Shown here piece by piece: positions 1 through 64,000 of a DNA stretch of 64,000 nt. Source of the DNA: an uncultured Eubacteriales bacterium (GTDB lineage Bacteria > Bacillota > Clostridia > Lachnospirales > Lachnospiraceae); NCBI GenBank assembly GCA_900316755.1, contig ONED01000005.1:33210-97209 (forward strand), given 5' to 3'. The notes beneath the pieces were generated by a model, which was not told the DNA's origin, did not search any database, and saw only the letters and a list, made by a program, of their open reading frames with translations. Made by a program: the position numbers and the translations under genes. The first letter of the stretch is position 1, and every line of letters starts with the position of its first letter.

Positions 1-1011
1 GAGTGGGCACTGCATGGGCCCTATCTGGATAAAACATTGATGCGCAATTATATGTGGTATAACATTGCAGGTGAGATTATGGACTATGCACCGAATGTAC
101 GGTTCTGTGAGATGGTTCTGGACGGAGAATATATGGGGGTTTATGTGCTGACAGAAACCATTACCAAGGGAGATGACGGAGCCAGACTCCATCTGGAAGT
201 GGACGCCAAGAACCAAACCTTTAGCGGGTATCTTTTGCGGCTGGACAGACCGGAAAAGGTGGAGGATAATCCACTGGCACATGCGCAGACGTTTACGACG
301 TATGCGATGCGTACGAAGAATGCACTGGAAATCATTTACCCCGGCACTTCGAATCTGACATCTGAAATTGCCAATGGAATCCGGCAGGATTTTTCGGATT
401 TTGAAAAAGCCTTGTACTCGTATGATTTCGATAATGAAACGTATGGGTATACGAAGCTGATAGATGTAGACTCTTTCGTAGATTATTTTATTCTCAACGA
501 AGTGACCTGCAACTATGATGCCGGATGGCTTTCTACCTATATTTATAAAGATGTGAACGGATTGTTTAAAATGTGCATCTGGGATTTTAACTCTGCGTGC
601 GATAATTATCAGGAGTCCATGATTACGCCGAATCATTTCGAAATGCAGTCAGACCTCTGGTATTTCATGCTGATGAAGGATGAGGATTTCACGGACCGGA
701 TTATTGAGCGGTACCGGGAACTTCGGAAAAAAGAATTGAGCGAGGAATATTTGTTCCAATACATCGATGATGTGACGGACTATCTTGGACCGGCAATCGA
801 AAGAAACTTTGAGAAATGGGGTTATTCGTTTGCGGATGACTACGACTTGTTGAAACCGTCTTCCAGAAATCCGCATTCCCATGCGGAAGCAGTGGAGTAT
901 ATGAAAAAATTCTTGACGGTGCGCCTTGCGTGGATGGATGAAAATATAGAGATACTGCGTCAGTACTCTGCAGAGTCAAAAATTAAGAAATTTAATGAAA
1001 ATGCAAACTGA
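1..1011 (+). CDS. CotH-type kinase family protein, C-terminal part (5' end outside window)
   Basis: The frame is open from base 1, so the gene starts upstream; 336 residues are visible. The start of the visible part (EWALHGPYLDKTLMRN) and the following GEYMGVYVLTETI match the CotH protein-kinase-like fold found in spore-coat kinases and in many Clostridia surface-polymer clusters. The IWDFNSACDN stretch near visible residue 200 fits the conserved metal/ATP-binding Asp region of CotH. In Lachnospiraceae such genes often sit beside polyphosphate-polymerase (VTC) or glycosyltransferase genes. Here the next genes are a glycoside-hydrolase-like protein, a HEAT protein and a GT2, so a role in modifying or assembling an extracellular polymer is inferred. 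It is 15 bp from the next gene, in an operon. Substrate unknown. Confidence 0.8.
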   Translation, partial: EWALHGPYLDKTLMRNYMWYNIAGEIMDYAPNVRFCEMVLDGEYMGVYVLTETITKGDDGARLHLEVDAKNQTFSGYLLRLDRPEKVEDNPLAHAQTFTTYAMRTKNALEIIYPGTSNLTSEIANGIRQDFSDFEKALYSYDFDNETYGYTKLIDVDSFVDYFILNEVTCNYDAGWLSTYIYKDVNGLFKMCIWDFNSACDNYQESMITPNHFEMQSDLWYFMLMKDEDFTDRIIERYRELRKKELSEEYLFQYIDDVTDYLGPAIERNFEKWGYSFADDYDLLKPSSRNPHSHAEAVEYMKKFLTVRLAWMDENIEILRQYSAESKIKKFNENAN

Positions 1012-1026
1012 TATGGAGGTTTGTGA

Positions 1027-3186
1027 ATGAAAAAGTTTATCATAACAGTTGCCAGTCTGCTCGCTTTGTATCTGTGTTTTGATTATGCATATTACAGGCT
1101 GGGCTGGTATATTGATTTTCATCCGGACGAAACGGTTTCCACCTTTATGACGGTGGATGAAGATAAGATTTATATGCTTTCCGACGGGGAGAAGGAAGAG
1201 TTCGTGATAAAAGGTGTGAACATGGGCTCCGGCGAGCCGGGGAAATGGGCAACGGACTATGCGGTAAGTGAAGAAACGTACCTTAGATGGTTTCAGGAAA
1301 TCAAAGAATTGGGTGCTAATACCATCCGTGTTTATACGATTTTGTCGGATGACTTTTATAATGCTTTTTATAAATACAACAAAGACAATCCGGATCCCTT
1401 ATATTTAATTCACGGGGTCTGGGTCAATGATTACACACAGAACTCCCACCGGGACGCATACGACGACGATTTTCGCGAAACGCTTATCACAGACTGCCGG
1501 ACCGTCGTGGATATTCTCCACGGCAACCGTAAAGTGGGACTTGGCAGAGGCACCGGCTCCGGATTTTATCGAAAAGATGTCTCTGAGTGGGTGATTGGAT
1601 ATATCATAGGCGTGGAGTGGGAGGATGTGACTGTCGTTTACACCGATGACAAATATCCGGAAAGAAACAGCTTCCAAGGAGAATATATGTACACCACAGA
1701 AGATGCAACGCCTTTCGAGGCCGTGCTTGCCGAAGTGGGGGAGAAAATGATTGCATATGAGAGCGAACGCTATAAAGTACAGAAACTGGTGGCGTTCTCC
1801 AACTGGCCGACCACAGACCCGTTCGACTATCCGGAAGATGTGGCATACTTTTTTATGAAATGTGCAAAAGTGGATGTGGAGCATATCAGAACCACAGAAA
1901 AGTTTCTTTCGGGACAATTTGCATCCTACCATGTGTATCCGTATTATCCGGATTACCTTTCCTATGTGGAGGATTGGACACAGTTTGGAATAGAAGATAT
2001 AGAAGCCTTTGTCACAGATGAGGGCAATCTGAATACATACAGAGCATATTTGTCCATGTTGACAGCGCATCACACTATGCCGGTCGTGATTTCAGAATTC
2101 GGGGTATCCACAGGGCGTGGAATGGCACAGAGGGATATGAATACCGGACGAAATCAGGGAAATATGGCAGAGCATGAGCAGGGAGCAGCGCTGGTGTCCT
2201 GTTTCGAGGATATTATGTCTGCAGGATGTGCCGGAGGCGCCGTATTTTCATGGCAGGATGAATGGTTTAAACGAACATGGAATACGATGTATTCTGTAGA
2301 TTTGAAAAGAACACCTTATTGGAGCGATTACCAGACGAATGAGCAGTATTTCGGGCTTTTGTCCTTTGACCCGGGGAGAGAGGAGTCGGTCTGTTATGTG
2401 GATGGGGATGTCTCAGAATGGAGCGAGGAGGACATTATTTTAGAAAATGATGGCATGACGCTTTCCATGAAATATGATGAGAAGTTTATGTATTTCATGG
2501 TACAAAAGCCGGGGCTTGACTTTGAACAGGATACGATTTATATCCCCATTGATACCACGCCGAAAACGGGCAGCAATTATTGCTCCAATTATGACTTGAA
2601 ATTTGAACGACCGGTGGATTTTTTGATTACAATAAACGGGAAGACAGACAGCCGCATTCAGGTACAGGAGAGGTACGAAGCGTTGCGGGCGAATTATTAT
2701 CACGAAACCCACGATAAAGATGCTTATGAGAACCCGCCGGATGAGGATTCGCCGGAGTTTATGGATATAAATATGATTCTTCAGACAGCGACGGTCCTAA
2801 TGCAGAATGACCTGAGTGCAAAGGCAGAGGTGTTCGAAACCGGACTTTTGACGTACGGCAATGCAAATCCAAAGTCCAAGGATTTTAATTCTCTGGCAGA
2901 TTTCATCTGTGAAGGTGATTCCATTGAATTGAAACTCCCATGGCAGATTTTAAATTTTGCGGACCCGTCACGGATGGAAATTCATGATGATTATTATGAC
3001 GAAAATTTTGGCGTAGAATATATTCAGATTGATTCCATGTATGTGGGTGTGGCGTCTTATGAAACTTTGGACGGAGAGAGGATTCCTCTTGGAGAGTTGC
3101 CCTTAAAGGGCTGGGGAAATAAAGTGACCTATCATGAACGACTGAAAAGTTCATATTACATTTTACAGGAATATTGGATGGGGTGA
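1027..3186 (+). CDS. Membrane-anchored glycoside-hydrolase-like (TIM-barrel) protein
   Basis: 719 residues. An N-terminal hydrophobic segment (about residues 4-20) acts as signal anchor, placing the rest outside the membrane. Residues about 60-450 look like a clan-A (GH2/GH5-type) TIM barrel: KGVNMGSGEPG, LGANTIRVYTI, and VISEFGVSTGRG near residue 352, where the Glu would be the nucleophile. The usual acid/base NE pair is not obvious; the strand-4 region reads GYIIGVEWED, so activity may be altered. Residues about 455-715 form a beta-rich region resembling a CBM9-type sugar-binding domain. Between the CotH gene and a glycosyltransferase it could trim or release the polymer, as endoglucanases do in cellulose clusters; this is inference. 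RBS ggaggt precedes ATG 1027. Confidence 0.65.
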   Translation: MKKFIITVASLLALYLCFDYAYYRLGWYIDFHPDETVSTFMTVDEDKIYMLSDGEKEEFVIKGVNMGSGEPGKWATDYAVSEETYLRWFQEIKELGANTIRVYTILSDDFYNAFYKYNKDNPDPLYLIHGVWVNDYTQNSHRDAYDDDFRETLITDCRTVVDILHGNRKVGLGRGTGSGFYRKDVSEWVIGYIIGVEWEDVTVVYTDDKYPERNSFQGEYMYTTEDATPFEAVLAEVGEKMIAYESERYKVQKLVAFSNWPTTDPFDYPEDVAYFFMKCAKVDVEHIRTTEKFLSGQFASYHVYPYYPDYLSYVEDWTQFGIEDIEAFVTDEGNLNTYRAYLSMLTAHHTMPVVISEFGVSTGRGMAQRDMNTGRNQGNMAEHEQGAALVSCFEDIMSAGCAGGAVFSWQDEWFKRTWNTMYSVDLKRTPYWSDYQTNEQYFGLLSFDPGREESVCYVDGDVSEWSEEDIILENDGMTLSMKYDEKFMYFMVQKPGLDFEQDTIYIPIDTTPKTGSNYCSNYDLKFERPVDFLITINGKTDSRIQVQERYEALRANYYHETHDKDAYENPPDEDSPEFMDINMILQTATVLMQNDLSAKAEVFETGLLTYGNANPKSKDFNSLADFICEGDSIELKLPWQILNFADPSRMEIHDDYYDENFGVEYIQIDSMYVGVASYETLDGERIPLGELPLKGWGNKVTYHERLKSSYYILQEYWMG

Positions 3187-3190
3187 GAGT

Positions 3191-4312
3191 ATGAATGTGG
3201 AAGTTCTGATATACGCTTACATGGCGATTTGCGCCAGCATGATTGTGTTTAATTGTGTTTGCGTGTTTGTTTTCAAGCACCGGGAAGAAAAGCTGAATCA
3301 TCGCAATTCCGATTTGGCAGTGCAGATGCGTAAGGAGATGGAGAAAATACAATCCGGTGAAATGGTTTCAGAAAAACACAAACGGTATTTACAGAAAAAG
3401 TTGAGATACACCGGGAATCTTCTGACCTTTGATGAGAACATTGATGTATTTTGTGCAGAGCATTCGGAGGGAACGAAAACGTATCTTACCCAGAATCGAG
3501 CCGTTTTTATCTATCTGGTACTATATTTTCAGGGGAAAAACCGGATGAAAATGGCCTATCTCGCTTATTTGCTGGGAAAGTATAAATTGAGTGCCAATAT
3601 GCCGATTGATATTATTTCCGAAACGATGCTGACGCTTGTGCAAGAAAAGAGTTTGTACTGCCGGGAAAATGCACTCCATGTGCTTTACAGCACGGGAAAC
3701 GAGGATTGCGTGGCAAAAGCAATCAAAATGATTGACCAAAGCGGGGAATTCCACCATGGCAAACTGCTTTGTGATGGACTTTTGACATTTGCAGGAGACC
3801 ATAAACGGCTGATAAAGGAAATCTGGAATATGCTTGGGGAACTGAGTGCGGAGATGAAGGTTGCACTGTTAAACTACATCCGTTTTGAAAGCGGCGGTTA
3901 TGAAAAGGAAATGATGACATTGTTTGCAGATGAAACGCAGGATGATGAAGTCCGTTTTGCCTGTATCCGTTATTTTGGAAAGTATCATTATGAGCCGGCT
4001 ATGCCTCTTCTTCTGAAGCTTTGCAGTCAGGAAGAGGAAGACCGATGGGAATATACGGCAATTGCTGCAGATGTTCTTCATCTGTATCCGGGAAAAGAAA
4101 CAATAGAGGTGCTTAAAGAGGCACTGCACAGCTTCAATTGGTATGTGCGGCTGAATGCAGCTCAAAGTTTGGAACGTATGGGATTTACTTATTCTGACTT
4201 GGCAGATATTTTTACGGGAAACGACAGATATGCAGCGGAAATTCTGGAATATACGCTGGAGCATAAGGAGATTTATGAGGAGGAGCGAAAGGGGGAGAAA
4301 GCAGCCGTATGA
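3191..4312 (+). CDS. HEAT-repeat protein with N-terminal membrane anchor
   Basis: 373 residues. One N-terminal transmembrane helix (about residues 3-26) is followed by a charged region and helical repeats; the clearest HEAT-like unit is near the C terminus (LHSFNWYVRLNAAQSLERMG). There are no catalytic motifs. HEAT proteins act as scaffolds. Because it starts 5 bp after the glycoside-hydrolase-like gene and its end overlaps the glycosyltransferase start by 4 bp (ATGA), it is probably a cytosolic scaffold of the same synthase complex. Function inferred from context only. Confidence 0.6.
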   Translation: MNVEVLIYAYMAICASMIVFNCVCVFVFKHREEKLNHRNSDLAVQMRKEMEKIQSGEMVSEKHKRYLQKKLRYTGNLLTFDENIDVFCAEHSEGTKTYLTQNRAVFIYLVLYFQGKNRMKMAYLAYLLGKYKLSANMPIDIISETMLTLVQEKSLYCRENALHVLYSTGNEDCVAKAIKMIDQSGEFHHGKLLCDGLLTFAGDHKRLIKEIWNMLGELSAEMKVALLNYIRFESGGYEKEMMTLFADETQDDEVRFACIRYFGKYHYEPAMPLLLKLCSQEEEDRWEYTAIAADVLHLYPGKETIEVLKEALHSFNWYVRLNAAQSLERMGFTYSDLADIFTGNDRYAAEILEYTLEHKEIYEEERKGEKAAV

Positions 4313-5712
4313 TGGATGGAATTAAGGTTTTTTTGAAATGCGTAGAAATCTTTTTTGTGATTTATCTGATTGGGTATTCGTCTTTCCTGTTTTTGTCTGT
4401 ATGTGTAGGCTCTTCGTCTCTGTACCATGCAAAGCGGAAAGAAAAAATGAAAAACGTGCTGCTACATGATTATTATGTTCCGGTGACCATCGTTGTTCCG
4501 GCATACAATGAAGAGATTACCGTCGTAGATACGGTCAAATCCTTACTTTGTCTGGAATATAAATTGTTTGAGATTATTGTGGTAGATGACGGCTCGAAGG
4601 ATAAGACTTCCGAGGAGATGATAAAGGCATTTGACATGCACCTGATTCGAAGACCGATTCACAAATCCGTCGCCTGTCAGCCGGAAGAGTTTATCTATGA
4701 AACGACGGTGCAGAAGGTCCCGCTGACGCTGATTCGAAAAAAGAACGGAGGCAAGGCGGATGCACTGAATATGGGGATTAATGCGGCAAAATATCCTTAT
4801 TTTATTTGTATGGATGCAGACAGTGTGCTGCAGTTTGATTCGTTGGAGAAAATCGTGCGCCCGGTATTAGAGGATGATACGGTGGTTGCGGTCGGAGGTG
4901 TGGTTCGGCTCTCCAACAATGTGGAGCTTGCCTACGGAAGAGTAAAAAAATATAATCTTCCCGACAACATTATAGCGTGTATGCAGGTGTTGGAATACGA
5001 CCGTTCGTTTCTGGCTGCACGGATTCTGTTTGATAAGCTTAATGGAAGCCTGATTATCTCTGGGGCGTTCGGGTTGTTTAAAAAAGAAACGGTGATTGCG
5101 GCGGGCGGTTATGACCATGGCACTATGGGAGAGGATATGGAGCTGGTGGTGAAGCTGCATGAGTTTTGCCGGTCAAATGCCATTCCTTATGCGATACGTT
5201 ATGCGACAGATGCCATCTGCTGGACACAGGCGCCTGAAAAGCTGACCGATTTGATGAAACAGCGCAAACGCTGGCATCTGGGGCTGTTCCAGACGATGTG
5301 GAAGCACAAAGTTCTGATGACGGACTTAAAATATGGCGTAGTCGGATTTGTATCTTACGTTTACTTTCTGTTATATGAACTGTTGTCTCCGTTTATTGAG
5401 GTGTTTGGCGTGCTGACCATGATTCTTGCTTTTTTTGTGGATTTAATCAACGTTCCGTTTATGCTTTTGTTTTTTGGTATTTACGCGGTATTTGGCTCGA
5501 TTCTTTCCATGACCGCATTTTTGGCAAGAATCCATACCATTGATTTGAAGGTGTCATTTCAGGACACTATGAAAGCACTTTTGTTGTGCCTGTTTGAAAT
5601 TACAGTATTGCGGTTTGTTTTAGCATTTGTGCGGCTGACCGCATTTATCGGATACCGTAAGAAAAAGCTAAACTGGGGAAGAATTGAACGGAAAAAAATA
5701 AACTGGAGTTAA
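4309..5712 (+). CDS. Processive-type family 2 glycosyltransferase, membrane bound
   Basis: 467 residues. One N-terminal transmembrane helix, then a GT-A catalytic domain with VVPAYNEE (about 62-69), VVDDGSKD (about 91-98), NGGKADALN, DADS (about 169-172), MGED (about 274) and QRKRW (about 321-325). The last motif is the Q-x-x-RW signature of processive beta-glycosyltransferases such as cellulose, PNAG and hyaluronan synthases. Several transmembrane helices follow (about 345-455), ending in a basic tail. No PilZ domain is visible, so any c-di-GMP control would have to be indirect. The sugar cannot be told from sequence. It overlaps the HEAT gene by 4 bp and is followed 17 bp later by the coiled-coil gene. 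Confidence 0.85.
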   Translation: MMDGIKVFLKCVEIFFVIYLIGYSSFLFLSVCVGSSSLYHAKRKEKMKNVLLHDYYVPVTIVVPAYNEEITVVDTVKSLLCLEYKLFEIIVVDDGSKDKTSEEMIKAFDMHLIRRPIHKSVACQPEEFIYETTVQKVPLTLIRKKNGGKADALNMGINAAKYPYFICMDADSVLQFDSLEKIVRPVLEDDTVVAVGGVVRLSNNVELAYGRVKKYNLPDNIIACMQVLEYDRSFLAARILFDKLNGSLIISGAFGLFKKETVIAAGGYDHGTMGEDMELVVKLHEFCRSNAIPYAIRYATDAICWTQAPEKLTDLMKQRKRWHLGLFQTMWKHKVLMTDLKYGVVGFVSYVYFLLYELLSPFIEVFGVLTMILAFFVDLINVPFMLLFFGIYAVFGSILSMTAFLARIHTIDLKVSFQDTMKALLLCLFEITVLRFVLAFVRLTAFIGYRKKKLNWGRIERKKINWS

Positions 5713-5729
5713 GAAAAAAGGGGATTATC

Positions 5730-6236
5730 ATGAGTACATTAAAGGAATTAAAAAGTAGTTTTTTTGGATTTAACAAGGCAGGAGTGTGTGCATATATTGC
5801 GAACATGAACGAAGAGTTCTCACAAAAAATGATTGAAAAAGATGCTGCGCATGCGGAGGAAGTGCGGGCACTGAGACAGCGCGTGGAAGCGCTGGAGGCG
5901 GAAAATCTGGAGCTTGTAAAAATGCAGAAACACATTTCCGATACGCTTATCGATGCAAAAACATTTGCGGCAGAATTGCAGGCGAAAGCAGCGGCAGAAG
6001 ACAAACAAATGCGCGAGGAAAATGCGGCTAGAAACAACGCCGAACGGGAGAGAATCAACCGGTTCGGTGAGGGGATTGATGTTATCCGGGATGATATCCA
6101 AGGTCTTCTTCGGAAATTGGATGCGGATTTGGAAAAACAGAGTAAAAAGATGGAGCAAATGCTGACAGAAAATGAGATTCCAAAAGAGCAGGACGCAAAT
6201 TGCGGAAAGACAGAGGCGGGAGATGGACAGTCATGA
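5730..6236 (+). CDS. Small coiled-coil protein with DivIVA-like N terminus
   Basis: 168 residues. The first 35 residues (FFGFNKAGVCAYIANMNEEF) resemble the membrane-binding N-terminal motif of DivIVA/GpsB proteins, which begin with F-x-G-[YF] and a short helix. Most of the rest (about 40-155) is strongly charged and rich in Glu, Lys and Ala, as in long coiled coils. A possible role is placing the glycan synthase at poles or septa; this is inferred only. Its stop overlaps the start of the EAL gene (ATGA at 6233), so both are translationally coupled. RBS aaaagggg lies upstream of ATG 5730. Confidence 0.55.
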   Translation: MSTLKELKSSFFGFNKAGVCAYIANMNEEFSQKMIEKDAAHAEEVRALRQRVEALEAENLELVKMQKHISDTLIDAKTFAAELQAKAAAEDKQMREENAARNNAERERINRFGEGIDVIRDDIQGLLRKLDADLEKQSKKMEQMLTENEIPKEQDANCGKTEAGDGQS

Positions 6237-8128
6237 AAAAGAAGCATTTTCTTTTGCGATTCGCAGCGGTTAGCATTGCTCTTGGGTGTTTGATTTTTGG
6301 CTTCCCGGCATCTGCCAAAGCAGAGACTGTGTATGTGGCGGGAAATCCGGACTTTTATCCGGTAGAGTATTATGATACGGGGACGAAGCAGTACGAGGGC
6401 ATTATGCCGGAGATTCTGAAAGAGGTGTCTGAGAAAACCGGGTATCAGTTTTTGTATATTGCTCCTTCTGAAACAGACGAAAGAATGCGTATGGCAAAAA
6501 ATAAACAGGTGGAGATTGTTTCCGGTTACACCAGAGATGAAATGCTTTATGACGCGTCAAATACGGAACTTTTTAGGGAAAGTCCGGTTATCCTTGAGAT
6601 TGCGGAAGACGGGAAACCCATACAGGTTTGTTTTGCATTCACATCGATTGCGTCCGAGGAGCTTATCCATGCTTTCCATGATGCACTAGAGCAAATCGAG
6701 CCGCAGTGGGTGTCATCCGTGGCAGTTTCGACCGCTATGCAGGAACACCACAGAAGCCCCAAGGTTTATGTCCTTTTCATAGCTCTCCTGCTTCTTATCC
6801 TTTTAACGGCTGTGGCAGTGATTTTTATCATCTACCGGAAAAAAACAGTTCAGCAGGCAAACGATAAGATGGCAGATGCGGTTACGGGAATCGGAAACAA
6901 ACAATATCTGGAACATTTTTTTGAACATTACGTGAGTGACAGTACACGGGCGCTCTATGCTGCGGTTTATCTTGGAATTGATACAGACAGTCTTTCGGAA
7001 AGACTTGATGAGCAGGAGATTGGGGACGTTTTAGTATATACGGCAGACGTGCTTTCGAAACATAGCAGTGAGACAGACGCTGTCGCGCACATTCAGAGAG
7101 GCAGATTTGTGGTTCTTTTGCTTTGCAGCAACGAGGAGGTGTTTACGAAGTGGATACATACGGTCTCTGAGGAAATCAGCGCATATCCGCAAAAATATGC
7201 AAAGGATTGTGTGTTAAGGGCAAACTGTGGCGTATACTTTATGAAGAATTCAGACAAAAGTATGGAAACGATTTTGTTTAATGCAAGACAGAGCTATAAA
7301 AATGCAGTAGCAAACGGAAAAGTATACGCAGTAAGTAATCCTGCGATTGTGGAAAAAGCGATGGAAGAGCGGGCACTACGGGGACAGATACAGGATGCAA
7401 TACAAAAAAATGAGTTTCAGATGTTTCTTCAGTTTTTCTGCACTCCGGATAACAAGGGGATTGTTGGCGCAGAGGCTTTGATACGCTGGTATCATCCGCA
7501 GAGGGGCGTGCTGAAACCGAGCAGATTTCTGTCTCTTGTGGAAAAAGAAAGGAAGTTTGAAGAATTGGATCTTTATATGCTGGAATGCTGTTGCAGGCAG
7601 CTTGTCATATGGAAAGACATGGGGAAACCCTATTTTTTGTCTTGTAACTTTTCCAGAATAACTGCCGCAGCGGATGATTTGCTAAGCAAAATGGAAGAGG
7701 TGTTTGCAAAGTATGATTTTGCGCATGAAAATCTGGTGATTGAGATAACCGAGGAGTCGATTATCCGAAAGGGAGAACAGATGTTGGAAAATATGTACGG
7801 AATCAAGAAACTGGGCTGCCTTCTTTCCCTGGATGATTTTGGAAGCGGTTATACGTCGTTTAAAGATATCAGCAGTTATCCGTTTGATATTGTAAAGATT
7901 GATAAGAGTATTGTGGATCAGGCTGGGGAAGAAAAAGGCTCCGCTGTTTTGAATGGCGTGATTCAGTTCGTGCATTCACTGAATCTGAAGGTGATTTGCG
8001 AAGGAATTGAATCGAAGGAGCAGGCAGAGAAACTTGGACGGATTGATTGTGATTATTTGCAGGGATTTTATTACTACAGACCAATTCCCGCAAAAGAAGC
8101 AAGTCGTATTTTGCAGGAAAATGGTTGA
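6233..8128 (+). CDS. Membrane c-di-GMP phosphodiesterase (EAL) with degenerate GGDEF and extracellular sensor
   Basis: 631 residues. Signal peptide ending ASAKAE, then an extracellular region resembling a short SBP_bac_3 ligand-binding domain (YVAGNPDFYPVEYYD). One transmembrane helix lies near residue 190, then a GGDEF-like domain whose signature is IQRGRFVVLL, i.e. GGDEF replaced by QRGRF, so cyclase activity should be lost. The EAL domain looks intact: AEALIRW, SCNFS, VIEITEE, LDDFGSGY, IVKIDKS, CEGIES and LQGFYYYRPIP supply the metal and catalytic residues. It should hydrolyse c-di-GMP in response to an outside ligand. ATG 6233 overlaps the previous stop and has gggaga upstream; an in-frame ATG at 6200 lies inside the previous gene and is less likely. 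It is the probable regulator of the polysaccharide cluster. Confidence 0.85.
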   Translation: MKKKHFLLRFAAVSIALGCLIFGFPASAKAETVYVAGNPDFYPVEYYDTGTKQYEGIMPEILKEVSEKTGYQFLYIAPSETDERMRMAKNKQVEIVSGYTRDEMLYDASNTELFRESPVILEIAEDGKPIQVCFAFTSIASEELIHAFHDALEQIEPQWVSSVAVSTAMQEHHRSPKVYVLFIALLLLILLTAVAVIFIIYRKKTVQQANDKMADAVTGIGNKQYLEHFFEHYVSDSTRALYAAVYLGIDTDSLSERLDEQEIGDVLVYTADVLSKHSSETDAVAHIQRGRFVVLLLCSNEEVFTKWIHTVSEEISAYPQKYAKDCVLRANCGVYFMKNSDKSMETILFNARQSYKNAVANGKVYAVSNPAIVEKAMEERALRGQIQDAIQKNEFQMFLQFFCTPDNKGIVGAEALIRWYHPQRGVLKPSRFLSLVEKERKFEELDLYMLECCCRQLVIWKDMGKPYFLSCNFSRITAAADDLLSKMEEVFAKYDFAHENLVIEITEESIIRKGEQMLENMYGIKKLGCLLSLDDFGSGYTSFKDISSYPFDIVKIDKSIVDQAGEEKGSAVLNGVIQFVHSLNLKVICEGIESKEQAEKLGRIDCDYLQGFYYYRPIPAKEASRILQENG

Positions 8129-8154
8129 ATATGGAGGAAAGGGGCGGATGCAAC

Positions 8155-9594
8155 ATGAGTCATGGAAAAAAAGGAAATCTGAAAAATTTTCAGTGGATTT
8201 CATTCCTGTGTATGGTAGTGATATTGTTGCTTGCGATTGGGATTATCACCACAGTCAACCTGCCGCAAATGTCTTTCCCTTCCATTGTCAATGTGATTAT
8301 CGGTGTGGTTGTGATGTCCGGTTATTGTGTTCTCTGTCTGACATGTGCGATGGACCGCAGTGTGCCTGACAAAAGTACGCTGCTGTTTCAGTGTCTGATT
8401 GTCATCGGCTTTCTGGGTGTTTTGACAGATAATTTTAGTTGGATACTGGACGGAAGCGGGAGACTGATTTGGGTAAATCATATCACGATTGTGCTGAGTT
8501 TTTTGCTCGTTGCCATTGTTGGACCGGTATTTTATTCTTATCAGAATGCATTGTTCCCGGGCGGCAGACCGGGATTCCATAAATTGTTATGGGGATTTGC
8601 GGCGCTTGATATATTCTATATCCTAATTGCATCTGCGACGGGCTTTCTCTACACGATTGATGGTAGCGGCAACTATGCAGCGAATGTGGGGATCCTCTTT
8701 TTCGCCATTTATCCATATGCTGTGTTACTGTATTGTATCGTGGAGAATCTGCGCAGAAAAATCCCCGTTCGTCAGCGAATAGCCCTACTGGGTTTTCATT
8801 TGGCATTTTTACTTTCCGGCACGGTTACCATATTTGTTACGGATTGGGCCATTTGGAATGTTGCCCTGTTCTTCGACCTGATGCTGATGTATGGTGTGGT
8901 TCAGATGGAGCGAAGCATTGAACTGGCTGATCAGAAAGCAAAACTGGCAGAACAAAGCAATACCCTGGTTGTGCAAAGCCGTATTATGGCTGAGCAAAGC
9001 CGGGAACTGATGGAAAAGCAGATGCAAATCATGCTGAGTCAGATTCAGCCGCATTTTATTTATAACACACTTGGTTCAATAAGCAGCCTGTGCATGGAGA
9101 ATCCAGAGCTTGCTGCAGATTTGACAGATCAGTTTGCAAGGTATCTGCAGGGGAATATGTCAAGTTTAAGGAATGACCATCTGATTCCGTTTGGGAAAGA
9201 GTTGGAGCATACCAAAACGTATCTTGGGATTGAAAAGGTTCGATTTTCGGATTATTTGCATATAGTGTATCATATTACCTGCATGGATTTTTTCGTTCCT
9301 CCGCTTACGTTGCAGCCCTTGGTGGAAAATGCAGTGAAGCATGGTATTACTCCGAAGGAGGAGGGCGGCACGGTGACAATCGATGTAAAGGAAACGCCGG
9401 ATTGCTTTGTTATCTTAGTTTCCGATGACGGCGTGGGCTGTGATACGGAAGTGCCGAAAGACGGCAAACCGCATGTAGGTATTGCAAGTGTCAGAAAACG
9501 TCTGGAGCTTCTCTGCGAAGGGAAGTTGGAGATGAAAAGTGAGGTTGGGGTCGGCACGGTAGTAACGGTTACCATTCCGAAAGGAGGAGTATAA
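8155..9594 (+). CDS. LytS-type sensor histidine kinase
   Basis: About 479 residues. The first 250 residues contain about seven hydrophobic helices, followed by a coiled linker (ADQKAKLAEQSNTLVVQSR). A His_kinase domain follows with QIQPHFIYNTLGSIS, the phospho-accepting His of the LytS/YehU type, and then a HATPase_c domain with LVENAVKHGI, SDDGVGCD and GVGTVVTVTIP. It should phosphorylate the response regulator whose ATG overlaps its stop (9594). The start is uncertain: ATG 8155 lies 17 nt after ggagg; TTG 8125 and ATG 8131 are alternatives in frame. The signal sensed is unknown. Its position right after the EAL gene suggests co-transcription. Confidence 0.85.
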   Translation: MSHGKKGNLKNFQWISFLCMVVILLLAIGIITTVNLPQMSFPSIVNVIIGVVVMSGYCVLCLTCAMDRSVPDKSTLLFQCLIVIGFLGVLTDNFSWILDGSGRLIWVNHITIVLSFLLVAIVGPVFYSYQNALFPGGRPGFHKLLWGFAALDIFYILIASATGFLYTIDGSGNYAANVGILFFAIYPYAVLLYCIVENLRRKIPVRQRIALLGFHLAFLLSGTVTIFVTDWAIWNVALFFDLMLMYGVVQMERSIELADQKAKLAEQSNTLVVQSRIMAEQSRELMEKQMQIMLSQIQPHFIYNTLGSISSLCMENPELAADLTDQFARYLQGNMSSLRNDHLIPFGKELEHTKTYLGIEKVRFSDYLHIVYHITCMDFFVPPLTLQPLVENAVKHGITPKEEGGTVTIDVKETPDCFVILVSDDGVGCDTEVPKDGKPHVGIASVRKRLELLCEGKLEMKSEVGVGTVVTVTIPKGGV

Positions 9595-10346
9595 TGAATC
9601 TTTTGCTGATAGATGATGAACCGCTTTTGCTGCGGAAACTGGAGCGTGCTGTTGCAGAGGCGGTGTCGGGTGCGCAGATTCACAGCTTCGTAAATGCAAA
9701 GGCAGGATTTGAATATGCGAAGACGGAAAAAGTGGATGTTGCCTTTTTAGACATCAAGATGCGAGGCATGGATGGACTGAAGCTGGCAAAAGAGCTGGTA
9801 GCGCTGCATGCGGACACGAATATTGTGTTTTGTACCGGTTTTGTGGAGTACGCATTGGATGCATACAGCGCCTATGCAAGCGACTATCTGGTGAAACCGA
9901 TTTCGTCGGAAGCAGTAAAGAAAGCCATGAGACAACTGCGTCATCCGGTGGAAGAGCGCAAACGGGTAAGGTTTCAGTGTTTTGGAAATTTTGAAGCCTT
10001 TTGTGACGACGAGCCGATTTGTTTTGGATTGTCACGGACAAAAGAACTGCTCGCTTATCTGGTAGACCGCAATGGTGCAGAATGCCGCGCAGGAGAATCC
10101 GATGCGATACTCTTTGAAGAGGATTCCAACAATTACTACTATCATAAGCTGCGGGGGGATTTGATAAAGAAATTTTCCGAACTTGGGATTATGGATTGTC
10201 TGAGGGTGACGCGGGGTGGTCTTGCTATCAATCGTGATGCGGTAGACTGCGATTATTTCGACTATAAGGATGGAAAACTGCAGGAAAAACCGACGGAATA
10301 TATGACGCAATATAGCTTTGGCGAGTTTACACTGCCAACGCTGTGA
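9594..10346 (+). CDS. Response regulator with receiver and SARP-like winged-helix output domain
   Basis: 250 residues. The receiver (1-115) shows LLLIDDE, FLDIKMRGMDG (phospho-acceptor Asp about residue 53), FCTG and YLVKPIS. The output region (about 130-240) is not LytTR, which LytS-type kinases usually pair with; FQCFGNFEAFCDDEPICF followed by TKELLAYLVDRNGA resembles the OmpR/SARP-type winged helix. It overlaps the kinase gene by one base. The target is unknown; the upstream polysaccharide operon is the nearest candidate. A tandem 26-bp repeat lies 70 bp downstream. Confidence 0.8.
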   Translation: MNLLLIDDEPLLLRKLERAVAEAVSGAQIHSFVNAKAGFEYAKTEKVDVAFLDIKMRGMDGLKLAKELVALHADTNIVFCTGFVEYALDAYSAYASDYLVKPISSEAVKKAMRQLRHPVEERKRVRFQCFGNFEAFCDDEPICFGLSRTKELLAYLVDRNGAECRAGESDAILFEEDSNNYYYHKLRGDLIKKFSELGIMDCLRVTRGGLAINRDAVDCDYFDYKDGKLQEKPTEYMTQYSFGEFTLPTL

Positions 10347-10413
10347 GGACTTGAAGTTTAAACTTTCCTCGTCTTTCCAATTTCTTTCCAAGATGCTGTG
10401 TTACAATAAAGGG

Positions 10414-10465
10414 TGGTATAGAAGGGAAAAGTAGGGAAATGGTATAGAAGGGAAAAGTAGGGAAA
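10414..10465. repeat. Perfect tandem direct repeat, 2 x 26 bp
   Basis: Two identical 26-bp units (10414-10439 and 10440-10465), each beginning tggtatagaaggg and ending gtagggaaa, lie head to tail between the response regulator and a promoter-like pair. They could be binding sites for the regulator encoded just upstream; that is inference. Confidence 0.85.
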
Positions 10466-10469
10466 ATGA

Positions 10470-10498
10470 TTGTATCAAGTGGAAAACTGTGTTATAAT
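10470..10498 (+). promoter_or_regulatory. Sigma-A-type promoter candidate after the 26-bp repeats
   Basis: TTGTAT (10470-10475), a 17-nt spacer, then TATAAT (10493-10498). It abuts the tandem repeats and points at a short transcript ending at the terminator near 10586, with no ORF between. Confidence 0.45.
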
Positions 10499-10504
10499 CA
10501 AGCA

Positions 10505-10586
10505 TTAAACCTGTCTTTGACAGTAAATGAAGCGAAAAATGGCTCTCATCCCAGTAAATTCAAGGGATTAGGGCCATTCATTTTTT
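10505..10586 (+). ncRNA. Candidate small RNA of about 80 nt
   Basis: A transcript from the promoter at 10470-10498 would begin near 10505, form a small hairpin CTGTC-ttt-GACAG (10511-10523), and end at the strong terminator at 10538-10586. No start codon with RBS is present. Alternatively the region is only the 3' UTR of the response regulator. Speculative. Confidence 0.25.
10538..10586 (+). terminator. Intrinsic terminator
   Basis: Arms 10538-10552 (aatggctctcatccc) and 10564-10578 (gggattagggccatt) pair over 15 positions with one mismatch and one G-U; TTTTTT follows at 10581-10586. It ends the two-component operon or the candidate small RNA. Confidence 0.8.
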
Positions 10587-10652
10587 AACGTGAAAATCGT
10601 AATGTATTGAAATCTGCGTAAATTTTTATGTGGGACATGAAATGTCACACTA

Positions 10653-10785
10653 TATCATATCCGCTTGTTCGCTTTATCTCAGGCGGCTTGCGTCTGTCAA
10701 GGCCTTGCCGCAGTGTGCTGCGGTGCTTCGCAGCCTTGACTGGCTCAAGCCATGCCTGAGAACTTATAATCAAGCGGATATGATA
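10653..10785. repeat. Large 133-bp imperfect hairpin next to the transposase gene
   Basis: Outer arms tatcatatccgcttg (10653-10667) and caagcggatatgata (10771-10785) are perfectly complementary over 15 bp. Inside lie CTCAGGC/GCCTGAG, GTCAAGGC/GCCTTGAC and an inner CCGCA/TGCGG hairpin. It sits just beyond the 3' end of the transposase and has no coding potential. It may be part of the IS end or a separate repeat element. Confidence 0.75.
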
Positions 10786-10813
10786 GTGGGGTGTCCGGTG
10801 AACGGCCCCCTTT

Positions 10814-12547
10814 CTAAAGACCTTTTGTTCTTCTGATAATTCCTGCCATTGCTTTTTGTGTGGTTAGTTCATAGTCTGTGTGGAATCCGGCATTTTTGTG
10901 TAATTCATCTGTTATCTCGGTGCGTGTATATGCAGGAATGTAACCTTCGTTACCAACAGATGTCATATTCATGTTTTTGAGTGTTTCTATGATTTCATCA
11001 CAAGTATATTTTTCATCTAATTGTTTTTCTAAGATTCTGTATAACAGTAGTGCGATGAAGCAGGTTAGGAAGTGTGCTTCGATACGGTCATCGCGCTGTA
11101 AGTACACCGGTCTTGCACTGAATTCTGATTTCATGATTCGGAAAGATTCTTCGATTTGCCATCTGTCATGATTTATCTTTGCGATATCCCAAGGGTCATC
11201 ATCGAGGTTTGTACACACGGCGTAGAAGCCGTCATACTTTGCTTCTTCTTGAATTGCTTCTGTGTTTAACTGGTATACTTTGTTTTCAGCTATTTCACCA
11301 TCATTTGTGACATTTGTTTTTGTTATGAAGCGTTTTGCATCCGTTTGAGAATGTTTGTCAAGAGAGGATGGCTTTTGCATTGCTTTGATTGCTCGTTCCA
11401 CTTGATGATTTCTAATGGTCTGTTGGTACAGTTTATATTTTAAAGAGTAAGTTACGATAAGGTTTTGGTCGAATGCAATGTCTCTTTCTTCATCCCAACT
11501 TTCAATCCATTTTTGTTTATAAAAGAGTTTCTTCCTGTTTTCCGGAGTATCCTCCAATTTAGAAATATCGAATGTTTCATCACTTCCTTCCAAAGACCAG
11601 CCAGTAGGGTCAAGAGCCCATACTTTTGTTTCATCTTTTAGTTTCTTGATAGATTGTGTAGTAATAAAACTGCGTTCTCCATAGTTGTTAAACTTTCTGT
11701 TTGCCTCTGATGAAAGACCTGCATCTGTGCAGACAATGAACTTTGAGAGTTCAAAGTCACGCAGGATCTGTTGTTCCAAAGGCTTCAGCGACAGTTGTTC
11801 ATTCTGATTTCCTTTATTGATACAGAATGCAAGTGGAATACCCGATTTATCCATGAATAGTCCCATCTGTACGATTGGGTTCGGTCGGTGCTCCTTGCTA
11901 GGTCCGTATTGTTTGAGCCCCGCTTCCTGTTCAATTTCAAAGAAGTAATTGGTGCAGTCATAGTACAACACGCCTGTACTGCGTTTTAATACTTTTTTTG
12001 AGTTCTTGTAGAGTTGAGCCTGTACATAATCAGAATCTTCTGCAAGAACGCTGAGCGCACGATAGATGTGGTGTAACTCAAAGTTCGGTTGTTCAATCAG
12101 ACTCTTGGACTGCTCCATACAAGAGAGTTTGGAAGAAGGGTAGAGGATTCTTCCGTACACCAGTCTTGAAAGAATGGAATTAAGGTCATAGTCAAAAGAA
12201 TGATTCTTTGTTACTTTTCTGCAGATGCTTGGAAGTCCAAGTTGATAGTATATCTTTTGCAGAAAGAGGTATCCGGCATTAAAAGAGAATTGTTTGCCGA
12301 CCGGGATGCGAGTGTCAGTAGCAAAAGGAATCAGAACCTTATGATTCTTGTTGGCTTCATCCTGATTTAATTTCTCAATGTAAGCACGAGCCCATGCTTC
12401 GGCGTCGTCTACGCCATAAGTTTCTTTGATATATTTTTCAGTCCCAAGCTTTTCTACTATTTCTGATGAGTTTTTTCCCTCGCGACGAATTGAACGAATT
12501 ACATAAAAAGATTTCGCATTTTTTGATGGACTAATTTTTAATCTCAT
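10814..12547 (-). CDS. IS1634/IS4-like DDE transposase
   Basis: About 577 residues. The start MRLKISPSKNAKSFYVI and the overall length fit the IS1634 group. The DDE residues can be placed: YDCTNYFFE (first Asp), VCTDAGLSSEANRKF (second Asp) and DRWQIEESFRIMK (Glu, the IS4-type Y-REK region). The frame is intact, so it may be active. The start chosen is ATG at 12547, with ggaagg 11 nt upstream; GTG at 12556 is possible. Clear terminal inverted repeats or target duplications were not found by eye, so the element's ends are not defined. It lies between the two-component operon and tRNA-Gly. Confidence 0.88.
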   Translation of the reverse strand: MRLKISPSKNAKSFYVIRSIRREGKNSSEIVEKLGTEKYIKETYGVDDAEAWARAYIEKLNQDEANKNHKVLIPFATDTRIPVGKQFSFNAGYLFLQKIYYQLGLPSICRKVTKNHSFDYDLNSILSRLVYGRILYPSSKLSCMEQSKSLIEQPNFELHHIYRALSVLAEDSDYVQAQLYKNSKKVLKRSTGVLYYDCTNYFFEIEQEAGLKQYGPSKEHRPNPIVQMGLFMDKSGIPLAFCINKGNQNEQLSLKPLEQQILRDFELSKFIVCTDAGLSSEANRKFNNYGERSFITTQSIKKLKDETKVWALDPTGWSLEGSDETFDISKLEDTPENRKKLFYKQKWIESWDEERDIAFDQNLIVTYSLKYKLYQQTIRNHQVERAIKAMQKPSSLDKHSQTDAKRFITKTNVTNDGEIAENKVYQLNTEAIQEEAKYDGFYAVCTNLDDDPWDIAKINHDRWQIEESFRIMKSEFSARPVYLQRDDRIEAHFLTCFIALLLYRILEKQLDEKYTCDEIIETLKNMNMTSVGNEGYIPAYTRTEITDELHKNAGFHTDYELTTQKAMAGIIRRTKGL

Positions 12548-12617
12548 ATACAACACATCCTTCCTGTCCTATAATAGTATTATAACACAGTACGGCGGTA
12601 CGGTCTACAAGAATTTT

Positions 12618-12635
12618 AAATTTGTGCACAAATTT
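12618..12635. repeat. Perfect 18-bp palindrome upstream of the transposase
   Basis: The sequence aaatttgtgcacaaattt is its own reverse complement. It lies about 70 bp upstream of the transposase start and could mark the IS end or be a binding site; no partner at the other end was recognised. Confidence 0.6.
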
Positions 12636-12752
12636 TATTCTTCTCTTTTGGAATGGTGGAGGCCTCAAAAAAATTGAAAAAGTATATTGACAGTATTCAA
12701 ATCCCATGTTATTATAATGCTCGTGTGAAAAACAATTTCAAAATATTTATAT

Positions 12753-12823
12753 GCGGGTGTAGTTCAATGGTAGAACACCAGCCTTCCAAGCTGGATACGT
12801 GGGTTCGATTCCCATCACCCGCT
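12753..12823 (+). tRNA. tRNA-Gly (anticodon TCC)
   Basis: A full cloverleaf can be drawn: acceptor GCGGGTG/CACCCGC, D arm GTTC-AATGGTA-GAAC, anticodon arm CCAGC-CTTCCAA-GCTGG with anticodon TCC, and T arm GTGGG-TTCGATT-CCCAT. The discriminator is T, the CCA end is not encoded, and a run of Ts follows directly (12823-12828). A possible promoter upstream is TTGACA (12687) and TATAAT (12713), but the 20-nt spacer is long. Confidence 0.95.
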
Positions 12824-12937
12824 TTTTTCTATGTCATATTCCGGTCCGCCAATAAGACTTCTTATCCAAGTTGTATCAGTTTGACAATCCTAACGAAGAA
12901 TGGTATCGTATAAATCAGAAAGAAAAGAGGAATGATG

Positions 12938-14131
12938 ATGCAGTATTATAAAAGAGTGTTTATAATTGTACTGGATTCCTTGGGAATCGGACCGATGAAG
13001 GATTCACCGGATTACGGGGATGTCGGAGTCAATACTTTGGGGCACATTGCGGAGCACGCAAACGAATTTTGTATTCCAAATTTGCGGAAACTGGGGCTTG
13101 CCAATCTCTGTAAGTTAAAAGGGATAGAGCCGGAAGAGGCGCCGCTTGGGAAATATGCAAAGCTAAATGAAAAGAGTCTGGGAAAGGATACCATGACCGG
13201 GCACTGGGAAATGATGGGGCTGTATACGACGAAGCCGTTTCGGATGTTTTCAGAACACGGATTTCCAAAAGAACTGATAGATGAACTGTCCAGGCGGACG
13301 GGAAGAACGATTATCGGGAATAAGAGCGCCAGCGGTACAGAGATTCTGGAAGAACTTGGGGAAGAGGAGATTACAAAGGGACATTTGATTGTATACACAT
13401 CGGCGGATTCTGTGCTGCAGATTTGCGGGAACGAGGAGACAATGGGACTGGAAACATTGTATCATTATTGCGAGATTGCCCGGGAACTGACCTTAAAAGA
13501 AGAGTGGAGAGTCGGCCGTGTCATTGCAAGACCCTATGTCGGAAAAAAACGGGGCGAGTTTGTGCGAACCGCCAATCGCCACGATTATGCGCTGAAACCA
13601 AGCGGGGAGACGGTGCTTACGGCGCTGAAACAGCAGGGATATGATGTGATTTCAGTGGGAAAGATTTTTGATATTTTTGCCGGTGAGGGACTGACGGAGT
13701 CAAACAAATCTAAGTCTTCCGTGCATGGCATGGAGCAGACCATCGCGATTGCAAAGCGGGATTTTCACGGACTGTGTTTTACCAATCTGGTGGATTTTGA
13801 TGCGCTTTGGGGACACCGGAGAAATGTAGAAGGGTATCAGAGAGAAATAGAAAAGTTTGATGAAAAACTAGGAGAATTTCTTCCTGTAATTCGGGAGGAT
13901 GATTTGCTGATTCTGACGGCAGACCACGGAAATGACCCTACCTATACGGGCACGGATCATACCAGAGAAAAGGTTCCCTTCCTTGCATGGTCTCCGAAAA
14001 TGGAACAGGGAGGTCCCCTGCCGGAACAGGATACGTTTGCAGTGATTGGGGCAACGATTGCAGAGAACTTCGGCATCCATATGCCGCAAGGGTGTATCGG
14101 GGAATCCCTATTGGAACAGTTAATGAAGTGA
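12938..14131 (+). CDS. deoB: Phosphopentomutase
   Basis: 397 residues from ATG 12938. It interconverts ribose/deoxyribose 1-phosphate and 5-phosphate in nucleoside salvage. Alkaline-phosphatase-fold features: [16 protein letters not shown] (metal-binding Asp), [12 protein letters not shown] with the phospho-acceptor Thr, [13 protein letters not shown], and [18 protein letters not shown] with further metal ligands. Three ATGs in a row occur (12932, 12935, 12938); aagagg ends at 12930, so 12938 has the best spacing. deoC follows 10 bp later, making a two-gene deoxyribose catabolism unit that feeds acetaldehyde and glyceraldehyde 3-phosphate into central metabolism. Confidence 0.95.
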
Positions 14132-14147
14132 CAGGAGAGACATGGGA

Positions 14148-14792
14148 ATGGAGAAACAGGAAATTTTAAAGCGATTGGACCATACTTTATTGAAACAGAC
14201 GGCAACATGGGAGCAGATTCGGCACATTTGCGACGAGGGAATGGCGTATCATACGGCATCTGTCTGCATCCCACCCTGTTTTGTCAAACAGGCAAAGGAA
14301 TATGTGGGTGACAGCGTGGCAGTTTGTACGGTGATTGGATTTCCAAACGGGAATACAACGACGGCAGTGAAGGTGTTTGAAACGGAAGACGCCTTAAGAA
14401 ACGGTGCCGATGAAATCGATATGGTAATCAATATCGGGGACGTAAAGGCAGGAGACTATGAGAAGGTTCTGAAGGAAATCAAGGCAGTAAAGGCGGTCTG
14501 CGGGGAAACGATTTTGAAGGTGATTATTGAGACCTGTCTTTTGACGGAGGAAGAAAAAATCAAGATGTGTGAAGTGGTGACGGAATCGGGAGCAGATTTT
14601 ATCAAGACTTCCACCGGATTTTCTGTGGCGGGAGCGACGTTTGCCGACGTGAAACTCATGCGGGAGCATGTGGGAGCGCAGGTGAAAGTCAAAGCGGCCG
14701 GAGGAATCAGCACCATGGAAGATGCAGAAAAATTTCTTTCTCTGGGGGCAGAACGGCTTGGGACGAGCCGGCTGATTGCACTCTGTAGGTAA
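14148..14792 (+). CDS. deoC: Deoxyribose-phosphate aldolase
   Basis: 214 residues. It cleaves 2-deoxyribose 5-phosphate to acetaldehyde and glyceraldehyde 3-phosphate, the step after DeoB. TIM-barrel class I aldolase motifs: LDHTLLK at the N terminus, [19 protein letters not shown] with the Schiff-base Lys, and VKAAGGI with the second essential Lys. ATG 14148 lies 9 nt after aggaga; the in-frame ATG at 14142 is too close to that site. Length is usual for short DeoC enzymes. No terminator is obvious after it. Confidence 0.95.
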
Positions 14793-14854
14793 ACGGGATT
14801 CTTAAAGATTCATAAAGATTGGAAATTTTCACACAAAATACACACGGATTGTGA

Positions 14855-14860
14855 TATACT
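14855..14860 (+). promoter_or_regulatory. Extended -10 promoter candidate before the DUF5685 gene
   Basis: TGATATACT (14852-14860) fits an extended -10 (TGnTATACT); no good -35 is seen 17 bp upstream. It lies 36 bp before the DUF5685 start, in a 103-bp gap after deoC. Confidence 0.4.
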
Positions 14861-14895
14861 TCTAGAATACAATCAGATTTTTAGCAGGGGGATTC

Positions 14896-15738
14896 ATGTT
14901 TGGGTACGTCGTGGCACATAAGCCGGAATTAAAAATGCGGGAATTTCAGAAATATAAGGCGTATTATTGCGGATTGTGCCGGGTGCTTCGCGAGAAGTAC
15001 GGACTGCCGGGACAGATGACGCTCACGTACGATATGACGTTTCTGATTATTTTGCTGACTTCCCTTTATGAATGCGAGCCTTGGGTGACCGAGGAGCGCT
15101 GCGTGATACATCCTGTGAAAAAGCAGAAGATGCTCTGCAATGAGATTACGGAGTATGCGGCAGACATGAATCTGATTTTGACCTATTACCATTTCGTGGA
15201 TGACTGGAAGGACGAGAAAAGCAAGGCAGGACTCTTGGGACTGAGAGCACTTCACAAGACCTATCTGAAATTGGAAGAAACGTATCCGGAAAAATGTCTT
15301 GTGATTCGGAAATGCTTAAAACTCCTTCACAAATGTGAGGAGCGGGACGAGAAAAATATAGACATCACCGCAAGATATTTTGGTGAATTGATGAGTGAGC
15401 TTCTGGTATATCGGCAGGACGTCTGGGAAAAGACCCTTCGAAGGATGGGTTTTTATCTGGGAAAGTTTATCTATATTATGGATGCCTATGATGACGTGGA
15501 GAAAGATAGGGAGAAGGGAAACTATAATGCGCTGACTGGGCTTTATGGAGAACCGGACTTTGATAAAAGATGTGAGGAAATGCTGAATTATGTCCTTGCA
15601 GAGTGTACGAGCCAGTTTGAGCGGCTTCCCTGCGTGGAGGATGCTGAAATTTTAAGAAATATTCTCTATGCGGGCGTGTGGAGCAGGTTTGATAAGAAAC
15701 AAAAGGAGGAGAAAGAAGATGATAGCAAATCCTTATGA
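14896..15738 (+). CDS. DUF5685 family protein
   Basis: 280 residues. The start [31 protein letters not shown] matches the DUF5685 family of Firmicutes, with a CGLC pair that may bind metal or form a disulfide. The rest is helical, and includes [10 protein letters not shown] and [12 protein letters not shown], an Asp-rich segment that recalls the metal-binding helices of isoprenoid synthase folds; no enzyme activity is established as far as I know. The tail ([14 protein letters not shown]) overlaps the J-domain gene by 20 bp. The close pairing suggests a shared function with the J-domain protein. Confidence 0.75.
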
Positions 15739-16348
15739 GATACTTGGGGTATCTCCCAATGCAAGTAATGACGAAATAAAGAAGGCATACCGGGAACTGA
15801 GCAGGAAGTACCATCCGGACTCTTATGCGGATAATCCGCTTGCCGGTTTGGCAGAGGAAAAGTTTAAAGAGGTGCAGGAAGCATACGACCAGATTATGAA
15901 ACAGCGGGAGAGCGGTGGCTCCTATTATGCAGGGGGACAGAGCCAATCCCAGTATTCCGGTTCTGCGACCTATGGCAGTCAGGAAGCGGCGGAGTTTCAG
16001 GCAGTGCGTAATTTCATCAATGCAAGAAGGTTCCGTGAGGCATTGAATGTGTTGTCCGGTATCCCAAATCGAAATGCAATGTGGTATTATTATAGTGCCG
16101 TTTCTAATATGGGAATCGGAAATAACCTGATGGCAGTGGAGCATGCAAGGCAGGCGGCGGCTATGGAACCGGGTAACATGGAATACGTGAATTTCGCAAA
16201 CCAGCTTCAGTATCGGGGACAGCAGTATCAGTCGACCGGAAGCGGATATGGACGGCAGACTTTCGGCACCGGAAATCTTTGCTGTGATTTGTGGTGTGCG
16301 GATACGCTTTGTGAATGTATGGGAGGCGATTTGTGCTCATGCATGTAA
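15719..16348 (+). CDS. J-domain protein with TPR-like region and Cys-rich tail
   Basis: 209 residues from ATG 15719 (aaaggagga 8 nt upstream); it overlaps the DUF5685 gene by 20 bp. Residues 1-60 are a J domain with the HPD motif (SRKYHPDSY), which stimulates an Hsp70 ATPase. A Gly/Ser/Tyr/Gln-rich linker follows, then a helical TPR-like part ([17 protein letters not shown]...[14 protein letters not shown]). The last 25 residues hold seven Cys ([21 protein letters not shown]), a likely metal-binding or redox patch. This is not DnaJ itself: the G/F and zinc-finger arrangement of DnaJ is missing. A membrane-protein gene overlaps its end. Confidence 0.8.
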
Positions 16349-16851
16349 ATGCGAAAAAAATAGCAACAGCCGGTCTTTTGGCAGCGTTTTCCGCTGTTTT
16401 GATAGTGCTTGCTTCGGTAATCGAGAGCAGCAGTTTGTTTTTTATTGCAGCAGCTTCTTTCTGTGTGGGAATTGCGCTCCGTGAATGGGGAATCGGCTTG
16501 GGAGCAGGATATCTGGTTGCCAGCACTCTGGTAAATTTAATTGTTTCTCCAAACAAGTTTTATTGTTTGACATTTGCGGCAATGGGGCTGTATCTTTTGC
16601 TTGTCGAACTCTTTTGGAAAAGAACGAAGCACAGGACGGTGGCACTGTGGGTGTTTAAATATGTGATTTTTAATTGTATGTATCTCCCGGCTCTGGTATT
16701 TTTTCAGGAATTATTTTTTACAAAAAAGATTACGGGTATTCTGTGGATTGTGGTTCTTCTGGCGGGGCAGGCAGCGTTATTCGTATATGACGAAGCATAT
16801 CGGTATTTTCAGCGTGTGATTTGGGGAAAACTGAGGGGAAAGCTACAATGA
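16339..16851 (+). CDS. Small integral membrane protein (possible ECF S-component-like)
   Basis: About 170 residues with five to six hydrophobic helices and short loops ([53 protein letters not shown]). The pattern recalls substrate-binding S components of ECF transporters or related small membrane proteins, but no family signature is decisive. ATG 16339 overlaps the end of the J-domain gene by 10 bp; GTG 16333, 6 nt after ggagg, is also possible. Its stop overlaps the next start (ATGA at 16848). Function not assigned. Confidence 0.6.
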
Positions 16852-17483
16852 TTCAGACGTGGATAGCAGATGTGAGTCCGCTTTACAAGAAAGAAATTTA
16901 TTTACAATATTATTATAAGGTACCGAAATGGCGGCAAGAGAAGGCAGACCGTCTTCAAAAACATCCGGATAGGGCTCTGAGTATAGGTGCATGGGTGTTA
17001 TTACAACGGATGGAGAAAGAATATAGTTTACAGAAAAACTGTCTCTATAACATTTCCCATTCCGGAAGCTGTGTGCTTTGTTCTGTAGAGGATAAAGGAG
17101 GGAAAAGCAGCCGGCTGGGATGTGATTTGGAAGAAGTAAAGTTGTCGTGGAATCGGAAGGTTGCAGAACGATTTTTTAGGGAAAGCGAGTTTTGCAGGAT
17201 ACGGGATTGCGGGAACGAAGAAGAAAAGAGGGAATTGTTTTTTCGGTACTGGGTTCTGAAGGAAAGCTTTCTGAAAGCGACACGGATGGGTCTTTCTCTT
17301 GGCATGGATTCCTTTGAAATCGGGTTTTCTGATGAGGACAAGCCATATCTTATGGATAAGCCCCAGACTTTTTGGGAAGAGTATTATTTTAGGGAATATG
17401 CAGTGGACGGATTGCCGTATCGGATTGCGGTGTGCGCAGATTGTGAAGATTTTGCGCCTAAGATACGGGTTGCAACATTATAA
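16848..17483 (+). CDS. 4'-phosphopantetheinyl transferase superfamily protein (Sfp type)
   Basis: 211 residues. These enzymes move phosphopantetheine from CoA onto a Ser of carrier proteins. Seen here: NISHSGSCVLC, LGCDLEEVKLSWNRKVAERFF (metal-binding Asp), and YWVLKESFLKATRMGLSL, which is the W-x-x-KE-[AS]-x-x-K signature. Size fits the Sfp/HetI group rather than AcpS. No polyketide or peptide synthetase is in the window, so the carrier protein partner is unknown. It starts at ATG 16848, overlapping the previous stop, with gagggga upstream. Confidence 0.85.
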   Translation: MIQTWIADVSPLYKKEIYLQYYYKVPKWRQEKADRLQKHPDRALSIGAWVLLQRMEKEYSLQKNCLYNISHSGSCVLCSVEDKGGKSSRLGCDLEEVKLSWNRKVAERFFRESEFCRIRDCGNEEEKRELFFRYWVLKESFLKATRMGLSLGMDSFEIGFSDEDKPYLMDKPQTFWEEYYFREYAVDGLPYRIAVCADCEDFAPKIRVATL

Positions 17484-17518
17484 GTAAGATATGTATAGGG
17501 GATATAAGGGGAAGAAAA

Positions 17519-18361
17519 ATGGGATGGAGAAGAATGGTAATGCGTATTCTGAAGAAAATCCGAAGAATCAACGCACGTATGAGTAGAGAAACAAAAAGAT
17601 TGCTTTTGGTCGGTGTTGCGACAATGCTCGTGGGCTCCTTTTTGGGAGGAAAGATTGCAGGCGCTTCCGAGAGAAAGAAAGCGGAAAAAGAGCTTTCTGA
17701 GGTGACAGAGCAGTTGAAAGCAGAAGGGCAGCATAAGGTAGACGCTCTTCAGGGACAATTGGATGCAGTCTTAAGCACGGAGATAAAGGATGTACCGTGG
17801 TATCTGGCATTGGTAAACAGTGATCATCCGATGGAGCAGGATTATGATTTGGAGCTTACAGAGCTGGAGTCCGGATACAGCGTAGATTCCAGAATCGCGG
17901 ATGAGGCAAAGAAGATGCTTTCCGATGCGAAAGCTGCAGGTATGAAGATTGTGGTTTGTTCTGCTTATCGCTCTGTGGCAAGACAGAAACAGGTGTTTAA
18001 TGATTCTGTGAAAGACCGGTTGAATCAGGGGATGGATTATTGGGAGGCATTTGAGGACACGAGGCTCAGTGTGGCGGAACCGGGGACCAGTGAGCATGCG
18101 ATGGGACTTGCTCTTGATTTGGTTTCCAACCAATACACGGAATTGGATGAGAGGCAGGAGACAACAAAAGAAGCAAAATGGCTGGCAGAGAACTGTTATA
18201 AATATGGATTTATTTTGCGGTATCCGCCATCGAAGACAGGGGTTACGGGGATTATTTATGAGCCGTGGCACTATCGATATGTGGGCGTGGAGGATGCCAC
18301 AAAGATTACGGAGCTTGGCGTTACACTGGAAGAATATTTAGAGGAATACTATGGAAAATAG
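17519..18361 (+). CDS. D-alanyl-D-alanine carboxypeptidase, VanY/M15B family
   Basis: 280 residues. One N-terminal transmembrane anchor (about 28-48) and a coiled stretch lead into the M15B metallopeptidase domain outside the membrane. Motifs: CSAYRSVARQ (148-156), GTSEHAMGLALDL with zinc ligands His193 and Asp200, and EPWHYRYVG with catalytic Glu248 and zinc ligand His251. It should remove the terminal D-Ala from peptidoglycan stem peptides. No vanHAX genes are nearby, so this is a housekeeping wall enzyme and not evidence of vancomycin resistance. An alternative start is ATG 17537. Confidence 0.9.
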   Translation: MGWRRMVMRILKKIRRINARMSRETKRLLLVGVATMLVGSFLGGKIAGASERKKAEKELSEVTEQLKAEGQHKVDALQGQLDAVLSTEIKDVPWYLALVNSDHPMEQDYDLELTELESGYSVDSRIADEAKKMLSDAKAAGMKIVVCSAYRSVARQKQVFNDSVKDRLNQGMDYWEAFEDTRLSVAEPGTSEHAMGLALDLVSNQYTELDERQETTKEAKWLAENCYKYGFILRYPPSKTGVTGIIYEPWHYRYVGVEDATKITELGVTLEEYLEEYYGK

Positions 18362-18372
18362 GAGGGATTCAA

Positions 18373-19158
18373 ATGGTAGATTTGACGTTCGGGGAACAGG
18401 TAAAGCTTATTCTGGGACGAAAAGGGATGACAATTAAGCAGTTGGCGGAACTGTTTGAGGAGCGCACCGGAAAACCAATGTCCAGACAAAATATGACGCA
18501 GCGCCTTGGGAGAGACAATTTTCAGGAGCAGGATATGCGCCTCATTGCGGAGATTCTCGGATGCAAATTTGTGCTTAGTATTATGGAGGCGGAACCTTCT
18601 GCCGAAGCCGAAGGAGAACGAGAACAGGTAGTTGTGGAGACGACAGTAGAATCAGTAGCAGAGATGGCAGAGGAGCAAACTACAGCGCAGACAGAGGAGC
18701 TTCATCCGCTGGAGCGGGAGATTACCGTGGGTGAGTTGGCAGATATGGGGGCAGAAGTCATGGTGCAGGCAGAGGAAGAACAGCCCAAGGAAGCCGCCGG
18801 GTCTGAGGATTCCGAGGAGAGGAATCTGCTGCGGAAGGGAGTGAAAGGGTACTTCCGGAAAAATACACCTGTCGGTGGAGAAGCTACAAGGGCGGAGACT
18901 GTGCTTCCAGAATGGACAAGACCCAAGGAGAAACCTGCAGAATCGGAAAAAGTGGTGGGAGATATCAATCCGTATACCGGAAAAGAATACAAGACCAACA
19001 GTGTGCGTATCCATCCGAAACGGATTGGCTATGTGCAGGTTTATGATCAGGAGCAGCATAAATGGACAGATATGACAGAATGGGCGTTTTTAGGATATCA
19101 AGAGCGGAAAAAGGTGCTTCTTGGAAAGAACTATGAGCCGCCAATTTATTTGGATTAG
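18373..19158 (+). CDS. HTH-domain protein with acidic linker and conserved C-terminal segment
   Basis: 261 residues. Residues 1-75 look like an XRE-type helix-turn-helix (QVKLILGRKGMTIKQLAELFEE then SRQNMTQRLGRDNF). Residues about 76-190 are low-complexity and Glu/Ala-rich, probably disordered. Residues about 200-260 form an ordered segment (GDINPYTGKEYKTNSVRIHP...WAFLGYQERKKVLLG). I do not recognise the C-terminal family. ATG 18373 has aggagg 8 nt upstream; the longer in-frame ORF from 18265 overlaps the VanY gene and is unlikely. The dGTPase gene follows 10 bp later. Confidence 0.65.
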   Translation: MVDLTFGEQVKLILGRKGMTIKQLAELFEERTGKPMSRQNMTQRLGRDNFQEQDMRLIAEILGCKFVLSIMEAEPSAEAEGEREQVVVETTVESVAEMAEEQTTAQTEELHPLEREITVGELADMGAEVMVQAEEEQPKEAAGSEDSEERNLLRKGVKGYFRKNTPVGGEATRAETVLPEWTRPKEKPAESEKVVGDINPYTGKEYKTNSVRIHPKRIGYVQVYDQEQHKWTDMTEWAFLGYQERKKVLLGKNYEPPIYLD

Positions 19159-19168
19159 AGGAATGGGT

Positions 19169-20578
19169 ATGAAATGGCAGCAATTATTATCCACACAAAG
19201 GAGCAGGGAAGTAAAGAGTACCGGGGGAGCCTTAGGCGACCTTAGGAGTGAGTTTGAAAAAGATTACCACCGCATTATTGGAAGCGCTTCCTTTCGGCGG
19301 CTTCAGGATAAGACCCAGGTGTTTCCACTGGACAAAAGTGATTTTATTCGTACAAGGCTGACCCACTCTTTGGAAGTTTCGTCTTTTGGAAAATCTCTGG
19401 GGCAGAATATCGGGGAATATATTCTGACTTACATCAAGGATTCGGATTTTACGGAGAAGAATAAAGAAGAAATCTGCAGTATCCTCCAATGTGCGGGACT
19501 GATACATGATATAGGGAATCCTCCATTTGGACATTTCGGGGAAAGTGCGATTCGGGACTGGTTTCATCGGAATCTGCCGAAACTGACCTTTCGGGGAAAA
19601 CATGTTTCGGAACTTCTAACAGAGCAGATGCGGGAAGATTTCTATCATTTTGAAGGGAATGCGCAGGCGCTTCGTCTTGTGACAAAGCTTCATTATCTGG
19701 TAGATGAGCACGGGATGAATCTAACTTATGCTCTTCTTAATACGATTGTGAAGTATCCCGTCTCCTCTATTGGAATTGATAAAACCACCGGGAATATCAA
19801 AGACAAAAAGATGGGTTACTATTTTGCCGACCGGGAAATCTATGAAGCCATTGCGAAAGCTACAGGAACGGAGGGAAAACGTCATCCACTGACCTATATT
19901 CTGGAAGCGGCAGACGATATCGCGTACAAGACGGCAGATATAGAAGATGCTTTTGTGAAGGGATTTCTTTCGTACCACCAGTTAAAAGAAGAACTCGGAA
20001 GCCTTCCGGAGAACAGCAGCGGGGATTCCTTTGACCCACTGGAGCGTTTGGAGAGGAAATACCAGAGCGGTATCAAACGGGGCGTACAGAATCCGGAAGA
20101 GTATGCAGTGAAAAACTGGATTGTACAGGTACAGGGATTCTTGATTAACTGTGCGAGCTATGGTTTTACTTCTCATTATGAAGAGATTATGGAAGGAACA
20201 TACCGATATGATATTTTTCACGGTACATATGGGGAAGCTCTGATGGAGCTCCTTGGGGATATGGCATATCGGAGAGTGTTTGCAACACCGGAAATTTATA
20301 AAATGGAAGTGGCAGAATCGGTGATTCTGGACTTTTTAATGGACAAATTTGTGGCAGCCGTGCTTTACTATGATACGGAAGAAAAACTGGGGGAAATTGA
20401 GAAACGTGTCATTTCCTTTATTTCCGAAAATTATAAAAGTGCATATCACTGTCAGGCAGCGGGAAAGAGTGAGGAAGAAAAGCTGTATCTGCGCCTGCTC
20501 CTTGTGACAGACTATATCTGCGGGATGACAGACAGTTATGCGAAGCGGCTGTATCAGGAGCTGAATGCAGTGATATAA
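19169..20578 (+). CDS. dgt: Deoxyguanosinetriphosphate triphosphohydrolase (dGTPase-like HD protein)
   Basis: 469 residues. It hydrolyses dGTP (or dNTPs) to the nucleoside and triphosphate. HD-domain metal ligands: DFIRTRLTHSLEVSSFG (first His), AGLIHDIGNPPFGHFGE (HD pair) and ILEAADDIAYKTADIED (last Asp). HIS-rich catalytic segment HFEGNAQALRLV is present. Length matches Dgt. The start ATG 19169 has agagga 6 nt upstream; ATG 19163 is the alternative. The gene is followed directly by the 594-bp palindrome, with no simple terminator. Confidence 0.9.
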   Translation: MKWQQLLSTQRSREVKSTGGALGDLRSEFEKDYHRIIGSASFRRLQDKTQVFPLDKSDFIRTRLTHSLEVSSFGKSLGQNIGEYILTYIKDSDFTEKNKEEICSILQCAGLIHDIGNPPFGHFGESAIRDWFHRNLPKLTFRGKHVSELLTEQMREDFYHFEGNAQALRLVTKLHYLVDEHGMNLTYALLNTIVKYPVSSIGIDKTTGNIKDKKMGYYFADREIYEAIAKATGTEGKRHPLTYILEAADDIAYKTADIEDAFVKGFLSYHQLKEELGSLPENSSGDSFDPLERLERKYQSGIKRGVQNPEEYAVKNWIVQVQGFLINCASYGFTSHYEEIMEGTYRYDIFHGTYGEALMELLGDMAYRRVFATPEIYKMEVAESVILDFLMDKFVAAVLYYDTEEKLGEIEKRVISFISENYKSAYHCQAAGKSEEEKLYLRLLLVTDYICGMTDSYAKRLYQELNAVI

Positions 20579-20581
20579 AAA

Positions 20582-21175
20582 TAGCTGCGCTTCAACTTCC
20601 CGGTGCCTGGCAGACACTGCGCCCTAAGCACCAACAGGGCAGACAGACCGAGCAGTTGCAGGCTCCGGCAGTCCCAAGGCTTTCAGGTTTGAGCTTTCTG
20701 CAAGTCACTTACGTTTCTCTTAGTGTCCAATTTATAAAAAATCATGTGTGCAAAGCCAGCTTTGCAACGCAAAGGACTTCAAAGTTCCCATGGGATTCAA
20801 AAACTAGGCGAGTAATTTCGGAAAAGACTATGCAGTTGCGTTCGGAGAGATGATTTTAGCAGCGCGTCTAGAACTCGCTTTGCTCAAACAGTTATCCGCG
20901 CTGCTATCTTTTCCTCACCGCAACTGCAAGTCTTTGCACGAAATTGCTCAAAGTTGTTTCACCCCATGGGAACTTTGAAGCCTTGAGTTGCAAGTTTGCT
21001 TTGCACACATGTAAAAGATTCTTGTAAATTGGACACTTAGAGAAACTTGTGGCTGAAGCCTTGCTCAAACCTGGAAGTCTTGGGACTGCCGGAGTCTGCA
21101 ACTGCTCGGTCTGTCTGCCCTGTTGGGGCTTAGGGCGCAGCGTCTGCCAGGCACCGGGAAGTTGAAGCGCAACTA
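20582..21175. repeat. 594-bp imperfect inverted repeat (arms about 290 bp)
   Basis: The left arm from 20582 (tagctgcgcttcaacttccc) is matched by the reverse complement of the right end (21156-21175). The match continues with small differences over nearly the whole stretch: for example gacagaccgagcagttgcag, cggcagtcccaag, gtgtccaattta, ttcaaagttcccatgg, and gcagcgcg near the centre (about 20880). The arms differ by scattered substitutions and short indels. Two ORFs, 20656-20853 (+) and 20904-21101 (-), are mirror products of the arms and not genes. It fills the gap between dgt and the sulfur operon. It could be a non-autonomous mobile element or a structured RNA or terminator. Confidence 0.9.
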
Positions 21176-21203
21176 AAAATATAAAAAAATTTCAAATTAC
21201 CTA

Positions 21204-21232
21204 TTGACAAGGCAGAAAATAAGAGCTACAAT
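21204..21232 (+). promoter_or_regulatory. Sigma-A promoter of the sulfur amino acid operon
   Basis: TTGACA (21204-21209), 17-nt spacer, TACAAT (21227-21232). Transcription would start near 21239, about 45 nt before the leader ORF. This is one of the best promoter matches in the window. Confidence 0.85.
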
Positions 21233-21284
21233 GCTATCAACCTACTAAAAAAGTGGGTATTATCGAAGGGAAGGAGAACAGGTC

Positions 21285-21404
21285 ATGAAGAAGTTTGATT
21301 TGACTGCAAACACGATGATGGAGATGTGTATGTGCATGTGCTGCATGTGCATGGATTTTTGTGTGCAGAATTCCGATAAGTTCTCCATCTCAGAGATTGC
21401 GTAA
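21285..21404 (+). CDS. Met/Cys-rich leader peptide, 39 residues
   Basis: ATG 21285 has aaggag 8 nt upstream and the ORF stops at TAA 21402-21404. Residues 11-26 contain seven Met and six Cys (core MEMCMCMCCMCMDFC), far above chance. It lies between a strong promoter and an intrinsic terminator, upstream of genes for methionine-type uptake and cysteine synthesis. This is the layout of ribosome-mediated attenuation: the ribosome would stall on Met/Cys codons when charged tRNA is scarce. A separate metal-binding role for the peptide cannot be excluded. It is too short for most gene callers. Confidence 0.8.
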   Translation: MKKFDLTANTMMEMCMCMCCMCMDFCVQNSDKFSISEIA

Positions 21405-21493
21405 GACATCACACTTAGCCTAGGAAAGTAGGGTGCCAGATTTCATTGCTTTGAACCGGGAAACTTTATCGAGAGTCTCCCGGTTTATTTTTA
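21317..21493 (+). promoter_or_regulatory. Putative transcription attenuator with competing hairpins
   Basis: Four segments can be paired by hand. Segment 1 (21317-21324, gatggaga) pairs with 2' (21382-21389, tctccatc). Segment 2 (21374-21386, cgataagttctcc) pairs with 3 (21459-21471, ggaaactttatcg) over 12 bp with one bulge per side. Segment 21454-21461 pairs with 21478-21485 to form the terminator. A ribosome stalled on the Met/Cys codons (21324-21362) would cover segment 1, free segment 2 to pair with 3, and so disrupt the terminator. The folding is by eye; no energies were computed. Confidence 0.6.
21454..21493 (+). terminator. Intrinsic terminator ahead of metQ
   Basis: aaccggga (21454-21461) pairs perfectly with tcccggtt (21478-21485), followed by a T-rich tract tttattttta. 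It lies between the leader peptide and metQ, 22 nt before the metQ start, so it must be read through for operon expression. Confidence 0.85.
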
Positions 21494-21514
21494 TGACAGG
21501 AGGAAAGAAAACAT

Positions 21515-22384
21515 ATGAAAAAAATAATTTCACTTTTATTGATTACAGCATTAACAATTACAGCAGCATTTTCTCTGACCGCTTGCGGCGGCAGTGAAGG
21601 AAAGAGTTCGGATAAGATTACGATTGCCATTCCGAATGACACGACGAATGAAGCGAGAGCACTTTTGCTTCTGGAGGATTTGGGATACATCAAACTGAAA
21701 GATGGCGCCGGCATTACAGCGACTATTCTGGATGTAGAAGAGAATCCTAACAACATTGAATTCAAAGAAGTGGAAGCGGCACAGCTTCCGAATGTATTGA
21801 AGGACGTGGATTACGCGGTGATAAATTCCAACTATGCGATTGAGGCAAAACTGAACCCGGCAAAGGATGCACTTGGCATTGAAGGTTCTTCTTCTGCATA
21901 CGGAAATATTCTTGCAGTAAAAGAGGGAAATGAAGATTCTGATATTATCAAAGCGCTTGTGGCAGCACTGGAAAGTCAGAAGGTAGCTGATTTTATTGCA
22001 TCAGAATATGACGGCGCAGTGGTGTCTGTAGTGGATAATCCGACGGATGGTTATGATTCTACTGTAGATTATGCGGCACTGGCAGGGAAGAAGGTGTCTG
22101 TTGCAGCTTCTCCGACTCCGCATGCAGAGATTCTCGAGGTGGTAAAGGAGATTTTGGCCCAAAAAGATATTACACTTGAGATAAAGGAATTCACGGATTA
22201 TGTGCAGCCGAATAACGTGGTGGAAAGCGGAGAAATCGACGCCAACTACTTCCAGCACACACCATATCTGGATGATTTTAATAAGGAAAATGGAACCCAC
22301 ATCGTTTCGGTTGCCGCCATCCATGTAGAACCGCTTGGTATCTATGGCGGAAAACAGACATCATTAGATGCGATTCAAAAATAA
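21515..22384 (+). CDS. metQ: MetQ/NlpA-type substrate-binding lipoprotein with circularly permuted domain order
   Basis: 289 residues. Lipoprotein signal with lipobox LTAC (Cys24). Residues about 35-170 (ITIAIPNDTTNEARALLLLE, GYIKLKDGAGITAT, VEAAQLPNVLKDVDYAVIN) correspond to the C-terminal half of ordinary MetQ. Residues about 190-288 (VSVAASPTPHAEILEVV, KEFTDYVQPNNVVESGEIDA, NYFQHTPYLDDFN, VEPLGIYGGKQTSLDAIQ) correspond to the N-terminal half. In usual MetQ proteins the PHAEIL part comes first and the IPNDPTN part follows. The break falls at the hinge between SLDEL and the A-IPND strand. All binding motifs are kept, so it should still bind methionine or a related amino acid and deliver it to MetNI. 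First gene of the metQ-metN-metI-cysK operon. Confidence 0.9.
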   Translation: MKKIISLLLITALTITAAFSLTACGGSEGKSSDKITIAIPNDTTNEARALLLLEDLGYIKLKDGAGITATILDVEENPNNIEFKEVEAAQLPNVLKDVDYAVINSNYAIEAKLNPAKDALGIEGSSSAYGNILAVKEGNEDSDIIKALVAALESQKVADFIASEYDGAVVSVVDNPTDGYDSTVDYAALAGKKVSVAASPTPHAEILEVVKEILAQKDITLEIKEFTDYVQPNNVVESGEIDANYFQHTPYLDDFNKENGTHIVSVAAIHVEPLGIYGGKQTSLDAIQK

Positions 22385-22399
22385 ACGACGGAGATTTGT

Positions 22400-23182
22400 A
22401 TGATTGAGATAAAAAATGTATGTAAAACATTCCAGACGGCTGATGGCTTGGTGGAGGCGCTGAAAAATGTATCCCTGACGATTCCGGATGGCGATATCTT
22501 TGGAATTATCGGCATGAGTGGTGCGGGAAAGAGCACCCTCGTGCGATGTATCAATATGTTGGAGAGACCGGATGGAGGCACCGTTGAGATAGACGGTGTG
22601 GATTTATCGAAGCTGTCTGATGCAGAACTTCGGAAGGTTCGTCGGGAGACCACCATGATTTTTCAGGGATTTAATCTTCTTATGCAGCGAAACTGTTTGA
22701 AGAATGTGTGTTTTCCCTTGGAGCTCGCCGGAAAAAGCAAGCCGGAAGCAAAAAGGAGGGCGCTGGAGCTATTGGAACTGGTAGGGCTTGGCGACAAGGC
22801 AAAAGCCTACCCGGCGCAGTTATCCGGAGGGCAGCAGCAGAGAGTTGCCATTGCAAGGGCTTTGGCGACAGAGCCAAAGGTGTTGCTTTGTGACGAGGCA
22901 ACCAGTGCTCTTGACCCGACTACGACCAACTCCATTCTGGAACTGATACGCAGTATCAATGAGAAGCTTGGAATTACGGTGGTCATGATTACGCATCAGA
23001 TGAGCGTGGTGGAAAGCATCTGCAGGCATGTTGCAATTTTAGATAACGGTGAGGTCGTGGAGCAGGGCAAGGTGGCAGAGGTGTTTTCGCATCCAAAATC
23101 CGCGGCTGCACGCCGCATGGTGTTCCCGACAGGGTATTCCGATCCGTCACATGTAGAGGAGGTGGAAAGTCATGTTTCATAA
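22400..23182 (+). CDS. metN: Methionine-type ABC transporter ATP-binding protein lacking the NIL domain
   Basis: 260 residues. ABC ATPase: Walker A GMSGAGKST (38-46), Q-loop IFQGFNLL, signature LSGGQQQR (141-148), Walker B VLLCDEATSALD (161-172) and switch His in ITHQMSVV. It energises uptake of the MetQ ligand through MetI. Typical MetN is about 340 residues and ends in an ACT-like NIL domain that binds methionine and shuts the transporter. Here the protein ends shortly after the ATPase core (PTGYSDPSHVEEVESHVS), so that domain is missing. The end overlaps the metI start by 11 bp, so no hidden continuation exists in this frame. Confidence 0.92.
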   Translation: MIEIKNVCKTFQTADGLVEALKNVSLTIPDGDIFGIIGMSGAGKSTLVRCINMLERPDGGTVEIDGVDLSKLSDAELRKVRRETTMIFQGFNLLMQRNCLKNVCFPLELAGKSKPEAKRRALELLELVGLGDKAKAYPAQLSGGQQQRVAIARALATEPKVLLCDEATSALDPTTTNSILELIRSINEKLGITVVMITHQMSVVESICRHVAILDNGEVVEQGKVAEVFSHPKSAAARRMVFPTGYSDPSHVEEVESHVS

Positions 23183-23876
23183 CCTATTTTCTTCAGAGGC
23201 ACTCATAGAGGCATGGGAGATTATTAAGACCCAGTTTCCGCTTGCTACATGGGAAACCATTTATGTGACGATTTTGGCGACAGTATTTGCGATTGTTATC
23301 GGATTGCCCCTGGGAGTGCTTTTGGTAGTCGGAGAAAAAGACGGCGTCCTGCCCTTGCCAAAATGGTTTATGCATACATTGAATGTCATCATCAATCTAC
23401 TGCGTTCCGTACCGTTTTTGATTTTGATGATACTGGTGTTCCCGCTGACCCGTGCAATTGTAGGGACCGTGGTGGGAACCGTAGCTTCGATTGTGCCACT
23501 TGTGATTGCGGCGTTTCCTTTTGTGGCAAGGCTTGCAGAAAGCAGCCTGCGGGAACTCAATCCAAACATTATTGAGATGGCACAGAGCATGGGAGCTTCT
23601 CCCGTACAGATTATTGTGAAGGTAATGATACCGGAAAGCATTCCTTCCCTGATTTCCAATGCAACCATTGCCATTACCACCATTCTCGGGTACTCGGCAA
23701 TGAGTGGAATTATCGGTGGCGGCGGTCTTGGGAAGATTGCGATTAATTACGGCTATTACCGATATAAGTACTTAATTATGCTGGCGGCGGTGATTTTGTT
23801 AATCCTGCTGGTACAAATTTTTCAAAGTATAGGGACCCATTTGGCTGCCAGAACAGACAAAAGATTAAAAAAATAA
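23172..23876 (+). CDS. metI: Methionine-type ABC transporter permease
   Basis: 234 residues with five predicted transmembrane helices and the EAA coupling loop LRELNPNIIEMAQSMGASPVQIIVKVMIP. A Gly-rich GIIGGGGLGKIAINYGYYRYK stretch is typical of MetI. It starts inside the end of metN (11-bp overlap), so the two are translationally coupled; gaggaggtgg is the RBS. It forms the channel for the MetQ ligand in the cytoplasmic membrane. Confidence 0.92.
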   Translation: MFHNLFSSEALIEAWEIIKTQFPLATWETIYVTILATVFAIVIGLPLGVLLVVGEKDGVLPLPKWFMHTLNVIINLLRSVPFLILMILVFPLTRAIVGTVVGTVASIVPLVIAAFPFVARLAESSLRELNPNIIEMAQSMGASPVQIIVKVMIPESIPSLISNATIAITTILGYSAMSGIIGGGGLGKIAINYGYYRYKYLIMLAAVILLILLVQIFQSIGTHLAARTDKRLKK

Positions 23877-23900
23877 TTTTTATATAAAGGAGGCAATGTT

Positions 23901-24833
23901 ATGTCTAACATTTTTACATCTGCCGATCAGTTAATCGGTAAAACACCACTTTTGGAGCTTACACACATTGAGAAAGCATTGGATTTGAAAGCAAAGGTTC
24001 TTGCAAAGCTGGAGTATTTTAACCCGGCGGGGTCTGTGAAAGACCGTATTGCAAAGGCAATGATTGATGAGGCTGAAGCTTCCGGAAAACTGAAACCGGG
24101 TTCTGTGATTATTGAGCCGACCTCCGGAAATACCGGTATCGGTCTTGCAGCAGTGGCTGCGGCAAGAGGTTACCGCATTATCATCGTAATGCCGGAAACT
24201 ATGTCCGTGGAGCGCAGACAGCTTATGAAAGCCTATGGTGCCGAACTTGTGTTGACGGAAGGAGCAAAAGGGATGAAGGGTGCCATTGCCAAAGCGAATG
24301 AACTGGCAGAGGAAACACCGAACAGCTTTATCCCGGGACAGTTTGTGAATCCGGCGAACCCGAAGGCTCACAGAGAAACCACCGGACCGGAAATCTATGC
24401 GGATACAGACGGAAAGGTAGACATTTTTGTAGCAGGCGTAGGTACCGGCGGAACGGTAACCGGAGTCGGGGAATATTTGAAATCACAAAATCCGGCTGTG
24501 AAGATAGTCGCAGTGGAACCTGCTTCTTCTGCCGTACTTTCTACCGGCGTCGCAGGAGCACATAAGATTCAGGGAATCGGAGCAGGATTCGTTCCGGATG
24601 TCTTGAATACAGAAGTGTATGATGAAATCATTACCGTCACGAATGAAGATGCGTTTGCAACAGGTAAGCTGATTGGAAAGAGTGAGGGCGTTCTCGTGGG
24701 CATTTCCTCAGGTGCGGCTGCATGGGCGGCAATCGAGCTTGCAAAATGTCCGGAAAATGAAGGAAAAACAATCGTTGCATTGCTTCCGGATACCGGTGAC
24801 AGATATCTGTCTACTCCGCTTTTTGCGGAGTAG
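23901..24833 (+). CDS. cysK: Cysteine synthase (O-acetylserine sulfhydrylase)
   Basis: 310 residues. PLP enzyme that makes cysteine from O-acetylserine and sulfide. PAGSVKDRI holds the Schiff-base Lys47, PTSGNTGIG (73-81) is the substrate loop, and [12 protein letters not shown] plus GISSGAA form the phosphate-binding parts. It is 24 bp after metI and has aaaggagg as RBS. Being in one operon with the MetQNI genes behind a Met/Cys leader links uptake and synthesis of sulfur amino acids. Its 3' end runs into a terminator. Confidence 0.95.
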
Positions 24834-24837
24834 TTCT

Positions 24838-24900
24838 ATACACTCTGTGGAGATGCGAAGAAATCGCATTTCTGCAGAGTGTATATTTTGTTCTTTTTTT
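24838..24900 (+). terminator. Intrinsic terminator of the sulfur operon
   Basis: atacactctg (24838-24847) pairs with cagagtgtat (24875-24884), with an inner ATGCGA/TCGCAT stem, followed by a T-rich tract ending in TTTTTTT (24894-24900). It begins 5 bp after the cysK stop. Confidence 0.9.
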
Positions 24901-24954
24901 GTGCCTTTCTGAATAAACTGGGTTGTAGAGACAAGATAGTAAAGGATGGAGTTT

Positions 24955-25710
24955 ATGGCGCAGTTTATACAATATTTGTACGAGTACGAGAATGGGAAAA
25001 AGGTACGAAATCTGGGTTTCATGAAAGTAGAAAAACAGATGGATAAAAGCGTAATTCAGATTTACGCAAAACAGATTGATGAAATCAAAGGCATTTGGTT
25101 TCAACGAGAGAACGGGAGCAGATATATGGCGGCGTGGGAGGATAACGCGGAGGATGATGAGACAGAAGCACCTCAGCAAGAGGAATGCCGGGCAGAGATG
25201 CCGCAGAGCGGGGAAACGGTGACAGAAGCGCTACAGCGAGAAGAATACCCGATGGAAACACCGCACATTGAGGAGACTGTGACAAAAGTACCACAGCGAG
25301 AAGAACGTCCGATGGAAATACCGCGCAGCGAGGAGCGTCCGGGAAAGACGCAGGAACCGGAGGAAGAACCGGAAGAGGAAGTAGATGACTACAGTCCTCC
25401 AAAATCGTGTCATTGCGAGAAAATCCAGAGACAGGATTTGTCAAGGCTTCCGAGGCGGGAGTGGCGTTTGGCAAATAACAGTTTTTTGCTTCATGGATTT
25501 TACAACTATCATCACCTGCTATACATAGAAGAGGAAGACCGGACATGGATTGGCGTTCCCGGTATCTACCATGAAAAAGAAAAGATGGCGGCAAATGCCT
25601 TTGGATTTACGGAGTTCCGCAGGCGAAATGACCTGGACGTGGAATTATCTCCGGAAGAGCAAAATACATACGATGACTTCGGTTATTGGTGTCGTCAGGT
25701 ATCGCGGTGA
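24955..25710 (+). CDS. Uncharacterised protein with repeat-rich linker (DUF6128-like)
   Basis: 251 residues. The first 60 residues (FIQYLYEYENGKKVRNLGFMKVE) and the last 100 (LPRREWRLANNSFLLHGFYNYHHLL...DRTWIGVPGIYHEKEKMAANAFGF) are conserved-looking folded parts that I believe belong to the Lachnospiraceae family DUF6128; the number is from memory. Between them is a Glu/Pro-rich linker with three tandem 20-residue units. No enzyme motif is visible, and it is not membrane bound. ATG 24955 lies 9 nt after aaagg; ATG 24946 is too close. Function unknown. Confidence 0.6.
   Translation: MAQFIQYLYEYENGKKVRNLGFMKVEKQMDKSVIQIYAKQIDEIKGIWFQRENGSRYMAAWEDNAEDDETEAPQQEECRAEMPQSGETVTEALQREEYPMETPHIEETVTKVPQREERPMEIPRSEERPGKTQEPEEEPEEEVDDYSPPKSCHCEKIQRQDLSRLPRREWRLANNSFLLHGFYNYHHLLYIEEEDRTWIGVPGIYHEKEKMAANAFGFTEFRRRNDLDVELSPEEQNTYDDFGYWCRQVSR
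25161..25340 (+). repeat. Three tandem 60-bp coding repeats
   Basis: Units at 25161-25220, 25221-25280 and 25281-25340 each start gacagaagc or a close variant and encode 20-residue Glu/Pro-rich repeats (for example VTEALQREEYPMETPHIEE). They lie in the linker of the DUF6128-like gene; the number of units may vary between strains. Confidence 0.8.
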
Positions 25711-25724
25711 CAGAATGATTCTAA

Positions 25725-25759
25725 ATTATACTTGAAAGTATAATAATTTGAAGTATAAT
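25725..25759 (+). promoter_or_regulatory. tadA promoter with palindrome
   Basis: TTGAAA (25732-25737), 16-nt spacer, TATAAT (25754-25759). The -35 lies inside a perfect palindrome attatactt-ga-aagtataat (25725-25744), and a third copy of aagtataat forms the -10. Either a regulator site or a by-product of duplicated -10 elements. Confidence 0.55.
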
Positions 25760-25816
25760 CATCTTGATATGAAATATGTCTTTTTTAGGCAGGATTAAAA
25801 AGATGAAGGGGAACAG

Positions 25817-26281
25817 ATGAAAAGTCAGGACGAGAAGTATATGAGAAAGGCCATCCGGCAGGCAAAAAAAGCATATGCGTTGGGAGAAGTGCCGATTGGG
25901 TGTGTGATTGTCTATGAGGGAAAGATAATCGGCAGGGGTTATAACCGCAGAACCATTGATAAGAACGTCATTGCCCATGCGGAAATGATTGCCATAAGAA
26001 AAGCGTGCAAAAAGATGGGAGACTGGCGGCTGGAGGATTGTACCATGTATGTGACTCTGGAGCCCTGCCAGATGTGCTCCGGGGCGATTGTACAGTCCCG
26101 TATGAAAAAGGTGGTTGTCGGATGCATGAATCCAAAGGCGGGATGTGCAGGCTCCATTTTAAATCTGCTTCAGATGGAGGAATTCAATCATCAGGTGGAA
26201 TTGGAAATCGGGGTACTCGGAGACGAGTGCAGCAGTCTGATGAAGCAGTTTTTTAAAGAATTACGGGAGAAAAAGCAGTAA
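25817..26281 (+). CDS. tadA: tRNA adenosine(34) deaminase
   Basis: 154 residues. It converts A34 to inosine in tRNA-Arg(ACG). Zinc and catalytic residues of the cytidine-deaminase fold: His54-Ala-Glu56 (HAEMIAIRKA) and PCQMC with Cys84 and Cys87. PIGCVIV and the C-terminal FFKELREKK helix fit TadA. ATG 25817 follows gaaggggaac. It lies directly upstream of the SRP RNA, a common Firmicutes arrangement. Confidence 0.95.
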   Translation: MKSQDEKYMRKAIRQAKKAYALGEVPIGCVIVYEGKIIGRGYNRRTIDKNVIAHAEMIAIRKACKKMGDWRLEDCTMYVTLEPCQMCSGAIVQSRMKKVVVGCMNPKAGCAGSILNLLQMEEFNHQVELEIGVLGDECSSLMKQFFKELREKKQ

Positions 26282-26286
26282 TAGCA

Positions 26287-26316
26287 TTGACATTTCCCCA
26301 AAAAAAATAGTATAAT
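26287..26316 (+). promoter_or_regulatory. Promoter of the SRP RNA
   Basis: TTGACA (26287-26292), 18-nt spacer with an A tract, TATAAT (26311-26316). The start near 26323 matches the 5' end of the RNA structure. Confidence 0.85.
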
Positions 26317-26322
26317 AAGTAA

Positions 26323-26584
26323 CCGTGCAGCCGGGGCGTTAGCGGTGCCTTGTACCTACAATCCGCTATAGTAGGGGTGATGTTGCATGGAGGGCTCTTG
26401 CCTGTGGAGCTGCCCTCTGCAAGTGGCGTAGATGTTTGGGTCTCGCGCGACGGAAATCTATGAACCGTGTCAGGTCGGGAACGAAGCAGCACTAAGTAGA
26501 ACCTTCCGGGTGCCGCGAGGGTGCCTGGGCTGAGTCGGCTACAGAGGTAACGTCCATGGACGGAGTTCGAAATGCAACGCACGG
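26323..26584 (+). ncRNA. ffs: Signal recognition particle RNA (large bacterial type)
   Basis: About 262 nt. The ends pair (ccgtgc 26323-26328 with gcacgg 26579-26584). The 5' part has the Alu-domain pattern (gccggggcgttagcggtgcc). The S-domain tip with the Ffh-binding loop ggtcgggaacgaagcagc lies at 26473-26490. It forms the SRP core with Ffh for membrane targeting of nascent proteins. The large form with an Alu domain is typical of Bacilli and Clostridia. Confidence 0.93.
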
Positions 26585-26590
26585 AAAAGA

Positions 26591-26642
26591 AAAGGTGTTA
26601 TTGCATTATCGGTTGAGAAAACTGCTAATACAATAGCACCTT
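26591..26642 (+). repeat. 52-bp direct repeat, copy 1 (hairpin after SRP RNA)
   Basis: It begins aaaggtgttattgcattatc and is repeated at 27989-28040 with one mismatch. The ends pair (aaaggtgttattg with caatagcacctt), forming a long hairpin that resembles the SRP RNA terminator, but this copy lacks a good T run after the stem. Confidence 0.85.
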
Positions 26643-26692
26643 CTATTTATCAAATCAGAAAATGAACTTTTTTAAAAAAGTGATTTGACAAC

Positions 26693-26720
26693 TTGATTTT
26701 TGGGGCTTTTTGAGTATAAT
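26693..26720 (+). promoter_or_regulatory. Promoter candidate of the DUF4143 ATPase gene
   Basis: TTGATT (26693-26698), 16-nt spacer, TATAAT (26715-26720). A better -35, TTGACA at 26685, is 24 bp from the -10 and too far. The gene start follows about 35 bp downstream. Confidence 0.5.
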
Positions 26721-26756
26721 AATGTTATCGGATATATTAAGGAGATGATTCTTGCT

Positions 26757-27983
26757 ATGCTATTCAAAAGAGAAAAGTATTTGAAAAAGATCAGACCATT
26801 TTATCATGCTGATGATATTATTAAAGTAATCACAGGTGTAAGGCGTTGCGGAAAGTCAAGTCTTATGGAAATGATTGCCGATGAGATAAAACAAAACGGA
26901 GTTACAGAAGATAACATTATTTATTTAGATCTTGATAAACGCGAGAATCGCAAGATAAAAACGCCGGACCAACTGGAAGCACTGATTGAATCGAAAATGA
27001 AAAATCAGGGGCTTAATTATCTATTTATTGACGAAGTTCAAAATGTTACCGGTTTTGAGGAGGTCATAAACGGATTCCGTTCTGATGGCGGCTTTTCAAT
27101 TTTCATTACGGGTTCAAACTCTTATTTGTTAAGCGGAGAGCTTGTAACAAAATTGACCGGTCGATATCTTGAATTCGAATTGTTTACGCTCAGCTTTGAA
27201 GAATATGAGCAGATCAAACAGTTTTATGGTAAACCAATCGATCCAAACTTAAATGTGGAATTAAATCGTTATATCCTTGAAGGCGGTTTCCCTAGAACGG
27301 TACAAATAGACGACCTTGCCGCCAAAAGAACCTATGTCACCGGAGTCATAAATGAAATCTTTGAAAAGGATATCAGGCGTAGGGTGAAGATTAAAGACAA
27401 AGCAGCTTTTGATGTGGTCAGAAATTTTGTAATCAATAACTTCGGCACCACCACAAGCATCAAGGGTTTAACCGAATCACTTGAAAAAAGCGGCATCAGG
27501 ATCACAAGGGCAACAGTTACAAAGTATATCACGGCGTTGGTTGAAGCAAAAATACTGTATGAATGTAATCGCTTTGATATGAAGTCGAAGAAAGCACTTG
27601 CCGGTGAGAAGAAATATTATCTTGCCGATTTGAGCTTTTACTTTGCTCAGAACACCGACAACAGAATTAACTTCGGTCCCGTTCTTGAAAACATTGTATA
27701 TATCTACTCCCGTAGTCTTGATTATTTGGTCAGCGTGGGAAGAATCGGTAAACTGGAATGTGATTTCATTTTGCGAAATACCGAAAATGATTATTCTTAT
27801 GTTCAGGTAGCATATACAATAATGCAGAGCGAAGAAACGGAAAACCGTGAGTATAAGCCACTTGAAAGTATCAATGATAATTATGTAAAATATGTCGCAA
27901 CCACCGATTATACACTGCAAAAGCGAAATGGCATCAAACACATTAATTTAATGGAGTTTATAAAAAGTGAATTAAAATTTTGA
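26757..27983 (+). CDS. AAA ATPase with DUF4143 domain
   Basis: 408 residues. The N-terminal ATPase has Walker A GVRRCGKSSLM and Walker B YLFIDEVQN, followed by sensor ITGSNSYLL. The C-terminal part (DIRRRVKIKDKAAFDVVRNFVINNFG, KYITALVEAKILYECNRFD, and the nuclease-like LECDFILR) is the DUF4143 domain. Members are common, often accessory, and of unsettled role. ATG 26757 has aaggag 11 nt upstream. The gene, with its own promoter, sits between 52-bp direct repeats after the SRP RNA, and its sequence looks more AT-rich than its neighbours; both suggest insertion. Confidence 0.88.
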   Translation: MLFKREKYLKKIRPFYHADDIIKVITGVRRCGKSSLMEMIADEIKQNGVTEDNIIYLDLDKRENRKIKTPDQLEALIESKMKNQGLNYLFIDEVQNVTGFEEVINGFRSDGGFSIFITGSNSYLLSGELVTKLTGRYLEFELFTLSFEEYEQIKQFYGKPIDPNLNVELNRYILEGGFPRTVQIDDLAAKRTYVTGVINEIFEKDIRRRVKIKDKAAFDVVRNFVINNFGTTTSIKGLTESLEKSGIRITRATVTKYITALVEAKILYECNRFDMKSKKALAGEKKYYLADLSFYFAQNTDNRINFGPVLENIVYIYSRSLDYLVSVGRIGKLECDFILRNTENDYSYVQVAYTIMQSEETENREYKPLESINDNYVKYVATTDYTLQKRNGIKHINLMEFIKSELKF

Positions 27984-27988
27984 AAAAC

Positions 27989-28040
27989 AAAGGTGTTATT
28001 GCATTATCGGTTGAGAAAACTGCTAATACAATACCACCTT
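27989..28040 (+). repeat. 52-bp direct repeat, copy 2 (terminator hairpin)
   Basis: It matches 26591-26642 at 51 of 52 positions. Arms aaaggtgttattg and caataccaccttt pair with one mismatch and TTTTT follows, so this copy looks like a working intrinsic terminator, probably the original SRP RNA terminator. It starts 6 bp after the ATPase stop. Confidence 0.85.
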
Positions 28041-28071
28041 TTTCTGAAAGAAAGAGGAACGGAGGTGCGGC

Positions 28072-29802
28072 ATGAAGATTGTTTTGACCGCAATCAATGC
28101 AAAATATATTCATTCGAATCTGGCAGTATACAGCCTTCGCGCATATGCCGAGCCTTATCGGGATGAGATTTGCATTGCAGAATATACAATCAATCAGCAG
28201 ACAGATGATATCCTGCAGGATTTGTATCAGAAAAAGTCGGATATCCTGTGCTTTTCCTGCTATATCTGGAATCTGACTTATGTGGAAGAATTGATTCGGG
28301 AAATCAAAAAGCTCCTCCCAAAGCTTCCAATCTGGGTCGGCGGACCGGAGGTGTCTTATGATGCCGAGCAGGTACTTAAGCGTCTTCCGGAGGTGACCGG
28401 AGTGATTATGGGAGAAGGGGAAGAGACATTTCTGGAGCTGCTCTGCCATTATCATCATGAGGAAGGGAAGGAGCAGCTTGCGAACATTCCGGGGATTGCT
28501 TACCGGGACGAGTTTGGCAACATTCATCAAAATGCGTGGCGGGAAACGATGGATTTGAGTACCGTGCCATTTGTCTATGAGGATATGGCAGATTTTAAGA
28601 ACAAGATTGTTTATTATGAGAGCAGCCGTGGGTGTCCGTTCTCCTGCAGTTATTGCCTGTCCTCAGTGGACAAATGTCTCCGGTTTCGCGACTTGGAGCT
28701 GGTGAAAAAGGAACTGCAGTTTTTTATAGATGCAGAAGTACCGCAGGTCAAGTTTGTGGACCGGACCTTTAACTGCAACCATAAGCATGCTATGGAAATC
28801 TGGCAATATCTGCTGGCGCATGACAATGGAATTACCAACTTCCATTTTGAAGTGGCGGCCGATTTGCTGAATGAGGAAGAACTGCAGTTGATAGAAAACA
28901 TGCGACCGGGTCTGATTCAGCTGGAAATTGGGGTGCAGTCCACCAACGAAAGGACGATTCGGGAGATTCGAAGAACCATGAAATTCTCAGAGGTGGAAAG
29001 AATTGTAAATCGCATTCGCCAAGGAAGAAATGTACATCAGCATTTGGATTTAATTGCAGGACTGCCCTATGAGGACCTGATGAGCTTTCAAAAATCCTTT
29101 GATAACGTTTACGCACTGCATCCGGAGCAGCTTCAGCTCGGATTCCTAAAGGTGCTCAAAGGTTCTTATATGGAAGAACAGAAGGAAAGCTACGGTCTGG
29201 TAAATAAAAGCACACCACCTTACGAAGTGCTGTATACAAAGTGGCTTTCCTACGAGGATGTGCTGGTGTTGAAGATGGTGGAGGAGATGGTGGAGGTCTA
29301 CTACAACAGTGGGCAGTTCACCTATACCATACGACGGTTAGAGCAGGAATTTGCGTCGCCCTTTGAGATGTATCGAGCATTGGGGGTGTACTATGAGAAC
29401 CATGCGCTGCGGATGAGGAGTCACTCCCGTGTGGCAAAATATGAGATTCTGCTGGATTTTATACATAGCCTTGATTTAGGCAAAGAGAACTTGTATCGGG
29501 AGCTTCTGACATTTGACTTATATTTGCGGGAAAATGCGAAGAACCGCCCGGAGTTTGCGGGTGAATACTGTGTAAGTAAAGAAGTATTGGGTGAATTTTA
29601 TGAGAAAGAAGCAGAGCAGCATCAGTACTTGCAGGGATATGAGCAATATGATAAAAGACAGCTTCGTAAGATGACCCATATAGAGAAATTTCATTATGAT
29701 GTGTTGGGGGATTGCTCTGAGAAAGACATGTTGATTCTGTTTGATTATGAGAATCGAAGCAGGATGACACATCAGGCAAGAGTGCTTCAGGTTGAAATGT
29801 AG
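28072..29802 (+). CDS. B12-binding-domain radical SAM protein with DUF4080 C terminus
   Basis: 576 residues. Residues 1-130 form a cobalamin-binding-type Rossmann domain (FSCYIWNLTYVEELIREIK, IWVGGPEVSYD). The radical SAM core has GCPFSCSYC near residue 190, which supplies the three Cys for the 4Fe-4S cluster, followed by VKFVDRTFNCN and QLEIGVQSTNERT. The last 200 residues fit DUF4080. Class B radical SAM enzymes often methylate unreactive carbons; the substrate of this family is not known to me. The RBS ggaggtg precedes ATG 28072, which lies 32 bp after the repeat hairpin. Confidence 0.9.
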   Translation: MKIVLTAINAKYIHSNLAVYSLRAYAEPYRDEICIAEYTINQQTDDILQDLYQKKSDILCFSCYIWNLTYVEELIREIKKLLPKLPIWVGGPEVSYDAEQVLKRLPEVTGVIMGEGEETFLELLCHYHHEEGKEQLANIPGIAYRDEFGNIHQNAWRETMDLSTVPFVYEDMADFKNKIVYYESSRGCPFSCSYCLSSVDKCLRFRDLELVKKELQFFIDAEVPQVKFVDRTFNCNHKHAMEIWQYLLAHDNGITNFHFEVAADLLNEEELQLIENMRPGLIQLEIGVQSTNERTIREIRRTMKFSEVERIVNRIRQGRNVHQHLDLIAGLPYEDLMSFQKSFDNVYALHPEQLQLGFLKVLKGSYMEEQKESYGLVNKSTPPYEVLYTKWLSYEDVLVLKMVEEMVEVYYNSGQFTYTIRRLEQEFASPFEMYRALGVYYENHALRMRSHSRVAKYEILLDFIHSLDLGKENLYRELLTFDLYLRENAKNRPEFAGEYCVSKEVLGEFYEKEAEQHQYLQGYEQYDKRQLRKMTHIEKFHYDVLGDCSEKDMLILFDYENRSRMTHQARVLQVEM

Positions 29803-29825
29803 GAGCTTTCAATCGGATTGTTTTC

Positions 29826-29854
29826 TTGCAATGTCCGTACGCAGGATGTATAAT
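29826..29854 (+). promoter_or_regulatory. Promoter candidate before the second ATPase gene
   Basis: TTGCAA (29826-29831), 17-nt spacer, TATAAT (29849-29854), then tggaaggagg and a TTG start at 29888. Confidence 0.7.
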
Positions 29855-29887
29855 GGTACACAAGTAAGTTTGGAAGGAGGGTTCGTT

Positions 29888-31027
29888 TTGAAGAGATATT
29901 TTAATGTGACCGGAGCTTGTAATCCGAAAGAGCACTATATGGTAGATTTGCAGTCCCGATTGGAAGAAATCAAAAGAATGGTGGATCGAGGACAGTATTT
30001 TACGATAAATCGCGCCAGACAATATGGTAAAACAACGACCCTTCAGGCATTAAAGAAATACCTTGCGGACAGTTATGTAGTGATTAGCCTTGATTTTCAA
30101 ATGTTGAGTCGTGGGGATTTTGAAAATGAGACTACGTTTTCGGCAGCGTTGGCAAGAGAAATTTTGAAAAGAAAACGAAAAGAGTGGCAAATGCCGGATG
30201 CCGTGACCGAAGCATTTTGTAAAGTAGCTGAGTCAAAGGAACAAATATATACAATGGCAGGTATTTTCCAAAATTTTGGTTTGTGGTGCAGAATGTCTGA
30301 CAGACCAATTGTTTTCATGATAGATGAAGTGGATAGCGCAACGAATAATCAGGTGTTCCTTGACTTTTTGGCCCAGATTCGGGGGTGTTATATAGAAAGA
30401 TTTGATACACCAACCTTCCAATCCGTGATTTTGGCGGGTGTACATGATGTAAAAAATATGAAGAGAAAATTGCGGTCAGAAGAGGATCATAGGCTAAATA
30501 GTCCGTGGAACATTGCTGCGGATTTTCTGGTGGATATGAGTTTTTCGGCAGATGACATTGCAGGGATGCTTGCGGATTATGAGGCGGATTATCATACGGG
30601 CATGGATGTTGCCAAAATAGCGGGGGCGATTTATGATTACACATCAGGTTATCCTTTTTTGGTATCGAGGATATGCCAGTTGCTGGATGAACGCATTTCG
30701 GAAAGCAACAGGTTTCGGGACAAATCCGCTGCATGGACAAAAGAAGGTTTTCTGGAGGCAGTTAAGTTGCTTCTTACAGAGCAGAATACCTTATTTGAAT
30801 CCTTAATCAATAAGCTTCATGACTATCCGGAATTGAAGGAGATGCTTCAAGAATTGTTATTTGAGGGAAAAGCTATTGTGTATGTGCCGGGATTGGAAGC
30901 CATGGAGATGGCACTGATGTTTGGATTTGTGAAAAAAGTAGATGGTACGATTACAATTGCAAATAGAGTGTTTGAGATTTTGCTTTATAATATGATGCTG
31001 GCAGAACCGGTAGGAAAGAAGGAATAA
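29888..31027 (+). CDS. AAA-like (STAND-type) ATPase
   Basis: 379 residues from TTG 29888, with tggaaggagg 7 nt upstream; in-frame ATGs before it lie upstream of this RBS or overlap the radical SAM gene. P-loop FTINRARQYGKTTTLQAL (near residue 40) and Walker B RPIVFMIDEVDSATN are clear. The family (AAA-like ATPases with KRYFNVTGACNPKEHYMV at the start) is frequent and multi-copy in gut Clostridia and Bacteroidetes; its role is unknown. It has its own promoter and may be an accessory gene like the DUF4143 ATPase nearby. Confidence 0.8.
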   Translation: MKRYFNVTGACNPKEHYMVDLQSRLEEIKRMVDRGQYFTINRARQYGKTTTLQALKKYLADSYVVISLDFQMLSRGDFENETTFSAALAREILKRKRKEWQMPDAVTEAFCKVAESKEQIYTMAGIFQNFGLWCRMSDRPIVFMIDEVDSATNNQVFLDFLAQIRGCYIERFDTPTFQSVILAGVHDVKNMKRKLRSEEDHRLNSPWNIAADFLVDMSFSADDIAGMLADYEADYHTGMDVAKIAGAIYDYTSGYPFLVSRICQLLDERISESNRFRDKSAAWTKEGFLEAVKLLLTEQNTLFESLINKLHDYPELKEMLQELLFEGKAIVYVPGLEAMEMALMFGFVKKVDGTITIANRVFEILLYNMMLAEPVGKKE

Positions 31028-31030
31028 AAG

Positions 31031-31132
31031 ATGAATTTTTATAACAAAAAAACAAAAAAAATTGTGGCAGTCGTAATCCTTTTGATTATCGTTGCCATGG
31101 TAGCGACATCAGTGGTTCCATATTTGGTGTAA
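31031..31132 (+). CDS. Small single-span membrane protein, 33 residues
   Basis: ATG 31031 has aagga about 8 nt upstream and the ORF stops at TAA 31130-31132. A basic N terminus (NFYNKKTKK) is followed by one hydrophobic helix (IVAVVILLIIVAMVATSVVPYL). Layout and size recall the Prli42/DUF4044 class of stressosome membrane miniproteins, but the similarity is only general. It sits 3 bp after the ATPase and 43 bp before vanW. Confidence 0.55.
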   Translation: MNFYNKKTKKIVAVVILLIIVAMVATSVVPYLV

Positions 31133-31175
31133 TAGTATGAGCGCGCGAATTGCGCAATAATGGGGTGAGCAGGAT

Positions 31176-32717
31176 ATGAAGCGAACGCGAAAAACGAAGA
31201 GGCGAAAGAGGGCAATCAAGAGGGCGCTTGTAATGAGCGGTCTGGTACTTATTGTGCTGTTACTAATCTTTTTGATTGTTTATTTTGTCTTGCGCACAAA
31301 AGTAAATCAGGTACCGGAAGGTACGATTTGCGAAAATATCTATATTGACGATGTAGATGTGTCCGGGATGAAAGCAGAGGAAGCAAAAGCAGCATTGGCG
31401 GCGACAGAGGAGACATACCGGGCTTCCACATTGGAACTTAAAGTAGAAGAGGCGAGCGCAGAGGTGACGCTTGGTGAGCTTGGCTTCCGGCTGAAAGAAA
31501 TCGACAAATTGGTAGCGGACGCCGTCAGCTATGGAAAAAAGGGAAGTCTTTGGAGCCGATACAAAAAGCAGAAGGATTTGAAAAAAGAGAAAAAGGAGTT
31601 TTACGCCACCTATGAAATTGACGCGGCGGCAGTAGAAGCCTTGGTTTCCGAGAAAATCCCACATCTGGAAAACGAAGCCAAGGATGCGACGATTAAGCGG
31701 GAAAACGGCAGGTTTGTGATTACGGATGAGGTGAAAGGGATTGCGATTGATACGGCAGAATCCGCAAAAGTGATAGAGACATATCTGAATCAGGAATGGC
31801 AGAAGGACGGCGGCAGGATTGAACTGGTGTCGAAGGTGGGAGAGCCGAAGGTGACGAGAGCAGATTTGGAGACGATTCAGGATGTGCTGGGCACGTTCAC
31901 CACGAACTGCGGAACCGGGGGCGGCAGAGTGCAGAATATTAAGACCGGTGCTGCACATATCAATGGCAAGGTGCTGATGCCCGGAGAAGAATACTCGGCG
32001 AATGCGGCGATGGAGCCATACACGGCAGAAAACGGGTACACAGAGGCCGGCTCGTATGAGAACGGGAAAGTGGTTCAGAGCATGGGAGGCGGCATCTGTC
32101 AGGTGTCAAGTACCCTGTACAATGCAGTCATCCTGGCGGAACTGGAAATCGTGGAGCGTGCGGCGCACTCTATGCTGGTAAGCTATGTGAAGCCTTCTAT
32201 GGATGCAGCGATTGCCGGCGATTTTAAGGATTTAAAGTTTAAGAATAATCAGAATACTCCGGTTTATATCGAAGGATATGTATCCGGCGGTTATATTACG
32301 TTTAACGTTTTCGGCAAAGAAACAAGAGCGGCGAACAGAAAGATTGAATTTGTCAGTGAAGTGGTCAGCAGTATGCCGGCAGGAGAAAAGTTTGTGGCAA
32401 CGCAGGACGCAGTGGGAACTTTGAAAAAAGCCTCCTCCGGTTATGAGGGAATGAAGGCGAAGCTTTGGAAGATCGTTTATGAAAATGGTACTGAGGTGAG
32501 CAGAAAAGTAGTGAATAACAGTACCTACAATGCATCTGCGGCAGTGTACAACGTGGGAACAGTATCTGCGTATCCGGAAGTGACGGCGGCGATAAACAGT
32601 GCGATTGCCAATCAAAGCCGGGCAGAGATTGAAGCTGCCATTGCAAAAGAGAAAGAGCTGGCGGCAGGAGCACAAGGCGCCACGCAGACACCGGAAGGAA
32701 GTACAGAGGGACAATGA
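31176..32717 (+). CDS. VanW family protein with peptidoglycan-binding-like domain
   Basis: 513 residues. A basic N terminus and a transmembrane anchor (about 14-40) precede one or two repeats of the PG_binding_4 type (CENIYIDDVDVSGMKAEEAK). The VanW core follows about residue 245: FTTNCGTGGGRVQNIKTGAA, LMPGEEYSANAAM and MGGGICQVSSTLYNAV. The C-terminal tail is Ala/Glu/Gln-rich. Despite the name, VanW proteins are widespread in Clostridia and do not by themselves indicate vancomycin resistance; a cell-wall role is likely. Its stop overlaps the next start (ATGA 32714). Confidence 0.85.
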   Translation: MKRTRKTKRRKRAIKRALVMSGLVLIVLLLIFLIVYFVLRTKVNQVPEGTICENIYIDDVDVSGMKAEEAKAALAATEETYRASTLELKVEEASAEVTLGELGFRLKEIDKLVADAVSYGKKGSLWSRYKKQKDLKKEKKEFYATYEIDAAAVEALVSEKIPHLENEAKDATIKRENGRFVITDEVKGIAIDTAESAKVIETYLNQEWQKDGGRIELVSKVGEPKVTRADLETIQDVLGTFTTNCGTGGGRVQNIKTGAAHINGKVLMPGEEYSANAAMEPYTAENGYTEAGSYENGKVVQSMGGGICQVSSTLYNAVILAELEIVERAAHSMLVSYVKPSMDAAIAGDFKDLKFKNNQNTPVYIEGYVSGGYITFNVFGKETRAANRKIEFVSEVVSSMPAGEKFVATQDAVGTLKKASSGYEGMKAKLWKIVYENGTEVSRKVVNNSTYNASAAVYNVGTVSAYPEVTAAINSAIANQSRAEIEAAIAKEKELAAGAQGATQTPEGSTEGQ

Positions 32718-33703
32718 AGATAGGAAAAGTATCACAGACGGTATTAAAGCGTTCGATTTTAAAACCGTTACAGTTCCATAGGGAAGAAGCAATTCTGACA
32801 CCGTCGGCAGAGGAAATGTGCTACGGGATAGAGACCCGGGAGGAAGAACAGTGCATCGCTTCGAGTGCCGTACTTTACGGAGACGAAAAGGATTTGGGTG
32901 TGTTTGCTCTGGCACAGGTGGTGAATGACCTTGCAACGCGGGGAGCGAAGACAGTCGGAGCAAGCATCTACATCATGCTCCCGCCATATGCGTACGAGTC
33001 TCGTTTGAAGGCAATGGTGGAGCACGTAGAGCGAGCCGGAAGCGCCCACGCGGTTCAGATTTTGTGTGCACGATCCGAAGTGTGTCCTGCAATCAGCAAA
33101 GCAGTTGTCTATGTGAACGGCATGGGTGTGGTAAAAAAAGGTGAACTTCTCCAGGGCAGTATGGGAAAACCGGATCAGGATATTGTACTGTTAAAATGGA
33201 TTGGAATGGAAGGAACGTTCCGGGCGATGCGGGAAAAAGAAGAGGCACTCTCTGAGCGGTTTGTGCCGACCTTTTTAAACCGGATAAAGAGTCTGGAACC
33301 CCAGTTGTTTTCCGAAAAGGAAATCCTGCTGGCAAAGGATTTCGGAGTGTCGGCGATGCAGCAGATTACAGGTGGCGGTATTCTGGCGACGCTCTGGGAG
33401 ATGGCAGAGAGTTCCGGCCTGGGGCTTTCTGTGGACTTAAAAAAGATGGCAATCCGGCAGGAAACCGTAGAAGTCTGTGAGTTCTGCCATCTGAATCCGT
33501 ATCAGCTCACTTCCGCGGGAAGTGTTCTTATTTTCACGGACCGGGGCGAAGAGCTGGTGAACTGTTTCACAGAGGCAGGGGTGACGGCGACTGTTTTGGG
33601 AAGGACAACTAAGGAGAAAGCGAGAGTGATTCTGGGCGGGGAAGAAAAGCGGTTTTTAGAGAAGCCGGCGTCGGATGAGCTTTTACATTTATATGAAAAT
33701 TAG
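32714..33703 (+). CDS. AIR-synthase-related protein (HypE/ThiL/PurM fold)
   Basis: 329 residues. The ATP-grasp-like PurM fold is suggested by LAQVVNDLATRGAKTVGASIYIMLPP in the N-terminal half and QITGGGILATLWEMAESSGLGLSVD in the C-terminal half, as in HypE and hydrogenase-maturation-like proteins. The C-terminal -C-G-G-x-x-C tail of HypE is not present, so it is not HypE. It overlaps vanW by 4 bp and the Lrp gene follows 9 bp later. Substrate unknown. Confidence 0.75.
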   Translation: MKIGKVSQTVLKRSILKPLQFHREEAILTPSAEEMCYGIETREEEQCIASSAVLYGDEKDLGVFALAQVVNDLATRGAKTVGASIYIMLPPYAYESRLKAMVEHVERAGSAHAVQILCARSEVCPAISKAVVYVNGMGVVKKGELLQGSMGKPDQDIVLLKWIGMEGTFRAMREKEEALSERFVPTFLNRIKSLEPQLFSEKEILLAKDFGVSAMQQITGGGILATLWEMAESSGLGLSVDLKKMAIRQETVEVCEFCHLNPYQLTSAGSVLIFTDRGEELVNCFTEAGVTATVLGRTTKEKARVILGGEEKRFLEKPASDELLHLYEN

Positions 33704-33712
33704 GAGGATGTT

Positions 33713-34195
33713 ATGAGAACTGAAATTTTAAAGTATATTGAAAAGAAGAGCAAGGTAGACTTAGGAGAGCTTGCTGTTATGCTCGGCACAGATGAAGTTA
33801 CGGTTGCAAATGAAATTGCAGAGATGGAAAAGGAGAAGATTATCTGCGGGTACCATACACTGATTGATTGGGACAAGGCAGGTGTAGAGTTTGTGACTGC
33901 ACTGATTGAGGTGCGTGTGACTCCTCAGAGAAACCAGGGATTCGGAAAGATTGCGGAACGCATCTATAACTATCCGGAGGTTACTGCGGTATACCTGATA
34001 TCAGGAGCATATGATTTGCTGGTTACGCTGGAGGGAAGAACTTTAAAAGAAGTATCTCAGTTTGTAACAGATAAATTATCGCCGTTAGAATCTGTCCTCA
34101 GCACAGCCACACACTTTATTTTGAAGAAATACAAAGACCATGGAACAATTTTAGTAGAAAAAACGCAATCAGAAAGGATGCTGGTGACACCATAA
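33713..34195 (+). CDS. Lrp/AsnC family transcriptional regulator
   Basis: 160 residues. The N-terminal winged HTH (LKYIEKKSKVDLGELAVMLG...VANEIAEMEKEKIICGYHTLIDW) and C-terminal RAM ligand domain (FVTALIEVRVTPQ...VTAVYLISGAYDLLVTLEG) are clear. Such proteins sense amino acids. The stop overlaps the next ATG by one base, so the aminotransferase is its likely target or partner. RBS is aggaggatgtt. Confidence 0.9.
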   Translation: MRTEILKYIEKKSKVDLGELAVMLGTDEVTVANEIAEMEKEKIICGYHTLIDWDKAGVEFVTALIEVRVTPQRNQGFGKIAERIYNYPEVTAVYLISGAYDLLVTLEGRTLKEVSQFVTDKLSPLESVLSTATHFILKKYKDHGTILVEKTQSERMLVTP

Positions 34196-35364
34196 TGAGA
34201 AATCCATTATCAAAGAAAATAACCGGCATTGCGCCGTCCGGTATCCGCAAATTTTTTGATGTAGTGAGTGAGATGCCTGATGCCATTTCCTTAGGGGTAG
34301 GAGAACCTGATTTTGATACACCATGGCGTATCCGCGAGGAAGGGATTTATACTCTGGAAAAAGGGAAGACATTCTATACGTCGAATGCCGGTCTGAAAGA
34401 ATTAAAAATCGAAATCTGTAAATACTTAGATAGGAAAGTGAATGTGCAGTATAACTACCGGAATGAAGTCATTGTGACAGTCGGAGGCAGTGAGGGAATC
34501 GATATTGCGCTTCGCGCAATGCTGGATGCGGGAGATGAAGTTCTGATTCCGCAGCCAAGCTATGTTTCTTATTTGCCGTGTACCATCCTTGCCGATGGGG
34601 TTCCGGTAGTGATTCCGCTTCAGGAAAAAAATGAATTTAAGTTGACGGCAGAGGAGTTGGAAGCGGCGATTACGCCAAAGACAAAAATCTTAGTGATGCC
34701 ATTTCCCAATAATCCTACGGGTTCTATCATGACAAGAGAAGATTTGGAGCCTATTGCAGAGGTGGTAAAAAAGCACGACCTGTTTGTAATTTCCGATGAA
34801 ATTTATTCGGAGCTCAGCTACAAAGGTGAACATGTTTCTATTGCAAGCTTTGACGGCATGAAGGAACGCACGATTTTAATCAACGGGTTCTCCAAGGGCT
34901 TTGCGATGACAGGCTGGAGACTTGGATACGCATGCGGACCGAAAGAAATTATTTCGCAGATGATTAAAATTCATCAATATGCAATCATGTGTGCGCCGAC
35001 CAACAGTCAGTACGCTGCCGTGGAGGCACTTCGAAACTGCGAGGCAGAGGTGCAGGAAATGCGTCAGGCATACGATCAACGAAGACGGTTTCTGGTACAT
35101 GAGCTTCGGAGAATGGGGCTGGATTGCTTTGAACCGTTTGGAGCATTCTACATATTCCCGAGTATCAAAGAATTTGGGATGACCTCTGAGGAGTTTGCGA
35201 CCCGTCTGCTTGCGGAGGAAAAGGTGGCGATTGTGCCGGGAACTGCATTTGGTGACTGCGGAGAAGGATTTCTTCGTATTTCCTATGCATATTCGATTGA
35301 GGATTTGAAAGAGGCAATCGGCCGTCTGGAAAGATTTATTACCCGCTTAAGAAGCGAAAAGTAA
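34195..35364 (+). CDS. PLP-dependent aminotransferase, class I/II
   Basis: 389 residues. Fold-type I aminotransferase: PFPNNPTG (169-176), ISDEIYSEL (199-207), and NGFSKGFAMTGWRLGY with PLP Lys234. The end of the protein has the usual substrate-binding Arg segment (EGFLRISYAYS). It is closest by eye to aromatic/branched-chain or aspartate-type enzymes found beside Lrp genes; the substrate is not fixed. Translation is coupled to the Lrp gene. trmL follows 11 bp after the stop. Confidence 0.9.
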   Translation: MRNPLSKKITGIAPSGIRKFFDVVSEMPDAISLGVGEPDFDTPWRIREEGIYTLEKGKTFYTSNAGLKELKIEICKYLDRKVNVQYNYRNEVIVTVGGSEGIDIALRAMLDAGDEVLIPQPSYVSYLPCTILADGVPVVIPLQEKNEFKLTAEELEAAITPKTKILVMPFPNNPTGSIMTREDLEPIAEVVKKHDLFVISDEIYSELSYKGEHVSIASFDGMKERTILINGFSKGFAMTGWRLGYACGPKEIISQMIKIHQYAIMCAPTNSQYAAVEALRNCEAEVQEMRQAYDQRRRFLVHELRRMGLDCFEPFGAFYIFPSIKEFGMTSEEFATRLLAEEKVAIVPGTAFGDCGEGFLRISYAYSIEDLKEAIGRLERFITRLRSEK

Positions 35365-35375
35365 GAGGAAGCAGA

Positions 35376-35888
35376 ATGTTAAATATTGTACTATTTGAAC
35401 CGGAGATTCCGGCAAATACAGGAAATATCGGAAGAACCTGTGTGGCGACCAATACCAGATTGCATTTGATTGAGCCGCTGGGCTTCCGATTGGATGAAAA
35501 ATCGTTAAAACGTGCCGGCATGGACTACTGGAAGGATTTGGACGTTACCACCTATATCGACTATGAAGAGTTCCTTGAAAAAAATCCGGGAGCAAAAATC
35601 TACATGGCTACGACGAAAGCAGAGAAGGTTTACACGGAGGTGTCTTACGAACCGGACTGCTATATCATGTTCGGCAAGGAGAGCGCAGGAATTCCGGAAG
35701 AAATCCTGGTGCATCACAGAGAAGATTGTGTCCGGATTCCGATGGTGGGAGATATTCGTTCCCTGAATCTGGGGAATTCGGTGGCGGTTGTTTTATACGA
35801 GGCACTTCGGCAGAATGATTTTCAGAATATGACGAGGGAGGGGCATTTGCACCGACTTTGTTGGGAGGATGCGGATTATGAAAAATAA
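35376..35888 (+). CDS. trmL: tRNA (cytidine(34)-2'-O)-methyltransferase
   Basis: 170 residues, the usual TrmL size. It methylates the ribose at position 34 of tRNA-Leu. SPOUT-fold motifs: LFEPEIPANTGNIGRTC (N-terminal), MFGKESAGIPEEIL and IPMVGDIRSLNLGNSVAV, the trefoil-knot SAM-binding region. ATG 35376 follows gaggaagcag. The atpZ start lies within its 3' end (11-bp overlap), so trmL runs straight into the ATP synthase genes. Confidence 0.93.
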   Translation: MLNIVLFEPEIPANTGNIGRTCVATNTRLHLIEPLGFRLDEKSLKRAGMDYWKDLDVTTYIDYEEFLEKNPGAKIYMATTKAEKVYTEVSYEPDCYIMFGKESAGIPEEILVHHREDCVRIPMVGDIRSLNLGNSVAVVLYEALRQNDFQNMTREGHLHRLCWEDADYEK

Positions 35889-36117
35889 GAAAGGTGTCTA
35901 TACTGCACTTGCGCTTATTTCGCAGCTTGGAATCAGCATGCTCGTTCCTGTTTTTTTGTGTACCTTTATCGGTGTAAAGTTGGATGAAAAATTCGGAACG
36001 CCATTTACCATCCCGCTCATCATCCTTGGAATTCTTGCCGGAGCACGTAATGTGTATGTACTGGTTCAAAAGACAAAGGAGACCATAGAAGCGGAAAAAG
36101 ATGATGAAGAAGAATGA
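35878..36117 (+). CDS. atpZ: AtpZ/AtpI-family protein heading the ATP synthase operon
   Basis: 79 residues with two transmembrane helices (ALISQLGISMLVPVFLCTF and FTIPLIILGILAGARNVYVLV), as in AtpZ. ATG 35878 has gggagg 9 nt upstream; ATG 35869 is too close. AtpZ and AtpI help assemble the c ring and may carry Mg2+ or Ca2+. It overlaps both trmL and the next gene. Confidence 0.8.
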   Translation: MKNKKGVYTALALISQLGISMLVPVFLCTFIGVKLDEKFGTPFTIPLIILGILAGARNVYVLVQKTKETIEAEKDDEEE

Positions 36118-36502
36118 TACATTACAGGAGTTACTTGTCGGAATAATTCTTTTGGGCATAGCAGTTCAGATGGTCTGTATCTGTGTTTCAAAGGATTATT
36201 TATATAATGCAGTGGGACTATGGAGTGGCATAGCCATTGCATGCTTTATGGCAATTCATATGAAGCGCTCTATCGAGGACGCCTTGGATCTGGGAGAAGA
36301 GGGGGCAGAAAAATATGCCCGCAAAGCTTATGTGATACGCGTACTTGTGTCGGCGCTCGTAATCGGGGTTGTCATTTACTTCAACCTTGGAAATCCAATC
36401 ACTCTGGTGATCGGAATTTTCCCGTTGAAGCTGTCGGCGTATTTGCAGCCACAGATACACAAAGTATTTTCGTGGCTTTGGAAACGCAGAAAGGAAGACT
36501 AA
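36101..36502 (+). CDS. atpI: ATP synthase subunit I
   Basis: 133 residues with four hydrophobic helices, including LLVGIILLGIAVQMVCICV and VLVSALVIGVVIYFNLGNPI. Position between AtpZ and subunit a, and size, fit AtpI, a chaperone for c-ring assembly. It overlaps atpZ by 17 bp. Confidence 0.8.
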   Translation: MMKKNDTLQELLVGIILLGIAVQMVCICVSKDYLYNAVGLWSGIAIACFMAIHMKRSIEDALDLGEEGAEKYARKAYVIRVLVSALVIGVVIYFNLGNPITLVIGIFPLKLSAYLQPQIHKVFSWLWKRRKED

Positions 36503-36527
36503 TTTTAAGAAAAGGAGGTTTTATCAA

Positions 36528-37235
36528 GTGGTAGGAATAGTAGCTGCAGATGCTGACTTTATGATACACAGTATTCTTAAGCTTAACGTATTCGGACAGG
36601 AAGTATACCTCACGACCACCCATGTCAGTCTTTTGATTGTATGTGTGGGGCTGATTGTGTTTGCTCTGGTCGTACGGTGCAGGCTGAAGGATACAGACGG
36701 CAAGCCCGGCGGACTGCAGAATGCTGTTGAGATGATTGTCGAGATGCTGGACGGCATGGTGAAAAGCTCCATGGGGAAAAACGCAGTGAGATACCGGAAC
36801 TATATCGGGACACTATTTCTGTTCCTGATCATCAGCAATACTTCCGGTTTGTTGGGACTCAGACCCCCTACTGCGGATTATGGTGTGACTTTTCCACTGG
36901 GAGTGATTACGTTTGTTCTGATTCAATACAATAATATTCGATGGAACAAAGTGGGCGCTTTCACAGATTTATTTAAGCCGATACCGGTCTTATTCCCGAT
37001 TAACCTGATTGGGGAGATTGCGGTGCCGTTCTCGTTGTCACTGCGTTTGTTTGGTAACGTGGTATCCGGAACGGTCATCATGGCACTGATTTACGGATTG
37101 CTGAGTAAGGTTGCATTCCTCTGGCCGGGGATTTTGCATGCATATTTTGATATCTTCTCAGGTGCAATCCAGACATATGTATTCTGTATGTTAACAATGG
37201 TATTTATCTCTCAGAAAATACCGGAAAATAATTAA
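36528..37235 (+). CDS. atpB: F0F1 ATP synthase subunit a
   Basis: 235 residues, multiple transmembrane helices. The essential Arg is in FSLSLRLFGNVVSG, facing the c ring; a further conserved helix is YFDIFSGAIQTYVFCMLTMVF. GTG start at 36528 with aaaggagg 9 nt upstream. It provides the ion path of the F0 sector in the membrane. Confidence 0.95.
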   Translation: MVGIVAADADFMIHSILKLNVFGQEVYLTTTHVSLLIVCVGLIVFALVVRCRLKDTDGKPGGLQNAVEMIVEMLDGMVKSSMGKNAVRYRNYIGTLFLFLIISNTSGLLGLRPPTADYGVTFPLGVITFVLIQYNNIRWNKVGAFTDLFKPIPVLFPINLIGEIAVPFSLSLRLFGNVVSGTVIMALIYGLLSKVAFLWPGILHAYFDIFSGAIQTYVFCMLTMVFISQKIPENN

Positions 37236-37252
37236 AATGATTTCAAATTTAG

Positions 37253-37531
<279 letters not shown>

Positions 37532-37570
37532 AATCGGACAGGGAGAAAAAAGAAGGAAGGAGGCCGGGCT

Positions 37571-38086
37571 TTGGATCGTTTATTTACGCTGGACGCACAA
37601 TTCCTTTTTGATGCGGTCGTATTGGCACTCAGCATGCTGGTACTGTTTACCCTGCTGTCTTACCTGCTTTTCAATCCGGTTCGAGATTTGCTGGAAAAAC
37701 GAAAACAGCGGGTCGTGGATGACCAGGAAACTGCAAAGCGGGAGAAACAGGAAGCGATTGCATACAAGGAAGAGTACGAACAAAAGTTAAAAGAAGTAGA
37801 TAAAGAAGCGGAAGCAATCTTAAGCGAAGCGCGCAAGAGAGCCAAACAGAATGAATCAAAGATTGTGGCTGAGGCAAAGGAAGAAGCAGCGCGTATTCTT
37901 GCCCGCGCAAATGCGGAAGTGGAATTAGAAAAGAAACGTGCGCTGGATGATATGAAGCAGGAGATGATTTCAATTGCCTCTATGATGGCAAAGAAGGTGG
38001 TATCAGCCTCTATCGATGCCGATGTGCAGGATCGTCTGTTTGAGGAAACATTGAAAGAAATGGGTGAGGATACATGGCTAAGTTAG
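37571..38086 (+). CDS. atpF: F0F1 ATP synthase subunit b
   Basis: 171 residues. One N-terminal membrane helix (FDAVVLALSMLVLFTLLSYLLF) and a long charged helix (VRDLLEKRKQRVVDDQETAKREKQEA in part) typical of the peripheral stalk. The start is TTG 37571 with aaggaggc upstream. It overlaps atpH by 13 bp. Confidence 0.93.
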   Translation: MDRLFTLDAQFLFDAVVLALSMLVLFTLLSYLLFNPVRDLLEKRKQRVVDDQETAKREKQEAIAYKEEYEQKLKEVDKEAEAILSEARKRAKQNESKIVAEAKEEAARILARANAEVELEKKRALDDMKQEMISIASMMAKKVVSASIDADVQDRLFEETLKEMGEDTWLS

Positions 38087-38619
38087 TTTCAAAAACATAT
38101 GGGGATGCGTTGTTTGCAGTCGCTTTGGAAGAAGACCGTATGGATGAATTTTTTGAAGCAGGGAAAGTCGTGACTGAAGTTCTGCGCACAAATGAAGAAT
38201 TTGGCAAACTGATGAATCATCCGAAAATCATAAAGGAAGAAAAAGTAAGAATTGTGGAAGAAATTTTCGATGGCAAAGCTCCGAAAGAAATGATAGGAGT
38301 GATGTGTCTGCTCGTCACAAAAGGACGTGCGGGAGAGATGCTTTCCGTATTTGATTACTTTGTAAGCCTTGTAAAAGAAGAAAAGAAAATCGGAATCGCC
38401 CATGTCAAAACAGCAGTTCCCTTAAGCAGTGGGCAGAAAACAAAAGTGGAACAGAGACTTTTGGATACTACAAAATATGAAACATTTGAAATGCACTATT
38501 CTGTAGAGCCTTCTCTGATTGGAGGCATGGTGATTCGAATCGGTGACCGCGTGGTAGACAGCAGTATTCAGACAAAATTATACGAGCTGACCCGTGGGCT
38601 CCGCAATGTACGGGTATAG
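38074..38619 (+). CDS. atpH: F0F1 ATP synthase subunit delta
   Basis: 181 residues. The N-terminal helical domain (VSKTYGDALFAVALEE) and C-terminal part (EPSLIGGMVIRIGDRVVDSSIQTKL in part) match the delta/OSCP family that joins the stalk to F1. It starts inside the end of atpF. Confidence 0.93.
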   Translation: MAKLVSKTYGDALFAVALEEDRMDEFFEAGKVVTEVLRTNEEFGKLMNHPKIIKEEKVRIVEEIFDGKAPKEMIGVMCLLVTKGRAGEMLSVFDYFVSLVKEEKKIGIAHVKTAVPLSSGQKTKVEQRLLDTTKYETFEMHYSVEPSLIGGMVIRIGDRVVDSSIQTKLYELTRGLRNVRV

Positions 38620-38635
38620 ACGCGTACGACTATAA

Positions 38636-40174
<1,539 letters not shown>

Positions 40175-40186
40175 GGGTGCACTGTC

Positions 40187-41050
40187 ATGGCATCAATGAG
40201 AGAAATTAAACGGCGTCGGAGCAGTATCCAGAGTACGCAGCAGATTACAAAAGCCATGAAACTTGTCTCTACGGTGAAACTGCAGAAGGCAAGACAACGT
40301 GCAGAGCACTCAAAACCATATTTTCAGTATATGTATCAGACTATCACTTCCATGCTTGCAAAGGCAGGGGAGATAAACCATCCTTACCTAAAAGGCAGCG
40401 GTTCGGACAGAGTCGGGATTGTGGTCGTTACCTCCAACAGAGGACTTGCAGGAGGGTATAATTCCAATATTGTCAGACTGATTCAGACAAGCGGCTTTGC
40501 AACAGAAAATGTGCGTCTGTATACCGTGGGGAATAAGGGAGCAGAGGCTCTTGCAAGAAAAGGATATGAGGTGGCAGCAGACTATCCGGAGGTGATTGAG
40601 GAACCGACGTTTGAGGATGCCAAAAGGATAGGAGAAAGAGTGCTCTCTGATTTTTCAAACGGGGAAATCGGAGAAATCTATGTTGCATATACCGAATTTA
40701 AGAATACCGTAAGTCACATACCGAAACTGATGAAGCTTCTTCCTGTGGACGCCGGCGAAATGCAGACGGAGGAAAGTGAAGCGGAGAAGCTCACTCTGAT
40801 GAATTTTGAACCAAGTGAAGAGGAGGCAATCGGCCTTCTGATTCCAAAGTATGTGACCAGTATTCTATACGGTGCTTTTGTAGAGGCAGTTGCAAGTGAG
40901 AATGGCGCGCGTATGCAGGCAATGGATTCTGCGACGAACAATGCAGAAGAGATTATAAACGATTTGGAACTGAAATATAATAGAGCCCGTCAGGGTGCTA
41001 TTACACAAGAATTAACAGAAATTATAGCCGGAGCAGATGCTATCGGATAA
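40187..41050 (+). CDS. atpG: F0F1 ATP synthase subunit gamma
   Basis: 287 residues. Conserved N-terminal helix MREIKRRRSSIQSTQQITKA and C-terminal helix NNAEEIINDLELKYNRARQG form the rotor shaft; TSNRGLAGGYN is the typical central motif. It is 12 bp after atpA and 18 bp before atpD. Confidence 0.95.
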   Translation: MASMREIKRRRSSIQSTQQITKAMKLVSTVKLQKARQRAEHSKPYFQYMYQTITSMLAKAGEINHPYLKGSGSDRVGIVVVTSNRGLAGGYNSNIVRLIQTSGFATENVRLYTVGNKGAEALARKGYEVAADYPEVIEEPTFEDAKRIGERVLSDFSNGEIGEIYVAYTEFKNTVSHIPKLMKLLPVDAGEMQTEESEAEKLTLMNFEPSEEEAIGLLIPKYVTSILYGAFVEAVASENGARMQAMDSATNNAEEIINDLELKYNRARQGAITQELTEIIAGADAIG

Positions 41051-42460
<1,410 letters not shown>

Positions 42461-42472
42461 AGGTGAGTGCAT

Positions 42473-42877
42473 ATGGCAGAGAATAACAGGTTTGAATTAA
42501 AAATTATCACGCCGGACGCCATCTTTTTTGAAGGGGAAGGCACCTTTCTGGAGTTTACGTCCGTAGAAGGGCAGATGGGGGTTTATAAAAATCACATTCC
42601 TTTGACGACGGTTCTGGAGCCATGCGTCATGAAAATCCATGACGGAGATACCGGAAAAAAAGCAGCCATTCTTGGCGGATTTGTGGAAATCCAAAAGGAG
42701 CGTATCACCGTGCTTGCGGAGGATGCAAACTGGCCGGAGGAAATCGATGTGGCACGTGCCGAAGCGGCGAAAAAGCGTGCCGAGGAGCGATTGGCTCGGA
42801 GAGAAAAAGGGGTCGATATGGCACGGGCGGAAGCAGCACTAAAAAGAGCTGTGGTCCGAATCAAAGCGGCAAAATAA
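42473..42877 (+). CDS. atpC: F0F1 ATP synthase subunit epsilon
   Basis: 134 residues. N-terminal beta sandwich (FFEGEGTFLEFTSVEGQMGV) and C-terminal two-helix part (RAEAAKKRAEERLARREKG). ATG 42473 with gaggtg 6 nt upstream; an in-frame GTG lies at 42467. Last gene of the operon, followed by a terminator. Confidence 0.93.
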   Translation: MAENNRFELKIITPDAIFFEGEGTFLEFTSVEGQMGVYKNHIPLTTVLEPCVMKIHDGDTGKKAAILGGFVEIQKERITVLAEDANWPEEIDVARAEAAKKRAEERLARREKGVDMARAEAALKRAVVRIKAAK

Positions 42878-42899
42878 TAGAAAGAAATCAGTTACACTG

Positions 42900-42953
42900 A
42901 GCCTGAGGCAGTCGGCACACACGCCGCTGCCAAGGGCTTTTTCTTTTGGAATA
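42900..42953 (+). terminator. Intrinsic terminator of the ATP synthase operon
   Basis: Inner stem ggcagtcggc/gccgctgcc with a one-base bulge and a short outer stem (agcc/gggct), followed by TTTTTCTTTT. It lies 22 bp after atpC. Confidence 0.8.
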
Positions 42954-42963
42954 TCACCCTACC

Positions 42964-42980
42964 ATATGAAATTGTCATAT
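42964..42980. promoter_or_regulatory. Palindrome upstream of the GH38 gene
   Basis: ATATGA-aattg-TCATAT, a perfect 6-bp inverted repeat with 5-bp spacer in the 192-bp gap between atpC and the mannosidase gene. It could be an operator; TATAAT follows at about 43010. Weak evidence. Confidence 0.3.
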
Positions 42981-43069
42981 CAGCGCAAGAAAGAACGAGA
43001 TAATACAATTATAATAAGAAAAGGGAATTTTACCTATTATTATGTCTAAAAAATATTATGGGTGGGGCA

Positions 43070-46000
43070 ATGAATAAGTTATTGAAAAAAATTTTAGTTA
43101 CATGCAATACGTTGCGATCACAGTTCTTTACTTATGCGGGCAGTGTAGACGATATTGAGTATGTGGAAACCGGATATAAAACGGATGATAATCCGCCAAC
43201 AGAAGGGTGGAAAAAATATACAGACAGAATGCGCTTTTTTGGGAATGACAAGCACTATTGGCTGAAGCTTCATTTCAAAACGCCTTCTGTGACAAAGCAT
43301 CAATATGTTGCCTTGACGACTGCGACAGGATACGAAGGAGAAAGAGACACCATTAATCCACAGTGTATGGTGTTTATAGACGGAAAGATTGTCCAGGCGT
43401 TGGATACCAATCATTCTCTGGTGCGTTTAGAGCCGGATAGAGAGTATCAGATTTTTATTTATTATTATATGGGTTCGGATCATGATGCCTGTGAATTTCG
43501 GATGTGGCTTTCTTACATAGATGAAACGGTAGAGCAGCTCTATTACGATATGTTTGTTCCGTTTCAGGCATGCAGGGATGTTTATACGGAGAATTCCTAT
43601 GAGTTTGCCAATACTGTAAAAGTCTTGGAACAAGCCTGCAACATGTTGGATTTGAACTATCCGTATACAGAAGCGTATTATGACCGGATTTGTCAGGCCG
43701 GAAAATTTTTAAAGGAAGAATATTATGAAAAAATGTGTGGGAACAGTCCGGTCACAGTGAATTGTATCGGTCATACGCACATTGACGTAGCATGGCTTTG
43801 GACATTGGCGCAGACAAGAGAAAAAGTGCAGAGAAGCTTTGCAACGGTTTTAGAGCTTATGAAACACTATCCGGAGTATCGGTTTATGATGTCACAGCCG
43901 CAGCTGTTTCGATATCTTTCAGAAGTGGCTCCGGAGATGTATGAAGAAATCAAAGAACTTGTGAAATCCGGGAGATGGGAAATGGAAGGCGCCATGTGGC
44001 TGGAGGCGGATTGCAACCTTTCCGGAGGAGAAAGTCTCGTGCGTCAGATTTTGCACGGGAAACGGTTTCTGAAAGAAGAATTTGGTGTGGATAGCAGGGT
44101 ATTATGGCTTCCGGACGTGTTTGGATACAGCGCCGCCATGCCACAGATTCTGAAAAAGAGTGGGATTACACACTTTGTGACATCGAAAATCAGCTGGAAT
44201 GATACGAATGTATTGCCGTATGATACCTTCCTGTGGCAAGGGATTGATGGCAGTGAGATTATAACAGACTTTATCACTACCCAGAACTTTGAGCGGTTTG
44301 GAAAATTCCAAAACGAGACGACTTATGTGGGACTTATTAATCCCTCGATGGTTGCCGGAACATGGAATCGTTATCAGCAAAAAGAGTATAACAATGAGGT
44401 CATGTTGGTATACGGCTGGGGAGATGGCGGCGGTGGTCCTACGGCGGACATGCTGGAACAGCAGCGCAGACTCTCTTATGGTCTTCCCGGCATTCCAAGG
44501 ACGAAGATGTCTTCCTTGAAAGAACATCTCTCTCACGTGGAGGAGAATTTTGAAGAGTCTTGTTGGGAAATCGGGCGTACGCCGAAATGGATTGGAGAAT
44601 TATACCTGGAGTTCCATAGAGGAACGTATACCTCAATGGCCAAAAATAAGAGATATAACCGAAAAGCAGAGATGTTGATGCAGCGGTTAGAAAGCCTGTC
44701 CGTTTTAAACGAAGTACTGGCCAATCGAGAGTACAGGAAAGAGAAGCTGTATGCGATGTGGGATGTGATTCTTCTAAATCAATTTCACGATATTATACCG
44801 GGCTCCTCTATCAAAGAGGTGTACGATGTCAGTTGGAAGCAGTATGAAGAGCTGTTTGCAGAGGGTGAGCTTTCCATTCGTGAGGGACTGCAGGCTTTGG
44901 CAGAACAGGTACAGAGCAAAGACGGAGTTTTGGTGTACAACTCACTTGGCTTTGCCCGTTCAGATGTGATTGCGATAGATGGAGAAGTGTATGAAAGCGG
45001 TCTGATTCCGGCATATGGATGGAAGGTAATCCAACCGGAACGGGATGTGTCAAAGGTAGTAATTCAGGGAAATACCGTTGAGAACGCATATTATAGTTTG
45101 ACTGTGGACACCTATGGACGTATCAGCAGATTGTATGACAAACGATTCGACAGGGAGGTATTTTGCCAAAATCAGGCGGGCAATGAAATCCAGCTCTTTG
45201 AAGATATGCCTCTGGAGTATGAAAACTGGGAGCTTGCAGATTACTATCCGGTAAAAGGAAGGGTCTTAAAAGCAACCAAGATTTCTCCTGTAGAGGAAGC
45301 CTGCAGAAAAGGATTCCGGATGGATTACATTTATCATGATTCTACCATGACCCAGTATATTTATCTGTATGAAAACCTGCAGCGGATTGATGTGAAAAAT
45401 GAGATAGAGTGGCATGAGAAAAAACAGCTCATGAAGATTGCATTTCCGTTCCGGATTCATACCAATCACGCATCTTATGATATACAGTTCGGAAATGTAG
45501 AGCGCAGTACATGCAGAAACACGAGCTGGGATGCGGCAAAATTTGAAGTTTGCGGTCAAAAGTGGGTGGATTTGTCCGAATACGATTATGGAGTCAGCCT
45601 GCTCAATGATTCTAAATACGGATTTAGTACAGAAGAAAATGTATTAAAACTGACCGTACTAAAGTGCGGAACCTATCCAAATGAAGTGGCTGACCAGGGA
45701 CATCACGAATTTAGTTACGCGATTTATCCACACGGCGGTGATTTCAGGAGGGGTCAAACGGTGAAGCAGGCCTACTCGTTTAATCAGCCGTTAGAAAGTT
45801 TGAAAGTTTCAAACAAGGCGTCGGGTGTTCTTGGAGATGAATTCAGTTTTCTGTCCGCAGACAGAGAAAACATTATCATAGATACGATAAAAGGCGCTGA
45901 GGACAGCGAAGATGTGATTATCCGTCTTTATGATGCCTACAACTGTTCTTCGACAACAAAATTGCAGTTTGGTGTACCGATAGACAGAGCGCAGATTTGC

Positions 46001-46117
46001 GATTTGATGGAGCAAGAAATTTGTGATGTGCCCATTTCGGAGGACAATACAGTGGAGCTTCAAGTGAAAAATTTTGAGATTGTAACATTGAAGGTAAAAA
46101 AGAGGGTACACATATAA
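43070..46117 (+). CDS. Alpha-mannosidase, glycoside hydrolase family 38
   Basis: 1015 residues. It removes alpha-linked mannose from oligosaccharides with retention. The catalytic domain has zinc ligands in HTHIDVAWLW (His237 and Asp239), the nucleophile/zinc Asp349 in WLPDVFGYSAAMPQIL, and His573 in NQFHDIIPGSS. No signal peptide is seen, so it acts in the cytosol on imported glycans. The C-terminal half is the beta-sandwich part of GH38. ATG 43070 has weak ggtgg upstream; ATG 43058 is an alternative in frame. It converges with the AraC gene and its stop lies in the terminator hairpin. Confidence 0.93.
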   Translation: MNKLLKKILVTCNTLRSQFFTYAGSVDDIEYVETGYKTDDNPPTEGWKKYTDRMRFFGNDKHYWLKLHFKTPSVTKHQYVALTTATGYEGERDTINPQCMVFIDGKIVQALDTNHSLVRLEPDREYQIFIYYYMGSDHDACEFRMWLSYIDETVEQLYYDMFVPFQACRDVYTENSYEFANTVKVLEQACNMLDLNYPYTEAYYDRICQAGKFLKEEYYEKMCGNSPVTVNCIGHTHIDVAWLWTLAQTREKVQRSFATVLELMKHYPEYRFMMSQPQLFRYLSEVAPEMYEEIKELVKSGRWEMEGAMWLEADCNLSGGESLVRQILHGKRFLKEEFGVDSRVLWLPDVFGYSAAMPQILKKSGITHFVTSKISWNDTNVLPYDTFLWQGIDGSEIITDFITTQNFERFGKFQNETTYVGLINPSMVAGTWNRYQQKEYNNEVMLVYGWGDGGGGPTADMLEQQRRLSYGLPGIPRTKMSSLKEHLSHVEENFEESCWEIGRTPKWIGELYLEFHRGTYTSMAKNKRYNRKAEMLMQRLESLSVLNEVLANREYRKEKLYAMWDVILLNQFHDIIPGSSIKEVYDVSWKQYEELFAEGELSIREGLQALAEQVQSKDGVLVYNSLGFARSDVIAIDGEVYESGLIPAYGWKVIQPERDVSKVVIQGNTVENAYYSLTVDTYGRISRLYDKRFDREVFCQNQAGNEIQLFEDMPLEYENWELADYYPVKGRVLKATKISPVEEACRKGFRMDYIYHDSTMTQYIYLYENLQRIDVKNEIEWHEKKQLMKIAFPFRIHTNHASYDIQFGNVERSTCRNTSWDAAKFEVCGQKWVDLSEYDYGVSLLNDSKYGFSTEENVLKLTVLKCGTYPNEVADQGHHEFSYAIYPHGGDFRRGQTVKQAYSFNQPLESLKVSNKASGVLGDEFSFLSADRENIIIDTIKGAEDSEDVIIRLYDAYNCSSTTKLQFGVPIDRAQICDLMEQEICDVPISEDNTVELQVKNFEIVTLKVKKRVHI

Positions 46118-46129
46118 TATGTGTGCCCT
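46095..46129 (-). terminator. Terminator of the AraC gene, overlapping the end of the GH38 gene
   Basis: agggtacacata (46103-46114) pairs with tatgtgtgccct (46118-46129) around a 3-nt loop. On the - strand the stem is followed by CTTTTTTACC. The GH38 stop codon (46115-46117) is the loop. Confidence 0.8.
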
Positions 46130-46136
46130 GTTGCGA

Positions 46137-46985
46137 TTATTGTGATGTTTTCCGATATTTTAAAGGAGACATTTTATATTTTTCCTTGAATAAGGTGTAT
46201 GCCCAGCTTACATTTTCAAATCCGCATTCGTAGCAGATGTCCAGAATGGGAGCATCACTGTTAATCAGGGAATTGGCCCAATAATTCAGCCGTAAATCAT
46301 TGATGTAATCGGGAATGGTTTTCCCATAATACTGCTTCAAGATTCGGCCTAAATATGCGCGACATTTTCCGCTCATCTCGACCATGTGCTCGGGACCCTG
46401 GCTGAAATGCTCTAATTTCTGCATCTTGAGGTTTAATTCGTACAGCCAGCTTGGAACATTGTTGTTGGACTGCTCGATACGTCCGATTCGCGAAAAATAT
46501 CTGGTAAATATTTTGAACAGCAGCAAACGGGAACGGTATTTTAACTGTGGAATGTCGGTTGCCGGTGTAGAATTCAGCTCTTCCATTTGCTTCAGCATCC
46601 ACAGGATATCCGACTCCTGGAGCAGAATGCTGGGCGGATGCGGAAGGGATAACAATTCTTTGGAAGGGTACCCTTCGGTAAGAAATTGAAACAGTTCGTT
46701 TAAAATTTCTTCTGTAAATGCGAGGTTTACAAAAGAAGCCTTTTTACTGGTAGAGTACTCGTAAATATGCGCGTCCGATTTCCGGATAAACACAAGCGTG
46801 CCACGGGGAAGGATTTCCTTTGAACCGTTAATGTAGTGTTTTACATTATTTTCTAAGGTTAAGAAAATTTCGTAATAGTCGTGACAATGTAATACGGAGT
46901 TTTCATTAAACACATAAACAGTGCGGTATCGGAATCCAACATTTTCGTCGATTTGGGTTGATGCGGTCTGGAGTACTGGCTGCAT
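46137..46985 (-). CDS. AraC family transcriptional regulator with cupin-type sensor domain
   Basis: 282 residues. The N-terminal cupin-like domain (SVLHCHDYYEIFLTLENNVKHYINGSKEILPRG in part) would bind a sugar. The C-terminal AraC-type double HTH has TIPDYINDLRLNYWANSLI, ILDICYECGFENVSWAYTLFKEKYKMSPLKYR. The start is ATG 46985 with aaggagg 9 nt upstream; GTG 46994 is less likely. Placed between the mannosidase and the first transporter operon, divergent from the latter, it probably controls both. Confidence 0.9.
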   Translation of the reverse strand: MQPVLQTASTQIDENVGFRYRTVYVFNENSVLHCHDYYEIFLTLENNVKHYINGSKEILPRGTLVFIRKSDAHIYEYSTSKKASFVNLAFTEEILNELFQFLTEGYPSKELLSLPHPPSILLQESDILWMLKQMEELNSTPATDIPQLKYRSRLLLFKIFTRYFSRIGRIEQSNNNVPSWLYELNLKMQKLEHFSQGPEHMVEMSGKCRAYLGRILKQYYGKTIPDYINDLRLNYWANSLINSDAPILDICYECGFENVSWAYTLFKEKYKMSPLKYRKTSQ

Positions 46986-47009
46986 TGTACACACCTCCTT
47001 GTAAATGTC

Positions 47010-47038
47010 ACGATACCATAAAAAAATGTGTACGTCAA
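47010..47038 (-). promoter_or_regulatory. Promoter of the AraC gene
   Basis: On the - strand: TTGACG (47033-47038), 17-nt spacer, TATCGT (47010-47015). The remaining gap to the divergent gene (47039-47240) contains TATAAT (47042) and TATACT (47065, 47090) but no clear -35, as expected for an activator-dependent promoter; no riboswitch was recognised in it. Confidence 0.55.
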
Positions 47039-47240
47039 TGGTATAATGGAATATTTTTCTTTGTTATACTAAAAACAAAATAGTAGTTATATACTTTGAT
47101 TTTTTTGGTGGATTCTCATTTCTCTGGAAAAAATTACCGCTTGATTCGTGCTTTATGTACATTTACATTCATTTTAGAGAGAAAATCTTCCAGAATCGCA
47201 ATAACAAAATAAAATATTAAAATGTTACAGAGGTGAAGGT

Positions 47241-49997
47241 ATGGGTATCAAAACGAAGAAAATGGGAGCGGTGTTGTTATCTGTGGTGATGGTCGCATGC
47301 AGTAGTTTTTTTACATCTGCTGTGGAAAGCAAGGATACAGAGGCACAAACGAAGGAAGAGAACGGCTCGGATATTTCTATTGACTGTGGCGAGGCGGCAT
47401 TGGGTACGATTGGTCAGAAACTTTCCTACGCATTTACGGTGGAGAAAGAGGGGCTTTATAATATTGAGATTACTTACAAGCCGCTTGATGGGACGGACCT
47501 GAATCCGGAAATCGCGGTACAAATCGACGGAGAATATCCCACTCCGGGATTGGAAAACACGAAATTACTCCGGTGGTTTGCAAATGCAACGAATGAGTGG
47601 AGCAAGGACGGAGCGGGGAACGAATTCTCTCCGGAACAGGTGGAAGTGCAGGATTGGTACACACAGACGTTGTTCGATGAAGACGGGATTGAGACAGAAC
47701 CTTACCGGGTTGCACTGACTGAGGGAGAACACAGAATCGAGATTGAGGCTCTGCAGGAATCGGTTTTGATACGGGAGATTGTACTTGCAGTTCCGGAGAA
47801 TCCGGAAGCATACGAAACCGTGCGGGAAGGACAAAAAAGTGCAAAAGCATATAGTGGAGAAGATATCGTAATTCAAGGAGAGGATGCCATCCTCAAGAGT
47901 TCCTCTTCCCTGACGGCAAAGTCAGACAATGTTTCTGCAAATGTAAATCCACAAAGCCCCTACAAAAATGTGATTAACTATATCGGCGGCGAGAACTGGA
48001 GCAAGGCAGATGAGATACTGACATGGAAATTTGAAGTAGAAGAGAGCGGGCTCTATGCACTGCATCTGCATTATAAGCAAAGTGGCGTTACAAACGGACG
48101 GGTATTCCGCTGGCTGAAGCTTGACGGAGAGACACCGTTTCAGGAAATGAAGGATATTGCATTCCAATATGACACGGCGTGGAAGTGGCTGACGTTGGGA
48201 GAAGACGGAAAACCGTATGAGTTTTATCTGGAAAAGGGAAGCCATACGCTGACACTGGGAGTGACCATTTCAGAAATGTCAGACTATTATAAGAGGCTGA
48301 ACAACATTGTGGATATGTTGGGAGATGAGTATCTGAAGATTTCCATGATTACCGGCGATTCACCGGACCCGGCGAGAGATTACGAACTTTTCAAGCAGAT
48401 TCCGGAGATGGAAGAAGTGTTTCTTACCTGTCTGGAAGAGATGGGGTCTCTTTCCGAAGACATGAAGCAGATGTCAGATACCAGCAGCACACAGTACGTG
48501 TCCACTATCAACAGTATGACGCGGGTGCTGAACCAGATGCTGGAGAGAAAATATCTGGCACATACATATAAGAATGACTTTTATAGTCAGTACTGTAGTC
48601 TCAGTTCGCTGCTTTATGACATGAAGCAGATGCCGCTTTCCATTGATGAGATGCGTTTCGCCTCACCGGAAGGCTCAGAGACGGTAGAAAAGAACGGCTC
48701 CGCATGGGAGACGCTGAAGTTTTGGGTTCAGGGCTTTTTCTCCTCTTTCCGCACGGATTACAACAGTGTGTCCGGGGAAAAGGAAGAGGCAGATTTGAAA
48801 ATCTGGGTGAATTGGGGCAGAGACCAGACCCAGGTACTAAATTCTATGATACAGGACTCTTTCACGGCTAAAACCGGTATCACCGTGAATTTACAGACAA
48901 CAGACGCCACCGTCATTCAGGGAATCCTGACAGACAATGCTCCGGATTTGGCGCTCCATGTTTCAAGGTCAGAACCGGTTAACTATGCGATGCGTGGTGC
49001 GGCCTATGATTTGTCCCGGTTTGAAGACTATGAGGAAGTGATTACCAGATTTAATGAGAGCGCGACGATTCCGTATCAATATAACGGTGGCAGCTATGCA
49101 CTGCCGGATACGCAGAATTTTTACATCATGTATTACCGAAAAGATATTCTGGACAGCATCGGGGTGGAAGTGCCAAAGACCTGGGAAGAATTTATTGAGG
49201 CGACCGCGATTATCCAGCGCAATAATATGAATGTATATCTGCCGTATACAAAGCTGGTAAATACGACCATGGTAAATACCGGAATCGGTGGATTAAATAT
49301 CTACTCTACGTTGTTAACGCAGAATCAGGTCAATGTATATAATGACGAAAAAAATCGCAATCAATTGGATTCCACCGGGGCGATTGAAGTGTTCAACTGG
49401 TGGACCGACATGTATACCAGATATGGACTGGCAGCGGAGCAGGATTTTTATAACCGGTTCCGCGTGGGTGTGACTCCCCTTGGAATCGCGCCTTATACGA
49501 CATATACGACATTCAGCCAGACCTCACCGGAAATCGAAGGGAAATGGGGAATTTCCGTTATACCGGGTGTAGAGCAGGAAGACGGCAGTATCGACCGCAG
49601 TTCTTCCGGTTCGGGAACAGGGTGCCTCATTTTACAGAACAGTGAGCACAAAGAGGAAGCATGGGAGTTCTTAAAATGGTGGACGGATGCAGATACACAG
49701 CTTCGCTACTCCAGAAATGTAGAATCCCTGCTCGGTCCGGTCGGCAGAGTGGCTACCGCCAATGTGGAAGCCTTCAGCAAATATTCCTGGAAATCAGGAG
49801 ACCGTGACATTCTCCTGGAACAGTGGGCACAGGTGGAAGAGATTCCGGAGGTTCCGGGCAGCTACTATCTGGCCAGGGCAGTAGACCAGGCATTCTGGGC
49901 AGCGGTAAATGGAGAAAATCCAAGTGAGGCACTGATTCGCTGGAGCAATGTTGCCAATGATGAAATTGCAAGAAAGATTAAAGAATACAGCAATTAG
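47241..49997 (+). CDS. Extracellular solute-binding protein fused to N-terminal carbohydrate-binding-like domains
   Basis: 918 residues. Signal peptide (MVACSS near residue 15-20, possibly a lipobox). Two beta-sandwich units resembling CBM35/CBM6-type modules follow: about 35-185 (AFTVEKEGLYNIEITYKPL) and about 205-350 (WKFEVEESGLYALHLHYKQSG). A helical stretch lies at about 370-500. The rest (from about 517, LKIWVNWGRDQTQVLNSM) is a family 1 sugar-binding protein with GSGTGCLILQNSEHKEEAWEFLKWW. Ordinary SBPs are 420-560 residues, so the N-terminal modules are an addition. It feeds the two permeases that follow. RBS gaggtgaagg. Confidence 0.82.
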   Translation: MGIKTKKMGAVLLSVVMVACSSFFTSAVESKDTEAQTKEENGSDISIDCGEAALGTIGQKLSYAFTVEKEGLYNIEITYKPLDGTDLNPEIAVQIDGEYPTPGLENTKLLRWFANATNEWSKDGAGNEFSPEQVEVQDWYTQTLFDEDGIETEPYRVALTEGEHRIEIEALQESVLIREIVLAVPENPEAYETVREGQKSAKAYSGEDIVIQGEDAILKSSSSLTAKSDNVSANVNPQSPYKNVINYIGGENWSKADEILTWKFEVEESGLYALHLHYKQSGVTNGRVFRWLKLDGETPFQEMKDIAFQYDTAWKWLTLGEDGKPYEFYLEKGSHTLTLGVTISEMSDYYKRLNNIVDMLGDEYLKISMITGDSPDPARDYELFKQIPEMEEVFLTCLEEMGSLSEDMKQMSDTSSTQYVSTINSMTRVLNQMLERKYLAHTYKNDFYSQYCSLSSLLYDMKQMPLSIDEMRFASPEGSETVEKNGSAWETLKFWVQGFFSSFRTDYNSVSGEKEEADLKIWVNWGRDQTQVLNSMIQDSFTAKTGITVNLQTTDATVIQGILTDNAPDLALHVSRSEPVNYAMRGAAYDLSRFEDYEEVITRFNESATIPYQYNGGSYALPDTQNFYIMYYRKDILDSIGVEVPKTWEEFIEATAIIQRNNMNVYLPYTKLVNTTMVNTGIGGLNIYSTLLTQNQVNVYNDEKNRNQLDSTGAIEVFNWWTDMYTRYGLAAEQDFYNRFRVGVTPLGIAPYTTYTTFSQTSPEIEGKWGISVIPGVEQEDGSIDRSSSGSGTGCLILQNSEHKEEAWEFLKWWTDADTQLRYSRNVESLLGPVGRVATANVEAFSKYSWKSGDRDILLEQWAQVEEIPEVPGSYYLARAVDQAFWAAVNGENPSEALIRWSNVANDEIARKIKEYSN

Positions 49998-50010
49998 GGA
50001 GGTATGAGGG

Positions 50011-50907
50011 ATGAAGAAATTAAGTACGGGAAAAAGTTCAAAAAGCGTTCAGGCATTACTCATGCTGGCTCCGTTCTTTGCGCTGTTTTTCTTATTTACC
50101 ATTTTGCCGGTAGTGAGTTCGGCAGTATTAAGCTTTACCTCATTTGATATGATTAACCCGATTAAATTTGTAGGGTTTGAGAATTATCTGAGGATGTTTG
50201 CAAGTGATGAGATTTTTCCGCTGGTATTTAAAAATACGTTAGTATTTGCTATCATCACGGGTCCTTTGGGATTTATCTTGTCATTTATACTTGCATGGTT
50301 TGTAAACGAGTTTCCGCCAAGACTCCGGGTGCTTTTGTCATTTATGTTTTATGCACCGGCGCTGGTCGGCAATGCCTTTTACATCTGGCAGGTCGCATTC
50401 AGCAGCGACAGCTACGGATATGTAAATAGTGCATTGTTGTCTCTGGGGATTATCACGGAGCCAATCTTGTGGCTGAAAGATGCAAAATACGTTTTGACGA
50501 TTATCATTATCGTGCAGTTATGGCAGAGTATGGGAATTTCCTTTCTCGCCAATATTGCAGGACTTCAAAACGTCAATGAAGAACTGTATGAGGCCGGTGT
50601 TCTGGACGGTATCCGAAACCGTTGGCAGGAGCTGTGGTACATTACATTGCCGTCCATGAAGAGCATGCTGCTATTCAGTGCAGTTATGGCGATTCAGGGA
50701 AGCTTCTCCGCAGGCGCCATTTGTACACAATTGGCAGGTTACCCCAGTGTAGAATACTCTGCAGATATGATTGTACAGTACATGGAAGACGTGGGTGCGG
50801 TCAAGTACGAGATGGGCTATGCATCCGCAATCGCAGTCGTACTGTTCTTGATGATGATTATAGCACGAACGTTGTTTATTAAAGTATTGAATACATCAGG
50901 GAAGTGA
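50011..50907 (+). CDS. Carbohydrate ABC transporter permease (MalF type)
   Basis: 298 residues with six transmembrane helices. The EAA loop is EELYEAGVLDGIRNRWQELWYITLP. N-terminal LMLAPFFALFFLFTILPVVSSAVLSF is typical of MalF-type sugar permeases. It is 13 bp after the solute-binding protein. No ATP-binding subunit follows, so a shared MsmX-type ATPase elsewhere is needed. Confidence 0.92.
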   Translation: MKKLSTGKSSKSVQALLMLAPFFALFFLFTILPVVSSAVLSFTSFDMINPIKFVGFENYLRMFASDEIFPLVFKNTLVFAIITGPLGFILSFILAWFVNEFPPRLRVLLSFMFYAPALVGNAFYIWQVAFSSDSYGYVNSALLSLGIITEPILWLKDAKYVLTIIIIVQLWQSMGISFLANIAGLQNVNEELYEAGVLDGIRNRWQELWYITLPSMKSMLLFSAVMAIQGSFSAGAICTQLAGYPSVEYSADMIVQYMEDVGAVKYEMGYASAIAVVLFLMMIIARTLFIKVLNTSGK

Positions 50908-50918
50908 GGATAGGACTT

Positions 50919-51785
50919 ATGAAGAAAAAAAATAGTCAGGTAAGACGATTTACCCGCTCAAAGGTCGGAACGTTTTTCTACTTTGCCTTTATCTTTCTTG
51001 CCGGTGCATTCACGGTTTTGCCGCTGATTTATTGTATCTGTACTTCATTTAAACCGCTCGACGAGCTATTGATTTTTCCGCCGCGGTTTTTGGTACATAA
51101 CCCGACACTGCAGAATTATAAAGTGTTGCCGGAACTGCTTTCCAACTTAAAGGTTCCGATTACGCGGTATATCTTTAACAGTTTATTTACAACCACCGTG
51201 GGTACACTCGCCAATGTAGTGGCAGCATCCATGGCGGCCTTTGTACTCTCGAAGTCGAATTTAAAATACAAAAATAAGATATTCATTGTGATTCAGTTTT
51301 CTTTGATGTTCAGTGCGTACACGTTGGCAATACCGAGATATCTGATTTATAAGTCACTGAATATTATGGATACTTATTGGATTTACATTTTGCCGGCAAT
51401 TCCATCGGCGACCAGTGTCTTCTTGATGAAACAGTACATGGACAGCTACATCCCGAAAGAAATGATAGAGTCGGCAGAGATAGACGGCGCCAGTTTTTGG
51501 GGAATGTATTGGAGAATTGCGGTACCCATGGTGAAACCGGCATTTATGACGACACTGTTGTTTGCATTCCGGGATCTCTGGTCGATGATTCCCTCGGGAA
51601 CCATCTTCAGTGAAGAATTGAAGACCCTTCCGATGATTGTCAATCAGATTACGGCAGGAGGAATCGCCCGCTCCGGAAGCGCCATGGCTGTCACAGTGAT
51701 TTTGATGATTCCGCCGATTCTCATATATCTGTGTACACAGTCAAATGTAATGGAAACCATGAACTCCGCAGGAATCAAAGGGTAG
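50919..51785 (+). CDS. Carbohydrate ABC transporter permease (MalG type)
   Basis: 288 residues, six transmembrane helices, EAA loop PKEMIESAEIDGASFWGMYWRIAVP and the MalG-type N-terminal YCICTSFKPLDELLIFPP. ATG 50919 follows gtgagga; a GTG at 50904 overlaps the previous stop and is less likely. Pairs with the preceding permease. Confidence 0.92.
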   Translation: MKKKNSQVRRFTRSKVGTFFYFAFIFLAGAFTVLPLIYCICTSFKPLDELLIFPPRFLVHNPTLQNYKVLPELLSNLKVPITRYIFNSLFTTTVGTLANVVAASMAAFVLSKSNLKYKNKIFIVIQFSLMFSAYTLAIPRYLIYKSLNIMDTYWIYILPAIPSATSVFLMKQYMDSYIPKEMIESAEIDGASFWGMYWRIAVPMVKPAFMTTLLFAFRDLWSMIPSGTIFSEELKTLPMIVNQITAGGIARSGSAMAVTVILMIPPILIYLCTQSNVMETMNSAGIKG

Positions 51786-51796
51786 GTGAGAAGGAT

Positions 51797-53920
51797 ATGA
51801 GATTAAAGAAAATAGTAGCGGCTGTTGCTGCAGTCATCCTTGTTTCAGGATATGTTTCCATAGATACAGCGGCGGAAACCGTCTCAACAAGCGACCGGGC
51901 TCCATATGCATCTTGCACCTATTGGACGGAGCTGTCCTCGGAAACTTCCCGGAAAGTGGTGTCTATGAAACCGCTTTATGAGGTAGACAGGGTAATCAAC
52001 TCCTCGGATATGAGTGCGGTCAATATGGCAGATATGGAAGATATCTATTGTTCGGCTGGCGGCTATATATACATTTTGGATTCTAAGATTCCGGCGATTG
52101 TGGTGCTGGATTCCGATTATAAATATGTAAGAACTATTACGGAACTCAAAAAAGCTGACGGAGAGAGCGTATCTTTCCAGGGAGCGACCGGACTTTTCGT
52201 CACACAGGAAGAACAGATTTATATCTGCGGCACGGAGTCTGCGTGTGTATGGGTCACGGATGAGACCGGTACGATTCTGGATGTATTGACGCTTCCAGAT
52301 TCGGATATTATTCCGGAGAACTTCAACTATGCGCCGATTAAGGTGGCGGTAGACGAAAAAGGGTATGTATATGTACTGAGTGACGGAAGTTATTACGGAG
52401 CAATTTTATACTCTCCAAATAATGAGTTCCTTGGATTTTACGGGGCCAACACAGTTGCTTCGACGGCATCTCAGGTATTTCAGAATATTTGGAATCGGTT
52501 GTTTGTCAACGATGTAAAAAAGGCGGCAAGTGTCAAATCCCTTCCGTATCAGTTTACCGATTTGGACGTAGGGAAGGACAATTTCATCTACACAGCCACC
52601 GGAATGACCACGGCGGATGCTACCGGTCAGATTAAGATTTTAAATCCGGCCGGGAAAGATGTCTCCGGCGCGGAAAACGTTAATTTTTCGGATACGGAAG
52701 TCATTCAATATGTGGAAAATATGTGGCTGCCTCAGGATTTAAGCGAGCTCGCGGCAGACGGAGATTTTATCTATGTGCTGGACAGCAAAAATGGAAAAAT
52801 TTATCTGTATGACATCGAAAGTAATCTGCTGGGAGCTTTCGGCGGAGGAACTACCTATGGAGATGTGCAGGGGACGTTCAAGAATCCCATCGCCATCGCG
52901 TTAAATGGGGAGGATGTTCTGGTTTGCGATAAGGCAAAGTGTTCCGTAACCGTGTATGGAATTACGGAGTATGGAGTCCTGGTAAAGGACTGTCAGTCCA
53001 AGATTCTAAATTCCAGATATGCGGAGGCAAAGGAAGGATGGGAAGAAGTCCTAAGACAGGACAGTAATTCTCAGCTTGCATACCGGGGACTTGGAAAGGC
53101 TTATTTTAGGGAGGGCGATTATCAGACTTCCATGGAATATGCAAAAATAGGAGCTGACAGAGAAACCTACAGTGAAAGTTACAAATATGTCCGAAAAGAG
53201 ATAATCAGTAAGAATTTCTTCTGGGCATTCCCACTTGTAATACTTTTGATTGGGCTTTTGGTAGGCAGTTTCTTCTATATAAAGAAGAAAGAAATTCAGC
53301 TCATTAAAAATGATGCGATTCGGCACTGGCTGTCCTCCCTGGTACACCCGTTTGACGCATTCCGGGCCATTCGTGAAAATGGAAAAGGCTCCGTTGCGCT
53401 TGGAACGGTTCTGGTTGCGGCATTGTATATCAGTTCCGTGTTAAAGTCCACAAAGGGTGGATTTATCTACACCTATTTTGATACAGCCAATTTTAATGCG
53501 CTGTTTGTACTGGTACAAACCGTGGGAATTGTATTACTGTGGACGGTTGTAAACTGGGCGGTCTGCACGTTGCTGAGTGGTATCGGTAAGATGAAACAGA
53601 TTTATATCGTGATTACATATAGCCTGACCCCTCTGATTATCAGCAATGTGTTATATCTGATTTTTACAAATGTGCTGTATGAAAATGAAGCGGAATTTCT
53701 GGGAATTATGGTAGCCATTTTCTGGATTTACACGTTATTTATGTTGATGGCGGGCTCTATTAAAATACATGATATCGGGTTTGGCAGATTTGCAGCGACC
53801 TCGCTCCTCACGGTGTTGGGAATCGGTATTGTGATTTTCCTTATATTTTTGTTATTCCTGTTGGTTCAACAGGTGGGAAGCTTTTTGTTGACTATTTTTT
53901 ATGAAATCATCTACCGATGA
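51797..53920 (+). CDS. NHL-propeller/TPR protein with C-terminal YIP1 membrane domain
   Basis: 707 residues. Signal peptide (IVAAVAAVILVSGYVSIDTAAA-like), then an extracellular beta propeller with NHL/YVTN-type blades (GYIYILDSKIPAIVVLDSDY, IKVAVDEKGYVYVLSDG, LAADGDFIYVLDSKNGKIYL) to about residue 390. A short TPR pair follows (RYAEAKEGWEEVL, AYRGLGKAYFREGDYQTSMEYAKIG), then a membrane helix near residue 475 and a YIP1 domain of about five helices. It lies between transporter genes in one operon, so it may recruit glycan or transporter parts at the membrane. No enzyme motif. The start is ATG 51797 after gagaagga. Confidence 0.78.
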   Translation: MRLKKIVAAVAAVILVSGYVSIDTAAETVSTSDRAPYASCTYWTELSSETSRKVVSMKPLYEVDRVINSSDMSAVNMADMEDIYCSAGGYIYILDSKIPAIVVLDSDYKYVRTITELKKADGESVSFQGATGLFVTQEEQIYICGTESACVWVTDETGTILDVLTLPDSDIIPENFNYAPIKVAVDEKGYVYVLSDGSYYGAILYSPNNEFLGFYGANTVASTASQVFQNIWNRLFVNDVKKAASVKSLPYQFTDLDVGKDNFIYTATGMTTADATGQIKILNPAGKDVSGAENVNFSDTEVIQYVENMWLPQDLSELAADGDFIYVLDSKNGKIYLYDIESNLLGAFGGGTTYGDVQGTFKNPIAIALNGEDVLVCDKAKCSVTVYGITEYGVLVKDCQSKILNSRYAEAKEGWEEVLRQDSNSQLAYRGLGKAYFREGDYQTSMEYAKIGADRETYSESYKYVRKEIISKNFFWAFPLVILLIGLLVGSFFYIKKKEIQLIKNDAIRHWLSSLVHPFDAFRAIRENGKGSVALGTVLVAALYISSVLKSTKGGFIYTYFDTANFNALFVLVQTVGIVLLWTVVNWAVCTLLSGIGKMKQIYIVITYSLTPLIISNVLYLIFTNVLYENEAEFLGIMVAIFWIYTLFMLMAGSIKIHDIGFGRFAATSLLTVLGIGIVIFLIFLLFLLVQQVGSFLLTIFYEIIYR

Positions 53921-53938
53921 CGATGAGGAGGCGAGAGA

Positions 53939-56191
53939 ATGATAAAACGAATTTTAGTTTTGGCGTTAAGCCTGGTAATCCTTTCGGGCTTGATTGTATG
54001 CGGTGTAAACCTCTTCAATGGTGATAGTGATTCAAAAGGATATCCGGCTTATCAAGAGACGGAAGTAAAAAAACTGGAAGACGGCATGATCTGCGAGAAT
54101 CAGCAGTTTGAATTGCAGTGGGACCAGAAAAATAAACGAGTCATCCTGTATGACAAGGAAACAAACACAAGATGGTGCAATACACCGGAAGAGGAACTGG
54201 ATAATAATCCCATCGAAAGTGGTGAGAAAACACACCCGCAGGTGGATTCCCCCATCTATGTGACGTACTTTGACAATGTAAATTTTGCGGAAAAGACGGC
54301 CTATGCAGCCACAGGAGCCATCAAAAACGGCAGTGTGTCTGCCGAAAAAACAGAAAAAGGACTTTCGGTGACTTACAATTTTGAGAAAGAACAGTTTTCC
54401 GTAACTGTGGAGTATACGCTGCAGGAAGATCATCTGCAGGTGTCGGTTGACACTTCCAAGATTACAGAGAGTGCAGACAATATCGTTACGGAAGTTTCGG
54501 TGGCGCCATTCTTCTGTTCCGTAAAGAACGATACACAGGACGCATACCTGTTCGTGCCGTCCGGTTCCGGAGCATTGATTTATTCTGATGTCAGAGTGTC
54601 AAGTGCAGTTACCACATCCGAGAAGGTCTATGGGCAGGATTACTCGGTAGATGATGCGGATGATTTTGTAAAGTATGAGTCCGTAAGACTTCCGGTTTAC
54701 GGAGCAGTCAATCAGAACCGAGGGGTATGTGCGATTATAGAAGAGGGTGCAGAGGGAGCCAATATTTGTACGGTCTCCAACAACACCGGCATGGGATATG
54801 CGGCTGTATATGCCAGCTTTATGACAAGGGGCTATGACTTAATTGATAGACCCAAAGGCTTTAGCTCTACTACAGTGAAAAACAAACTGTATTCCGAGCC
54901 GGTTACGAATCAGGTGTATTCCATTGGGTTCTATCCGTTTTATGGAGAGGATGCCTCCTATGTGGATATGGCAAATATCTATAGAAGCTATTTGGAAAAA
55001 GAATACGGATTCACCAAAGACGCTTCTCTGGCACAGGAAAACGCAGTGAACCTCAATCTGGTGGGAGCAGCGGAAGGCAGGGAATTCCTGTTTGGAGTCC
55101 CCTACAGCAAGCTGTATGCCACCACCACACTAAAGGAAGCGAAGGAAATGATAAACGAGGTTCGCGAGATTGCCGGAGATATCAACGTATCGCTACAGGG
55201 ATTTACAAAATCCGGTGTCAATACAGGAGAACCGGCAGGTGGAATTCAGATTGCATCGAAGCTGGGTTCTTATAAAGAATTGAAGCAGATGTACGACAGC
55301 TATGGGGACACAGACACCTCTCTGTTTTTGGATTTTGACAGTGTATGCTTCAATGAATCCGGTTCCGGAATCTCTACGTATTTTGGTTCGGCGGTAACGA
55401 CCAACGGAAAGCAGGCAACTCTCACGGTAAAATCCCAAGAGACGGGGATGCCGGATAGCAACCAGGAGAATTATAAACTGGTAAGCAGACAGAAACTGGA
55501 AACGCTGAATGCGAAGATTTTGAAGAAACTCACAAAGAAAGGAATTTCAGGAATCGGACTTTCTACTCTTTCCAAAATGGCATACGCAGATTACAGTGAC
55601 GAAAACTGTTATGTGGCACTTGGCATGGGAGAGCAGGTGAGGGCAATCTTCACAGCATACAAAGAAGCCGGTATTCCGGTTATGGGAAGCTCTGCAAATG
55701 CATATGCGGCTGTTTCTTCTGATTATATTGCTGATGTACCAACCACTTCTTCCAATTATGAAAGTTTCGATGTGGAAGTTCCGTTTTATGAGTTGGTATT
55801 CAAAGGATATATTCCCATGTCTGTCTCGGCGCTGAATCTTTCGCCGGATGCAGACAGGACACTCTTAAAAGCATTGGAAAGCGGAGTGGGACTTAGCTTT
55901 ACTGCTATAAAGCAGTATGATGAAGAGCTTGTCAACTCTTCGCGGCGGGATTTTTACGGAACGAATAAAGAAAATGTATTGTCCGAGCTGAAGCTTTTGA
56001 AAGAAGAAGGTGTGATTGACATCCTGAATGAATTAAAAGGAACCGGGATTGCCGGACACACGGTTGTCAATGCCTCCGTCAGAAAGACGGAATTTTCCAA
56101 TGGAATCACGATTTATGTCAATTATGGGGAAGATGCTTATACCGAAGGCGATATCACCGTATCCTCAAATCATTATTATGTAGAAAGGTAG
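53939..56191 (+). CDS. DUF5696 family extracellular protein
   Basis: 750 residues. N-terminal membrane segment/lipoprotein-like signal (LVILSGLIVCGVNLF). Residues about 45-330 are beta-rich (QFELQWDQKNKRVILYDKET, WCNTPEEE), followed by a region with TIM-barrel-like features (IYRSYLEKEYGF, SLFLDFDSVCFNESGSGIST, GIPVMGSSANAYAA). This fits DUF5696 proteins found beside sugar ABC operons. An unknown glycoside hydrolase activity is possible but not shown. It is 18 bp after the YIP1 gene and 10 bp before the next permease. Confidence 0.72.
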   Translation: MIKRILVLALSLVILSGLIVCGVNLFNGDSDSKGYPAYQETEVKKLEDGMICENQQFELQWDQKNKRVILYDKETNTRWCNTPEEELDNNPIESGEKTHPQVDSPIYVTYFDNVNFAEKTAYAATGAIKNGSVSAEKTEKGLSVTYNFEKEQFSVTVEYTLQEDHLQVSVDTSKITESADNIVTEVSVAPFFCSVKNDTQDAYLFVPSGSGALIYSDVRVSSAVTTSEKVYGQDYSVDDADDFVKYESVRLPVYGAVNQNRGVCAIIEEGAEGANICTVSNNTGMGYAAVYASFMTRGYDLIDRPKGFSSTTVKNKLYSEPVTNQVYSIGFYPFYGEDASYVDMANIYRSYLEKEYGFTKDASLAQENAVNLNLVGAAEGREFLFGVPYSKLYATTTLKEAKEMINEVREIAGDINVSLQGFTKSGVNTGEPAGGIQIASKLGSYKELKQMYDSYGDTDTSLFLDFDSVCFNESGSGISTYFGSAVTTNGKQATLTVKSQETGMPDSNQENYKLVSRQKLETLNAKILKKLTKKGISGIGLSTLSKMAYADYSDENCYVALGMGEQVRAIFTAYKEAGIPVMGSSANAYAAVSSDYIADVPTTSSNYESFDVEVPFYELVFKGYIPMSVSALNLSPDADRTLLKALESGVGLSFTAIKQYDEELVNSSRRDFYGTNKENVLSELKLLKEEGVIDILNELKGTGIAGHTVVNASVRKTEFSNGITIYVNYGEDAYTEGDITVSSNHYYVER

Positions 56192-56201
56192 GGAGTGAGA
56201 G

Positions 56202-57116
56202 ATGAAAAAGAAAAAAGCGCGCGGGCTGAATTCATACAGAGCCAAATATGGCTATATGTTTATTGCTCCATGGATTGTCGGATTGCTCCTTTTCTTTCTG
56301 ATTCCCATTGGGCAGTCTCTGTATTACGCATTTGCCGAAGTGAAGTTTTCGGAAAATGGGCTGTTGTCCACATTTGTGGGACTGAAGAATTTTAATTACA
56401 TTATCAATGAACATCCAAAGTATTTGGACAATATGGTAAAGTCCTTGACTACGATTGGATTTTCCCTGCCGGCAATTATTATTATCAGTCTGATTATTGC
56501 ATTGATTTTAAATACAAAGTTCAAGGGAAGAACGTTCTTCCGCGGATTGTATTTCCTGCCGGTTATTATCGCCAGTGGTGTGGTAATCGAGTTGCTCTTT
56601 GCAGTCAATAGTGAAGATATTGTATCTTCCGGGATGAATGAAGCGGTATCCAACAATATGATTGACTTTGGCAACGTTATTTTAAAATTAGGGATTCCAA
56701 GCCAGATTGCGGGGTATCTGTCAGCGGTGTTGAACAATATTTTTGATATTGTCTGGAACTGCGGCATACAGATTATCCTGTTTATCTCCGGAATGCAGAG
56801 TATTCCGGACCAACTATATGAGGTTGCAAAAGTAGAAGGGTGTACAAAATGGGAAGAATTCTGGTACATTACTCTGCCCATGCTTTCCAGGACGTTGATG
56901 CTGGTCATTGTGTTTACTATTGTGGAACTGCTTACTACAAAGACCAATGTGCTGATGGAACTGGTACTTGCAACCATCAACAATCTGGAATATGGTCCGG
57001 GAGCTGCAATGGCATGGTTCTACTTTATTATTATCGGAGTTGTTCTGGCAGCAGTGATGTTTTTACTTGACCGTGTATGGGTAAGGAGGTGGAGAGAAGA
57101 TGATTTCAAAAAGTAA
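56202..57116 (+). CDS. Sugar ABC transporter permease, second set (MalF type)
   Basis: 304 residues, six transmembrane helices; N-terminal YGYMFIAPWIVGLLLFFLIP and EAA loop PDQLYEVAKVEGCTKWEEFWYITLP. ATG 56202 with gggagtgag upstream. It overlaps the next permease by 17 bp. Partner SBP is encoded at 58101. Confidence 0.92.
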   Translation: MKKKKARGLNSYRAKYGYMFIAPWIVGLLLFFLIPIGQSLYYAFAEVKFSENGLLSTFVGLKNFNYIINEHPKYLDNMVKSLTTIGFSLPAIIIISLIIALILNTKFKGRTFFRGLYFLPVIIASGVVIELLFAVNSEDIVSSGMNEAVSNNMIDFGNVILKLGIPSQIAGYLSAVLNNIFDIVWNCGIQIILFISGMQSIPDQLYEVAKVEGCTKWEEFWYITLPMLSRTLMLVIVFTIVELLTTKTNVLMELVLATINNLEYGPGAAMAWFYFIIIGVVLAAVMFLLDRVWVRRWREDDFKK

Positions 57117-58068
57117 ATGGAATACCAAGAAGCTGAAACGAAAAAGCGCAGGGTTTGCGACCTCCCTGTTACGGTATGTATTTCTGATATCGGTGGGCTA
57201 TATTGTCCTGTATCCTATATTCAGTGCAATAAGTACTGCGATTAAGCAGGATGTTGCCTTTTATGATGTGTCTCTCTACTGGTTACCCAAATATGTAACT
57301 TGGGAGAATTTTAAAATTGCTTTTGAATCTATGGATTACGCAAAAGCGATTCTCCGCACCATGTCGCTGGATGTAGTTTCTGCGGTGATAGAGATTATCA
57401 TGTGTGCGATTATTGCATATGGATTTGCAAGGTTCGAATTCAAAGGGAAAAAGATATTTGAATTTTTATTGATGGCAACAATCATCATTCCCATACAGGT
57501 ATATCTGGTCTCTATGGTCATCAATTTTAAGAGTTTCGATGTGGTCGGAATCTTAGGCCTTTTTAACAAGATAACCGGTATTGACTTGAGACCGAACCTA
57601 CTAAACACAAACTGGGCTATGTATCTTCCATCCCTGTTTGGAATGGGGCTTCGTTCGGGAATATTGATATACATCTATATTCAGTTTTTCCGAGGTTTTC
57701 CAAAAGAACTGGAGGAAGCAGCATATATCGACGGTGCAGGACCGTTCCGCACGTTTTGGAGTATCGCCGTACCGTCATCCAGTGTTGCGATTTTAACGGT
57801 AGCCGTGTTTGCAATGGTATGGCATTGGAATGATTGCTTATTGGGGCTTATGTACTTTACAAAAGACTATCCGTTGGCAGTACAGCTGTCGAATCTGCCG
57901 TCTACATTAACCGTAAACAACCCATTTGTAGGCGGAGCGGCGGATGTCATGAAAAATTCAGTGGTTATGGCGGGTTGTTTACTATATATAGTACCAATAT
58001 TAATCGGATATCTGTGTGTGCAGCATCGATTCATTAAGAGCATTGACCGCGTGGGTATTACCGGTTAA
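57100..58068 (+). CDS. Carbohydrate ABC transporter permease, second set (MalG type)
   Basis: 322 residues, six transmembrane helices; EAA loop PKELEEAAYIDGAGPFRTFWSIAVP and MalG-type start ISVGYIVLYPIFSAISTAIKQ. It begins within the end of the previous permease gene after aaggaggtgg. Confidence 0.92.
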   Translation: MISKSKWNTKKLKRKSAGFATSLLRYVFLISVGYIVLYPIFSAISTAIKQDVAFYDVSLYWLPKYVTWENFKIAFESMDYAKAILRTMSLDVVSAVIEIIMCAIIAYGFARFEFKGKKIFEFLLMATIIIPIQVYLVSMVINFKSFDVVGILGLFNKITGIDLRPNLLNTNWAMYLPSLFGMGLRSGILIYIYIQFFRGFPKELEEAAYIDGAGPFRTFWSIAVPSSSVAILTVAVFAMVWHWNDCLLGLMYFTKDYPLAVQLSNLPSTLTVNNPFVGGAADVMKNSVVMAGCLLYIVPILIGYLCVQHRFIKSIDRVGITG

Positions 58069-58100
58069 AAAAACAATTTCATCAAAGGAGGAGAAGAATT

Positions 58101-59492
58101 ATGAAACTCAAAAAAATCTTAGCACTTGTTATGGCAGGTGCACTTATGGTAACGGCAGTTACCGGATGCGGAGGAAGTGGTGACACTGACAAAGACAGCG
58201 AAAAAGGCGGGAGCGTATCCGCAGAAGACAAAAAATGGGCGGATCTGTTCGGAGAAGAATATGTGAAGGCCAGAGAAGAGTACGAGGCAGAACATAATCC
58301 CTATGACGTTCCGGAAGAATTAAAAGGAACCACCGTTAAATTTGCCACATGGATTGACCATACCACGACCGAGGCGGCATGGATTATGGAGAACTTTGAG
58401 AAGGATACCGGAATCAAGGTGGAATGGGTGCAGGTTCCGCAGGCTACCTATTACCAGCAACTGTCTCAGATGGTGGCAGCCGGAGAAGCCCCGGATGTTT
58501 ACGTGGAGAACAGTGAGTTCTTTCCGATGACTCTTCAACTTTCCAAACCGCTGGATGAAGTGTCATCCATTGATTTGAACGACCCGATTTGGGATACCGA
58601 TTATGCAGATTATACGAAAGTTGGCAATCACTACTATCAGTTGAATGCAAAGAACTCCGTATGGCAGAGCTGTAATCTTCTGTACTACAACAAGAAAGCC
58701 ATGGAGGAAAATGGAATCATGACTCCGCAGGACTATATCGATGCCGGAGAGTGGACCTGGGATAATATGTTAAACATCATGCGTGAGTTTGATGCTCTCG
58801 GAGAAAACTACAAAGGTGGAGCCATACAGGCAGACATACTTGCTGCTTCACTTGGTACCAGCATTTTTTACTTGAAGGATGGGCGCTTTGTAAGTGGTCT
58901 GAATGACCCGAACCTGGCAACCGCATATAAGATGTATCTTCAGGCATATGATGAAGGACTTCTGGATGCGCATGCTTCTGTTAACTTGGTAAAGGGTACA
59001 GTCGGCATCGTTATGTTGGATGGTTATGGATTAAAACAGACCGGTTATTTCAAGGGAATTGACGAAGATGTTTTAGGGTTTGCACCTATTCCGGAGAAAG
59101 AAGGAGCAGAATGCTACGATACAGGTCGTTATAGAGCGTACGGAATTCTGAGTGGTTCTAAGAACGCAGAGGCAGCAGGGTATTTCCTCCGCTATTTCCT
59201 GGATCCGTATAATTATAAATGGGATGATACCACATTTGTCAGCGAAGATGCAGTCGACTATTATGTGGAGTATGTAGGCTCTAAAAAATTCAGTGATAAG
59301 GTTTGCAGCCTTGATATATGTGGTGCGGCTTTGCTCGGATATTCCGGATGGGATGACTGCTCCGTATGGAGATATGCACTGATGCGTACATCAGAGGATC
59401 AGTTAGCAACGAAAATGCAGAGTATTTCGGGAGAAGTAGACACAGCGGTGAATAAAGCCAATGCAATACTGGATGAACTGGCTGCGAGATAG
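58101..59492 (+). CDS. Sugar-binding lipoprotein, family 1, second set
   Basis: 463 residues. Lipobox VTGC (Cys23). Typical family 1 SBP parts: VKFATWIDHTTTEAAWIMEN, VPQATYYQQLSQMVAAGEAPDV, and VWQSCNLLYYNKKAMEENGI. It delivers a sugar to the permeases just upstream. RBS aaaggagga. The next gene starts 9 bp after its stop. Confidence 0.92.
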   Translation: MKLKKILALVMAGALMVTAVTGCGGSGDTDKDSEKGGSVSAEDKKWADLFGEEYVKAREEYEAEHNPYDVPEELKGTTVKFATWIDHTTTEAAWIMENFEKDTGIKVEWVQVPQATYYQQLSQMVAAGEAPDVYVENSEFFPMTLQLSKPLDEVSSIDLNDPIWDTDYADYTKVGNHYYQLNAKNSVWQSCNLLYYNKKAMEENGIMTPQDYIDAGEWTWDNMLNIMREFDALGENYKGGAIQADILAASLGTSIFYLKDGRFVSGLNDPNLATAYKMYLQAYDEGLLDAHASVNLVKGTVGIVMLDGYGLKQTGYFKGIDEDVLGFAPIPEKEGAECYDTGRYRAYGILSGSKNAEAAGYFLRYFLDPYNYKWDDTTFVSEDAVDYYVEYVGSKKFSDKVCSLDICGAALLGYSGWDDCSVWRYALMRTSEDQLATKMQSISGEVDTAVNKANAILDELAAR

Positions 59493-59501
59493 GAGGAAAA
59501 T

Positions 59502-62500
59502 ATGAAGATAAAAAATCAATGGATGAGAAAGGGAATCTGCTTGATGCTGGCACTTGTGCTGGCATTAGGCTGTTTCTTTGCAGATGCCGGATGGCAGATT
59601 GCCAAGGCCGCAGGGGAGTACCAGCAGGAGGATGAGGTTCTCTTTGAGAGCAGCTATGATGGTGTGACGCACTATGAGAACTGCCCGGATGGCCAGGTGG
59701 TAAATAATACCGACTGGTACAGACCTCTGGCAGGGCAGTTGTTTACACAAAAAGTGGGGGACAATGGATATTTGCAGTACACGCAGAGCAGCGACACCCT
59801 TGGAGTAATTCGTCTGGGACACACCTATGAACAGAAAAATATGAGTTATACTCCCATTACGGTGACTGCAGGTACCACATACCTGATTGAATTTGATATG
59901 TCTGTCAATGCGGCACAATGGATAGTTAAGAATAATAAGACTAGTACTACACAATGGCCGGCGCGGGATTTGTCTATGGGAGTGGCAGTGGGACCGGCGA
60001 CCACAAGCCTCAATACCTCCTATGCCAACTATAAAAATACCTACACTGCAGCTTTGCAGGTGTTTGAGACTTTGGATGCAAATTCCAAAGTGGTATCTAC
60101 TGCATGGGAAGGCAATGAAAACGGCTGGGTACATAGAAAATGGGTGTATACGGTACCGGAGGACTGCGACTTATCTACGAACAACGCCCTGCAGATTTTC
60201 TTTGCGGATGGGCAGAGATGTGCAGTCAGCATCGACAACGTGAAAGTAACGATTCCGGCAGGAATCACGGTGACTTATGACATCGAGGGGACGAAAACAG
60301 AGGTTTTCTATGCTGATGGTAACATTCCAACAGACCTTCCGGAAGGAATTGCAAAAGATACAAGTGATGGAAAAGTATTGAGACTCTATGAAGATGCAGA
60401 GTACACCACCGCTTTTTCGGCAGCTTCCTATGAAAGAACAGGAAGATACACGACCAAAACCATCTACGGAAGATACGAAGATTTCCGTTATGATGAAGAC
60501 ACGGTTCTTTTCGAGAGCGATTATGAAGATGCTTTAGCAACAGATAGCACGGCTGCATTTAAAGCAGTTTCAAATCAGTTGTATCCGAAACAAGAAGGAG
60601 AAAACAAATATATTTATTATGCACAATCTGACAATACAATCGGTATTTTGCGGTTGGGACATAGTTATAAAAATAAGAGCCTTACAGAATACACGCCTGT
60701 TACGGTTGTTCCCGGTCAGACCTACCTCATCGAATTCGATTATCGGTTAAAGACTTATTTGAATGAGGAACAACAGCAGCAGTTCCCGTGGCCTGCATCC
60801 AACATGACGCTTGGGGTGGCTGTGGGCGATGCCAGAGCTGATGTTACAGAACTTAATCATGTGACCTATTTTAACTATACATCTTATCACGAGGATGAGG
60901 TGATTGCGGTAAAAGAAAGTAAGCCGGACGTGGATTGGACCCACAAGACCATCAGTGTGACGATTCCGAAGGACTGCGATACTTCCAAATACAATGCATT
61001 GCAATTATATGCAACATTGGGGCAGAGATGTGGTCTTCACATTGATAATGTGAAGGTTACGGCGACAGCGGGTGTGACCGTGAACTATAAAGTGGGTGAT
61101 CAGACGGTGTCTGCCTACTATTCCGATGGAAAGATTCCAAGTACCATTCCGGAAGGACTGGAGGAGCTTGACGCTTCCGGCAATGTATTGGCACTTTACA
61201 CGGACGCTGCATATACCACAAAGTTTGTAGCAGAAGAGTATGTAAGAACCGGAAGCTATACGACCGTCACCCTTTACGGAAGATACGAGGCGTTCAAGTA
61301 TGAGACAGATACAATCCTTGCGGATAATTCCTTCGACACAGCGCTGATTCAGGAAAATCCGCCGCACAAGAATTCCGGAGACCTTTTCCCGGTGAAAGAC
61401 CCGAAGAATGAAAGTGATACGGTATTGAGATACCGCCAGAGCTGGTACGGACTCGGGGTTGCACAGCTTGGGTATGACTATACAGATGTCAACGGAAAAG
61501 ATAACCTGACAGACTATGTGAGGGTACGAAAAGGTATCACCTACAAGATTACCTTCGACTATCTGGTACAGGGAACCGCACAGGGTAATCTCTGTCAGGT
61601 GGGTGTTGCAATCGGTGCACCGATTTATAAGTATGGAGACATCGGTCAGGGCAATTATCTCACAGAGGGTGTTACCTGGTATAGAGAATTGATGAGCTTT
61701 GGAATCGGAGAAACCGTAGACACCGGATGGCAGACGAAGACTGTTTTTATAACGGTGGATAAAGATATAGACCTTAGTACCTTTGATGCGCTTCAGCTTT
61801 ATGCAAAAGGGGGCAGAAACGGTATCAGTGTGTACTTTGACAATATTAAAGTTGTGGGCTTGAAAGACCGGAGCTACACCGTGAAATTCAATGTAAATGG
61901 TGGAAATGCCATAGCAGACCGCACGGTGAATCTGGCAGAACTGAACAATCTGCCTCAGGCAACGAGGAGCAATGCAGTGTTTATGGGATGGTACACGGAC
62001 GCAGCATTGACCGTTCCATTCAAACTGGATACATACGTAGATACCACAAAGCCCATTATCCTCTATGCGAAATGGCATGTATTTACCAACGGTGCAGTGA
62101 ATACCTTGGATGATTTGTCTTTCTGGAAGAATCCAAACGGAACATATTCCGATGGTCGTTTAGGCGCTGCATTCTCACCGGTTGTTGAAAATGGCAATCA
62201 GATGATGAAGTATTCGGTAGGGTACGCAGCATCAAGAGCAGAAGAGGTTTCCGAGCGTGGAGTGAAATGTACAAGTTCAAGTGCCGTATATCCGGCAAGA
62301 ATGACACTCTATAATCCGGATCTTACAGTGACCGGAAATTACGACTACCTGGATGTGGCTTATCGTGCACAGATAGGAAAGACCTATAAAGTATCCTTCT
62401 CTTATAAGGTGACAGATGTAGATATGACGAGCTCTGATAAGGGATTAGCATTCTCTGTATTAACCGGTAATATTAACAACAGTCATGATGAGTGGATTAT

Positions 62501-64000
62501 CCATGCCAGCCGTTTTGTAATTGAAACAGCAAGTACAGGATGGAAGACGGCAACCACGTACTTTACAATCAACTCTCTTGGAAATGATAAGGTCTACAGT
62601 AATGGTAAGAGTTACTACAGTAATGCCATCATGCTCGGTGTTGGTGGATACGGAACAGCCCTCATTGACAATGTCAGTGTAACAGACTGGGATATTGAGA
62701 CACCGACTTATGTGACCTTCTCAACGAAAGGTGGAGAAAAACTTCCATCACAAGAGTATGTGATTAATGGAAGTACCGCATTACCGAAGGCTGTTCGTGC
62801 AGGATACACCTTTGACGGTTGGTATCTGGATGCAAAATGTACGAAGAAATTTAACCCTGCTACATATAAGAGAACCAATGGTGTTCTGACATTGTATGCC
62901 GGATATAAAGGAATGCAGGGTGTAACAGAGATTGATTTTGAAGAAATCAGTTATTTGAAAGACGGTTCCGGTAACCTGCATGGTGCAAGAATCGCAGACC
63001 AGTATAACGTGTATACAGAAAATGGAAATACTGCGTTACGATACAAATTAAGATACTCTGATAAGAAGCAGACAGAACCGAACAGAGATGACAGTTATGG
63101 TAACTACGGAACATATGGTCAGGCAATCGGACTTTTCGACCCGGCTGTATGTATGTCACCAAACTGGACACTGGAAGATGCAACACTTCGTGTAGAAGAA
63201 GGACAGAAGTATTGGGTTAGTTTCCAATATAAAGTGAACGCAGTTGATACGGAAAGCACATATCCGGCAGCAATCCTGTTTGCAGTCGGAACGACAAAAG
63301 ATACATCTGTATATGATGGAAGACAGTATTTCGGAAGACCGTTTAATCCGGTAGATGAGCCTACAAACGGCTGGGTAACAGCAAGTACTTACTTTACCGT
63401 TCCGAAACTGACAGAAGGCGGAAGCAGAATGACTCTGTTTACCCTTGGTTATGGAGATATATTGATTGACAATATCAAAGTAATCCAACTTTCAGATGCA
63501 GTCATCTTTGATACAGATGGTGGTACTGTTGTAGAACCATTCCGTGGAAATGTAGGTCAGACCGTAGAACTTCCGACTAACTTGGAGAGAACGAACAGCA
63601 AATTTATGGGATGGTGTACCGATGCAAACTGCACACAGGCATATAGTGCAGGAAAGATGGAAAGCGGTGTAAAAGTCCTATATGCGAAATACCTGACCTA
63701 TCAGTCAATACAGGATTTTGAACATTTTAATGTGGGTATGGGTGAATCATTTGAGACCGACTACTTCCTGAATAAGCATACGTTTGATACAGAACAGACT
63801 GCATATCATAAATGGCTTGGCAGTGCATTCGAAGAAGAAAATGTCCGTAACGGAAAAGTATCTGTTCAACGTTTAGGAGACAATCAGTACTCCAGATTGT
63901 TAGGACTGTTCTACATGAATACCCCGCTCACGGTTGGTGAGGAATACGAGATGTCCGTCTGGGTAAAAATGACAGACTATTTCCTCCCGGGCGATATCCA
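59502..64000 (+). CDS. Giant modular surface protein: beta-sandwich modules alternating with InlB-type repeats (3' end outside window)
   Basis: At least 1499 residues; the frame is open to the last base. Signal peptide (LMLALVLALGCFFADAGWQIAKAA). Beta-sandwich modules of the CBM4/9 or similar type begin near residues 44 (DEVLFESSYDG), 331 (DTVLFESDYED) and 600, with more after; each ends in a phrase like ISVYFDNIKVVG. Between them are InlB/Listeria-Bacteroides-type repeats near residues 254, 524, 791, 1068 and 1333, the last three with clear signatures (AVFMGWYTDAALTVPF, YTFDGWYLDAKCTKKF, SKFMGWCTDANCTQAY). It is probably a glycan-binding surface protein of the transporter operon. Start ATG 59502 with aggagga upstream. 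Confidence 0.85.
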   Translation, partial: MKIKNQWMRKGICLMLALVLALGCFFADAGWQIAKAAGEYQQEDEVLFESSYDGVTHYENCPDGQVVNNTDWYRPLAGQLFTQKVGDNGYLQYTQSSDTLGVIRLGHTYEQKNMSYTPITVTAGTTYLIEFDMSVNAAQWIVKNNKTSTTQWPARDLSMGVAVGPATTSLNTSYANYKNTYTAALQVFETLDANSKVVSTAWEGNENGWVHRKWVYTVPEDCDLSTNNALQIFFADGQRCAVSIDNVKVTIPAGITVTYDIEGTKTEVFYADGNIPTDLPEGIAKDTSDGKVLRLYEDAEYTTAFSAASYERTGRYTTKTIYGRYEDFRYDEDTVLFESDYEDALATDSTAAFKAVSNQLYPKQEGENKYIYYAQSDNTIGILRLGHSYKNKSLTEYTPVTVVPGQTYLIEFDYRLKTYLNEEQQQQFPWPASNMTLGVAVGDARADVTELNHVTYFNYTSYHEDEVIAVKESKPDVDWTHKTISVTIPKDCDTSKYNALQLYATLGQRCGLHIDNVKVTATAGVTVNYKVGDQTVSAYYSDGKIPSTIPEGLEELDASGNVLALYTDAAYTTKFVAEEYVRTGSYTTVTLYGRYEAFKYETDTILADNSFDTALIQENPPHKNSGDLFPVKDPKNESDTVLRYRQSWYGLGVAQLGYDYTDVNGKDNLTDYVRVRKGITYKITFDYLVQGTAQGNLCQVGVAIGAPIYKYGDIGQGNYLTEGVTWYRELMSFGIGETVDTGWQTKTVFITVDKDIDLSTFDALQLYAKGGRNGISVYFDNIKVVGLKDRSYTVKFNVNGGNAIADRTVNLAELNNLPQATRSNAVFMGWYTDAALTVPFKLDTYVDTTKPIILYAKWHVFTNGAVNTLDDLSFWKNPNGTYSDGRLGAAFSPVVENGNQMMKYSVGYAASRAEEVSERGVKCTSSSAVYPARMTLYNPDLTVTGNYDYLDVAYRAQIGKTYKVSFSYKVTDVDMTSSDKGLAFSVLTGNINNSHDEWIIHASRFVIETASTGWKTATTYFTINSLGNDKVYSNGKSYYSNAIMLGVGGYGTALIDNVSVTDWDIETPTYVTFSTKGGEKLPSQEYVINGSTALPKAVRAGYTFDGWYLDAKCTKKFNPATYKRTNGVLTLYAGYKGMQGVTEIDFEEISYLKDGSGNLHGARIADQYNVYTENGNTALRYKLRYSDKKQTEPNRDDSYGNYGTYGQAIGLFDPAVCMSPNWTLEDATLRVEEGQKYWVSFQYKVNAVDTESTYPAAILFAVGTTKDTSVYDGRQYFGRPFNPVDEPTNGWVTASTYFTVPKLTEGGSRMTLFTLGYGDILIDNIKVIQLSDAVIFDTDGGTVVEPFRGNVGQTVELPTNLERTNSKFMGWCTDANCTQAYSAGKMESGVKVLYAKYLTYQSIQDFEHFNVGMGESFETDYFLNKHTFDTEQTAYHKWLGSAFEEENVRNGKVSVQRLGDNQYSRLLGLFYMNTPLTVGEEYEMSVWVKMTDYFLPGDI

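Follow-up and report, generated by a model that had tools for sequence, protein, structure and literature searches.

Transcription of the metQNI-cysK operon described here is very probably controlled by ribosome-mediated attenuation, exerted by a short leader ORF upstream of metQ in which Met and Cys codons are concentrated. Judged by their sequences, the genes behind this leader serve Met transport and Cys synthesis, and the operon would most likely be turned on by a shortage of either Met or Cys. Comparison of genomes indicates that other gut clostridia have similar arrangements ahead of genes for sulfur amino acids. Throughout, the window is the whole stretch of DNA analyzed, 64,000 nucleotides (64 kb) in length, and coordinates count from its first letter.

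Anatomy of the leader region

The promoter, leader, candidate switch elements and genes are placed in the window as follows.

21204-21232, + strand: promoter TTGACA-17 nt-TACAAT (consensus scan, 11/12)
21240-21258, + strand: inverted repeat ACCTACT-N5-AGTGGGT resembling an operator, placed where transcription is expected to begin (half-site matches 13/14)
21271-21276, + strand: ribosome binding site AAGGAG, 8 nt 5' of the ATG (sequence)
21285-21404, + strand: leader peptide ORF, 39 codons, MKKFDLTANTMMEMCMCMCCMCMDFCVQNSDKFSISEIA (translation; ortholog in sister species G592/L297)
21315-21362, + strand: sensor codons 11-26, 7 Met + 6 Cys = 13
21317-21324, + strand: segment 1, GATGGAGA, within the sensor codons (8/8 complementary to 21382-21389)
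21373-21386, + strand: antiterminator 5' strand, CCGATAAGTTCTCC (aligned relatives have TTCCGATA.GTTCTCC or a near variant of it)
21382-21389, + strand: segment 2, the competitor, TCTCCATC, partner of segment 1, overlapping the antiterminator strand
21452-21487, + strand: predicted intrinsic terminator stem-loop, followed by TTTATTTTT (-18.8 kcal/mol by script; consensus structure of 16 aligned sequences)
21459-21473, + strand: antiterminator 3' strand, within the 5' half of the terminator (folding, alignment of relatives)
21515-22384, + strand: metQ, methionine-binding lipoprotein family, circularly permuted
22400-23182, + strand: metN, ABC ATPase
23172-23876, + strand: metI, ABC permease
23901-24833, + strand: cysK, cysteine synthase (TIGR01139, over its cut-off)

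The earlier note on this DNA had described a strong promoter and a 39-codon ORF with a good ribosome binding site and 13 Met or Cys codons among codons 11-26. Both descriptions were confirmed, the former by consensus scan, in which the promoter is near-consensus, and the latter by counting. The ORF lies between the promoter and the first gene, metQ, and the genes follow in the order metQ-metN-metI-cysK directly 3' of the leader and terminator. Codons for Met and Cys, the amino acids handled by the operon, are enriched in the leader above chance: among 442 short SD-bearing ORFs on both strands of the 64 kb, it stands out with 11 Met/Cys in 12 codons, against 6 for the runner-up and 4 or fewer for the rest.

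The MetQ of the window is permuted, with residues 33-172 corresponding to the C-terminal part of an ordinary MetQ and residues about 192-288 to the N-terminal part, and it carries its own signal with a lipobox at the front. When MetQ proteins of the family were compared with it, 91/99 aligned in swapped order and 8/99 colinearly. No NIL domain was found in the window MetN (22400-23182), a domain that is present in the MetN of G293 (L170); feedback by internal Met may accordingly be missing.

The stretch 21239-21495 folds better than its shuffles (z -3.46), and the pairing of 21317-21324 with 21382-21389 put forward earlier is one of exact complements (8/8). The terminator claimed at 21454-21493 before metQ was recovered as a stem at 21452-21487 (-18.8 kcal/mol) with a T-tract; a simple terminator scan passed over this site, presumably because the stem is interrupted, and returned one site inside the leader ORF versus 0.6 expected. 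The other proposed pairing, 21374-21386 with 21459-21471, held in part. Both strands are largely conserved in relatives, but the helix is imperfect, running at about 21373-21386:21459-21473 with bulges, and taken alone it does not rise above shuffles in the window (p 0.26). When the 3' arm is excluded and the run is assumed to be covered, both the window and the sister species fold the antiterminator (21373-21386:21459-21473 in the window), and with a ribosome assumed at the stop codon both fold the terminator.

We infer the mechanism of the window attenuator by analogy with known attenuators. RNA polymerase would start at about 21239, and the 39-codon leader would be translated behind it. Were charged elongator tRNA-Met or tRNA-Cys short, the ribosome would stall among codons 11-26 and break the segment 1:2 pairing, freeing 21373-21386 to pair with 21459-21473; formation of this antiterminator would preclude the terminator, and metQNI-cysK would be transcribed. 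With both amino acids plentiful, the ribosome would reach the stop codon and disturb the antiterminator, the terminator at 21452-21487 would form and transcription would end. An OR gate is expected because Met and Cys codons alternate in the sensor run; within the attenuation reading, we consider it reasonably likely that a shortage of either Met or Cys suffices.

Conservation and recurrence of the leader

A sister species with the same genus label (G592) has the sensor run MMEMCMCTCCMCMAFC, and a named record, 'Tyzzerella sp.' (L297), carries the same leader. Relative to the window, its six Cys codons show four synonymous and zero non-synonymous changes, and 6/7 Met codons are kept, one having become Thr; the leader peptide diverges more outside the sensor run. 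MetQ was matched in 3/10 genomes of the genus, the window's own among them. The earlier note had made its reading depend on conservation of the ORF and its paired segments in relatives, and relatives do retain the Met/Cys codons as well as the paired segments. As to the covarying stems it had also suggested looking for, the outcome was divided between two groups of relatives: a chosen group of seven loci covaries, and the covariation score of the antiterminator in the window's own group of 16 sequences is unremarkable, with 141/500 shuffles as high.

The seven-locus alignment (A1) comprises 7/10 related loci chosen after their pairing had been seen, with L123, L146 and L159 left out. Its RNAalifold consensus contains the antiterminator, and another two main helices fall within the latter half of the ORF. 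For the 24/33 predicted pairs that make up the three main helices, 92.3% were kept and 11 changed on both sides, with 0/500 shuffles as high; versions slid along the alignment gave 44.4% or less, a comparison that favors the structure because it was derived from the same seven sequences. Further pair types were not above shuffles (92/500 as high). The other alignment (A3) joins the window to 15/37 leader loci from closer MetQ relatives (best 80 of at least 566); 17 loci were tried, L300 and L301 were left out (L301 looked different) and the other 20/37 were not included. There, the antiterminator is paired in 85.3% of cells, with 8 changed on both sides (16/500 shuffles as high) and slid versions at 61.4% or less, and the segment 1:2 pairing in 81.1% of cells, with 5 changed on both sides (2/500 shuffles). 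For A3, RNAalifold predicts the terminator together with a hairpin within the run, the antiterminator being absent. Compensatory changes argue for the antiterminator in the chosen seven-locus group, and the support in the window's own group is weaker.

The proposal of a Met/Cys-rich leader before a sulfur amino acid operon gained ground from its recurrence before metNIQ, before metQ-first operons and, less often, before Cys/Met PLP-enzyme genes. In the window's family, MetQ was matched in 184/397 genomes, and we took 99 loci from 95 genomes, namely the listed matches holding the MetQ part aligned from about residue 33; weaker matches lie outside the sample. Among short SD-bearing ORFs lying outside longer ORFs, 28 had at least 6 Met/Cys in 12 codons, in 28/99 loci, all upstream on the metQ strand. 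With L098 and L134 added by hand and L179 (score 5) left out, leaders stand upstream in 30/99 loci; the 69/99 loci without one include some having little DNA upstream. Under a looser SD rule the metQ strand had 508 short ORFs and the opposite strand 244, 752 in all. Counts for the metQ strand versus the opposite one were 28 versus 1 at threshold 6 and 25 versus 0 at threshold 7 (Met/Cys in 12 codons), and when 190 residue pairs were ordered by strand difference, Met+Cys came first at thresholds 6 and 7 and tenth at 5. The family leaders stand before metN-I-Q or metQ-first operons; in some of the latter we read the long first ORF as metI fused to metQ, and the metQ ORFs of L146 and L156 have about 280-294 codons.

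Closer relatives of the window MetQ were drawn from named genomes (best 80 of at least 566), mostly MAGs under names such as Lachnospiraceae, Oscillospiraceae, Ruminococcus, Tyzzerella and the like, which suggests that the window comes from a Lachnospiraceae-like gut clostridium. For the 79 of these 80 with enough upstream DNA, a leader at threshold 6 was present in 37, and the opposite strand gave 0, with a maximum of 5. Across the class, MetN was matched in 51/196 genomes. Of the 30 loci drawn from these, 29 come from families other than that of the window; leaders were found in 4/29 (families f4, f9, f20 and f50), the opposite strand scoring 5 or less, and in one locus, L195, the best start has no SD by the script's rule. 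Cys/Met PLP-enzyme loci scored at least 6 in 4/30 cases, including L271, where the leader lies 607 nt upstream and its target is doubtful; one opposite-strand ORF scored 7 (L247). The genome from which the PLP-enzyme query came, G139, also has a leader. G080 has one leader before msrA and another before a family-3 solute-binding protein; msrA was rejected as a general target, since a leader stood at 1/25 msrA loci, the query's own. Searching 397 genomes with the peptide itself (query P0001) returned 27 genomes at E <=0.1, mostly by chance, of which G139 and G272 were accepted on context beside the window's own. The pattern MCMCM occurred at 29 places in 26/397 genomes versus 6 control matches, and 6/29 were accepted as leaders by context.

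Switch elements recur with the leaders. A terminator was found in 30/31 leaders (the 30 family loci and the window), 26 at first and 4 of the other 5 once the search passed the assumed gene start; at L123, where the script gave none, CCGGG-7 nt-CCCGG and a T-run can be seen by eye. A terminator alone is not specific, because a terminator-like site also occurs in 28/67 loci without a leader, where 220 nt were covered, a shorter stretch than that searched for leaders. Pairing between the stretch behind the run and the 5' arm of the terminator beat shuffles (p 0.05 or less) in 12/30 loci, with 1.5 expected, and did not reach p 0.05 in 18/30. In L189, one of the 12, the antiterminator strand overlaps the run. 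In the seven-locus group this strand is situated a good distance 5' of the stop codon, so that how a finishing ribosome would block antitermination there is something we infer.

A second conserved short ORF, with the motif LVRxN(F/Y/C)RFGRM and often ending in Cys, stands just before metY-like genes and metQ in relatives. We saw it in L282 (own genome, contig C37), L276, L279, L280, L283, L285 and L286 and also among L293-L372; RFGRM occurs in a short upstream ORF at 13/79 close MetQ loci (best 80 of at least 566). In some relatives this ORF is placed behind the Met/Cys attenuator. It is possibly a second leader or an arrest peptide.

Alternative explanations

Attenuation in response to both amino acids has to be weighed against a variant in which this attenuator responds in essence to Met only, the Cys codons being carried along by RNA structure or recent ancestry. 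The operon encodes a methionine-type transporter, and metN-first leaders are Met-dominated, with Cys at 36/149 sensor residues (19 loci). In metQ-first leaders, however, Cys accounts for 40/93 (12 loci including the window; Mann-Whitney p 0.0012, for groups set after the data were seen and loci that are related), and in the four PLP-enzyme leaders for 16/29, shares that agree with a sensor tuned to its operon. In addition, all six Cys codons are kept in the sister species, four through synonymous change, and cysK belongs to the operon. Sensing of Met by itself, compatible as it is with attenuation, therefore appears unlikely. Whether the leaders form a class-wide attenuator family in Clostridia is an evenly balanced question: each leader would read the charging of tRNA-Met and tRNA-Cys as an OR gate, with a Met:Cys ratio tuned to the operon (Met-rich before metNIQ, Cys-richer before metQ-first or transsulfuration-type operons), and would replace T-box/S-box control there.

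Other readings place the control, or the function of the ORF, elsewhere. A DNA-binding protein at 21240-21258 could be the main control, the leader region adding only a constitutive terminator. The inverted repeat at this position has the top score in the 64 kb (13/14; next best 11) and looks like the putative operator of a shared sulfur regulator, and because it is there, the 5' hairpin predicted at 21240-21258 need not be an RNA element. Seven related metQ/metY loci each carry one or two upstream sites of the same form (ACCTAYT-N5-ARTAGGT, scoring at least 11), which overlap the -35 in some of them. Such control would nevertheless leave the Met/Cys codons and the conserved pairings unexplained, and as the main control it is very unlikely; both layers can coexist. 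We also find it highly improbable that the ORF encodes a functional thiol/thioether peptide, for example to bind a soft metal such as Cu(I) or to sense oxidation, the terminator then serving only to set it apart from metQ. Soft-metal binding is conceivable for motifs like MCMCMCCMCM, and one G080 leader precedes msrA, but such an ORF occurs at only that msrA locus (1/25, the query's own); length, flanks and residue order vary by locus, whereas the position, the terminator and the presence of Met genes behind it recur.

For Firmicutes, accounts of how genes for sulfur amino acids are controlled usually invoke T-boxes, S-boxes and DNA-binding regulators. Rfam gave no match in the window leader, with neither the T-box nor the S-box (SAM-I) model, and none in 13 leader loci (L276 of the sister species and 12/30 from the family). 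Among 68/69 leaderless metQ loci (all but L179), a T-box lay directly upstream only at the second metQ of G115 (L093), with AUG at what we take to be the specifier position. Both metQ genes of G115 are permuted, and the other (L091/L283) stands behind an RFGRM ORF without a Met/Cys leader. The T-boxes of L094, L101 and L176 sit elsewhere in their loci. The window's genome has one SAM-I match, on contig C87 in front of a gene we take for metK, together with five T-box matches, of which three exceed the cut-off; all lie on other contigs. Only Rfam results are used for these T-box and S-box statements, because a motif regex scan of the 99 loci missed the L093 T-box and is unreliable. Elsewhere in the window, Rfam matched a large SRP RNA at 26323-26584 and a tRNA at 12753-12823, both ordinary. 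T-boxes and S-boxes control Met/Cys genes in other Firmicutes (PMC2940859), and the G115 case lies close at hand; with Rfam blank for the window leader and the 13 others, a T-box, S-box or other known riboswitch is extremely unlikely here.

Relation to known leaders and riboswitches

No Met/Cys leader attenuator in Clostridia was recognised in searches of open-access literature, subscription journals being mostly outside their scope. A recurrent peptide-based sensor would give gut clostridia a further layer of control over the uptake of Met and the synthesis of Cys, and such leaders would escape RNA-family libraries because they have no single conserved fold. They would offer a natural test of how a ribosome integrates two amino acid shortages on one short ORF, and their readable sensor codons may help infer the substrates of uncertain transporters.

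The trp, his and leu attenuators of Proteobacteria consist of a promoter, a leader ORF rich in the regulated residues and a competing antiterminator and terminator. The window leader has the same layout, its antiterminator and terminator being predicted, and stands apart in having two sulfur-containing amino acids and in belonging to another phylum. Mycobacterial polycysteine ORFs were reportedly presented as Cys leaders by Canestrari in 2020. T-box and S-box (SAM-I) elements also control genes of the same kinds by premature termination, and the T-box also reads tRNA charging; unlike them, the leader region has no Rfam match. Cys T-boxes govern cysKE and the ubiG operon (Met-to-Cys conversion) of C. 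perfringens (PMC2940859), so that if other clostridia carry a leader at genes of this kind, it would amount to a swap of sensor.

Among peptide leaders of Firmicutes, those for His before hisS/hisZ in bacilli (PMC2965389) and for Leu before branched-chain genes in S. aureus (PMC5794164) are reported as regular leader peptides too, but for other amino acids and genes. Actinobacteria have Cys leader ORFs before cys operons and cbs, which resemble the window leader as codon-run peptides before sulfur genes; they differ in being Cys only, with runs near the stop codon and no conserved terminator hairpins, and Rho was suggested (PMC1262725). The earlier note had proposed that the leader senses charged tRNA-Met and tRNA-Cys together, which is supported as to anatomy and conservation; its claim of novelty needs correction in view of Streptomyces lividans metL, a leader with Met and Cys codons proposed as an attenuator before metNIQ (PMC8079986). 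Like the window leader, metL is a short ORF (...RCMCRRMCAF) before a methionine importer operon. Unlike it, metL belongs to an actinobacterium and has a leaderless start and no typical intrinsic terminator, and its authors stress Met and Thr at one locus with no comparative test, as far as the excerpted account goes (PMC8079986). Likened by its published description, the peptides being short and low in complexity, S. lividans metL is the nearest precedent.
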